Part shown: piece by piece, positions 1 through 38,693 of the stretch
Numbering within the stretch: the first letter of the stretch is position 1
How the letters are laid out: each line of letters opens with the position of its first letter
DNA from: an uncultured Alphaproteobacteria bacterium
GTDB lineage: Bacteria > Pseudomonadota > Alphaproteobacteria > UBA11222
Direction of reading: 5' to 3'
Length of the DNA: 38,693 nucleotides
Assembly: GCA_937888955.1 (NCBI GenBank)
Contig: CALAQW010000142.1
Coordinates: 1-38,693, forward strand
Program-made: the position numbers and the translations under genes
Notes under the pieces: model-generated
What the model saw: the letters and a program-made list of their open reading frames with translations, nothing else
Told to the model about the DNA's origin: nothing
Database searches by the model: none

Positions 1-1
1 A

Positions 2-631
2 ACAACGCCGTCAGGCTACTTTCGCGGCGATTCTGAGGGGACTGCAAAAGCGCAGGTTGCCGCGCAGTTGGCTGTTATTCAGCTGCTGGACCGTCAGCCG
101 GAAGATGCTTTGGAAACGATACGCAGGACCAGGCAAACCCGCCTGCCGCAGGATCTGAACGTGACGCGGCTGTTACTTGAAGCGCGCGCTTTGACCGAAA
201 TGGAAGATTATGAGTATGCACTCGATCTGATCGACGGTATCGAGACGCCGGAGGCAGATCTGCTGCGTGCGGATATATATTGGGAATCCGAGAACTGGAC
301 CGCGGCCGCAGGTGCAATGGAAACGGTGCTTGGTGAACGTTGGCGCGTGCCGGCAAGCCTGACGCTTGTCGAGCAGGGGCAGGTCATGCGTGCATCGATC
401 GCCTACGCTCTTGCCGGGGAGCAGCAGGCGCTTGACGCGCTTAAAGGTCGTTATGGACCCAAGATGACCATGGGACGCTATGCCGAGGCGTTTGATGTAT
501 TGACGCAATCGCCCGATGCAAGCGGGGTGGCGTTCCGTCAGCTTGCCTCAACCATTGCCGATATCGATACCCTGCAGGATTTCCTGGCCAACTACCGTGG
601 CGACGTTTCCGCAGCGGATGTGAATTCCTGA
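2..631 (+). CDS. TPR-like protein, C-terminal part (5' truncated by window)
   Basis: The frame is open from base 2, so the gene starts outside the window; the track's TTG at 68 is only the first start-like codon. The visible ~209 residues are helical and alanine/leucine-rich, with at least one TPR-like helical pair (around PEADLLRADIYWESENW). The C-terminal segment (RYGPKMTMGRYAEAFDVLT, then a short helix) has no enzymatic motif. It converges on fliP. Large TPR proteins beside flagellar genes occur in alphaproteobacteria, so a role in flagellar assembly is possible, but this is inference from position. No signal peptide can be judged because the N-terminus is missing. Confidence 0.6.
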   Translation, partial: TTPSGYFRGDSEGTAKAQVAAQLAVIQLLDRQPEDALETIRRTRQTRLPQDLNVTRLLLEARALTEMEDYEYALDLIDGIETPEADLLRADIYWESENWTAAAGAMETVLGERWRVPASLTLVEQGQVMRASIAYALAGEQQALDALKGRYGPKMTMGRYAEAFDVLTQSPDASGVAFRQLASTIADIDTLQDFLANYRGDVSAADVNS

Positions 632-644
632 TTGCAGGCCAATA

Positions 645-672
645 GGCACGCAAGGCGCGTGCCCTTGCCTTG
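645..672 (+). terminator. Possible weak terminator after the TPR-like gene
   Basis: A perfect 7-bp stem GGCACGC/GCGTGCC with a 5-nt loop (AAGGC) begins 14 bases after the stop codon. It is followed by the T-rich CTTGCCTTGTTTT rather than a clean T-run. It lies between two convergent genes, where termination is expected. The rest of 673-882 shows no gene that I can support. Confidence 0.4.
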
Positions 673-882
673 TTTTGCCATAAGCAGATGTGCGCGCATG
701 GACGCGGTTCAATCGGGTAACCTGTCAGCGATTCCGGGCGATCCGGGATGACTGCCGTGCCAGCATTGGCGGAAAGTTTGCCGATAAAGTAAGGCTTCTT
801 TTCTGGGCAAGATAATATGCCAATGCGCGCGGATGAAACGCCGGAGGGTTGCGCCCCCCGTTTCGATCCGGATTTAAGCCCG

Positions 883-1665
883 TTATCCTGTGCCGAAGCT
901 CTGTACCAGGCTGCTTGCAATCAGGCTCCAGCCATCCACCAATACGAAAAATATCAGTTTGAAGGGCAGCGAAATCATGATCGGTGGCAGCATCATCATG
1001 CCCATCGACATCAGAACCGATGCGACGACCATATCGATGACGACGAAGGGAATAAAAATCAGAAAGCCGATTTCAAATGCCCGTTTGAGCTCTGAAACCA
1101 TGAATGCAGGAATAAGCGCGTGCAATGGCGTGTCCGCTGCGGTTTGCGGCGTATCGGATTTGGACAGGTCGATGAACAGGCGCAGATCCTGTTCGCGGAC
1201 TTGCGACAGCATGAATTGCCGAACCGGCGCGACGGTGCGGTCGAACGCTTCTGTTTCGTCGATGCGATCTTCCATCAGGGGCTTTATGCCTTGCTCATAT
1301 GCCTGATTGAAGGTCGGCGCCATGACGAAGGCAGTCAAAAACAGGGCCAGTGAAATAATCACCGTATTGGGGGGCGAGGTTTGTGTGCCGAGCGCGCTGC
1401 GCAAAAGCGACAAGACCACGACAATGCGTGTAAAAGATGTCACCGTTACGAGAATGCCGGGCGCGATGCTGAGAACGGTGATAAAGGCGATCAGCTGTAT
1501 CAAACGCCCCGTCAGCGAATTCGTACCGCCGAGCAGTTCACTATCGGCGTCATCACCCAGATCGATGGTAATGTTCTGCGCAAATGCTTGCCCATCCGGC
1601 AAAAACAGAATTATGGCCAGAACCACAAGAGCGGGAATAAAAAGGCGGAATTTACGTCTGGTCAT
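883..1665 (-). CDS. fliP: Flagellar export gate protein FliP
   Basis: FliP is the core subunit of the FliPQR export gate in the inner membrane, through which rod, hook and filament subunits pass. The 260-residue product has a signal-like N-terminus (about 1-29, ending GQAFAQ). FliP hallmarks follow: SFTRIVVVLSLLRSALGTQ near 77-95, PPNTVIISLALFLT, and the membrane hairpin GFLIFIPFVVIDMVVASVL with MGMMMLPP. Length is typical. The start overlaps the end of fliO by 14 bases, so the two are translationally coupled. FliQ, FliR and FlhB, the other export membrane proteins, are encoded in the divergent operon. Confidence 0.97.
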   Translation of the reverse strand: MTRRKFRLFIPALVVLAIILFLPDGQAFAQNITIDLGDDADSELLGGTNSLTGRLIQLIAFITVLSIAPGILVTVTSFTRIVVVLSLLRSALGTQTSPPNTVIISLALFLTAFVMAPTFNQAYEQGIKPLMEDRIDETEAFDRTVAPVRQFMLSQVREQDLRLFIDLSKSDTPQTAADTPLHALIPAFMVSELKRAFEIGFLIFIPFVVIDMVVASVLMSMGMMMLPPIMISLPFKLIFFVLVDGWSLIASSLVQSFGTG

Positions 1666-1981
1666 CGGTACTCAGTCTGTGAGATGGCGTGGCGTTCCCG
1701 TCTTCGGGTGCCGTGTCGCCTGAAATATTGCATTCGATCACAAGATCATTGTCGCCACCGATCATCAGCAAATGCTGCCGGTCGTCGCGCCCGATAAGGA
1801 TGAGCTTCCTTTTGGCATCGATCGGGCGAACCTCCAGTAATACCAGGCGATTATCCGTATTACCCCGTTTTGCGGCGCGCGGTGTCAGTCCGGCGCGTTT
1901 GCCAAGCCAGGCGCAGAAACCGATAAGCCCCAGCACAAAGACAAGCGCGAGCAGGAAGCGTACATAATCAAAACTTTCCAT
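1652..1981 (-). CDS. fliO: Flagellar protein FliO
   Basis: FliO is a small membrane protein that assists assembly and stability of the FliP complex. The 109-residue product has one N-terminal membrane segment (about 8-26, VRFLLALVFVLGLIGFCAWL). A basic cytoplasmic stretch follows, then the FliO-type core NRLVLLEVRPIDAKRKLILI...HLLMIGG. The tail is acidic and disordered-looking. FliO is poorly conserved, but the topology, the RLxLLEVRPIDxKRKLxLI pattern and the overlap with fliP make the call secure. It is transcribed away from flgB, and the CtrA-type boxes lie upstream of its start. Confidence 0.92.
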   Translation of the reverse strand: MESFDYVRFLLALVFVLGLIGFCAWLGKRAGLTPRAAKRGNTDNRLVLLEVRPIDAKRKLILIGRDDRQHLLMIGGDNDLVIECNISGDTAPEDGNATPSHRLSTDDQT

Positions 1982-2066
1982 CAGAACCTTCGGGCCAATT
2001 TGTTGTGCGGATGCAGCAAGACGGTCTTCCGGGCACGGTGATAACGCTAATTTGCCGTCAATATGC

Positions 2067-2081
2067 TTAACGGGGGGTTAA
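2067..2081. promoter_or_regulatory. CtrA-type box 1 (TTAA-N7-TTAA)
   Basis: TTAACGGGGGGTTAA matches the CtrA recognition pattern TTAA-N7-TTAA exactly. It sits 86 bp upstream of fliO and about 110 bp upstream of flgB, in the shared divergent promoter region. It is also an inverted repeat (CTTAAC/GTTAAG). CtrA controlling flagellar genes through such sites is established in Caulobacter; use here is inferred. Confidence 0.6.
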
Positions 2082-2106
2082 GGCAGGCTTGCTATGCGGA
2101 ACGCGT

Positions 2107-2121
2107 TTAAGAGTTTGTTAA
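2107..2121. promoter_or_regulatory. CtrA-type box 2 (TTAA-N7-TTAA)
   Basis: TTAAGAGTTTGTTAA, followed by AC, is a second exact TTAA-N7-TTAA, 40 bp from box 1 and 71 bp upstream of flgB. The 40-bp separation is close to a whole number of helical turns. Two exact matches in one short intergenic region argue against chance. Confidence 0.62.
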
Positions 2122-2192
2122 ACCCGATGGGGCACAATCAACGCAATGGACCGAAGCAGGTTGCAATCGATCGGTGAGTTGATCCAAAGGCG

Positions 2193-2603
2193 ATGAGCGC
2201 AAACGCATTTCCCATATTTTCCGCTATTCGGACAAAGCTTGCATGGCTGTCGGCCCGCCAGAAAGTGGTATCCGAGAATATTGCAAACGCCAATACGCCT
2301 GGTTTCCGCGCGCGTGAACTGAAGCCGGTCGATTTTCGCAAGATGCTGGAAAATCAAGGGCAAATGGTGGGATTGCGGGTCACCAATGCCCGGCATATGA
2401 GCGGCCAGGGCGGTGCATCGCGTTTGTTTGATTTCAAGACAAGGGAAGCACCGATCGTCGAGATGGACGGATCGGGAAATTCGGTATCGATTGCCGAAGA
2501 GACAATGAAGCTCGGCCGCACTCAGGTCGAATATGAAATGACGACGAATATCTACCGCAAGCAAACAGGCCTGCTTCGTATCGCATTGGGCCGGCGTCAG
2601 TAG
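2193..2603 (+). CDS. flgB: Flagellar proximal rod protein FlgB
   Basis: FlgB is a proximal rod component of the basal body, exported to the periplasm through the flagellar type III apparatus. The 136 residues include the rod/hook N-terminal motif SENIANANTPGFRAREL (about 27-43). The C-terminal helix (MTTNIYRKQTGLLRIALGRR) pairs with the N-terminal helix in the D0 domain. Length is normal for FlgB. It opens the plus-strand operon flgB-flgC-fliE-fliQ-fliR-flhB, with 23 bases to flgC. The upstream region carries two CtrA-type boxes; the ribosome site is weak (AAAGG). Confidence 0.96.
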   Translation: MSANAFPIFSAIRTKLAWLSARQKVVSENIANANTPGFRARELKPVDFRKMLENQGQMVGLRVTNARHMSGQGGASRLFDFKTREAPIVEMDGSGNSVSIAEETMKLGRTQVEYEMTTNIYRKQTGLLRIALGRRQ

Positions 2604-2626
2604 CATAAGTTAAGGAGGTCTCGGAC

Positions 2627-3040
2627 ATGGATCTTAATCTCGCAATTCAGACGTCTGCATCAGGCATGCGCGCGCAGAGTACGCGCATGCGCGTGATTTC
2701 GGAAAATATCGCCAACTCGCAATCGCTGGCGAAGAATCCGGACGAAGATCCGTATCGGCGGCAGATGGTGACTTTTCGGAACGAGCTTGATCGGGTATCG
2801 GGCGCAAAACTTGTTAATGTCCGGAAGGTGGTCGAGGACAAAAGCGAATTCAAACAAAAATACGACCCGCTGCATCCGGCAGCCAACCCGCAGGGCTATG
2901 TGGATCTGCCAAATGTGAATGTCGTCCTTGAAACGATGGATATGCAGCAGGCGCAGCGCAGTTACGAGGCCAATATCGCGTCGCTGAAAGCGGCGCAGAA
3001 TATGCTGGTGAAGACAATCGATCTTCTGAATAACCGCTAG
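2627..3040 (+). CDS. flgC: Flagellar proximal rod protein FlgC
   Basis: FlgC is a proximal rod subunit. The 137-residue protein carries the N-terminal rod motif (MRVISENIANSQS, about 21-33). The C-terminal D0 helix MDMQQAQRSYEANIASLKAA is near-canonical for FlgC. The start is well fixed by a strong AGGAGGT ribosome site 8 bases upstream. It sits between flgB and fliE with short gaps, as in most proteobacteria. Confidence 0.97.
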   Translation: MDLNLAIQTSASGMRAQSTRMRVISENIANSQSLAKNPDEDPYRRQMVTFRNELDRVSGAKLVNVRKVVEDKSEFKQKYDPLHPAANPQGYVDLPNVNVVLETMDMQQAQRSYEANIASLKAAQNMLVKTIDLLNNR

Positions 3041-3062
3041 GTAACCGCCGGAGAATCCGATC

Positions 3063-3392
3063 ATGAGCATTTTGGGAACCAATGCGGCGCAGGCGGCTTC
3101 TGCCTATGCGCAAACCGCAAGCCGGCCGCTGGAAGAGAATGGCGCAGGCGTCGCTGATGGCGCAGCACCCAAAGGCCCGACATTTACAGAGCTTGTGGAA
3201 GACAAGGTCGGCGCGGCGATCGGTGCGAACAGGAAAGCCGAATCGGTGTCATTGGATGCGATTAATGGCAAGGCGGATATGGTGGATCTTGTTACCGCTA
3301 TGAACAATGCGGAAATGACGTTGCAGACTGTCGTCGCGGTGCGCGACCGGGTGGTTCAGGCCTATCAAGATATTCTGAAAATGCCGATATGA
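3063..3392 (+). CDS. fliE: MS ring-rod junction protein FliE
   Basis: FliE joins the FliF MS ring to the rod and is needed for early export. The 109 residues have a low-complexity Ala-rich N-terminus, a middle TFTELVEDKVGAAI, and the conserved C-terminal region MVDLVTAMNNAEMTLQTVV with VQAYQDILKMPI. Length is typical. Gaps of 22 and 25 bases place it firmly in the flgBC-fliE-fliQ operon. No start problem is seen. Confidence 0.95.
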   Translation: MSILGTNAAQAASAYAQTASRPLEENGAGVADGAAPKGPTFTELVEDKVGAAIGANRKAESVSLDAINGKADMVDLVTAMNNAEMTLQTVVAVRDRVVQAYQDILKMPI

Positions 3393-3417
3393 TTGGTTTC
3401 GGGGGAGAGCGCTGACG

Positions 3418-3681
3418 ATGGGGCCGGCCGATGTCCTGGATGTGGGGCGTGACGCGATCTATGTCATGCTGCAGGTTTCCGCGCCTGTCATGCTGGTCGG
3501 GCTTGGTGTCGGGTTGATCATCGCGTTATTCCAGGCACTGACCCAGATTCAGGAAATGACCCTGACCTTCGTTCCAAAAATCATCGCTATTTTTGTGTCG
3601 CTACTGATCTTTCTGCCTTTCATGGGGCAGGTGCTTGACGGGCTTATGGGCCGGATTGCAGAGCGCATTATCGGCTTATAG
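3418..3681 (+). CDS. fliQ: Flagellar export gate protein FliQ
   Basis: FliQ is the small two-helix membrane subunit of the FliPQR export gate. The 87 residues form two hydrophobic hairpin segments (about 14-38 and 49-73) joined by the family motif QIQEMTLTFVPKI. Length is exactly that of the family. The ATG follows a GGGGGAG ribosome site. It lies between fliE and fliR; the 65-base gap to fliR is the longest in the operon up to fliR. Confidence 0.97.
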   Translation: MGPADVLDVGRDAIYVMLQVSAPVMLVGLGVGLIIALFQALTQIQEMTLTFVPKIIAIFVSLLIFLPFMGQVLDGLMGRIAERIIGL

Positions 3682-3746
3682 GGGTGAGTACGAGCTTATG
3701 CGGTTTGATCGCGATAAGATCTGTTGAGTAGGCGGACAGGCCAACG

Positions 3747-4511
3747 ATGCAGTTAGAACTGGTCCCAGCCCAAATCTTTGGCTTTTTTCTTGTTTTCAGC
3801 CGTGTCGGCAGCATGACCATACTCATGCCCGCTTTCGGTGAGGTATCTGTTCCCCCATGGGTTCGGCTTGGTATCGCATTTTCCCTGACGGCCGTTTTAT
3901 ATCCATTGGTAAAGGATCTTTTGCCGGTCATGCCGACGACACCTTTCGCCATTGTGGCGGTCGTTGGTGCGGAAGCATTGACGGGGCTGTTTATCGGCGG
4001 GATTGCGCGCTTGCTGCTGATGGCGCTGCATCTGGGGGGGCTTGTCATTGCATTTCAGACAGGACTTGGTTTTGCCCAGGGATTTGATCCCTCACAGCGT
4101 AGCCAGTCGGCGCTGGTCGGGACCTTCCTGACATTGGTCGGGGTCAACCTCATTCTGGCGGCAAATCTGCACCATCTGCTTGTCGGTGCAATGCATGACA
4201 GTTATCAGCTGTTCCACCCGGGCAGTCTGCCCGCGCCGGCAAGTTTTGCGGAACTCGCCACACAGACAGTCGGGCAGGCTTTTGCAATGGGGATCCAGCT
4301 TGCGGCGCCTTTCATTGTTTTCGGGATTATCTTTAATACGGGCATTGGGTTGCTCGCGCGTTTGATGCCGCAGGTGCAGATATTTTTTATCGCCGTGCCG
4401 GGCCAAATTCTGCTTGGTTTCATGATCATGGGGATGATCTTTTCCAGCATGATGCTTTGGTATCTCGATTATTTCGAGGCCGGTGTCACAAATCTTCTGA
4501 TTGCGCGATAA
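3747..4511 (+). CDS. fliR: Flagellar export gate protein FliR
   Basis: FliR is the third FliPQR gate subunit, a polytopic inner-membrane protein. The 254 residues show about six hydrophobic segments. FliR-typical features include the N-terminal FFLVFSRVGSMTILMPAFGE, the GxQTGLGFAQGFDP loop and the C-terminal LLARLMPQVQIFFIAVPGQI. The stop is 10 bases before the flhB ATG, so the pair is likely co-translated. Codon use and length are unremarkable. Confidence 0.96.
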   Translation: MQLELVPAQIFGFFLVFSRVGSMTILMPAFGEVSVPPWVRLGIAFSLTAVLYPLVKDLLPVMPTTPFAIVAVVGAEALTGLFIGGIARLLLMALHLGGLVIAFQTGLGFAQGFDPSQRSQSALVGTFLTLVGVNLILAANLHHLLVGAMHDSYQLFHPGSLPAPASFAELATQTVGQAFAMGIQLAAPFIVFGIIFNTGIGLLARLMPQVQIFFIAVPGQILLGFMIMGMIFSSMMLWYLDYFEAGVTNLLIAR

Positions 4512-4521
4512 GGGCGGCGGC

Positions 4522-5580
4522 ATGTCAGAAGAAGATAAATCACAAAAAACAGAAGAGCCGACGCAGAAAAAGCTCGAAGACGCTCAGAAAAAAGGCGATG
4601 TCGCACGCAGTCAGGAAATCCGCCATCTCGCCATGCTGGCGGGCGGCGGGCTCGCCATTGCGATATTTGCCGGTCAGATTGGTGTGCAGGTGAGTAATAA
4701 CCTGTCCGTTTATCTGGCCAATGCCGGGCAGATACCGGCAGATGCGCCAAATCTTGCGCGCGTCGGGCGCGATGTTGTGACGGGGCTTCTGTCATGGCTT
4801 GGATTGCCGCTATTGCTGCTTGTCGTTGCAGCACTTGCAGGAAGCATTCTGCAGGCAAAGCCTGTACTCACAACCGAGAAGATAAAACCGAAATTCAGCA
4901 AGATTTCGCTTACGAAAGGTTTTGGCAGACTGTTTTCCAGCCAGTCGGTGATGGAGTTTACCAAAGGTCTGCTCAAGCTCGCGATTGTCGCAACGGTTGT
5001 CATCCTCGTCGTATGGCCCGATCGGGATCGGCTCGATACGCTTATGACTTATGCGCCTGCCGATATGTTGGACTATGTGAAAGTCGCAGCACTCAAGATG
5101 TTTGGTGGTGCAATTGCGATCATGGGATTGATCGCTGCTGCCGACTTTCTTTATCAGCGGTCGGAGTTTCTGAAAAAGCAGCGGATGAGCCGGCAGGAAA
5201 TCAAGGATGAACACAAGCAGACGGATGGCGATCCGCAAGTAAAGGCGCGTATTCAACGCATCAGAATGGAGCGCGCGCGCGGACGAATGATGGCCGCAGT
5301 TCCTGAGGCAACGCTCGTGATCGCCAACCCGACGCATTTCGCGGTCGCGCTGAAATATGAGCATCAGGAAATGAATGCGCCAGTCTGTGTGGCGAAGGGC
5401 GTTGACGAGGTGGCGTTGCGGATCCGCTCCGTTGCCGAAGAAAATGGCGTGCCGGTTGTCGAAAATCCGCCACTTGCTCGGGCCCTGCATGCCTCGGTCG
5501 AGCTGGAGCAGGAAATTACGCCAGAACATTATCAGGCAGTGGCCGAGGTAATTGGCTATGTGATGGGCTTGCGAAAGTAG
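4522..5580 (+). CDS. flhB: Flagellar export switch protein FlhB
   Basis: FlhB sets export substrate specificity, switching from rod/hook to filament proteins after self-cleavage. I chose the ATG at 4522 (MSEEDKSQKTEEPTQKK) because it follows GGGCGGCGG and gives the standard FlhB N-terminus; the track's TTG at 4501 lies inside fliR. The 352-residue protein has four membrane segments (about 30-220), the basic linker and the autocleavage motif NPTH at residues 269-272. The C-terminal FlhBc domain is complete (VCVAKGVDEVALRIR, VVENPPLARAL). It is followed 80 bases later by cckA on the same strand. Confidence 0.97.
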   Translation: MSEEDKSQKTEEPTQKKLEDAQKKGDVARSQEIRHLAMLAGGGLAIAIFAGQIGVQVSNNLSVYLANAGQIPADAPNLARVGRDVVTGLLSWLGLPLLLLVVAALAGSILQAKPVLTTEKIKPKFSKISLTKGFGRLFSSQSVMEFTKGLLKLAIVATVVILVVWPDRDRLDTLMTYAPADMLDYVKVAALKMFGGAIAIMGLIAAADFLYQRSEFLKKQRMSRQEIKDEHKQTDGDPQVKARIQRIRMERARGRMMAAVPEATLVIANPTHFAVALKYEHQEMNAPVCVAKGVDEVALRIRSVAEENGVPVVENPPLARALHASVELEQEITPEHYQAVAEVIGYVMGLRK

Positions 5581-5660
5581 ACCATGCGCTGGATTGCCAA
5601 TTGTCGCCAAGCCGGCCTAGGCTAATGAGAAATAATGTCAAATGGTGAGATGACGACAAA

Positions 5661-8039
5661 ATGGGGCTGTTATCCGATCAGAAAGGTGTGGCGGGACTGC
5701 GCGGATTGCTGAAAGGGGGGGCAGGACGCATCCTTGGCAAGGACACCGCTCGCCGCGAACATTTCAGGCTTGCAGGATTTGATTACGGCGTACTTGCGGA
5801 GCTTGTCGATAACAGTCAGGACGCGATATTGATCACCGGTGAAGCAGGCGAAGTCTGCTATGCCAATGTGGGCTATTATCAGCAGTTTGATATTGATCAG
5901 TCGGTTGTTCCGCCCCCTGCCTTGTCTACCATATTGGGGCGGCAGGATAATTGTAGCGACCGGCTTTTCCGTTTGCAGAAGGCGATTGCCGCGCGGCAGC
6001 CGGCAAAAGAGGTGATGTCGTTTGTTCAGGCGGACAAACTTCACCGTGTGGCAGTGAGTGTCGCGCCTGTTTCATCAGCAAGTCCACTATGCGTCTGGCG
6101 TATCCAGCGCTATTACAGAACTGAAAATTCAGCGTCGCCCGAACTACAAAAATTCAAGCAGATACTGGAGGTTATCGACACCGCGCCATTGGGTATCGGT
6201 ATTGTCAGTGAAACCGGTGTCGTTGAATTTGCCAATGCGATATTTGCTGATTGGGTTGGTTTGTCGCCCGAGGAAATCCTGTCAGGGAAAGTAACGAGTA
6301 CGGATATATTCGAGGACAGCTCGGCTTTCTGGTCATCGAGTGAGGAGGAGCGGGACCTCACCTATACCGGTATTGAACGCACGATTATCGTCTCCGTAAA
6401 CGGTGAGCGAATTCCGATTTCAGCCCTGTACCGGATACGTGAAGATACCGATCGGGGAATCCGGACATTGCAGCTTGTCATGCGTGATCTTCGGGTGCAG
6501 CTATCGGCGGATTTGACGCAATTACGCGAGGTGGAGGCACGTTTCCTTCGTCTGTTCGATATTGCGCCGGTTGGCATCGTTATTGTGGATCAGCATGGCA
6601 GTGTCGTCGAATCGAACTCGGCCTTTTTCAAGAATTTCGGCATGTTGTTCAGCAGTGGTGACGATTTCCTGTCTATTGTTGATGAAACCTATGTCGCTGA
6701 AGTGCGTCAGCGGATTGCCGATGCGGCAAGGCAGCAATTGACCGGGCAGCATGTCGATATCGAATTGCACAATCGTGGCGAGGCACGTTCCGCACAGCTT
6801 TATATTTCGCCGTTGCGGGAATCAGGTGATGCATCTGTCGTTTTGTACTTGATCGATACGACGGAACAACGGAATTTGGAGCTGCAATTCTCCCAGTCGC
6901 AGAAGATGCAGGCGGTCGGACAACTGGCCGGCGGCATCGCGCATGATTTCAATAATCTGCTGACTGCAATTATCGGATATAGTGACCTGCTTCTCAGTCG
7001 CCACGATGCTGGCGACCCGTCATTCAGCGATATTCACCAGATCAAGCAAAACGCCAACCGCGCAGCCAACCTTGTGCGGCAACTCCTCGCCTTCTCGCGG
7101 CAGCAAACGCTGCAGCCGGCGGTAATTTCAATCACTGACATGCTGGCGGAACTGCACAATCTGTTACGACGGCTGCTTGGCCAGCACATTGAATTGACAA
7201 TGACGCACGGGCGCAATCTGGGGCAGGTCAAGGCGGATCAGGGGCAGCTTGAGAATGTCATCATCAATCTGGCTGTCAATGCACGCGATGCGCTGGCCGG
7301 CAATAAGGGGCGGTTATCAATCCGTACGGCGAACATTTCCGCAGAGCAGGCGCAATCGCTGGATCATAGCTGGATGCCGTCTGGGGATTGCGTGATGATT
7401 GAGGTTGCCGATGACGGACCCGGTATCCCGAAAGCGGTAATCGGCAAGATATTCGAACCGTTTTTTACGACAAAGGAAGTTGGAAAAGGCACGGGACTGG
7501 GACTGTCGACCGCCTACGGTATTATCAAGCAGCAAGGCGGCAATATTCATGTGCAAAGCGAGGTTGGCGAGGGTGCGACATTCCGTATTTATCTTCCTGT
7601 CTATGCGGAAGAGGAAGTGCAGACCGAAAACGGCGATGCGCAGCTGGAAGCCAGTGCCGATCTGACGGGAAATGGGGTCATTCTGCTGGTCGAGGATGAA
7701 GATCCGGTTCGTGCATTCGCATCCCGCGCGCTGTCTGGCAAGGGATATACCGTGCTGGAGGCCGACGGGCCGGATCAGGCGCTTGAAATAGTCGAAACGC
7801 GTGCGGACGAAATTGATCTGGTGATTTCAGATGTTGTTATGCCCGGTATGGACGGGGCACGGCTGATGAAAATCATTCAGCAAAAAAGTCCGGGCATTCG
7901 CGCTATATTTATCTCCGGCTACGCGGAAAATGCATTCCGCGACAGTGACGAACTAGTCGAGGATTATTTGTTCCTGCCCAAGCCGTTTACACTGAAACAG
8001 CTTGCGGCGCGGGTAAAGGAAGCCTTTGCCGACCGTTAG
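5661..8039 (+). CDS. cckA: Hybrid sensor histidine kinase CckA
   Basis: CckA feeds phosphate to ChpT and on to CtrA and CpdR, controlling cell cycle and motility in alphaproteobacteria. The 792 residues show PAS-like regions at roughly 45-150, 165-285 and 295-405. A HisKA domain follows with phospho-acceptor H428 in GGIAHDFNN, then an ATPase domain (NLAVNARDA, ADDGPGIP, GTGLGLSTAYG) and a C-terminal receiver with D724 in VISDVVMPGMDG. The tail ISGYAENAFR is CckA-like, and cckA after flhB is a recurrent alphaproteobacterial arrangement. Caulobacter CckA has two N-terminal membrane helices; here I see no hydrophobic stretch long enough to span the membrane. No ChpT, CtrA or CpdR gene is in the window. 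Confidence 0.9.
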   Translation: MGLLSDQKGVAGLRGLLKGGAGRILGKDTARREHFRLAGFDYGVLAELVDNSQDAILITGEAGEVCYANVGYYQQFDIDQSVVPPPALSTILGRQDNCSDRLFRLQKAIAARQPAKEVMSFVQADKLHRVAVSVAPVSSASPLCVWRIQRYYRTENSASPELQKFKQILEVIDTAPLGIGIVSETGVVEFANAIFADWVGLSPEEILSGKVTSTDIFEDSSAFWSSSEEERDLTYTGIERTIIVSVNGERIPISALYRIREDTDRGIRTLQLVMRDLRVQLSADLTQLREVEARFLRLFDIAPVGIVIVDQHGSVVESNSAFFKNFGMLFSSGDDFLSIVDETYVAEVRQRIADAARQQLTGQHVDIELHNRGEARSAQLYISPLRESGDASVVLYLIDTTEQRNLELQFSQSQKMQAVGQLAGGIAHDFNNLLTAIIGYSDLLLSRHDAGDPSFSDIHQIKQNANRAANLVRQLLAFSRQQTLQPAVISITDMLAELHNLLRRLLGQHIELTMTHGRNLGQVKADQGQLENVIINLAVNARDALAGNKGRLSIRTANISAEQAQSLDHSWMPSGDCVMIEVADDGPGIPKAVIGKIFEPFFTTKEVGKGTGLGLSTAYGIIKQQGGNIHVQSEVGEGATFRIYLPVYAEEEVQTENGDAQLEASADLTGNGVILLVEDEDPVRAFASRALSGKGYTVLEADGPDQALEIVETRADEIDLVISDVVMPGMDGARLMKIIQQKSPGIRAIFISGYAENAFRDSDELVEDYLFLPKPFTLKQLAARVKEAFADR

Positions 8040-8052
8040 CAGGCAGCGAAGC

Positions 8053-8116
8053 CGCATATGTCACTATATGGCTGTCACCGCATGGCGTTTTTCGGGTTGC
8101 CTGAATGACATATGCG
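8053..8116. repeat. 11-bp inverted repeat between cckA and the acyl-CoA ligase
   Basis: CGCATATGTCA (8053-8063) and its exact complement TGACATATGCG (8106-8116) flank a 42-base spacer in the gap between two convergent genes. There is no T-run next to the arms. It could act as a long-loop bidirectional termination structure or a protein-binding site; neither is shown. Confidence 0.5.
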
Positions 8117-8148
8117 TTGAAAACCGGTGCGGGTGATGTTGCTGCGGT

Positions 8149-9777
8149 TCAGACTTCTTCTGCCATTTCCCGTAATTTGAACTTCTGTACCTTACCGGTC
8201 GAGGTCTTTGGCAAGTCCGCGAAAACCACATAGCGGGGGCATTTGTAATGCGCCAGGTTTTCGCGACAGTAGGCAATCACATCCTCCTCCGTCAAATCCT
8301 CGTGGCCTGTCCTGCGGGTGACAAAGGCGCAAGGCGTTTCACCCCATTTTTCATCGGGTTTTGCGACGACGGCTGCTTCCAGAATTCCGGGATGTTTATA
8401 GAGAGTATCTTCGACTTCGATCGATGAGATATTTTCACCACCCGAAATGATAATGTCCTTGGAGCGGTCGCGCAGCTGGATATATCCATCGGGGTGCCAG
8501 ACACCGAGATCGCCGGAATGGTACCAGCCACCGCCAAAGGCTTCTTGCGATGCGGTTGGATTCTTGAGATATCCCTTCATGATGACATTGCCGCGAAACA
8601 TGACTTCGCCCATGGTTTCGCCATCCTTTGGAACGGCTTCCATTGTATCGGGATCGCGCACCGACAGATCCTCAAGCACCGGATAGCGGACACCCTGACG
8701 CGCTTTCATGGATGCACGCTCCTGCGCGGGCATTTCGTTCCATTCCTCATGCCAGTCATTGATCACCGATGGCCCATAGGTTTCGGTCAGTCCGTAAAGA
8801 TGCGTGATGGCGAACCCGTTCTCTTCCATCGAACCGATCACGCTTGCCGGCGGCGGTGCGGCGGCGGTGAAAAACTCAACCCGGTGGGGCAGGGGTTTGC
8901 GTTCCGCCTCCGTCGCGTTAATCAGCATACCCATCACGACCGGTGCGCCGCACAGATGCGTGACGCCATATTGCGCCAGTGCGTCGTAGATCAAGGGGGC
9001 TTCGGTCCGGCGCAGGCAGATATGCGTGCCCGCGACAACACTCAGCGACCAGGTGAAGCACCAGCCATTGCAATGGAACATGGGCAGCGTCCATAGATAA
9101 ACCGGATGCTTGCGCATACTGGCGGTAACGACATTGCCCATCGCCAGCAGATAGGCGCCACGGTGATGAAAAACGACGCCTTTCGGATTGCCTGTCGTGC
9201 CCGATGTGTAATTCAGGGCAATTGCATCCCATTCATCGGCGGGTAGTTGCCAGTCATAATCGGGATCGCCCGGTGCGATAAATGCCTCATAATCCGTCTC
9301 ACCCAGTAATTCACCGCCGATATATGTCGGATCGTCAATATCGATCACAAACGGTTTTGCCTTACATAGTGTGAGCGCCTGTTTGATCGTGTCCGAAAAC
9401 TCCCGATCCGTGATCAGGACTTTCGCTTCGCCATGGTCGAGGATGAAGGCAATTGCAGTGGCATCAAGACGGATATTCAGCGTGTTGATAACCGCACCCG
9501 TCATGGGAACGCCGTAATGCGCCTCCAGCATGGCGGGCACATTAGGGGCCATAATCGCAACCGTATCGCCTTTGCCGATACCACGTTTACTGAGCGCGCT
9601 CGCAAGCTTCCGGCTACGGGCATAGAATTCCGCATAGCTGAGGCGGATATCGCCGTGAATGACCGCCGGATGATCGGGATATACCGCGGCAGAGCGGGCC
9701 AGAAAGCTTAAGGGAGAAAGCGCCTGGTAATTTGCGGGGTTCTTGTCTAGGTCTGTATCATAGATGCCCGGTGCCAT
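8149..9777 (-). CDS. AMP-forming acyl-CoA ligase (DmdB-like fatty acyl-CoA synthetase family)
   Basis: The enzyme activates a carboxylic acid to its CoA thioester through an acyl-adenylate. The 542 residues carry the complete adenylate-forming signature: P-loop-like YTSGTTGNPKG near 190, the HLYGLTETYG motif, the GWYHSGDLGVWHPDGY hinge region and the catalytic C-terminal lysine context KTSTGKVQKFKLRE. The MFHCNGWCFTW stretch and general layout resemble the medium-chain / 3-methylmercaptopropionate (DmdB) group; the true substrate cannot be read from sequence. The ATG follows a strong GGAGGAA site. It is monocistronic-looking, 104 bases downstream of queF on the same strand and convergent with cckA. 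Confidence 0.88.
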   Translation of the reverse strand: MAPGIYDTDLDKNPANYQALSPLSFLARSAAVYPDHPAVIHGDIRLSYAEFYARSRKLASALSKRGIGKGDTVAIMAPNVPAMLEAHYGVPMTGAVINTLNIRLDATAIAFILDHGEAKVLITDREFSDTIKQALTLCKAKPFVIDIDDPTYIGGELLGETDYEAFIAPGDPDYDWQLPADEWDAIALNYTSGTTGNPKGVVFHHRGAYLLAMGNVVTASMRKHPVYLWTLPMFHCNGWCFTWSLSVVAGTHICLRRTEAPLIYDALAQYGVTHLCGAPVVMGMLINATEAERKPLPHRVEFFTAAAPPPASVIGSMEENGFAITHLYGLTETYGPSVINDWHEEWNEMPAQERASMKARQGVRYPVLEDLSVRDPDTMEAVPKDGETMGEVMFRGNVIMKGYLKNPTASQEAFGGGWYHSGDLGVWHPDGYIQLRDRSKDIIISGGENISSIEVEDTLYKHPGILEAAVVAKPDEKWGETPCAFVTRRTGHEDLTEEDVIAYCRENLAHYKCPRYVVFADLPKTSTGKVQKFKLREMAEEV

Positions 9778-9881
9778 TTTATTCCTCCGTTACCTGACGC
9801 AAATGCGATGCTGACAGTCATGCTGTTGGGAATGCTACGCTACTTAAAAAGTGCCTGGGCGACAATCGGTCTCAGGCGCCA

Positions 9882-10343
9882 TCAGCCGCGCCCCCGATAG
9901 CTGGGGACCTCGAGATCAGGAATCCAGACCCCTTTGTCAGGCGTGCCTGTCTGCCAGAAAATATCAATCGGTATGCCGCCCCTCGGATACCAATAACCCG
10001 CAATGCGCAGCCATCGCGGTTCAATGAAAGCCGCGATACGTTTGCCGATCGCGATGGTGCAGTCTTCGTGAAACGCGCCGTGATTACGAAAACTGTGCAA
10101 ATAGAGTTTGAGCGTCTTGGACTCAAGAAGCCAGCCGTCGGGGATATAGTCGATAACCAGATGCGCAAAATCGGGTTGCCCGGTTACCGGGCAGAGCGAT
10201 GTGAATTCGGGGCAGGTAAATCGCGCGACATAATCTGTGTCCGGATGCGGGTTCGCGACCCGTTCAAGCTTTGCTGCATCCGGGGAGGCGGGAAGTGCTG
10301 TCTGACTTCCCAATTGTTCAGTCTGTTTATCGTTTGTGGCCAT
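9882..10343 (-). CDS. queF: NADPH-dependent preQ0 reductase QueF
   Basis: QueF reduces 7-cyano-7-deazaguanine (preQ0) to preQ1, a late step in making queuosine for tRNA. The 153-residue length fits the short unimodular type. Visible motifs are [14 protein letters not shown], with the active-site Cys that forms the thioimide, then [20 protein letters not shown], the QueF signature that binds NADPH and substrate. The final part contains [20 protein letters not shown]. The first ~30 residues are a variable, likely disordered lead. No other queuosine genes are in the window. Confidence 0.96.
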
Positions 10344-10382
10344 TTTGGTCAGCTGATATGGCTTGTGTGCAGCCAGCGCATA

Positions 10383-11183
10383 TTAGTGCGATAGTATCTG
10401 GCTTAGAAATTCGCGGGTACGTGCATGTTGCGGATCGCTAAAGAATGGTTCAGGTTCATTCTGTTCGACGATCTGCCCTTCATCCATGAAAATGACGCGG
10501 TTTGCAACTGTGCGTGCAAATCCCATTTCGTGGGTCACGCAGATCATCGTCATGCCTTCCTGCGCAAGGTCGATCATCACATCCAGCACTTCCTTGATCA
10601 TTTCGGGGTCAAGCGCGGAAGTCGGCTCGTCAAACAGCATGATCTGCGGGTTCATGCAAAGAGATCGCGCAATCGCCACCCGCTGCTGTTGTCCGCCCGA
10701 TAGCTGTCCGGGAAATTTATGCGCCTGGTCGGCAATCTGCACGCGTTCGAGAAAATGCATCGCAACGTCATGCGCTTCGGATTTCGGCATCTTGCGTACC
10801 CAGACAGGTGCCAATGTGCAGTTTTCGAGGATCGTCAGATGCGGGAACAGGTTGAAATGCTGGAAACACATGCCGACTTCACGTCGCACCTCATCAATCT
10901 TCTTAAGATCGTTTGTCAGCTCTATTCCATTGACGATGATCTGTCCGCGCTGATGTTCCTCCAGCCGGTTGATGCAGCGGATAAGCGTTGATTTGCCAGA
11001 CCCAGACGGGCCGCAGACAACGATGCGCTCGCCGCGAAACACCGTCAGATCAATGGCTCTGAGGACATGAAACTCCCCGAACCATTTATGCATATCGGTA
11101 ATCTGGATCGCCACCTCATCGCTGATTGCCATCTTGCTGCGATCAATCGGGGCGGGCGCTTCCTGCGCTTGCGCTTCTGTCAT
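10383..11183 (-). CDS. aapP: General L-amino-acid ABC importer, ATPase AapP
   Basis: This is the ATPase subunit of a polar amino-acid importer. The 266 residues include Walker [11 protein letters not shown]-loop [16 protein letters not shown], signature [15 protein letters not shown], Walker [14 protein letters not shown] and the switch histidine in [10 protein letters not shown] ~25-residue N-terminal extension precedes the domain. It is the last gene of aapJ-aapQ-aapM-aapP, 24 bases after aapM. The symbol rests on the four-gene order and on the two long permeases that mark Aap/Bzt systems. Confidence 0.93.
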
Positions 11184-11207
11184 ATTCGCCTCGCTTTGCT
11201 ATCTGGT

Positions 11208-12380
11208 TCAGGCACGGCGCGTCCCTTCATTCAGTCTGCTTTCGACGCGAATGCTGTAGCGCGACATGCCAAAGCAGAATGCCCAGAAAATCAGTCCGGC
11301 AAACGCATAGCCGGTTGCCGCTGTCTGCGGGGTGGACCAATTGGGATCGGTGAAGTTCAACTGTATGATACCCAGAAGGTCGAACAGGCCAACGATCAGC
11401 ACAAGTGTTGTGTCTTTAAAAAGGCCGATAAATGTGTTCACGATCCCTGGAATAACCATCCGCAATGCTTGCGGCAGAATGACAAATCCCATGGATTGCC
11501 AGTAGCTGAGCCCAAGCGCATGTGCCGCCTCATATTGTCCGCGCGGAATGGCCTGCAATCCGCCGCGAACGACCTCCGCCATATAGGCGGATGAAAACAG
11601 GGCAACGCCGATCAGAACCCGGATCAGCTTGTCGAAATTGACCCCCTCGGGCAGAAACAGCGGCAGCATGACGCTTGCCATGAACAGAACGGTGATCAGC
11701 GGTACCCCGCGCCACAGTTCGATAAAGCCGATGCAGAACATACGTACGACCGGCATATCCGATCGCCGTCCCAGCGCCAGCAAAATTCCCAGAGGCAGCG
11801 ATGCGACGATCCCCACCACCGCGACGACAAGCGTCACGAGCAGCCCGCCCCATAAGGCGGTTTCCACATGCGGCAGGCCAAAACTGCCGCCTGTCAGCAG
11901 GATGAATGTGATCACCGGGTAGACAAGAATGAGAAACAGCGCGAGATAGCGGCGGCCCGGCATTTTCTCGAAAAGCAGCGGGATGAGTGTGCACGCGCCA
12001 AGCAGATAGACAAGGTCGACGCGCCACCGTTCATCGACGGTGTAACGCCCATAGACGATCTGGCCGAACTTTGCATCGATGAACGCCCAGCAAGCGCCGG
12101 CATTTTCAACGAGGCAGGCGTCGCGATTTGTGCCGTCCCAGATCGCATCGATGAAAGCCCATTCGATTACCGGGGGCACGATCAGCCAGATCAGATAGAC
12201 ACTGACGATGGTCAAAAGGATATTGAGTGGCGATGAAAACAGGTTGATCCGCATCCAGCCCAGGATACCGATTGTCGAGACGGGGGCGGGTTCCTCATTG
12301 AGGAATTTCTCGCGCACAAACTGGATGTTTTCCACCTTGTTCTGTCCGCTGGCTGCTGCGCTGGAAATGTCGTCAGTCAT
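11208..12380 (-). CDS. aapM: General L-amino-acid ABC importer, permease AapM
   Basis: This is a membrane subunit of the Aap importer. I placed the start at the ATG at 12380 (MTDDISSAAASG): it leaves one base after the aapQ stop, whereas the track start (12410) would run into aapQ. The 390-residue product has several membrane segments and a long periplasmic insertion holding cysteines (DACLVENAGACWAF). The permease EAA loop is EAAHALGLSYWQSMGFVILPQ. Such large size and an inserted segment are typical of AapM/BztC rather than of short HisM-type permeases. Confidence 0.93.
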   Translation of the reverse strand: MTDDISSAAASGQNKVENIQFVREKFLNEEPAPVSTIGILGWMRINLFSSPLNILLTIVSVYLIWLIVPPVIEWAFIDAIWDGTNRDACLVENAGACWAFIDAKFGQIVYGRYTVDERWRVDLVYLLGACTLIPLLFEKMPGRRYLALFLILVYPVITFILLTGGSFGLPHVETALWGGLLVTLVVAVVGIVASLPLGILLALGRRSDMPVVRMFCIGFIELWRGVPLITVLFMASVMLPLFLPEGVNFDKLIRVLIGVALFSSAYMAEVVRGGLQAIPRGQYEAAHALGLSYWQSMGFVILPQALRMVIPGIVNTFIGLFKDTTLVLIVGLFDLLGIIQLNFTDPNWSTPQTAATGYAFAGLIFWAFCFGMSRYSIRVESRLNEGTRRA

Positions 12381-12381
12381 C

Positions 12382-13569
12382 TCAGCGCTCAACCAGTGCA
12401 TTTCGGGCATTGTACCAGTTCATCGCCAGCGAGGTGACCAGGCTGATGGACAGATAGACAGCCATTGTAATGCCAAGGACCTCGATTGCCTGTCCCGTCT
12501 GGTTCAGCACGGTGCCCGCGAAAACCGATGTCAGTTCCGGATAGGCCATCGCTGCGGCAAGCGACGAATTCTTTGTCAGATTGAGATACTGGCTTGTCAG
12601 CGGCGGGATAATGACCCGCATTGCCTGCGGTATGATAATCAGCCGCAGGGTGACGCCAGGACGCAGACCGAGTGCCATCGCCGCCTCGCTCTGGCCCCAG
12701 CTGACCGATTGGATGCCGGCACGGACAATTTCGGCGATAAAGGCGGCGGTATAGATGGCCAGCGCGATGACCAGTGCCATCAGTTCCGGGATCAATCGGA
12801 TACCACCACGATAGTTGAAGCCACGAAGTTCCGGGATGTCTGCAGTATAAGGAATCCCGGTCAGCAGGATGGCAACAAGCGGCAGGCCGATGATCAGCCC
12901 GGACCCGACCCAGAACAACGGAAATTGCCGGCCTGTTTCGCGTTGCCTGCGGTGCGCCCAATAACGCAGACCAAGCAGCGTGACGATGGCGACAATAAAC
13001 GCCGCAAGAACAAAACCGGCACCGTCTTGCGGAACCGGCGCGGGCAGGTAAAGCCCGCGGCTGTTCAGCGCACCTGTTTCGCCCAGCAACATAAGACTGT
13101 TCCGCGGGCCGGGCAGGTTGGACAAGACCGCGATGTACCAGAAAAGAATTTGCAGGAGCAGGGGGATATTGCGGAATGTTTCAATGTAAACAGCGGCAAG
13201 CCGGGATAGCAGCCAATTTGGTGACAGGCGGGCAATGCCGATCAAAAAGCCGATGATTGTCGCAAAAAATATTCCCAGCCCGGAGACAAGCAGTGTGTTG
13301 ATCAGTGCAACAAGAAATGCCCGACCATAGCTTGATTGTTCGGAATATTCGATCAGGGTCTGAACAATGCCGAAGCCTGCGGTTGTCGACAGAAAATCGA
13401 AACCGGAAGCAATATTCTGTCTTTCAAGATTGGTGATCGTGTTATCGACGATAAACCAGACGAAAAGACCAAAGCTACCCAGAACCAGAGCCTGGAAGAA
13501 AAAGGCTCTGATCTTGGGATCATTACGCCAGGCGACCGGTCCGGTTCTTGGCGCTGAGGAATCAGCCAT
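12382..13569 (-). CDS. aapQ: General L-amino-acid ABC importer, permease AapQ
   Basis: This is the second membrane subunit. The 395 residues begin with a short cytoplasmic lead and a membrane helix (FFFQALVLGSFGLFVWFIVD). The AapQ-typical sequence NTITNLERQNIASGFDFL follows, then further helices and the EAA loop SEAAMALGLRPGVTLRLIIIPQ. It is 52 bases downstream of aapJ and one base upstream of the aapM start, so it is clearly operonic. Length fits AapQ/BztB. Confidence 0.94.
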   Translation of the reverse strand: MADSSAPRTGPVAWRNDPKIRAFFFQALVLGSFGLFVWFIVDNTITNLERQNIASGFDFLSTTAGFGIVQTLIEYSEQSSYGRAFLVALINTLLVSGLGIFFATIIGFLIGIARLSPNWLLSRLAAVYIETFRNIPLLLQILFWYIAVLSNLPGPRNSLMLLGETGALNSRGLYLPAPVPQDGAGFVLAAFIVAIVTLLGLRYWAHRRQRETGRQFPLFWVGSGLIIGLPLVAILLTGIPYTADIPELRGFNYRGGIRLIPELMALVIALAIYTAAFIAEIVRAGIQSVSWGQSEAAMALGLRPGVTLRLIIIPQAMRVIIPPLTSQYLNLTKNSSLAAAMAYPELTSVFAGTVLNQTGQAIEVLGITMAVYLSISLVTSLAMNWYNARNALVER

Positions 13570-13621
13570 GCTTGAGGATCACTCCTGAGCGTCTACTGAC
13601 ATGTCCGCAAAAGGCTGGCTG

Positions 13622-14635
13622 TCAACGGATTGGCGGGGCGTACATGATCCCGCCTTTCGACCATAGAGCATTCAGTCCGCGTGAAATTCCAAGTGGGCTG
13701 TCCTTGCCGACATTACGTTCGAAACTTTCGCCATAATTGCCAACTTGGACGATGATATGATCCGCCCACAGGTTCGATACGCCCAGATTTTCGCCAAATG
13801 TGCCCTCAATCCCCAGCAGCCTGCGAATTTCAGGGTTCTTCGATTGCCGCATTTCCGCGACATTGCTTGAGCTGACCCCCAGCTCTTCCGCATTCACCAT
13901 CGCATAAAGTGACCAGGCAACGATATCCGCCCACTGATCATCACCCTGGCGGACCACGGGGCCAAGCGGCTCTTTCGAGATAATTTCCGGCAGCACCACA
14001 TGCTCATCCGCATTTTCCATCTTCAGGCGGTTGGCATAGAGGGCAGACTGATCTGTCGTGTAGACGTCGCACCGGCCCGCATCATAGGCGGCAACCACCT
14101 CATCTGCCTTTTCAAAGGCGACAACTTCATATTCCATGCTGTTTGCGCGGAAATAATCGGCGACATTCAGTTCCGTTGTCGTGCCGGTATTTGTGCAGAC
14201 AGCCGCGCCATTGAGTTCCAGCGCGCTTTTAATGCCCAGGCTGCGGCGAACCAGAAACCCCTGGCCGTCATAATAATTGACGCCGGTGAAATCGAGACCG
14301 AGCGCTGTATCGCGGGTCGCGGTCCAGGTTGTATTGCGCGACAGCAAGTCGACCTCGCCTGATTGCAGTGCGGTAAACCGTTCCTTCGCTGACAGCGGGG
14401 TATACTTCACTTTGCCGGCATCGCCAAAGATTGCCGCCGCCACCGCGCGGCACACATCGACATCGATGCCTTGCCAGTTCCCCGCATCATCGGGGTTGGA
14501 AAAGCCGGGAAGTCCCTGGCTGACGCCGCACTGAACATGCCCCTTGCTTTTCACATCATCCAGCGTGGCTGCTGTCGCCGCGGTTGCAAAGCAGCTTGCA
14601 CCGAGAAAAGCTGTAACCAGATAACGAAATTTCAT
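13622..14635 (-). CDS. aapJ: General L-amino-acid ABC importer, periplasmic binding protein AapJ
   Basis: This is the solute-binding protein that delivers amino acids to AapQM. The 337 residues start with a Sec signal peptide (about 1-22, cut near ATAATAA). The mature start TLDDVKSKGHVQCGVSQGLPGFS is characteristic. Domain motifs include GIDVDVCRAVAAAIFGD, LLSRNTTWTATRD and DVYTTDQSALYA. The ATG follows an AAGGAG site. It is the first gene of the operon and diverges from modA across 114 bases. Confidence 0.95.
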   Translation of the reverse strand: MKFRYLVTAFLGASCFATAATAATLDDVKSKGHVQCGVSQGLPGFSNPDDAGNWQGIDVDVCRAVAAAIFGDAGKVKYTPLSAKERFTALQSGEVDLLSRNTTWTATRDTALGLDFTGVNYYDGQGFLVRRSLGIKSALELNGAAVCTNTGTTTELNVADYFRANSMEYEVVAFEKADEVVAAYDAGRCDVYTTDQSALYANRLKMENADEHVVLPEIISKEPLGPVVRQGDDQWADIVAWSLYAMVNAEELGVSSSNVAEMRQSKNPEIRRLLGIEGTFGENLGVSNLWADHIIVQVGNYGESFERNVGKDSPLGISRGLNALWSKGGIMYAPPIR

Positions 14636-14749
14636 TGGCTGAACTCCTTACGTGAATTTATCTGATACGGCGCGATACGAGCTATTGCCGCTTGTGGTAT
14701 CTCTCTGGTTTCTCAATTGAAACCGCCATGAAGCTGCGGGAATGTTACA

Positions 14750-15655
14750 ATGTTCAGTGCGCCTGCCAACAGAAAAAATTTTTTTGCGACGTTAACAGGG
14801 GGGGAAACGGCGCGGTTTTTGTCTGTGGTTAAATGCCCGATGGCAGCGCTGCTGTGCTTGTTATCTCTATTATGCATTCAATTGCCGGTTTTGGCGAAAG
14901 CTGCTGAAAATAGACCAGTTTATGTATATGCGGCGGCTAGCATGCAAGTCGTCCTCACTGAAGTTTTGGCGCTGGCCGGCGATGAGCTGTCACTTGAAAT
15001 CGTGCCGGTTTATGGTGGGTCGGCCGGTCTGGCACGGCAGATTGCCCAAGGCGCGCCCGCAGCCTTGTTCCTGTCGGCCAATAATGGCTGGGTTCAATAT
15101 TTGTCCGACACTTATCCCGAGAGGATCAGCGAACAGCAGCCGCTGCTCAGAAACAGCCTGGCGTTTGTCGCATCGCCTTGCATGCGTGACTGGCACGGGC
15201 ATGCGGCTGTGCTGCCTGAGCCTGAGCCTGCGTCCGCGCAAGGCTTGCATGAGGCGATTGTCGCTGCCCTTCAGACGGGAGAGAAGATCGCCTTAGGCAT
15301 GCCTGACAGCGTCCCGGCGGGGAGCTATACGCGGCAGAGCCTGCAGGCGCTGGGGTTGTGGGACGCGGTGATGCGGCAGGCAGTCTATGCCGAAAATGTG
15401 ACTGTGGCGTTGAATTGGGTTGCGCGCTGCGATGTGGCATTCGGTTTTGTTTATGAAAGCGATGTGCTGGCAGGACAGAAATTGGGTGTGCGGCATGTTT
15501 CAGGAATCCCGGGCGAGCTGCATCAGCCGATCATTTATCCGATGGCATATATAAATGGTCCGCGGAACGACGATGCGCGCCGTCTGGGGGCATTTCTGAA
15601 ATCTGCGCAGGCGCGCGAGATTTTTTTGTCCCATGGGTTTGCATTGGCCAACTAG
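14750..15655 (+). CDS. modA: Molybdate ABC importer, periplasmic binding protein ModA
   Basis: ModA binds molybdate or tungstate in the periplasm. The mature part opens with the family motif VYAAASMQVVLTEVL, then VPVYGGSAGLARQI and LFLSANNGWVQYL, and later LGMPDSVPAGSYTRQSL and CDVAFGFVYESDV, all ModA-like. The start is uncertain. The ATG at 14750 gives an unusually long charged lead before the signal helix; an ATG at 14840 (MAALLCLLSLLCIQLP) gives a compact signal peptide but lacks a clear ribosome site and basic N-region. A chemoreceptor gene, not modB, follows it. Confidence 0.85.
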   Translation: MFSAPANRKNFFATLTGGETARFLSVVKCPMAALLCLLSLLCIQLPVLAKAAENRPVYVYAAASMQVVLTEVLALAGDELSLEIVPVYGGSAGLARQIAQGAPAALFLSANNGWVQYLSDTYPERISEQQPLLRNSLAFVASPCMRDWHGHAAVLPEPEPASAQGLHEAIVAALQTGEKIALGMPDSVPAGSYTRQSLQALGLWDAVMRQAVYAENVTVALNWVARCDVAFGFVYESDVLAGQKLGVRHVSGIPGELHQPIIYPMAYINGPRNDDARRLGAFLKSAQAREIFLSHGFALAN

Positions 15656-15681
15656 CCGATGAAATGAGCATGTCGCGGCCA

Positions 15682-15715
15682 TCACATAACCTTAACGCCG
15701 TCACATAACTTTAAC
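15682..15715. repeat. 15-bp direct repeat upstream of the chemoreceptor
   Basis: TCACATAACCTTAAC and TCACATAACTTTAAC (one mismatch) are repeated at a 19-bp period in the gap between modA and the chemoreceptor gene. They lie about 100-134 bp upstream of its ATG. The spacing and the TTAAC ends suggest a regulator-binding array; the factor is unknown. Confidence 0.55.
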
Positions 15716-15736
15716 ATTGGGTTTAGCTGCCATTAA
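15711..15736. promoter_or_regulatory. Possible CtrA-like half-site array
   Basis: TTAA, TTTA and TTAA start at 15711, 15722 and 15733, each 11 bp apart. They form TTAA-N7-TTTA and TTTA-N7-TTAAC, one base off the CtrA pattern each. The array is about 80 bp upstream of the chemoreceptor ATG. It is weaker evidence than the two exact boxes before flgB. Confidence 0.35.
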
Positions 15737-15815
15737 CCCGCTACCCCACATCCTGCCGGAAGTAACGGGTAGTTGTTGAAACCGGTAGTTCTTGTCGGTT
15801 CTTCAGGGGGTTGTA

Positions 15816-17546
15816 ATGCGTAGCGTATCGAAAGTGATTTGGGGAAAGGTCCAGATTACCTCTGTAACCTGGAAGGCTTGTTTAGGGGCGGCAATTGGCG
15901 GACTGGCCTTATTCAGTCTTATTTGCGGGGCCATTTTTCTGGCGTTCAAAACAGACGACGCCATGCGGAAAGTCGAGCTGTCGGAACATATTGTGGCGGA
16001 AGCGAACAGTTTCGTCGCGACGCTCACCAAGGCGCATGGCACGCTCTATCGTCTGACTGCGCAGGCAACCAATACCTCCAGTCTGACGAACGGAGCGCAG
16101 GTGGATATTGTGGGCCTGACCGCGACAATTCAGGAGACGCTCGGTGCGTTGCAGACGCAGCATGCCAATTTAGTCGGCGAAGTTGAGGATGGGATCATTT
16201 TCGCTCAATTGAATGACATCAGACCGGGCATTGCCGACTATACCGAAAAGTCATTGAAGGTGGCGGATCTGGCATCTTTCGGATCAGCGAAAGCGATGCG
16301 TGATATTCAGCGGGTCGATGAATTATATGACGCTCTCCTTACGGCGAGCTATCAGATTCAAAACAGTCTGAGCGCTGAGAATGATGCGGTGCGGGATGAA
16401 ACAGCCCGCTGGCTTCGCTCAGGCTGGGTCATCTTTATCGCGGCGTCCCTTGCCGGTCTGTTGCTGTCAGCCGGTTTTGCCTGGTCGATCGGCCGGAAAC
16501 TCGCTGCGCGTATAAAATCGGTCAGCGCCGCGATTGGCGATATCGCGGGGGGCAGGCAAGTCAACAAAGAACGAATGTATGCTGGTCAGGATGAACTTGG
16601 CGAAATCGTCCGAAATCTCACCATATTCGAACGGCATGCGATGGAGGCAAAGCAACTCACCGCTGTTCAGGCGCGTCAGAAACAAGAAACCGAGCAGCGT
16701 ATCGCGCAAGTGGGCAAGCTCTCTGAACAGTTTGATATAGTGGTGAGTGATGTGTTGCAGCAGCTATCGCAGTCGGGTGCGTATTTATCCCAAACGTCAA
16801 CGCGCCTTGCACAATCGGCTGACAACACGAAGCGTCGGACCGGAGAGGTGACCCAAATTGCCGAAAGCGCCAATCAGATGGTCAATAATGCCACCGATAT
16901 ATGCCGTGAATTGACGTCTTCAGTCCAGACGATCGGGCAGGGGGCGAAGCAATCGATTGACGGCACCGGCAAGGCGGAAGGCGCGGCGGCACAGATGGGG
17001 ACCATTTTGAGTGCACTTGACGCATCCGCCACAAAAATCGGCGATGTTCTGAATTTGATTTCAGAAATTTCCGATCGCACCAACCTGCTTGCCTTGAACG
17101 CAACGATTGAGGCAGCGCGTGCGGGTGAAGCGGGGCGGGGCTTCGCGATTGTGGCTTCGGAGGTCAAGAATCTCGCCGGGCAGACCGCCGAGGCGACGGC
17201 CGATATCGCACAGCTTGTGGCGGAAATTCAGAATGGGTCGGCGGGTGCTGTAAGCGCGATTGGCAATATTCGCGAAATCGCGCGCGAAAATGGTGATTTT
17301 GCGCAGCAAATTTCCGAGCAGGTGGAACATCAAATGGCAACGGTGCAAGCTGTTGCGCAGTCGATCGGCCAGCTGGGTGAGGGCAATCAGGCGATAAGTC
17401 AGGCCCTGCAACATGTTTTGGCGGAAGCTGACGAGACTGACGGTTCTGCGCTTCAGCTGGCGCAAGCGGTTGACGCGCTTCTTGAACAAAGCAGTGTGGT
17501 GCGCAGCGAACTTGACGCGTTTTTCGTGCAGCTTAAGGCCGCGTGA
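15816..17546 (+). CDS. Methyl-accepting chemotaxis protein
   Basis: This transmembrane chemoreceptor signals to CheA. I chose the ATG at 15816, which follows AGGGGG; the track's TTG at 15792 has no site. The 576 residues show a first membrane helix (about 24-44), a ~150-residue periplasmic helical sensor, a second helix (about 206-226), a HAMP domain (about 228-280) and the signalling domain. The signalling tip is [22 protein letters not shown], followed by [15 protein letters not shown]. There is no C-terminal CheR-binding pentapeptide. It lies between modA and modB on the same strand; the ligand is unknown, though a link to molybdate or to respiration that needs molybdenum enzymes is possible. 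Confidence 0.93.
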
Positions 17547-17694
17547 TCTTTCCTGTTGCCCCATTTTGCGTGCGGCATGGCCTTCCGGTCAGTATGGTCA
17601 GGGGGTTATAGTCTGGCCGGTCGTCAGATAGGAATGGCGAAGCGTCGTTCTGCAAATCGCGAATTTTCACCGATAAGGCCGAGAACACATATTC

Positions 17695-18396
17695 ATGTTT
17701 GCATTGACGCCGGCTGAAATCGAGGTTTTGAGCCTGTCATTGAAGGTTGCGTCCGTTGCCGTGATTGGCAGCTTGCCTGTCGGTGTGCTGGTTGCTTTTG
17801 CGTTGGCGCGTGGGCGATTCCCGGGGCGAATCTTTCTTGATGTTCTTGTGCATTTCCCGATTATCGCACCGCCAATTGTGGTGGGGTATTTGCTGCTGAT
17901 GATGTTCAGTCGGCAAAGTCCGCTGGGCGGCTGGCTTTTCGATCAGTTCGGAATCTCGGTGGCATTCAGCTGGCAGGCGGCTGCGATTGCTGCGGGGGTC
18001 ATGGGGTTCCCGCTCATGGTGCGCAGTATTCGCCTGTCGATCGAGCTGATCGACCGACGCCTGGAAACAGCTGCACAGACGCTGGGGGCACCACCGCTGC
18101 GTGTCTTTGCGACGGTGACGTTGCCACTGGCTTTGCCCGGTGTCCTGACCGGTTTGACATTGGCGTTTGCCCGCGCGCTGGGCGAATTTGGTGCGACAAT
18201 CGTTTTTGCGGCAAATATACCGGGGCAAACACGCACATTGCCGCTGGCGCTTTATACGGAACTGCAAATTCCGGGGCAGGATTTCGCCGCTGTCAGACTT
18301 ATGCTTTTATCCCTGGCGCTTGCTGTGGGGGCATTGGTGATATCGGAACTCATCAGCCGTCAATTGGGCAAGCGGGTTGTCGGTATGGCATATTGA
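17695..18396 (+). CDS. modB: Molybdate ABC importer, permease ModB
   Basis: ModB forms the membrane channel of the molybdate importer. The 233 residues contain about five to six membrane segments. ModB-typical sequence includes HFPIIAPPIVVGYLLLMMF near 61, the EAA-type loop ETAAQTLGAPPLRVFATVTLPLA, and GEFGATIVFAANIPGQTRTLPLALY. The ribosome site is poor (GAACACAT), so expression may depend on context. The ATPase modC, normally next, is absent; a small biotinyl-domain gene follows instead. The 148-base gap from the chemoreceptor shows no convincing terminator. Confidence 0.93.
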   Translation: MFALTPAEIEVLSLSLKVASVAVIGSLPVGVLVAFALARGRFPGRIFLDVLVHFPIIAPPIVVGYLLLMMFSRQSPLGGWLFDQFGISVAFSWQAAAIAAGVMGFPLMVRSIRLSIELIDRRLETAAQTLGAPPLRVFATVTLPLALPGVLTGLTLAFARALGEFGATIVFAANIPGQTRTLPLALYTELQIPGQDFAAVRLMLLSLALAVGALVISELISRQLGKRVVGMAY

Positions 18397-18432
18397 GCGG
18401 ACGGGCGGCGATCATGAAGAAGGGAAACAAGT

Positions 18433-18654
18433 GTGGCGCGGATTGATGTTGTCAGTGAAATCGCGGGTAAAGTCTGGAAGATTTCCGCCGACCCCGGCAC
18501 GGCGCTGGAGGAGGAGGATGACGTTTTAATTCTTGAATCGATGAAGATGGAAATTCCTGTTCCCGCACCCGCCGCGGGCAAATTGGTTGAGTTGCTGGTG
18601 CGTGAAGGCGATGACGTTGCGGAAGGGCAGGCCGTCGCGGTAATCGAGGGCTAG
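18433..18654 (+). CDS. Stand-alone biotinyl/lipoyl-attachment domain protein
   Basis: The 73 residues make up one complete biotinyl domain with the attachment motif ESMKMEIPV (lysine 38) and the second half DDVAEGQAVAVIE. MKM with a following E and P points to biotin rather than lipoate. Such carriers serve acyl-CoA or pyruvate carboxylases, but no carboxylase gene is nearby. The start is GTG at 18433, preceded by AGAAGGG. It lies 36 bases after modB on the same strand. Its TAG stop overlaps the stop codon of the opposing kinase gene. Confidence 0.87.
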   Translation: MARIDVVSEIAGKVWKISADPGTALEEEDDVLILESMKMEIPVPAPAAGKLVELLVREGDDVAEGQAVAVIEG

Positions 18655-20057
18655 TTCTGTTGCGTTTGACGTGCTTGGGGTTGCGGCCTGCCTGCGATGA
18701 TCTTCTCGGATGGCCATACCAGATAGGCGGTGGTGCCGCTGCCTTGTTCCGAACGGATTTCGATTGACGCGCCCTGTCGTTCGGCAAGCGCTTTTGCAAG
18801 CGGAAGGCCAAGCCCCATGGCGCCAAGCTGGCTGCCGCTCCTATCGGTCTGCTCAAAAGGGTTGAGAACACGGTCTGCCATCTCAGCCGTCATGCCGATG
18901 CCTTTATCGATAACCGCGATCGCCAAATCGCCATTGTCGCGCCAGTCCGTGGAAATTGTGACCGTCTGCTCCGGTTTGGAGAATTTGATCGCGTTGGAAA
19001 GCAGGGCCGACAAAATCTGAATGACGTGCTTCCGGTCGCCAATAAGGTCGATTTGCAAGTCGGGTGTCGTGGCGACGAGTGTAATGCCGTGTTGCCGGGC
19101 AAGCTGTGTATTTTGCTTTATTGCCTGCTCGAGAATATCCGGCAGGCGAAACGGCTCATCAATCGGTTCAAGTTCACCGCTTTCCAGTTTGGTCAAATCC
19201 AGTATGTCATTGATCATCCCCAGAAGGCGATCGCTGCTATCGACAATATCCGTGACATAATCGTCGTATCGATCATCTCCCAGCGCGCCATGGACTTTTT
19301 GCTGCATTAATTCGCTGAAGCCGATAATTGCGTTTAACGGTGTACGCAATTGATGGCTGACAGTTGCCAGGAAACGCGACTTCGCGGCATTGGCATAGTT
19401 CGCTTCCGCCAGTGAAAGATTGAGTTTTGCGACAAGCTCCTTATTTGCCTGCCGAAGGGCCAGGGCATTCGCAACATCCTGGTTGCTGTTCCAGCCTGCG
19501 CGAAAGAAAATCGCGGCAGTGCCAATAAGGACCAGTGCCAGAACAAGCTCGTTGGCAGTTCCCGCAACTATCAGTTTCGCCAGAACAGGCAAATTAATGC
19601 AAAACAGGGCAACTAGCATTGCCGGGCGGTAGAGCATGAATGTTGTGGCGGTGGAGACGTTTGCCAAAGCGATAATGGCCGAAATGATGATCAGCTGTTC
19701 GGTCTCGTGAACGTGCCAATAGAGGAAGATCAGGCTCGACCATAGTGTGCAGGTCAGCCCGGCATATCCGGTTAGCATTAGCTCCGCCACGTCCAATCGG
19801 GTTTCGCGCATGGCGGTCTTCCTGATGAAGCGGGCAACGGGCAGACCTGCGAGTGCAAGCAGACTAAAACTCGCCAGCCAGACCGACAGCGGAGCCCAAA
19901 GCGCCTGACTGGGGATAAGATAAAGCCCGACCAGAACTGTTGCCGTCACGACGATCAGCATGTCCTTGCCAAGGCCTTGTGCCAGAAGTACGAGTTGTGC
20001 CGCCCGGACTGACTTTGGCAAATTGCTGATTTCTGCAGACCGCTTACTTTGCCACAT
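18651..20057 (-). CDS. Membrane sensor histidine kinase (orphan)
   Basis: I prefer the ATG at 20057 (MWQSKRSAEISN); the track start at 20144 is a TTG with GAGG directly against it. The 468-residue protein has about five to six hydrophobic helices in residues 30-190, with no recognisable extracellular sensor domain. A short coiled linker leads to a HisKA domain with H235 in FLATVSHQLRTPLNAIIGFSE. The ATPase boxes are SNAIKFS, VIDKGIGM and GLGLPLAKALAERQG. There is no receiver domain and no response regulator nearby. The kinase core closely resembles that of the Amt-kinase fusion two genes away, suggesting a shared partner or duplication. Its stop overlaps that of the biotinyl gene. Confidence 0.88.
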   Translation of the reverse strand: MWQSKRSAEISNLPKSVRAAQLVLLAQGLGKDMLIVVTATVLVGLYLIPSQALWAPLSVWLASFSLLALAGLPVARFIRKTAMRETRLDVAELMLTGYAGLTCTLWSSLIFLYWHVHETEQLIIISAIIALANVSTATTFMLYRPAMLVALFCINLPVLAKLIVAGTANELVLALVLIGTAAIFFRAGWNSNQDVANALALRQANKELVAKLNLSLAEANYANAAKSRFLATVSHQLRTPLNAIIGFSELMQQKVHGALGDDRYDDYVTDIVDSSDRLLGMINDILDLTKLESGELEPIDEPFRLPDILEQAIKQNTQLARQHGITLVATTPDLQIDLIGDRKHVIQILSALLSNAIKFSKPEQTVTISTDWRDNGDLAIAVIDKGIGMTAEMADRVLNPFEQTDRSGSQLGAMGLGLPLAKALAERQGASIEIRSEQGSGTTAYLVWPSEKIIAGRPQPQARQTQQN

Positions 20058-20270
20058 GAAAGCCCAACAGATAGGTGGAAGCCCGTCAATGACGGGACTT
20101 GTGATGAATTTGCAAAATATGCGCTGACGCAGACTGACTAACAAACCTCAACGACAGTCATAGTGCAAATTTGTAAATAAATCCGGAATTAGACTGTCTC
20201 GGGACTGCGGCATTGGGCGTAAGGAACTGAACGACGAGTTTCCCGGTTTCGTTATATGCCAGCGCGAACG

Positions 20271-20723
20271 TCAGCTAGTCGGACTTAGTAATACAACCGG
20301 GATATCGCGGGCGGACCGGTCCTGATAAACCTGATAATCGGGGTACATGGCTGTCAGCTTTGGCCATAGTTCGGCTTTTTCATCGCGTGTCGCAATGCGG
20401 GATAAAACCTTGAATGACTGTGCACCGGCCTGAATTTCCGCATTCGGATCGTTACGCAGATTTACAAACCAGGCGGGATGTTTATCTGCGCCGCCATAGG
20501 AGGCGACGACGGCATAACCGTCATCTGTTTTCAAATACAAAATCGCAACAGTCCGCTTCTTGCCGGTTTTCGCGCCCCGGCTCGTCAGGAGCAAGACTGG
20601 CGAGTTAAAGGCTGTTCCGCCTATCCTGCCGCCTGATAGTCGGTAGATAAGTATGTGAAGCCGGGTCCCCAGTTTTGCAAGCCAGTGACCGAAACCTGAA
20701 CCTTTGGGTTTTGGCGGTGCCAT
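20271..20723 (-). CDS. Ddn/F420-type nitroreductase-family protein
   Basis: The 150 residues fit the family of deazaflavin (F420)-dependent nitroreductase-like proteins, a split beta-barrel fold. Motifs are LLLTSRGAKTGKKRTVAILYL, then VVASYGGADKHPAWFVNLRNDPNAEIQ. The family is best known in actinobacteria; many proteobacterial members are uncharacterised and may bind another flavin or heme. Its cofactor cannot be told from sequence. It lies between two histidine-kinase genes on the same strand, with gaps of 213 and 186 bases, so co-transcription is uncertain. Confidence 0.82.
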   Translation of the reverse strand: MAPPKPKGSGFGHWLAKLGTRLHILIYRLSGGRIGGTAFNSPVLLLTSRGAKTGKKRTVAILYLKTDDGYAVVASYGGADKHPAWFVNLRNDPNAEIQAGAQSFKVLSRIATRDEKAELWPKLTAMYPDYQVYQDRSARDIPVVLLSPTS

Positions 20724-20909
20724 CTTTCCAACATCGCTGACATATTACCGATGCTGGCAATCATCTCAATTTATTCTGAATGATGGCAAGTATTAGTTTT
20801 GCCAAAGGCAATAAAGCAATCAGCGAGCCATCTCTCCGCGGCCTGGCTTTGGTTGCGCCGGATTTTATTATTAACGTAACTATCGTCGCCTATGTGGGGC
20901 TTCACGGCG

Positions 20910-23093
20910 TCAGATTCTCGCAAGCTTCTGTCCGGACTTCACAATACGGTCTGCCGGCAGACGAACAATTGCCCGGGTACCGACGCCCGGTTCGCTTTCG
21001 AGCAGAAATGTCCCGCAGTGAAGCCGGACCAGCGCGGCGACCAGCGGCAATCCAAGCCCGGTTCCCTGCGCTTTGTTGGTCGTAGCTGCATTACTTGTAT
21101 CGCCGATTTGCTCAAATGGCAGCAATGCCCGGTCGATTTGCGAGCGGGCGATGCCAATGCCTGTATCTTCAATTTTGATTGCAATGCGGCCATCGGCTTC
21201 AATCAGGGCAGTCACGCTTACAGCCCCGCCGCTGGGCGTAAACTTGACAGCGTTGGAAAGCAAATTGAGGATAATCTGCCGCATCGCGCGCAAATCGGCC
21301 CAGATATAGGGGAAATCAGCAGGAACATTATTAGACAACTGAACGTTGTTTTCTTCCGCACGCCGGCGAATCATGGGCATCACCGACTCAACCGCCTCAA
21401 ACAAATTGAATTGTGATTCTTCCAGTTCGCGTTTGTTGGCGTCGATTTTCGAAAGATCCAGAATATCGTTGATCAGGCTGAGCAGATGCTGACCAGCATT
21501 GTGTATATCCTGCGCATATTCCTTATATTGCGGTGTGCCAACCGGTCCCATCAATTCAGTATTCATAATCTCCGAAAAGCCAATGATGGCATTGAGCGGC
21601 GTTCTTAGTTCGTGGCTCATATTCGCAAGGAATTGCGACTTTGCGGTATTCGCGATGTCTGCTTCTTCCTTGGCTTGCCGCAGTTTTACGGCGACCTGTT
21701 CGCGTGCGGCAACTTCAGAAACAAAGCGCTTGCGTACACCATTATAGCGCCGGGCGACTTCACCGGCTTCGGTAAATGGTTCCACCGGAACGGTCGCGGT
21801 AAAATCGCCGCTGTTCCGCTGATGCTCCATAACCTCCAATACTTCAAAAAGCGCTGTACTGGCACCATGCTCGGAGACATTAAGCCCGCGCTTTTCATCA
21901 TAAGCGCTGACGCGCAGGGCGCTGAAGTAATTGGCAATTTTGAGTACAACGAAGCCGACGGTAAAAGCATAAAAACCATTTGCTGCAATGCCTGCGAATT
22001 GCGCAAATAGCTGTTGTGGGCGCGAAAGCCCAGTGCCCAGAATTTCCAGATTGCCGAACAGCGCGACCGCAAGCGTGCCCCAGACGCCGGCAGCCAGATG
22101 AACCGGAATGGCGTCGACCGCGTCGTCAATCTGTGCCCAGATCAAAAGATTGGAGGCAAATATTGCAATAATCCCGCCGGTCGCCCCGATGATGATTGCA
22201 GAAACCGGCCCGACAGCGTGACAACCCGCAGTGATCGATACCAGGCCAGCAAGAACCCCGCACATTGTGCGCACGACATTCGGTCCATGGTTGTCTGAAC
22301 ACCAACTCATCGCTAACGCCGCCATGCCGCCCGCGCAGGATGCCAGCAAGGTGTTCAGCAAAATCGGTGGCACATTATTGCTGAACAGTAACGTGCTGCC
22401 GCCATTAAAGCCAAACCAGCCTAGCCACAATAAAAACATGCCCAATGCAGCCAGCGGAATATCATGGCCCTCAATGGCTTTACCTTGTGGGCCAAAACGG
22501 CCAATGCGCGGGCCGATCGTCAGGATGGCCGCAAGCGCGATCCATCCGCCTGTGGAATGAACGACTGTCGAGCCAGCAAAGTCGACAAAGCCCATTTGCG
22601 CAAGCCAGCCTGGCGCGTCTTCATAAAGTGCACCGGCCCAGGCCCAATGTCCGAAAACAGGATAGACAATGCCGGAAAGAAGGCCGGCAACGATGAGATA
22701 ACCGCTGAACTTCATCCTTTCTGCGACCGCGCCGGAAACGATCGTAACCGCGGTGCCGCAGAAGGCGAGCTGAAACAGAAAAAAGGCGGTTGTTTGGGCG
22801 CTGTAGAAGTTACGTGAATCAGCATGCCCGAACAAGAAATCTGTCGTGCCGATCCAGCCAAGCGTCGACGCGCCGAACATGATGCCAAATCCGAAACACC
22901 AATAGACAAGACTCGACAGACAGAAGTCGGCAACGTTCTTGATCGCTACATTGATAGAATTCTTCGCGCGGACAAGGCCGCTTTCAAGACAGGCAAAGCC
23001 AGCCTGCATTCCCATGACAAGAATTGTACAGGCCAGTACCCAAAAAATATCGATTCCGGGCCCGCTATTTGTAGCTAGAAGTTCGCCAGACAT
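20910..23093 (-). CDS. Ammonium transporter-histidine kinase fusion (Amt-HK)
   Basis: The 727 residues join a full Amt channel (about 1-410) to a histidine kinase (about 480-720). Amt features kept are the pore twin histidines H179 (STVVHSTGG) and H332 (IPVHLAAGVWG), the phenylalanine gate region FQLAF (107-111), F229 in WFGFNGGS, and the C-terminal tail GLNVSEHG. A helical linker follows, then HisKA with H494 (FLANMSHELRTPLNAIIGFSE) and ATPase boxes NLLSNAVKF, IEDTGIGI, GTGLGLPL. There is no receiver domain. Amt-kinase fusions are known as ammonium sensors (for example Ks-Amt5 of Kuenenia). The intact pore residues leave open both transport and sensing. The ATG follows GGGGGAG. No glnK or response regulator is in the window. 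Confidence 0.93.
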   Translation of the reverse strand: MSGELLATNSGPGIDIFWVLACTILVMGMQAGFACLESGLVRAKNSINVAIKNVADFCLSSLVYWCFGFGIMFGASTLGWIGTTDFLFGHADSRNFYSAQTTAFFLFQLAFCGTAVTIVSGAVAERMKFSGYLIVAGLLSGIVYPVFGHWAWAGALYEDAPGWLAQMGFVDFAGSTVVHSTGGWIALAAILTIGPRIGRFGPQGKAIEGHDIPLAALGMFLLWLGWFGFNGGSTLLFSNNVPPILLNTLLASCAGGMAALAMSWCSDNHGPNVVRTMCGVLAGLVSITAGCHAVGPVSAIIIGATGGIIAIFASNLLIWAQIDDAVDAIPVHLAAGVWGTLAVALFGNLEILGTGLSRPQQLFAQFAGIAANGFYAFTVGFVVLKIANYFSALRVSAYDEKRGLNVSEHGASTALFEVLEVMEHQRNSGDFTATVPVEPFTEAGEVARRYNGVRKRFVSEVAAREQVAVKLRQAKEEADIANTAKSQFLANMSHELRTPLNAIIGFSEIMNTELMGPVGTPQYKEYAQDIHNAGQHLLSLINDILDLSKIDANKRELEESQFNLFEAVESVMPMIRRRAEENNVQLSNNVPADFPYIWADLRAMRQIILNLLSNAVKFTPSGGAVSVTALIEADGRIAIKIEDTGIGIARSQIDRALLPFEQIGDTSNAATTNKAQGTGLGLPLVAALVRLHCGTFLLESEPGVGTRAIVRLPADRIVKSGQKLARI

Positions 23094-23235
23094 TCATCTC
23101 CCCCAGAGGAGTTACGCAAATTACTAAAACGCGCCCAAGCATGTGACGCGCAGCCCGCCACACAACAGTTTCGTGTGATTGCTCAGGATATTAACCTTAA
23201 AGGGCAGGGGGAGAGTAAATTTTTGAAGTTAATAG

Positions 23236-23277
23236 TTTGTAAACTGACCGGCATGCCAACTTGCCATGCCGGTCAGT
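23236..23277 (-). terminator. Terminator hairpin after asd
   Basis: A perfect 13-bp inverted repeat ACTGACCGGCATG / CATGCCGGTCAGT (23243-23255 and 23265-23277) has a 9-base loop. It lies 16 bases after the asd stop. On the minus strand it is followed only by TTTACAAAC, so the U-tract is short, but stem strength and position fit a terminator that separates asd from the Amt-kinase gene. Confidence 0.7.
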
Positions 23278-23292
23278 CACATGCGTGTATGT

Positions 23293-24318
23293 CTAACCGC
23301 GCGGTTTGGTCAGATGTCTTGCGATTAATTGTTCGGCGATCTGTACGGCATTGAGGGCTGCGCCTTTACGCAGATTGTCCGATACAACCCACATTGCAAG
23401 ACCGTTTTCAGTCGTGATGTCATCCCGAATCCGCGAAATATAGGTTGCGTATTCGCCGACGCATTCAACAGGGGTGATATAGCCGCCATCTTCGCGCTTA
23501 TCGACCACCATGCAGCCGGGCGATTCGCGCAGCAGATCCCGCGCTTCTTCCGCACTCAGAGGTTGCTCAAGCTCAATGTTGACAGCTTCGGAATGGCCGA
23601 CGAAGACAGGGACGCGGACACATGTCGCAGTAACCTTGATTGCGGAATCGATGATCTTCTTGACCTCGACCACCATCTTCCATTCTTCCTTGGTCGAACC
23701 GTCATCCAGGAACACATCGATATGGGGGATAACATTGAATGCGATTTGTTTCGTGAAGACATCCTTTTCGATCGGGTCCGAGACGAACACAGCGCGGGTC
23801 TGCTGAAACAATTCATCCATGCCGGCCTTGCCTGCCCCAGAAGCCGACTGATAGGTCGATACAATAACGCGCTTGATCTTTGCGCGGTCATGCAGCGGCT
23901 TGAGTGCCACGACAAGCTGGGCTGTCGAGCAGTTGGGGTTGGCGATGATCCGCTTTTTGGTATAGCCCGCCAGCGCATCGCCATTTACTTCTGGCACGAT
24001 GAGCGGGACATCGGGATCCATGCGGAACTTGCTTGAATTATCGATGACAACACAGCCCGCAGCCGCGACTTTCGGCGCATATTCTTCTGAAATACTGCCG
24101 CCCGCAGAAAACAGGGCGATATCGGTATCGCTGAAGTCATAGTGTTCGAGAACTTTTGCCTTCAGCGTCTTGTCGCCGTAAGAGACTTCCGTGCCAAGAC
24201 TGCGCCGTGATGCCAAAGCGACAACGTCGCTGGCCGGAAATTGCCGTTCGGCCAGAATGTTCAACATTTCCCGACCAACCGCGCCCGTAGCGCCAACAAC
24301 CGCAACTCGATAACCCAT
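23293..24318 (-). CDS. asd: Aspartate-semialdehyde dehydrogenase
   Basis: Asd reduces beta-aspartyl phosphate to aspartate semialdehyde, the branch point to lysine/diaminopimelate, threonine and methionine. The 341 residues begin with the NADP-binding VAVVGATGAVGREML. They contain the catalytic cysteine C130 in NPNCSTAQLVVAL, the STYQSASGAGKAGMDEL segment and VGHSEAVNIELEQPL. Length and motifs are those of the Gram-negative USG-1-like/Asd family. It is the last gene of the minus-strand block, 53 bases after leuB, and is followed by a strong hairpin. Confidence 0.96.
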   Translation of the reverse strand: MGYRVAVVGATGAVGREMLNILAERQFPASDVVALASRRSLGTEVSYGDKTLKAKVLEHYDFSDTDIALFSAGGSISEEYAPKVAAAGCVVIDNSSKFRMDPDVPLIVPEVNGDALAGYTKKRIIANPNCSTAQLVVALKPLHDRAKIKRVIVSTYQSASGAGKAGMDELFQQTRAVFVSDPIEKDVFTKQIAFNVIPHIDVFLDDGSTKEEWKMVVEVKKIIDSAIKVTATCVRVPVFVGHSEAVNIELEQPLSAEEARDLLRESPGCMVVDKREDGGYITPVECVGEYATYISRIRDDITTENGLAMWVVSDNLRKGAALNAVQIAEQLIARHLTKPRG

Positions 24319-24371
24319 TTGCCTTACTCTCCCGGTGACCCGGGTACGATAGCAAACCCGGGTATAAAAAA

Positions 24372-25484
24372 TTATGCAGTCAGCTTTTCAAGCTCACGTA
24401 CGATCGCATCGCCCATGACTTCGGTGGAAACCTTTGCCATTCCCGGCTGCATGATATCGGCTGTGCGCAGACCGCCCGCCAACACATTCTCAATTGCCTT
24501 ATCGAGCAAGTCAGCTTCTTCGGGCAAATCATAAGAATAGCGCAGCGCCATGCCGAAGCTGAGTATTGTGGCAATCGGATTGGCAAGCCCCTTGCCAGCG
24601 ATATCGGGTGCCGATCCATGGACCGGCTCATACATTGCCTTGGCGCGCCCTTGGGCATCGCGCATGCCGAGCGCGGCGGATGGCAGCATGCCCAATGAGC
24701 CCGTCAGCATCGCCGCGACGTCGGACAGCATATCACCAAACAGATTATCTGTAACGATGACGTCGAACTGTTTGGGTTCCCGGACAAGCTGCATGCCACA
24801 ATTATCGGCCAGGATGTGCTGAAGCTGAACATCAGGAAATTCGGTGTCGTGAACTTTCGTCACTTCCTCACGCCACAGCAGGCCCGATTCCATCACATTC
24901 GCTTTCTCTGACGAATGCACCAGATTGTTCCGCTTGCGTGCAAGATCGAACGCGACACGCGCTACCCGGCGAATTTCCTCGCCTGTATAGACTTGTGTGT
25001 TCACGCCCCGACGGTCACCATTCGGCATGTTTTCGATGCCGCGCGGCTCACCAAAATAAACGCCGCCCGTCAGCTCACGAACAATTAGAATGTCCAGCCC
25101 GCTGACAAGTTCCGGCTTAAGCGATGATGCTTTCGCCAATGCCTCGAAACAGATAGCAGGGCGCAGATTGGCAAACAGATCCATTTCCTTGCGCAGACGC
25201 AGAAGCGCGGCCTCCGGGCGCAGTTCAAAATCGACATTATCCCATTGTGGGCCACCGACCGCCCCAAAAAGCACCGCATCCGTTCGCATGGCCTTTTCAA
25301 GCGTTTCATCGGTCAATGGCGTGCCATGCGCCTCGTAAGATGCGCCGCCGACAAGCCCTTCATCAATGTCAAAGCTGATCGAGCGTCGCCGGTCCAGCCA
25401 ATCGATGACGCGACGCACCTCGCGCATGGCTTCGGGCCCGATCCCATCCCCGGGCAGCATCAATAAACTTCTGTTACTAGACAT
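24372..25484 (-). CDS. leuB: 3-isopropylmalate dehydrogenase
   Basis: LeuB oxidatively decarboxylates 3-isopropylmalate in leucine synthesis using NAD. I chose the ATG at 25484 ([18 protein letters not shown]) because TGGGGAT lies just upstream and this is the normal LeuB N-terminus. The 370 residues include [11 protein letters not shown], the substrate/metal motif [35 protein letters not shown] and [18 protein letters not shown]. It is 91 bases downstream of leuD. A paralogous dehydrogenase of different specificity is encoded at 36609. Confidence 0.96.
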
Positions 25485-25575
25485 ACATCCCCATTTCCCA
25501 ATAACTAATATGCCTATCACAGCCTCATGGCTGACAACGGCATGTAAATAATTTCCGTCTTATCAAGCGACCTAT

Positions 25576-26181
25576 CTACAGCCAAGGCTGGCTGATTTCG
25601 CGTTTGCCTTCAAATTCCGTAATTGCTGCCTCTTTTTGTAATGTCAAGCCGATGTCATCGAGCCCCTCGATCAGGCATTGCTTGCGAAAACCGTCGATAT
25701 TGAAGGCGATCGCGCCGCCGTCGGGCCCCTCAATCTGCTGTTTCTCAAGATCAACGGTCAATGTCGCATTGGCACCGCGGGCTGCATCGTCAAGCAGTTT
25801 ATCGACTTCTTCCTGCGGCAGGACAATCGGCAGAATGCCGTTCTTGAAGCAGTTATTATAAAAAATATCAGCAAAACTCGGGGCGATGACGCAGCGGATG
25901 CCGAAATCAAGCAATGCCCAGGGGGCGTGCTCACGGCTTGAACCGCAGCCGAAATTTTCACCGGTGATCAGGATCTGCGCTTGCCGGTAGGCAGGTTTAT
26001 TCAAAACGAAATCCGCGACCTCTGATCCGTCTTCCTTGTAACGCATCTCATCGAACAGGTTCTTGCCCAGACCAGAGCGTTTGATGGTCTTCAGAAACTG
26101 CTTTGGAATGATCATATCGGTATCGATATTGATCAGAGGAAGCGGCGCGGCAATCCCGGTCAGCTTGACGAATTTTTCCAT
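25576..26181 (-). CDS. leuD: 3-isopropylmalate dehydratase small subunit
   Basis: LeuD pairs with LeuC to isomerise 2- to 3-isopropylmalate. I chose the ATG at 26181 ([16 protein letters not shown]), preceded by AAGGA, over the track's upstream start that extends into leuC. The 201 residues have the swivel-domain motifs [14 protein letters not shown] and [17 protein letters not shown]. Length is typical of the proteobacterial LeuD1 type. It lies 16 bases after leuC. Confidence 0.96.
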
Positions 26182-26197
26182 GATCTCGCGTCCTTCC

Positions 26198-27607
26198 CTA
26201 ATCTTCCAGATCGCGCACATCGGTCAGCGTGCCGGTAATGGCCGCCGCTGCTGCCATCGCCGGGCTGACCAGATGGGTGCGTCCGCCGCGCCCCTGACGC
26301 CCTTCAAAGTTGCGGTTTGAAGTCGACGCGCAACGCTCACCTGGTTCGAGCTTGTCTGCATTCATCGCAAGGCACATGGAACAGCCCGGATCGCGCCAGT
26401 CAAAGCCCGCTTCAATGAAAATCCTGTCCAGTCCTTCTTCTTCAGCCTGCTGTTTCACCAGTCCGGATCCAGGCACGATCATGGCATGGACGCTGTCGGC
26501 GACCTTTCCGCGTTTCGCGATCGCAGCAGCAGCGCGCAGATCCTCGATCCGGCCATTCGTGCAGGAACCGATGAAAACCCGGTTGACGGCAACCTGCTTG
26601 AGCGGTGTGCCCGGTGTCAGCCCCATATAGTTTAGCGCGCGGCTGATTGCCTGCCGCTTTGCCGGGTCACTTTCCTGCGCCGGGTCGGGTACGTTGCCTG
26701 TAATCGGCAGCACATCTTCGGGGCTTGTTCCCCATGTGACTTGCGGGACGATTGCGCTGGCATCGATCTTGATTTCCGTATCGAAAACCGCGTCATCATC
26801 GCTTTTCAGGCTGCGCCAGTAATTCAGCGCCATTTCCCATTGCCCGGCTTTGGGCGCGCGCGGGCGGCCCTTCACATAGTCAAAGGTCGTCTCGTCAGGC
26901 GCAATCAGACCGGCGCGGGCACCGCCTTCAATCGTCATGTTGCAGACCGTCATCCGGCCTTCCATCGACAATGCGCGGATAGCGTCGCCGGCGAATTCCA
27001 CGACATGGCCCGTGCCGCCCGCCGTTCCGATGCGGCCGATGATCGCAAGTACGATGTCTTTGGCGCTGCAACCCGATGACAGCTTGCCATCGACGCTGAT
27101 CCGCATGTTTTTCGCACGCGCCTGGATCAATGTCTGTGTCGCCAGCACATGCTCGACCTCGGATGTGCCGATCCCGAAGGCCAGCGCGCCAAACGCCCCG
27201 TGGGTTGCGGTATGGCTGTCGCCACATACGATTGTCATGCCCGGTTGGGTCAATCCCTGTTCAGGGCCCACAATATGGACGATGCCCTGGCGGATATCGT
27301 CAATTGCAAGATATTCAACGCCAAATTCCGCGCAGTTTTTTTCAAGTGTTTCAACTTGCAGCCGGGATTCGGGGTCAACGATTCCCTTTTCACGATCTGC
27401 TGTCGGGACGTTATGATCGGCGACGGCAAGCGTGGCCTCGGGACGGCGGACCTTGCGACCGGTCATCCGCAGTCCTTCAAAGGCCTGCGGGCTTGTTACC
27501 TCATGTACCAGGTGACGGTCGATATAGAGCAGGCAGCTGCCATCTGCCTGCGCGTCAACCAGATGAGAGTCCCAGATCTTGTCGTATAAGGTGCGCGGGG
27601 GCGCCAT
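26198..27607 (-). CDS. leuC: 3-isopropylmalate dehydratase large subunit
   Basis: LeuC is the [4Fe-4S] catalytic subunit of isopropylmalate isomerase. The ATG at 27607 ([15 protein letters not shown]) follows GGAGG. The 469 residues carry the cluster cysteines in GSCTNGR and [11 protein letters not shown], the histidine-rich [20 protein letters not shown], and the C-terminal [12 protein letters not shown]. It heads leuC-leuD-leuB and lies 97 bases downstream of rplS on the same strand, with a small hairpin just before its ribosome site. Confidence 0.97.
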
Positions 27608-27623
27608 CGCACATCCTCCAGCT

Positions 27624-27643
27624 TTGCGGCCCCTCAGCCGCAA
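27624..27643 (-). promoter_or_regulatory. Small hairpin in the rplS-leuC gap
   Basis: A 7-bp inverted repeat TTGCGGC / GCCGCAA with a 6-base loop sits about 17 bases before the leuC start and just upstream of its GGAGG ribosome site. There is no T-run, so it is not a good terminator. It may be incidental or affect leuC translation; no leucine-codon leader peptide was seen. Confidence 0.25.
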
Positions 27644-27704
27644 TTGTGCTGCGGGATCCGGTGATTATTGTCTTTACGCTGCGTTTCCAAAAGCAATCTT
27701 GCGA

Positions 27705-28085
27705 TCAGCTCGTCTTGCCGCGATGATCCTGCTTTTCCTGAATCCGGGCGGCCTTACCTGTGCGCCCACGCAGATAATACAGCTTTGCGCGACGGACGCG
27801 CCCGCGGCGAACGACCGAGATTGAATCGACAAGCGGGCTGTAAAGCGGAAAGATGCGCTCGACACCTTCACCATAAGACAGCTTGCGGACGGTAAAGTTG
27901 GCATTCAGCTTCTCACCGCCTGAACGCGCGATGCAGACGCCTTCAAATGGCTGCAGCCGTTCGCGGGTGCCTTCGACCACGCGTACCATGACGCGCAACG
28001 TATCGCCGGGTGCGAATGCCGGAATTTCCTTCTCAGCAGTTTGGGCTGCGATCTGCTCCGCTTCCAGTTGTTCGATCATATTCAT
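27705..28085 (-). CDS. rplS: 50S ribosomal protein L19
   Basis: bL19 sits at the subunit interface of the ribosome. The 126 residues contain the core [31 protein letters not shown] split across two strands, then [24 protein letters not shown] and the basic [24 protein letters not shown] short non-conserved tail follows ([10 protein letters not shown]). Its ATG overlaps the trmD stop as ATGA, so translation is coupled. The order rpsP-rimM-trmD-rplS is the common proteobacterial one. Confidence 0.97.
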
Positions 28086-28861
28086 CGCTCGATCTCCTCA
28101 TCATCGCATTCCGGAACCGCTGCTGCATTCCGTTGCATTTCTTCATACCGCCGCCATAAATCGGGTCGGCGCTGTTGCGTTAATTTCTCTGCCTGCTGTC
28201 TGCGCCATTGCCTGATAGCGGCATGATTGCCCGACAGCAGGACCTGTGGAATTTTATGCCCTTCCCACTCAGCGGGGCGGGTATAATGGGGATATTCCAG
28301 CAATCCCTGTTCAAAACTTTCCTCGCTCAGCACCGCCGGGTCGCCGACGACTCCCGGCAAAAGCCGGACTACCGCATCCAGAAGGGCAATTGCCGCCGGC
28401 TCGCCACCCGACAGGATATAATCGCCCAGACTGACTTCCTCTATATTCCGGACGTCCAGAATGCGCTGATCAACGCCTTCAAACCGTCCGCAAATCAAAA
28501 TCGCACCGGGCCCGGCAGTCAGTTCCCGGACACGCTGCTGCCGCAGGGGTCGCCCGCGCGGCGACAGATAAATAACTGGCCGGTCAACCGGATCCGACAG
28601 GCGCGCCGCATGTTGGACGCTATCGATTGCCGCACCCAGCACATCGGCCCGCAGGATCATGCCTGGTCCGCCGCCTGCCGGGGTGTCGTCGACCGAGCGG
28701 TGTTTATCGCTCGCAAATGCGCGGATGTCTACCGTTTCCAGCGCCCAAATGCCATCATTTAGCGCTTTTCCTGCCAAACTGTAGCCAAGTGGCCCCGGAA
28801 ACATATCCGGAAAAAGCGTCAGCACCGTCGCCTGCCAGCTATTTTCCTGAATCTCGGTCAT
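28082..28861 (-). CDS. trmD: tRNA (guanine-N1-)-methyltransferase
   Basis: TrmD methylates G37 of tRNAs using S-adenosylmethionine and prevents frameshifting. The 259 residues show the trefoil-knot SPOUT features: [37 protein letters not shown], the cofactor-binding YLSPRGRPL and [11 protein letters not shown], and [24 protein letters not shown]. The ATG chosen lies 23 bases inside rimM, and the stop overlaps the rplS start. Length fits the family. Confidence 0.97.
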
Positions 28862-29483
28862 TTTCTTTCCGTTTACGGGCCTTGTGGCGGCGTTTCTTCG
28901 CAGCCGGCTTCGGCATCAGTCCGACTGGCGGCATTGCTGTGATATATCCCTCCGCAAGTCTGATTTCCGGCACGGATTCGCGATCGAATGGCAATAATAT
29001 GCTGTGCATTTCATCGCTGTTCTGCGCTACGGGCCAGATAATTTCCAGCAAGTCCCCCGCGCCGAAATCGAATACCGCTTTGACAGTGCCATTGCTGCGC
29101 GGTTGATCCAGCCAGCGTACTGTCAGGCCAACCAGATCCGCATGATAATATTCCTGTTCTCCTTGCTCTTGCGCGTCAATTTTCGCCGTATCCGCCGCGA
29201 GTTCGGGCAGCGCGTCGCGGCTTACAAAGAGCTTTATACCGCGCAGGGCATTTGCCTGTTCCCGATCGGTGATACCCGACAGATACCCTGTGACACCTTC
29301 CTTGATCGTGCGGTTCACCTTCAATGTGAAACTGGCATTACGATCTTCGGTCACCAGCGTGCCATAGGCGCCGATATCCTCCGGAACTGCGGTAAAACTC
29401 TTTATCTTTACCTGCCCGTCGACGCCGAATGCGCCGGAAATAACACCAACGCAAACAAGTTCAGTGGATCGACGGGCGCCCAA
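28839..29483 (-). CDS. rimM: Ribosome maturation factor RimM
   Basis: RimM binds S19 in the 30S head and helps mature the 3' domain of 16S rRNA. The 214 residues contain the N-terminal RimM barrel ([22 protein letters not shown]) and the C-terminal PRC-type barrel ([12 protein letters not shown]...[13 protein letters not shown]). A basic tail ([18 protein letters not shown]) extends past the usual end and overlaps the first 23 bases of trmD. It is 6 bases after rpsP. Confidence 0.95.
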
Positions 29484-29489
29484 CGGTTG

Positions 29490-29912
29490 TTATGCCTCGC
29501 TCGCGGCCTCTTGCTCCTCGGCAGCGGGGGCGTTCGCTTCATCAGCAGCCTGTGCTTCCGCCTCGGCCGCTGCTGCGGCCGCTTCCGCCTTTGCCGCCGC
29601 GCGTTCCTGGGCTTTTGCTTTCGGTTTGGCCTTTTGCGGATTATTTCCCTGCGCAGGCATGGGGATAATTTCGGCAGCGCCTAACATCCGCGCAACACGG
29701 TCGGTCGGTTGTGCGCCCGAGCCAAGCCAGTGACGCACGCGGTCCGCATCAAATTTCAGCCGCTCAGCATGGTCCTTGGGCAGAAGCGGGTTGAAAAAGC
29801 CCAGCTTCTCAATGAAACGGCCATCGCGCGGCGCGCGGGAATCGGCCACGACAATCCGATAAAAGGGGCGTTTCTTGGTGCCGTGCCGTGCAAGTCTGAT
29901 TTTCAGTGCCAT
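29490..29912 (-). CDS. rpsP: 30S ribosomal protein S16 with Ala/Glu-rich tail
   Basis: bS16 is a 30S body protein needed for assembly. Residues 1-85 are canonical: [41 protein letters not shown] and [16 protein letters not shown]. The remaining ~55 residues are a low-complexity tail rich in Ala, Glu and Lys/Gln, making the protein 140 residues against 80-90 in many bacteria. Similar tails occur in other alphaproteobacterial S16 proteins. It lies 99 bases downstream of ffh. Confidence 0.97.
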
Positions 29913-29970
29913 AGTCGCTTACTCTTGTCTGTTGTTGCTTCAATTATTCAATTGACGGGGTTTAGGGAAG

Positions 29971-29994
29971 GGCGCACGCACTGCTGCGCGCGCC
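29971..29994 (-). terminator. GC-rich hairpin in the ffh-rpsP gap
   Basis: On the minus strand GGCGCGCGCA and TGCGTGCGCC form a 10-bp stem with one G-T pair and a 4-base loop, about 17 bases after the ffh stop. Only CTTCCCT follows, so it could be a weak terminator or attenuator that reduces read-through from ffh into rpsP. Confidence 0.4.
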
Positions 29995-30011
29995 ATGTTT
30001 TGCTTGTCATC

Positions 30012-31472
30012 CTATTTCTTGCCGCCGGGCGGAAATCCGGGGGGCAGGGGCGGCAATCCCGCAGGTGCGTTCATGCCGGACGGTAAATTCATGCCGGGGG
30101 GAAGCTGCATCCCTGGCGGCAGCGCCGCACCACCCGGCAGTCCCGGCATTCCACCGAACATGCCCTTGCCGCCTTTTTTGCCGGCTTTTTTCATCATATC
30201 GGACATTTGCCGATGCATTTTCAGCAACCTGTTCACTTCAGGAACAGTAGTGCCCGAACCGGCGGCAATGCGCCGTTTGCGTGAGCCATTCAACAGTTTT
30301 GGCTTGCGCCGCTCCTCAGGCGTCATGGAGGAGACAATGGCTTCCTGACGTTTGATCAGCTTGTCATCAAGTCCAGCCGCCGCCATCTGATTCTTCATTT
30401 TCCCGACGCCGGGCAGCATGCCAAGCAATCCCTGCACGCCACCCATTTTACGCATTTGCGCAAGCTGATCGGCGAGGTCCTCCAGATCGAAGGTCCCCTT
30501 TTCCATCTTCTTGACAAGCTTTTCGGCCTTCTCAAGCTCGACATGCTCGCTGGCTTTTTCAACCAGGCTGACAACATCGCCCATGCCAAGGATACGGCCG
30601 GCAATACGCTCGGGATGGAAGTCTTCCAGATCCTCGATTTTCTCGCCAACGCCAATCGCCTTGATCGGACAGCCGGTCACAGCGCGCATCGATAGCGCCG
30701 CACCGCCACGTCCATCGCCGTCGATACGGGTCAGAACAATGCCGGTCAGCGGTACGCGCTCGTTAAAGCGTTGCGCCACATTCACCGCATCCTGACCGGT
30801 CAGGCTGTCGGCGACCAGTAATGTTTCATGCGGATTGCTGGCCGCGCGGATCGCGGCGACTTCGTTCATCAGCGCTTCATCAACATGCGTGCGGCCGGCG
30901 GTATCGAGCATCACGATGTCATAGCTGCCGAGCTTTGCGGCTTCCATCGCGCGCTTCGCGATATCAACCGGCATTTGCCCCTTTACGATGGGCAGGGTCG
31001 CAACACCGGTCTGCTCGCCCAAAATGCGCAGTTGCTCCTGCGCTGCCGGACGCTGCACATCAAGCGAGGCCATCAGAACCTTTTTGCGGTCACGCTTCTG
31101 AAAGCGTGCGGCAAGCTTGGCCGTACTGGTTGTCTTACCGGAACCTTGCAGTCCGACCATCAGGATCGGGACAGGCGGCGCGGCGGCCAGGTCAATTCCG
31201 ACCGATTCCGCGCCCAGCATTTCCACCAGATGATCGTGGACGATCTTGACAACCATCTGGCCCGGCGTAACCGACTTGACCACATCCTGACCGACCGCCT
31301 TTGCGCGGACCTTGGTGATAAAGTCACGCGCGACGGGCAGGGCAACGTCCGCTTCGAGCAGCGCGCGCCGGACCTCGCGCATCGCCGCATCAACATCCTT
31401 TTCGCTTAAGGATGCCTGTTTGCGCAGCTTGTCGAATACGCCCGATAGCCGATCTGACAGTGTTTCAAACAT
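30012..31472 (-). CDS. ffh: Signal recognition particle protein Ffh
   Basis: Ffh binds signal sequences and SRP RNA and delivers ribosomes to FtsY at the membrane. The 486 residues contain the N domain and the GTPase G domain: G1 GLQGSGKTTSTAKLA, DVQRPAAQEQL, DTAGRTHVDEAL and TRIDGDGRGGAALS. The M domain follows with RRKPKLLNGSRKRRIAAGSGT, the SRP-RNA-binding helices. The last ~50 residues are a Gly/Pro/Met-rich tail of PPGM-like units. Its start lies about 205 bases downstream of the orphan terminator at 31677. Confidence 0.97.
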   Translation of the reverse strand: MFETLSDRLSGVFDKLRKQASLSEKDVDAAMREVRRALLEADVALPVARDFITKVRAKAVGQDVVKSVTPGQMVVKIVHDHLVEMLGAESVGIDLAAAPPVPILMVGLQGSGKTTSTAKLAARFQKRDRKKVLMASLDVQRPAAQEQLRILGEQTGVATLPIVKGQMPVDIAKRAMEAAKLGSYDIVMLDTAGRTHVDEALMNEVAAIRAASNPHETLLVADSLTGQDAVNVAQRFNERVPLTGIVLTRIDGDGRGGAALSMRAVTGCPIKAIGVGEKIEDLEDFHPERIAGRILGMGDVVSLVEKASEHVELEKAEKLVKKMEKGTFDLEDLADQLAQMRKMGGVQGLLGMLPGVGKMKNQMAAAGLDDKLIKRQEAIVSSMTPEERRKPKLLNGSRKRRIAAGSGTTVPEVNRLLKMHRQMSDMMKKAGKKGGKGMFGGMPGLPGGAALPPGMQLPPGMNLPSGMNAPAGLPPLPPGFPPGGKK

Positions 31473-31676
31473 TTGCCTTCGTCATTCCGATCCAACTGGT
31501 TGTTCCAAGCACAAATGCACCAGTGGGCGAACGCTCGCTGACTGGTGGAAATTCCGGTTGCGCCGGAACTTTGTGATCATCGACTTATTAGATGTGGATC
31601 GGTGCGGAAGCTATGCAACCATCATGGACAAGTCAACCGTAAACATCGCGGATTGTTTTGAGGTTTGGGCTGTCCA

Positions 31677-31729
31677 AAAAAGGACGCCTGGAGCAGCAGC
31701 CGGTAGGTTAGAAACTGCTGCCCCAGGCG
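31677..31729 (-). terminator. Strong intrinsic terminator with no gene in front of it
   Basis: On the minus strand CGCCTGGGGCAGCAG and CTGCTGCTCCAGGCG pair over 15 positions with one mismatch and a 15-base loop, followed at once by TCCTTTTTT. It reads as a classic rho-independent terminator for a transcript that begins between about 31735 and 31930. No protein gene is visible there, so a small RNA or a decayed gene is implied. Confidence 0.75.
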
Positions 31730-31900
31730 AGTCAACGGCGTGCGGGCCGCTGCATGGATGGTCTGCGCGTAACGGTCAATCCTGCAGAACGCATCAGGAT
31801 ATCTTGCGGTGTCACGGCGCAGGGGGAAGCTAGGCATTCAGCGTGACGCTTTGATGACAAATACCTATTATTTTGAAGGCTGTTTTGCATCGCGCTGATG
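31730..31900 (-). ncRNA. Candidate small RNA ending at the orphan terminator
   Basis: This is inferred only from the terminator at 31677-31729 and the lack of a convincing coding frame upstream. The 5' end is unknown; the span given is a guess bounded by the divergent cinA-like promoter. I could not match it to SRP RNA, tmRNA or RNase P. A shorter or spurious transcript, or an antisense leader of cinA, is also possible. Confidence 0.3.
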
Positions 31901-31940
31901 TGTGAATAAATAAAATGATTAAGACTCAGGGGGTTATGAC

Positions 31941-32450
31941 GTGAGTAGAGATGTTGATTCCGACGCCGGATTTGTGGGCAAGCTTGCTGAGATGTCCCAG
32001 GGTGCAAGTAAATTTCTGATGCAGCGTGGTGAAACTGTTGCGGTCGCGGAATCGTCCTGCGGTGGTCTGATTTCGGCATCATTGGTCGCGGTTCCCGGAG
32101 CGTCAGCATTTTATATCGGTGGCGGGATTGTCTATACGGCCCAGAGCGGGCGACAGATTGTGCCCGGCCGACCAAAGGGCATGCGCTCGGCGAGTGAGCC
32201 ATTCGCGCTTTTTGAAGCCCGTACCATACGTGAAAGAATGGGGGCCGATTGGGGGATCGGTGAAACCGGCGCGAGCGGGCCGTCTGGCAATCCTTATGGC
32301 GATCCTGCGGGGCATGCCTGCGTCGCGGTCAGCGGGCCGGTCGAACGCGTCATCACGCTGGCGACCGGGGAAACCGATCGGGGCAAAAACATGTGGCTGT
32401 TCGCCCATGCGGCGCTGGCATTGCTTGCGGAAGCGCTTGCTGCGGCGTAG
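31941..32450 (+). CDS. CinA C-terminal-domain protein (nicotinamide-nucleotide amidohydrolase type)
   Basis: The 169-residue product matches the stand-alone CinA/PncC domain, which deamidates nicotinamide mononucleotide in NAD recycling in characterised members. Motifs are VAVAESSCGGLISASLVAVPGASAFYIGGGIVYT and GIGETGASGPSGNPYGDPAGHACVAV. The first reads SCGG where classical CinA has CTGG, placing it in a divergent subfamily whose activity is less sure. The start is GTG at 31941 after CAGGGGG. It diverges from ffh across the gene-free stretch and faces the unrecognised ORF at 32493. Confidence 0.85.
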   Translation: MSRDVDSDAGFVGKLAEMSQGASKFLMQRGETVAVAESSCGGLISASLVAVPGASAFYIGGGIVYTAQSGRQIVPGRPKGMRSASEPFALFEARTIRERMGADWGIGETGASGPSGNPYGDPAGHACVAVSGPVERVITLATGETDRGKNMWLFAHAALALLAEALAAA

Positions 32451-32492
32451 TTGCATATCCATCAGTCTTTCCCGGCTTTTTGTTATTCCTGA

Positions 32493-33032
32493 TCAGTGCA
32501 GGGTTGCCTTTCCCGGTGCGGCATATGCGGGGGACGGTTCGTTGACCCTGTGGCCGGAATTATTGATGGGTAACTCTAGCCGGCAACCACTCAGAACGAC
32601 GGTCAGCCGCGATGTTGCCGCGATAATATCGCCGATCCCATCCTCATGAACATAATGGCGTGCCAATGCACTCGCATTGCGCCAATCGCGATGCTGGGTC
32701 AGCGCGATCAACTTCAGCAGAATATGTTCGTCCTCTCCAAGGCAGGGGCAAAGCGGCTGATGATAGGAAATCTGCCTTGTGGCGTGGGTTGCCAATTGTC
32801 GGATGAATGCGGCCAGCGCGCCGGCAGCTTTCCTGGCGGCGGCGACGCCGCAATCTGGCGCAAAACTCGTCCATAGATGCGACCAGCATGCGGAGTCGGT
32901 CCCGCAAATGCCGTGCATCGCATGCCGCAGGGCCAATGCGACAACGCGTTCTTGACGGCTAAGCTGGTCCAGCTTTGTCGGGGAGCTTATTGTTGACAGG
33001 GCGCTTGTTTCGGCAATGACGGAATCTGGCAT
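32493..33032 (-). CDS. Unrecognised protein, 179 residues
   Basis: I do not recognise a family. The start at 33032 (MPDSVIAETSALS) is preceded by AGAGGA at 7 bases, better than the track's upstream start. The product is mostly helical with Cys and His scattered through it (HGICGTDSACW, HQPLCPCLGEDEHILLKLI, HYVHEDGIGDI). It has no signal peptide and no membrane helix. The CPC pair and several His could suit metal binding, but there is no known motif. It converges on the cinA-like gene with a 42-base gap. Confidence 0.6.
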   Translation of the reverse strand: MPDSVIAETSALSTISSPTKLDQLSRQERVVALALRHAMHGICGTDSACWSHLWTSFAPDCGVAAARKAAGALAAFIRQLATHATRQISYHQPLCPCLGEDEHILLKLIALTQHRDWRNASALARHYVHEDGIGDIIAATSRLTVVLSGCRLELPINNSGHRVNEPSPAYAAPGKATLH

Positions 33033-33093
33033 GGTGCAATCCTCTGAGAGCGGCATGATCAACTTGGCATCTCTCATTAGTAGTGCAATTAAG

Positions 33094-33114
33094 AATTATT
33101 CGCAATAAATAATT
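33094..33114. promoter_or_regulatory. AT-rich inverted repeat upstream of the unrecognised ORF
   Basis: AATTATT-CGCAATA-AATAATT is a perfect 7-7-7 inverted repeat, 62 bases upstream of the ATG at 33032. Its size and place suit an operator for a dimeric regulator; no regulator is identified. Confidence 0.35.
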
Positions 33115-33145
33115 GTCAGAGTATCACATGTTTTTTTGATGGCAT

Positions 33146-33189
33146 GCCGTTGCTGATTTGCCGTTGCCAATTTGCCGTTTGCTGATTTT
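33146..33189. repeat. Three short imperfect tandem repeats
   Basis: GCCGTTGCTGATTT, GCCGTTGCCAATTT and GCCGTTTGCTGATTTT follow each other without gaps in the non-coding stretch between the unrecognised ORF and the alcohol dehydrogenase. Function is unknown; slippage-prone microrepeats are the simple explanation. Confidence 0.6.
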
Positions 33190-33287
33190 CCGCTGGCGAT
33201 GCCACCACGAACGCAAGGGTTATGCGAATTGCAGCCGCCTGTGTTCAGGTGCGGGACAGCACGACGTTGCCGCTTTGAACAGGCAGG

Positions 33288-34313
33288 TTATTGCCATGGG
33301 TCCAACATGATTTTGCATTGGTCCTGCGGCTGACGCAGTCCTTCAAAGGCGGACGGGAAGTCGTCAAATCCGACAGTACGGGTAAGCATCGGCGTAGGAT
33401 CGATCCTGTCGCTGGCAAGCAGATGCGCAATCAACTCAAAGTCGCCCTTGCGATAAGCGAGGACGAATTGCAGTTGCAGCTCTTTCATGATCGCGGGCAA
33501 GGGCAGGAACTGATCGGGCTTGGCGCACACGCCGACAATCACAATCCGTCCGCCGCGCGGTGCCAGATTGATCGCCTCGCCGATCATGCCCGGAACGCCG
33601 ACACATTCGAAAATGACATCGGGCTGCGCACCATTCGCCAATTTGCGGTACTGTGCGCCGATATCCTTTCTGTCGGTGATGGCATCGGTCGCGCCCATTT
33701 TCGCGGCAAGGGCGGCGCGTGATGCGCTCGGTTCGCTGACGATGATATTGCGCGCACCCGCAAAACGGGCGAACAGGGCAACAGCGAGGCCGACCGGCCC
33801 CGCACCCAGAATAAGAACATTTGCACCGGCAGAGAGGCGCGCCATCTCGACCGCATGAAACCCGACCGCCAGCGGCTCGATCAATGCGCCCTCTGTTACG
33901 TTTACCGATGCCGGCAAGGCAATCGTGTCATTCGTCCCGATGCGTACGAATTCCGCATAGGCGCCGTGGTTCTGGCCAAGTCCTGTCGATATGATACTGG
34001 TGCATCGCAGGCTGTCGCCGCGGTGGCAGGCAGCGCAACCTCCGCAACTGATAAAGGGCAGTGCGGTGACAAGCTGCCCTTCTTTCCAGCCGCTCACATC
34101 CGGGCCGATTGCGGCCACTTCGCCGGCAAATTCGTGGCCCATGACGCTGCCGGCCGGCAGCGTCATCAAGCCGTCTTCGGTGGCGTGCAGGTCCGATCCG
34201 CATATCCCGCAGCGTGCCACCTTCAGGATAAGCTCGTTTGGACCAGGTGTGGGGTCCGGGATTGTTTCAATCGAGAGCGGGCTGCCAACCTCCCGGAATA
34301 TTGCTGCTTTCAT
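33288..34313 (-). CDS. Zinc-dependent alcohol dehydrogenase family protein
   Basis: This is a medium-chain dehydrogenase/reductase. The start at 34313 (MKAAIFREVGSPLSIE) gives the usual N-terminus and 341 residues; the track start adds 30 unlikely residues. Catalytic-zinc region CGICGSDLHATEDG and GHEFAGEV, four structural-zinc cysteines (CGGCAACHRGDSLRC), and the NAD-binding GAGPVGLAVALFARF are all present. The sorbitol/threonine dehydrogenase branch is likeliest, but the substrate is not evident. It starts one base after the stop of a 64-codon ORF and is divergent from the TetR gene. Confidence 0.9.
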   Translation of the reverse strand: MKAAIFREVGSPLSIETIPDPTPGPNELILKVARCGICGSDLHATEDGLMTLPAGSVMGHEFAGEVAAIGPDVSGWKEGQLVTALPFISCGGCAACHRGDSLRCTSIISTGLGQNHGAYAEFVRIGTNDTIALPASVNVTEGALIEPLAVGFHAVEMARLSAGANVLILGAGPVGLAVALFARFAGARNIIVSEPSASRAALAAKMGATDAITDRKDIGAQYRKLANGAQPDVIFECVGVPGMIGEAINLAPRGGRIVIVGVCAKPDQFLPLPAIMKELQLQFVLAYRKGDFELIAHLLASDRIDPTPMLTRTVGFDDFPSAFEGLRQPQDQCKIMLDPWQ

Positions 34314-34314
34314 C

Positions 34315-34509
34315 TTATTTGACCGCCAAAAAGAGATAACGATTAATGCTGAAAAAGAATGCGCCATTATGCGCCAGTGTCTCGATATCGGTAAACCAGG
34401 CACGGGCGTCGGCCTCGATTATCCCCTGTCTGCCAATGACATAATCGCGGATACCGCGCAGCATGCCCCAGGCGGCGTCAAATTCGAACATGTCATTTAT
34501 GTTCGCCAT
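34315..34509 (-). CDS. Small ORF coupled to the alcohol dehydrogenase, possibly a methyltransferase remnant
   Basis: The 64 residues end AHNGAFFFSINRYLFLAVK, a pattern that I associate, from memory only, with the extreme C-terminus of some SAM-dependent methyltransferases. No upstream sequence in any frame continues the match. The stop codon is one base before the dehydrogenase ATG, which itself lacks a good ribosome site, so coupled translation is plausible. The ORF's own ribosome site is weak. It is either a genuine small protein or the stub of a deleted gene. Confidence 0.4.
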   Translation of the reverse strand: MANINDMFEFDAAWGMLRGIRDYVIGRQGIIEADARAWFTDIETLAHNGAFFFSINRYLFLAVK

Positions 34510-34667
34510 CCCTGTTACAGATTGATCCCGTCGTTTGCCAATTGGTTGGGATGGCCAATGGCGTTAACAGTTCACAAAGGCGCGCTGCGATAGTTTTTGG
34601 TCTGTGTGGTGCCTGTTCCCCGTGGCATAATTTTGTTTAGTCTTCCTTTATTGGCTTTACCTGTTTT

Positions 34668-34675
34668 TATACAAT
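34668..34675 (+). promoter_or_regulatory. Possible -10 element of the TetR gene
   Basis: TATACAAT (containing TACAAT) lies 20 bases before the ATG at 34695 in an AT-rich stretch. The best -35 at 17 bp (TTTATT) is poor. A site this close would give a very short leader. Confidence 0.3.
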
Positions 34676-34694
34676 TTGTTACTGGAAATTGATT

Positions 34695-35246
34695 ATGGCC
34701 GTTTCCCAGACAATGATTGACGAGATTTTGGACTCAGCGCAAATGCTGGCGCAGCAAAAGGGCTATGCCGGTTTCAGTTTTCAGGATGTCGCCCGGTGCG
34801 CGGGGCGGACACTCTCGGAAGTCGAGCAGAGCTACAGAACCAAGGAAGAGCTGATGATCGCGGTGTTTAGCCGCTATAACCGGCATTTCTTTGCCGAACT
34901 GGCTGCAATAGTCGATCGGACGCAAGCGCCCATAGAAAGACTTGACGGATTCATGGATCTCGTCCGGCACACTCTTGTTGTGGGAGACAGGATGTGTCTC
35001 TGCGGTATGATGATGGCGGAAGCAGCGCTGCTGCCTACCGGGATTCGCCAGCAGACCAACAGCTTTACCGAAGCCGTCATTGCCTGGCTGTCGGATCAGT
35101 GGAGATTGCTCGAAAAGCCCGATCCGGCCGATCTTGCGGTAACGACCCTGGCACGGCTGGAAGGCGGTATGTTGCTGTCGCGGGTCAGTGGCGATGTAAA
35201 GCATCTTGATCTGGTCATAAGCGAGATACGCGCTGACGCCGCCTGA
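34695..35246 (+). CDS. TetR-family transcriptional regulator
   Basis: The 183 residues have the TetR N-terminal helix-turn-helix in FSFQDVARCAGRTLSEVEQSYRTKEELM (about 25-55). A helical ligand/dimer domain follows, in which MCLCGMMMAEAALLPTG resembles the AcrR/QacR-like C-terminal fold. The ATG at 34695 is preferred over the TTG at 34689. It probably controls its divergent neighbour (alcohol dehydrogenase) or the downstream amidohydrolase pair; the effector is unknown. Confidence 0.87.
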   Translation: MAVSQTMIDEILDSAQMLAQQKGYAGFSFQDVARCAGRTLSEVEQSYRTKEELMIAVFSRYNRHFFAELAAIVDRTQAPIERLDGFMDLVRHTLVVGDRMCLCGMMMAEAALLPTGIRQQTNSFTEAVIAWLSDQWRLLEKPDPADLAVTTLARLEGGMLLSRVSGDVKHLDLVISEIRADAA

Positions 35247-35298
35247 TCAGATTTACAGTCGGATCAGCCGCATCTTCTGCTGTACAGTCTGCATTTCC

Positions 35299-35327
35299 TT
35301 GACAGCTTGAATGCCCCCCTATGAAAT
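35299..35327 (+). promoter_or_regulatory. Possible sigma-70 promoter before the amidohydrolase gene
   Basis: A perfect -35 TTGACA (35299-35304) is followed after 17 bases by TGAAAT (4/6 match to TATAAT); TATGAA at 15 bases is an alternative. It is ~140 bases upstream of the ATG at 35468. The rest of 35247-35467 shows nothing I can name. Confidence 0.4.
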
Positions 35328-35467
35328 AGCCGCATAACGAATTGCACCCGCAGCCAAGACGGGAAGGGCAGTGCGACCGCGAAACAGCGAAGGGTAAGTG
35401 CACCAGTTCATGGTGCGTATGCCCATTCATTGTCGCAACCTGCCCGTTACTCAGGGAGGGAAGTATC

Positions 35468-36589
35468 ATGCGCAACGGATTTAAAATCATTGACACGGAT
35501 TGCCATCAGATGGAGCCACAGGCCATCTGGTCCGACTATATCGACCCGGCATTCAAAGGGCGCGAACCGCGCCACGAAATGTATGGTTCGCGGCGCTTGT
35601 TCAGTGTGGAAGGCGAACCGGTTCAACCGCCGGAGGAAGAGGGCAAGTATCCCATGCATGCGCCGGAATTCCTTGATGCCGTCAAGGTTGCGATGCAGCG
35701 TTTCGAGCGGGCGCAGAAAGCCAAATTCGATGCTGAGAGCCGGCTGATGGATATGGATGACGAAGGGGTGGATGTACAGGTCATCTATCCGACGATCGGC
35801 GGGCAGTTGCTGGGGCGCGAATTCAAGGATCCTGAGCTTCTTGCCGCCATTTGCCGGGCCTATAACGATTGGAGCCGGGAATATTGCTCAAAGGATACAG
35901 CCCGTCTGCGCTGGGCTGCGATGTTGCCGATCCAGTCACCGGATCTTGCCATCGAGGAAGCCAAGCGTGCCGCGGCCAATGGCGCTGTTTCTTTCTATAT
36001 CCGCCCCAATCCGGTCGCGGACCGCAATCTGTATGCAGACGAATACTGGCCGCTTTGGAAAGTTGTGGAGGGGCTGAATGTGCCGCTCAGTCTGCACGAT
36101 TCCGGTTCGCCGCGTATCCCGTCCTTTGGCGACCGGATGGACAGTCATACAACCGGCCATATTCTGTCGCATCCTTTCGAGGCGATGTCGGCGATGGCTG
36201 GCTTGATCTGGTTTGGCGTGGCGGAGAATTTTCCGAAATTGCGCGTCGTTCATGTGGAGGCGGATGCGGGCTGGGCACCTTACTGGCTACAGCGGATGGA
36301 GCAGCATTACGACTTTTCCGGCAAGGCCGAACATCCGCATATGAAAAAGACGCCGACGGAATATTTCAAGCAGAACTTCTTTGTTGCCGCACGCGGTGAT
36401 GAAATGACCCTGAAGGCCGCCGTCGATCTTATCGGCGAGGATTATTTCCTGTTCAATACGGATTATCCGCACCCTGATGGCACATTCCCCTGGGGCATGC
36501 AGAGCTTGGTGGATCAGCCGATTTCCGATGACGCCAAGCGCAAGATCCTGTGGGATAACGCCGCCCGCGCATTCAACATTGCCGCATGA
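35468..36589 (+). CDS. Amidohydrolase-2 family metal-dependent hydrolase
   Basis: This is a TIM-barrel hydrolase/decarboxylase of the ACMSD-related group. The ATG at 35468 follows GGGAGGGAAG and is preferred over the track start, which adds 42 residues. The 373 residues open with IIDTDCHQMEP, where family members usually carry an HxH-like metal motif; here D-x-D-C-H is seen. Further motifs are PLSLHDSG, VVHVEADAGWAPYWLQRM and the C-terminal FNTDYPHPDGTFPWG, which contains the catalytic-type Asp. It is co-transcribed with a dehydrogenase 19 bases later. The substrate is unknown; an aromatic or carboxylic-acid catabolic role is inferred. Confidence 0.85.
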   Translation: MRNGFKIIDTDCHQMEPQAIWSDYIDPAFKGREPRHEMYGSRRLFSVEGEPVQPPEEEGKYPMHAPEFLDAVKVAMQRFERAQKAKFDAESRLMDMDDEGVDVQVIYPTIGGQLLGREFKDPELLAAICRAYNDWSREYCSKDTARLRWAAMLPIQSPDLAIEEAKRAAANGAVSFYIRPNPVADRNLYADEYWPLWKVVEGLNVPLSLHDSGSPRIPSFGDRMDSHTTGHILSHPFEAMSAMAGLIWFGVAENFPKLRVVHVEADAGWAPYWLQRMEQHYDFSGKAEHPHMKKTPTEYFKQNFFVAARGDEMTLKAAVDLIGEDYFLFNTDYPHPDGTFPWGMQSLVDQPISDDAKRKILWDNAARAFNIAA

Positions 36590-36608
36590 ATGCGTGGGAG
36601 ATAACGCA

Positions 36609-37676
36609 ATGACAAAAAAAGTTGTACTGATCCCCGGCGAAGATGCTGCGCCGGAAGCATTCGAGCCGACGGTTGAGCTGATGAACCGGCTGCAGCTCGA
36701 TATTGACTGGGTTCGCCCGCCGGTCGGGGAAGCGGGCATTGCCGCAATGGGCAATCCCTTCCCCCCCGAAGCGAAGGAAGCGATCGATGCTTCCGACGCG
36801 ACCTTTTTTGGTTCCACCAACGGCACAAGCGGGCGCGCCATGCGCTACTTGCGCTGGGGACTGCAGACTTACGCTAATGTGCGGCCCGCGCGCTGGTTTC
36901 CCGGCTGCAACAGCCCATTGAAGAACCCCGAAGGTATCGATCTCGTTATCGTGCGCGAGAATATGGAAGATACCTATGTCGGCGTTGAGGGGGACCTGGA
37001 AGAGCTTGAGCCCATCAATTTTGTCAGCCGTCTGCACCGCAAGCCGGTATCGGAAATGGGCAAGGGCAAGTATGCGATGAAGGTCATCACCGAAGCCTGC
37101 ACCCAGCAGGTCACGCGATTTGCCTGTGAACTTGCGTTAAAACGGGCGGCGCTGAATGGCACAAGACCGCTGGTTACCAGCGGGACCAAGCATAATATTT
37201 CACCCGTGGCGGATGGCTATTTCCGGGAAGTTGCGCTTGAGACGGCGAAGGAATATCCGGATGTGACATTCGAAACACTGCTTGCCGATGACCTTGTCCA
37301 CAAGCTTGTGGTCAATCCGCAAGGGTTTGACGTTATCCTTTTGCCCAACCTTTATGGTGATCTGTTTTCAGATGCGGCAGGCGGCGTGGTTGGCGGGCTT
37401 GGTCTTGCGCCAAGCGGTTGTTACGGGCGCGACTATGCCTATTTTGAGTCCGCACACGGATCAGCCCCCGATATCGCAGGTAAGAACATCATCAATCCAA
37501 CGGCGACAATTTTTTCCGCCGCGATGATGCTGGAATATCTTGGTTATGCCGAAGCCGGTGAACGTCTGGTCAAGGCGGTGGAGGCTGCCTATGCGCAAGG
37601 TGAACATCTGACCCCCGACCAGGGCGGGAAGGCCAGCACCACCGAGTTTTGCGCGGCGGTGGAGAAGGCGCTCTGA
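36609..37676 (+). CDS. Isocitrate/isopropylmalate-type beta-decarboxylating dehydrogenase
   Basis: The 355 residues belong to the NAD(P)-dependent hydroxyacid oxidative decarboxylases. The ATG at 36609 follows GGGAG. Motifs include ANVRPARWFPGCNSPLK, VRENMEDTYVGVEG, LVTSGTKHNISPVADGYF and LPNLYGDLFSDAAGGVVGG, then [21 protein letters not shown]. The VRENMEDTY loop differs from LeuB ([11 protein letters not shown], encoded at 24372), so it is not a second LeuB. It resembles NAD-isocitrate or related malate/tartrate-type enzymes. Its pairing with an amidohydrolase suggests a catabolic step. It converges on icd. Confidence 0.85.
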   Translation: MTKKVVLIPGEDAAPEAFEPTVELMNRLQLDIDWVRPPVGEAGIAAMGNPFPPEAKEAIDASDATFFGSTNGTSGRAMRYLRWGLQTYANVRPARWFPGCNSPLKNPEGIDLVIVRENMEDTYVGVEGDLEELEPINFVSRLHRKPVSEMGKGKYAMKVITEACTQQVTRFACELALKRAALNGTRPLVTSGTKHNISPVADGYFREVALETAKEYPDVTFETLLADDLVHKLVVNPQGFDVILLPNLYGDLFSDAAGGVVGGLGLAPSGCYGRDYAYFESAHGSAPDIAGKNIINPTATIFSAAMMLEYLGYAEAGERLVKAVEAAYAQGEHLTPDQGGKASTTEFCAAVEKAL

Positions 37677-37714
37677 ACAATTGATCAGGGCATGATGAAT
37701 GCCCGCAGGTTAAA

Positions 37715-37753
37715 AAAAGGCGCAGGGGCGTTCGAGAGCCGCCTGCGCCTTTT
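37715..37753. terminator. Bidirectional terminator between the convergent dehydrogenase and icd
   Basis: AAAAGGCGCAGG (37715-37726) pairs over 12 bases with CCTGCGCCTTTT (37742-37753), with an A-run on one side and T-run on the other. It lies in the 97-base gap between two convergent stops and can end transcription from both sides. Confidence 0.85.
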
Positions 37754-37773
37754 GCATTTATATGCAGGCGTTC

Positions 37774-38693
37774 TTAGCGCATCGCCTTTTGCAGGTTCTC
37801 GTCCAGCGCGGCGAGGAACTGCTCGGTGGTGAGCCAGGGTTCGTCCGGGCCGATCAGCAAGGCAAGGTCTTTTGTCATCTTGCCGCTTTCCACGGTTTCG
37901 ATGCACACCCGCTCAACGGTTTCGGCGAATTGCGTTACCTCGGGCGTGCCGTCCTGCCGTCCGCGGTGGGCAAGCCCACGCGTCCAGGCAAAGATTGATG
38001 CGATCGGATTGGTCGAGGTCTTTTCGCCTTTCTGATGCTGCCGGTAGTGGCGTGTCACCGTGCCATGGGCTGCTTCCGCTTCGACCGTCTTGCCATCCGG
38101 GGTCATCAGTACGCTCGTCATCAGACCGAGCGAACCAAAGCCTTGCGCAACGGTATCTGACTGCACATCGCCGTCATAATTCTTGCAGGCCCAGACAAAA
38201 CCGCCATTCCATTTCAAAGCCGCCGCGACCATGTCGTCGATGAGCCGGTGCTCGTAGATGATGCCGGCTTTATCGAAATCGGCTTTGTAATGTTCCTCAA
38301 AGACTTCCTGGAACAGATCTTTAAACCGCCCGTCATAGGCCTTCAGAATGGTGTTCTTGGTCGACATATAGACAGGCCACTTCCGCTGCAGCCCGTAATT
38401 CAGGCAGGCATGCGCGAAGTCGCGGATCGACTCGTCAAGATTGTACATGCCCATGGCCACGCCGCCGCCGGGAAAATCGAAGACATCGAATTCCATCGGT
38501 TCGCCGCCATCTTCAGGCTCGAACTTCATGGTCAGCTTGCCTTTGCCGGGCACCACGAAATCGGTGGCGCGATACTGGTCGCCAAATGCGTGACGACCGA
38601 TAACGATCGGCTGGGTCCAGCCCGGGACAAGCCGGGGAACATTGCTGATGCTGATGGGTTCGCGGAATACGGTGGCCATCAAGCAATATGGTG
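37774..38693 (-). CDS. icd: NADP-dependent isocitrate dehydrogenase, 5' truncated by window
   Basis: This is the TCA-cycle enzyme that oxidises isocitrate to 2-oxoglutarate, of the dimeric eukaryote-like class. About 300 C-terminal residues of an expected ~405 are present. Conserved stretches are [67 protein letters not shown] and [18 protein letters not shown] with [16 protein letters not shown]. The N-terminus runs off the window. Near 38676 the reading frame that continues FREP seems to shift: the family sequence (LDG before TVFREP) is found one frame away, so a one-base error or mutation is suspected. Confidence 0.93.

Follow-up and report, generated by a model that had tools for sequence, protein, structure and literature searches.

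Paired CtrA-type boxes between divergent fliO-fliP and flgB operons point to an old and widespread alphaproteobacterial switch

Results

The 211-bp gap between the divergent fliO and flgB genes of an uncultured alphaproteobacterium is predicted from its sequence to hold two separate back-to-back sigma-70 promoters, each activated by CtrA through a box of its own, a reading to which we assign a probability of about 0.88. A pattern search of the whole stretch of DNA analysed (38.7 kb, hereafter the window) returned exactly two exact TTAA-N7-TTAA matches, both inside this gap and with starts 40 bp apart. An earlier note on this DNA had described two exact CtrA-type boxes at that distance between divergent operons, and a flgB run ending in cckA. 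Both descriptions hold: the boxes lie at 2067-2081 and 2107-2121, and the gene that follows flhB on the same strand has CckA as its best NCBIfam match. The features of the locus are:

883..1665, minus strand, fliP (NCBIfam TIGR01103, 306 bits, above cut-off)
1652..1981, minus strand, fliO, ATG at 1981, preceding fliP (NCBIfam FliO_TIGR, 42.9 bits, under the cut-off of 55.25)
2049..2054, minus strand, CAAATT, predicted to be the -10 hexamer for fliO-fliP, 12 nt past box 1
2067-2081, minus strand, CtrA-type box 1, TTAACGGGGGGTTAA, reading TTAACCCCCCGTTAA toward fliO; exact match to a motif that is itself symmetric
2107-2121, plus strand, CtrA-type box 2, TTAAGAGTTTGTTAA toward flgB; exact match
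2133..2138, plus strand, CACAAT, predicted to be the -10 hexamer for the flgB operon, 11 nt past box 2
2193..2603, plus strand, flgB, ATG at 2193, first gene of the rightward run (NCBIfam TIGR01396, above cut-off)
2627..3040, plus strand, flgC (open reading frame named from its position and an earlier annotation)
3063..3392, plus strand, fliE (open reading frame named from its position)
3418..3681, plus strand, fliQ (NCBIfam TIGR01402, above cut-off)
3747..4511, plus strand, fliR (open reading frame named from its position)
4522..5580, plus strand, flhB, with an ATG start (mechanical open reading frame from 4501; NCBIfam TIGR00328, 373 bits, above cut-off)
5661..8039, plus strand, cckA, last gene of the run (698.6 bits, below the lineage-specific cut-off)

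Rightward, the genes follow in the order flgB-flgC-fliE-fliQ-fliR-flhB-cckA. At this locus fliO, fliP, flgB, fliQ, flhB and cckA were tested by profile, and a profile scan of the cckA product identified PAS, HisKA, HATPase and receiver domains. Elsewhere in the window, a match to the Rfam ffh sRNA family was recorded at 31510-31562 on the minus strand (47.5 bits).

TTAA is short, and two matches were reached in 2 of 100 window shuffles (chance expectation 0.21 boxes per window), which leaves some ground for regarding the boxes as chance matches in AT-rich intergenic DNA. Conservation leaves this reading next to no probability, however. The pair recurs at 40-42 bp in the orthologous fliO-flgB gap of all six genomes of the family (which are not statistically independent of one another), even though no more than 48-56% of FlgB residues are shared with the second genus. 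Eleven of the twelve family boxes are exact: box 1 is conserved in 6/6 genomes, while box 2 is exact in five and carries one mismatch in the sixth. The conservation in relatives by which the earlier note proposed to judge the boxes also extends across the class. We compared 24 other alphaproteobacterial families, one genome each and all with flgB. In 20 of them a box that departs from the motif at one position or none lies no more than 300 bp from flgB, whereas 300 first-order Markov shuffles gave an expectation of 2.65 and never more than 7; an exact box near flgB is present in six, against 0.19 expected. In many of these 24 genomes fliO or fliP lies divergently upstream of flgB, and ctrA was found in most. 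Several class members having both ctrA and flgB (e.g. G045 and G052) showed no box close to flgB.

Alignment of the family gaps revealed a -10-like hexamer on the outer side of each box. Toward fliO, CACATT or CAAATT stands at offset 11-12 past box 1 in 6/6 genomes, and GCATA flanking this box is conserved as well; toward flgB, the hexamers CACAAT, GACTAT, GAAAAT and GAGAAT occur about 11 nt past box 2. In all six genomes the hexamers keep the two best-conserved bases of a -10 element, A at position 2 and T at position 6. The same spacing was then scored in five family genomes, over 87 oriented pairs of site and gene that excluded the fliO/flgB region. A hexamer with A2 and T6 was found at offset 11 in 20 of the 87 pairs, compared to 6.4 expected (Poisson about 1e-5 before correction for the 30 offsets scored, the orthologous sites among the pairs not being independent), and at no other offset in more than 11. 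Taking CACAAT at 2133-2138 as the -10 element places box 2 between about -38 and -24, in agreement with the functional -35 and -27/-28 positions of Rhodobacter (Cereibacter) sphaeroides flgB2p (PMC6180460). The hexamer spacing, together with this placement of box 2, makes it most likely that each box serves one outward promoter. The earlier note had suggested CtrA control in both directions, and the predicted geometry, with one promoter per box, agrees with it.

We propose that phosphorylated CtrA would bind both boxes, each within a -35 region: box 2 in that of the flgB promoter and box 1 in that of the fliO promoter, whose -10 would be CAAATT (2054-2049, minus strand). It would then turn on fliO-fliP leftward and flgB-flgC-fliE-fliQ-fliR-flhB rightward; binding and activation at both boxes are what we infer from the arrangement. 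Two other modes of action deserve consideration. The boxes may form one control region, at which cooperative CtrA drives one main promoter, the other direction being weak or otherwise driven. The spacing of 40-42 bp that the family keeps, nearly four helical turns, would suit such cooperation, but outside the family the boxes stand at very different distances (54, 70, 82 and 119 bp), a -10-like hexamer faces outward from each box within the family, and mutagenesis of flgB2p-fliI2p in R. sphaeroides identified two independent sites (PMC6180460). We regard a single control region as unlikely. Still less likely is repression by CtrA in one or both directions: CtrA does repress some Caulobacter promoters, where a half-site overlaps the -10 element, but the full boxes found here are at the -35 region, from which CtrA activates (PMC6180460).

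Control by CtrA through two separate promoters presupposes the regulator itself, and the genome encodes a CtrA ortholog that is 77% identical over its length to Caulobacter CtrA and reaches 427 bits with the NCBIfam CtrA model, against a cut-off of 350. In its DNA-binding domain 85 of 101 residues are identical to those of Caulobacter, with unbroken identity from about residue 157 to 201. The earlier note had suggested a search for ctrA, chpT and cpdR, and chpT and cpdR were found as well as ctrA. CckA, ChpT and CpdR were all assigned as best NCBIfam matches below lineage-specific cut-offs (those of the CckA model are set for particular lineages), and ChpT was also identified by PF10090. DivL contains PAS, HisKA and HATPase domains, with a tyrosine in place of the phospho-acceptor histidine (SYQLRTPL). 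Between flgE and fliF is a gene with PF06627/DUF1153, the family of the CtrA antagonist SciP, and a box stands about 157 bp before its ATG. Exact boxes at sciP were located at L012:1501-1515, L068:1813-1827 and L125, and also near sciP in G001 and G005.

The whole assembly (3,010,001 bases in 217 contigs, estimated contamination 5.73%) contains 12 exact boxes in eleven regions, two of them at fliO/flgB. Five of the eleven regions are flagellar or belong to the CtrA pathway, with boxes before fliO/flgB, divL, chpT, cpdR and sciP. Two further regions precede an rpoH-like sigma factor gene and a SAM-dependent methyltransferase gene, and the remaining boxes precede genes resembling trmFO, cysD, mrcA and a MASE1-PAS gene (names assigned by eye). 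The chance of the five-region concentration, about 1e-6, is a guide only, as it was computed for five of ten with a category picked post hoc and assumes that flagellar and CtrA-pathway genes make up an estimated 2% or so of the genome. Sites with N6 or N8 spacing, in ten regions of the same genome, served as controls. By eye these had no flagellar or CtrA-pathway neighbour, the adjacent genes looking metabolic (malate dehydrogenase, glmS, carA, bcp and others) or sensor-like, with the single exception of the N6 site of ctrA itself. The enrichment of boxes before motility genes, which the earlier note had put forward as a test, is seen at N7 spacing when motility and CtrA-pathway genes are taken together. 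Within the family, a box precedes divL in 6 genomes, cpdR in 5, chpT in 2 and sciP in 3.

Over the six family genomes, 107 sites with N7 spacing were counted, versus 77 with N6 and 57 with N8, an excess of about 1.6-fold (Poisson about 4e-6 relative to the mean of N6 and N8). Since this excess is modest, many of the exact boxes elsewhere may be due to chance and a lone exact box is weak evidence, conservation being the stronger argument. A reversed-pattern control, AATT-N7-AATT, was dropped as unfair, TTAA and AATT not being equally common.

The N6 site before ctrA (TTAACAAAAGTTAA / TTAACTTTTGTTAA; region G000:C164:7419-7500, L013) is also present in G001. The ctrA upstream region has in addition an N7 box with one mismatch, and the promoter is crowded with TTAA. 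Autoregulation of ctrA is probable from this arrangement, and half-sites 6 bp apart do function in R. sphaeroides and at the P2 promoter of Caulobacter ctrA (PMC6180460).

The last gene of the rightward run bears on the wiring of the pathway, as CckA is the kinase with which the CtrA phosphorelay begins. Caulobacter keeps flgBC-fliE apart from fliQR-flhB, whereas here they form one run that ends in cckA. If the rightward flgB transcript runs on into cckA, the switch would reinforce its own kinase; such CtrA feedback via cckA is plausible in view of the linkage. The alternative, which concerns this feedback step only, is that cckA has a promoter of its own inside flhB or in the gap that follows, so that box 2 would act without feedback on the kinase. 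It is a serious competitor, with a chance somewhat below even. The 80 bp that separate the end of flhB at 5580 from the start of cckA at 5661 on the same strand offer room for such a promoter, and the length of this gap varies among relatives. However, no CtrA box with up to 2 mismatches was found in or before the flhB-cckA gap, and the gap showed no promoter-like and no terminator-like site, although a promoter of another type would escape the scan. Conserved flgB-cckA linkage also speaks against a separate promoter. In 23 (20 families) of the 30 genomes in which both genes were found, cckA follows flgB on its strand at a distance of 3.1-6.2 kb, and flhB is directly upstream of cckA in most linked genomes where the fetched flank reaches. 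In the other seven, mostly fragmented assemblies, flgB and cckA are on different contigs.

Discussion

As judged by sequence comparison, the paired CtrA promoter is real, conserved and of a known type, an old and widespread alphaproteobacterial switch. Its closest described counterpart is flgB2p-fliI2p of R. sphaeroides, where divergent CtrA promoters were demonstrated by 5' RACE, mutagenesis and ChIP (PMC6180460). As in our locus, these are divergent flagellar promoters, one of which starts with flgB; the CtrA sites are at the -35 regions and the -10 elements have a conserved A, at -11 (PMC6180460). The two loci differ in that the partner gene in R. sphaeroides is fliI instead of fliO, the half-sites are 6 bp apart instead of 7 bp, and the transcription starts are only 47 bp apart, unlike those predicted here (PMC6180460). 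Class II flagellar promoters of Caulobacter crescentus are similar in having TTAA-N7-TTAA near -35 and export apparatus genes as targets (PMC6180460). In Dinoroseobacter shibae, TTAA-N7-TTAAC sites were predicted before flgB, fliI, flgE, rpoH1, ctrA, cckA and divL, and self-regulation of the CtrA phosphorelay has already been proposed (PMC4046655). One predicted D. shibae site stands directly before cckA, whereas none does so here and the link would pass via the flagellar operon (PMC4046655). Co-localization of cckA with flagellar genes in Rhodospirillum rubrum was flagged in 2025 as needing further attention (PMC12363192).

What the analysis adds is the exact architecture of the promoter pair, the evidence that an uncultured family and the class at large conserve it, the boxes before divL, chpT, cpdR and sciP of the same genome, and the class-wide linkage of flgB and cckA. 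In Magnetospirillum, on the account of Greene et al. 2012 given in PMC12363192 and PMC8116508, CtrA controls motility, which was proposed to be its ancestral role. Our results add an uncultured alphaproteobacterial family to the evidence for motility as the old core of the CtrA regulon and provide a precise architecture that can be tested, namely a pair of boxes with an outward-facing -10 hexamer 11-12 nt from each. The wide occurrence of the flgB-cckA linkage makes a kinase gene embedded in an operon under its own control directly testable too. We suggest, tentatively and with rather more doubt than confidence, that in early Alphaproteobacteria cckA was the last gene of a CtrA-driven rod and export-gate operon, the flagellar switch amplifying its own kinase. 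This lineage would have kept that form, with boxes before the other pathway genes placing nearly the whole phosphorelay under CtrA.

Some boxes lie outside the flagellar and phosphorelay genes. The SAM-dependent methyltransferase gene has an exact box upstream in 4 family genomes (L006:1501-1515) and is a candidate for an unrecognised CtrA target. An exact box stands 29 bp before the rpoH-like sigma factor gene (L009:1501-1515), a parallel to the rpoH1 site reported in D. shibae (PMC4046655). In the second genus, exact boxes precede a FlaG-type-like gene, a TPR protein gene and lon (L077, L097, L087, L120; gene names by eye), each in two genomes.

Follow-up and report, generated by a model that had tools for sequence, protein, structure and literature searches.

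The amt-HAMP-HK gene probably encodes a membrane ammonium receptor kinase with a HAMP-type relay, for which DivK and PleD are candidate outputs and which would leave ammonium uptake to another Amt protein. The gene lies in the window, which is the whole 38,693-nucleotide stretch of DNA analysed here. Two receptors of this general kind have already been published, the Amt-kinase Ks-Amt5 in 2018 and the Amt-cyclase Sd-Amt1 in 2024. What sets the present version apart is its kinase, which is similar to the cell-cycle kinases of related bacteria. A limited literature search, which is weak evidence of absence, found no published description of an Amt-HAMP-PdhS-type kinase family.

The open reading frame begins with an ATG at 23093 and runs uninterrupted through 727 codons on the minus strand (Table 1). 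Pfam Ammonium_transp covers residues 18-412 (E 9.6e-117); this domain, HisKA and HATPase_c all score above the curated Pfam cut-offs. The pore residues are kept, namely the selectivity filter (W152/S233), the Phe gate (F111/F229) and the twin histidines (H179/H332). The first-pass annotation described a complete Amt part; the pore histidines, gate aromatics and tail are indeed present, but the near-universal Asp of the GLD motif in the tail is Asn (N405). The complete HisKA-ATPase module that it described is borne out by the Pfam domains and by the kinase motifs (H494, N box at 610, G1 at 643 and G2 at 677), all of which are present.

Table 1. Features of the amt-HAMP-HK locus (window coordinates)
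Feature	Position	Strand	Basis or remarks
amt-HAMP-HK gene, 727 aa	20910..23093	minus	ORF, Pfam, full-length orthologues, dN/dS about 0.05
Amt (ammonium channel-fold) receptor domain, residues 18-412	21858..23042	minus	Pfam PF00909, residue check, AlphaFold2 model match
N405 codon, Asn replacing Asp of the C-terminal GLD motif	21879..21881	minus	Receptor versus non-receptor comparison
HAMP-like linker, residues 409-480	21654..21869	minus	Homology of linkers, AlphaFold2 helices
HisKA/DHp domain, residues 484-552; phospho-acceptor H494 (21612-21614), HELRTP box	21438..21644	minus	Pfam, motif check
HATPase_c (CA) domain, residues 600-715; N, G1 and G2 boxes	20949..21296	minus	Pfam, motif check
Strong hairpin between asd and amt-HAMP-HK (probable asd terminator)	23236..23284	minus	-30.3 kcal/mol, z -6.4; weak T-run
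asd (aspartate-semialdehyde dehydrogenase), directly upstream	23293..24318	minus	

A 115-row tree of Amt domains places every receptor that has an output domain in one group. In a 74-row tree a single branch (bootstrap 100, SH-aLRT 99; present in 100% of bootstrap trees) splits 34 signalling Amts from 40 others. The 34 include kinase, PAS-kinase, GGDEF and MCP fusions as well as Ks-Amt5 and Sd-Amt1; the receptor clade contains no stand-alone transporter. The Amt domain of the window protein belongs to this clade and does not group with ordinary transporters, so that the earlier proposal of a direct ammonium sensor is well supported by homology. The window protein is nevertheless not of the Ks-Amt5 type proper. 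Its family falls inside a group with Sd-Amt1 and the GGDEF fusions (25 rows, 100/98), and Ks-Amt5 is found near the base of the receptors; a forced common Amt-HK clade including Ks-Amt5 is rejected (p-AU 0.00248), and the HAMP-like linker has no counterpart in Ks-Amt5. Given this topology and the rejected clade, receptor Amts look like one lineage in which the output has been swapped several times and a kinase acquired more than once. This indicates a single modular family of ammonium-receptor Amts, with kinase, cyclase and chemoreceptor outputs behind a common Amt-HAMP unit.

Receptors and transporters also differ at the C-terminal GLD motif. Its Asp is kept in 97 of 98 non-receptor Amts, whereas each of the 17 receptors in the first set has Asn instead. 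Asn is also found in all 45 further receptors detected by the linker profile, a count mildly biased by the GLN column included in that profile. Co-operativity among the subunits of E. coli AmtB is believed to be mediated by its C-terminal region (PMC10433425); for this reason, the change from GLD to GLN would fit a tail that has been re-used for signalling. Receptor Amts tend to be annotated as 'ammonium transporter', and the GLN or GLD tail could serve as a simple marker separating the two classes in annotation. When full-span rows are counted, the full linker profile occurs in 31 of the 385 genomes sampled from the class (about 8%) and in about 20 of 399 sampled genomes of the phylum. Most receptors in the class carry a kinase, and the spacing from tail to H-box is identical in 20 of 21; elsewhere in the phylum the receptors are mostly GGDEF proteins.

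The segment between the Amt and kinase domains had been described as a helical linker. It is helical, but it is not merely a helix: the linker profile and the Pfam HAMP matches of its relatives mark it as HAMP-derived, and it is best regarded as a putative divergent HAMP domain. Pfam HAMP is found at the same columns of homologous linkers (E 8e-9 in L116, 4e-4 in L030 and 0.009 in L033). The window protein's own linker falls below the Pfam HAMP threshold and is not called, so the term HAMP-like rests on homology to these relatives. A profile of 14 homologous Amt-output linkers matches the linker of Sd-Amt1 (E 7.6e-10) and 9trk, a protein with HAMP-like repeats (6e-6). The second half of the profile repeatedly matches HAMP domains of chemoreceptors (MCPs) in whole genomes, with E about 1e-9; two of these matches were verified as Pfam HAMP. 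AlphaFold2 predicts a helix at 413-428, a connector at 429-441 and a helix from 442 that is continuous with DHp helix 1, a modelled layout as expected for HAMP. A Foldseek search of the monomer model (linker plus DHp) against the PDB returned DHp structures, and HAMP-DHp fusions weakly (E 0.02-0.05, large rmsd).

The same fusion is present in more than 20 relatives. A same-genus genome has it at full length with 89% identity across 726 residues, and other genomes, some of them single-contig, have it at 49-64% identity; the spacing between the Amt tail and the kinase is nearly invariant among them. Comparison with the closest orthologue gives dN 0.067 and dS 1.43 (dN/dS about 0.05), and dN/dS is low for the Amt, linker and kinase parts separately, each of which is thus under constraint. 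These orthologues and the low dN/dS identify one genuine gene, and a check for resolution of the ORF into two genes, proposed in the first-pass annotation, gave no such result. The window comes from a 217-contig assembly with 5.7% contamination, in which separate transporter and kinase genes could have been run together, by the assembly itself or by annotation. However, since the fusion recurs with the same spacing in single-contig genomes and in many families, and since the dN/dS of about 0.05 extends over the full length, an artefact of this kind is extremely improbable, and a join of two separate genes was rejected.

What the Amt part does is a separate matter. The ammonium-site positions of Ks-Amt5 hold two ammonium ions, and six of the seven are kept here (Q30, E37, N53, D56, T117 and S120). 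Residue differences from Ks-Amt5 are F57 for T51 and S120 for T112. The same six residues are also found in 43 of 98 non-receptor Amts; the site is therefore compatible with sensing but not diagnostic of it, and it was discarded as proof of sensing. The plug of Ks-Amt5 (F27/Y30/F34) reads F33/L36/L40, with two of the three residues not conserved. The equivalent of F33 is Phe in 82 of 91 stand-alone Amts and so is not a plug marker; the plug was likewise discarded as proof that there is no transport. With an intact pore and a plug that is not conserved, loss of transport is not readable from the sequence. The protein could be a transceptor, in which the Amt part still passes ammonium fast enough to be useful and the kinase monitors flux, or occupancy during transport. 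The selectivity filter, Phe gate and twin histidines are all in place for this, Leu at the Y30 and F34 positions is as in many transporters, and F33 carries no plug-specific meaning. Ks-Amt5, however, also has all the pore motifs and does not translocate efficiently (PMC5764959), and the window's own genome has two other Amts. The position of the Amt domain in the receptor clade and the change of the near-universal GLD Asp to Asn lean against a transport role, and the transceptor reading appears rather unlikely. A good deal less probable is that the Amt domain survives as a relic that anchors the protein in the membrane, or responds to a cue other than ammonium (e.g. methylammonium or membrane state), with the kinase controlled mainly via HAMP/DHp. 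Ligand identity in the window lineage does rest on homology, and the sequence does not explain how a trimeric Amt is matched to a dimeric kinase. Yet the Amt part is itself under strong purifying selection (dN 0.066, dS 1.4), the pore and the six site residues are all conserved, and Sd-Amt1, the nearest solved relative, has been deposited in ON and OFF states.

The closest solved structures are these two states of Sd-Amt1 (8qj4/8qj3; 46/45% identity, TMt 0.94 with the AlphaFold2 model), followed by Ks-Amt5 (6eu6, titled 'Sensor Amt Protein'). Sd-Amt1 from Shewanella denitrificans (PDB 8qj3, 8qj4, 8qpf) and the window protein share an Amt module of the same fold (45-46% identical), a homologous HAMP-type linker and membership of the receptor clade; they differ in output, which is GGDEF in Sd-Amt1 (match to 8qj3 residues 417-630) and HisKA plus HATPase_c in the window protein. 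This Amt-cyclase receptor was described by Pfluger et al. in 2024 (Sci Adv eadm9441), reportedly with a HAMP between Amt and cyclase and with the HAMPs paired. Ks-Amt5 from Ca. Kuenenia stuttgartiensis (PDB 6eu6; PMC5764959) is likewise an Amt joined to a HisKA kinase, with no GlnK nearby, Asn in the GLN tail and a place in the receptor clade. Unlike the window protein, it has no HAMP, belongs to a separate kinase-fusion lineage (p-AU 0.002) and has plug residues Y30 and F34. It binds NH4+ selectively and shows NH4+-dependent kinase phosphorylation without efficient translocation (PMC5764959). GlnK-linked assimilatory Amts of the E. coli AmtB type, one of which is found in the window's own genome on contig C156, have the same fold and pore residues but no kinase; they have a GLD tail, are linked to glnK and lie outside the receptor clade.

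Among the NCBIfam kinase models, the kinase core scores best against DivJ (241 bits) and then PdhS (213 bits), although both scores are well short of the 1000 and 2000 required for whole-protein equivalogs. Within its genome, the window kinase is the top DivJ match (243 versus 213 for the next kinase). It differs from the DivJ/PleC/PdhS kinases of Alphaproteobacteria (PMC7003649) by its Amt sensor domain. DivK and PleD are the predicted targets of PdhS-family kinases (PMC7003649). A divK-pleD operon is found on contig C157 of the same genome; its DivK matches Caulobacter DivK (1m5t) with 200 bits, and its PleD has the architecture REC-REC-GGEEF. A DivJ-like kinase and a divK-pleD operon in one genome make DivK and/or PleD the leading candidate partners among the genome's roughly 30 receiver proteins. 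The DHp pattern or H-box neighbourhood is common to about eight of the genome's kinases, so the assignment is weak, and it is put forward from sequence comparison as a tentative one. Similarly speculative is the broader idea that a widespread Amt-HAMP kinase family feeds external ammonium directly into the DivK/PleD (CtrA / c-di-GMP) developmental pathway; external nitrogen would then set cell-cycle progression or the choice between motile and sessile life, bypassing PII/Ntr. The DivK, PleD and PdhS content of the genome also points to Alphaproteobacteria as its class.

Upstream of amt-HAMP-HK on the same strand are leuC, leuD, leuB and asd; asd directly precedes the receptor gene in five of 25 receptor loci. 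The hairpin between asd and the receptor gene, which was not flagged in a simple terminator scan, is a probable asd terminator, and amt-HAMP-HK is thus probably transcribed as a separate unit. The 200-bp upstream gap has no flagged sigma-70-type promoter. A sigma-54 site was considered and rejected: the window has 65 matches against 57 expected, and none is in the gap. Downstream is a gene resembling F420H2-dependent reductases and then another kinase. This second orphan histidine kinase (18651-20144, minus strand) lies two genes downstream of the Amt kinase, and its position is conserved in the same-genus genome (L109 11512-12918). There is no PII or response regulator gene adjoining amt-HAMP-HK in the neighbourhood, in agreement with the first reading of the locus. 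The PII genes of the genome are found on contigs C15 and C156, with none in the window. On C156, glnK and a stand-alone Amt adjoin each other, so the genome has the standard glnK-amt pair at another locus. Among 25 receptor loci there is no conserved neighbouring response regulator; a receiver-bearing neighbour is found in only three, on the opposite strand. The Amt kinase is therefore an orphan. A third Amt of the genome, on C126 (L003 / L118), is distant in the tree from the glnK-linked Amt and likewise from the receptor clade.

For the ammonium receptor kinase, the following mechanism is proposed. Ammonium would enter the Amt trimer by the usual vestibule and be held within the membrane core at the six kept site residues. 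Binding would change the conformation of the C-terminal tail; the HAMP-type linkers, presumably pairing beneath the trimer, would hand this change to the DHp helices and so alter autophosphorylation or phosphatase activity at H494. The phosphoryl group would pass to a response regulator encoded elsewhere, with DivK and/or PleD as leading candidate acceptor since the kinase core resembles those of DivJ, PleC and PdhS. The separate glnK-linked Amt would handle ammonium uptake. The conserved orphan Amt kinase also offers a place to look for the missing response regulator of an Amt kinase, with DivK/PleD as the first guess.

Other Amt fusions were found in the sampled genomes. Amt receptors with GGDEF(-EAL) outputs (L029, L031, L032, L239-L253), some of them 1000-1300 aa long, are found in gammaproteobacteria and other members of the phylum. 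Six receptor Amts (L035, L116, L224, L225, L226, L266) have an output that is, or resembles, a chemoreceptor signalling domain; Pfam MCPsignal was verified in L035 and L116, and the six are likely direct ammonium chemotaxis receptors. The genome of L266 also encodes an Amt-GGDEF receptor. Clostridial Amts with a C-terminal extension (L058, L060, L064, L065, L088, L089, L091) group in a clade apart from the receptors and retain the GLD motif; the extension of L058 is a PII domain (E 1e-25), and these proteins are a natural channel-regulator fusion.

Two pairs of contigs in the window's own assembly, C44 with C139 and C86 with C177, give same-sized kinase and regulator matches with identical scores on both contigs, suggesting redundant or duplicated stretches. 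In the window itself, an MCP chemoreceptor gene (15792-17546) lies between modA (14750-15655) and modB (17695-18396) on the plus strand (region 14750-18396). The same modA-MCP-modB order is found in the same-genus genome (L109 13027-16668), where the genes encode 296, 584 and 255 aa. Molybdate chemotaxis with ModA as the binding protein is a possible function of this arrangement.
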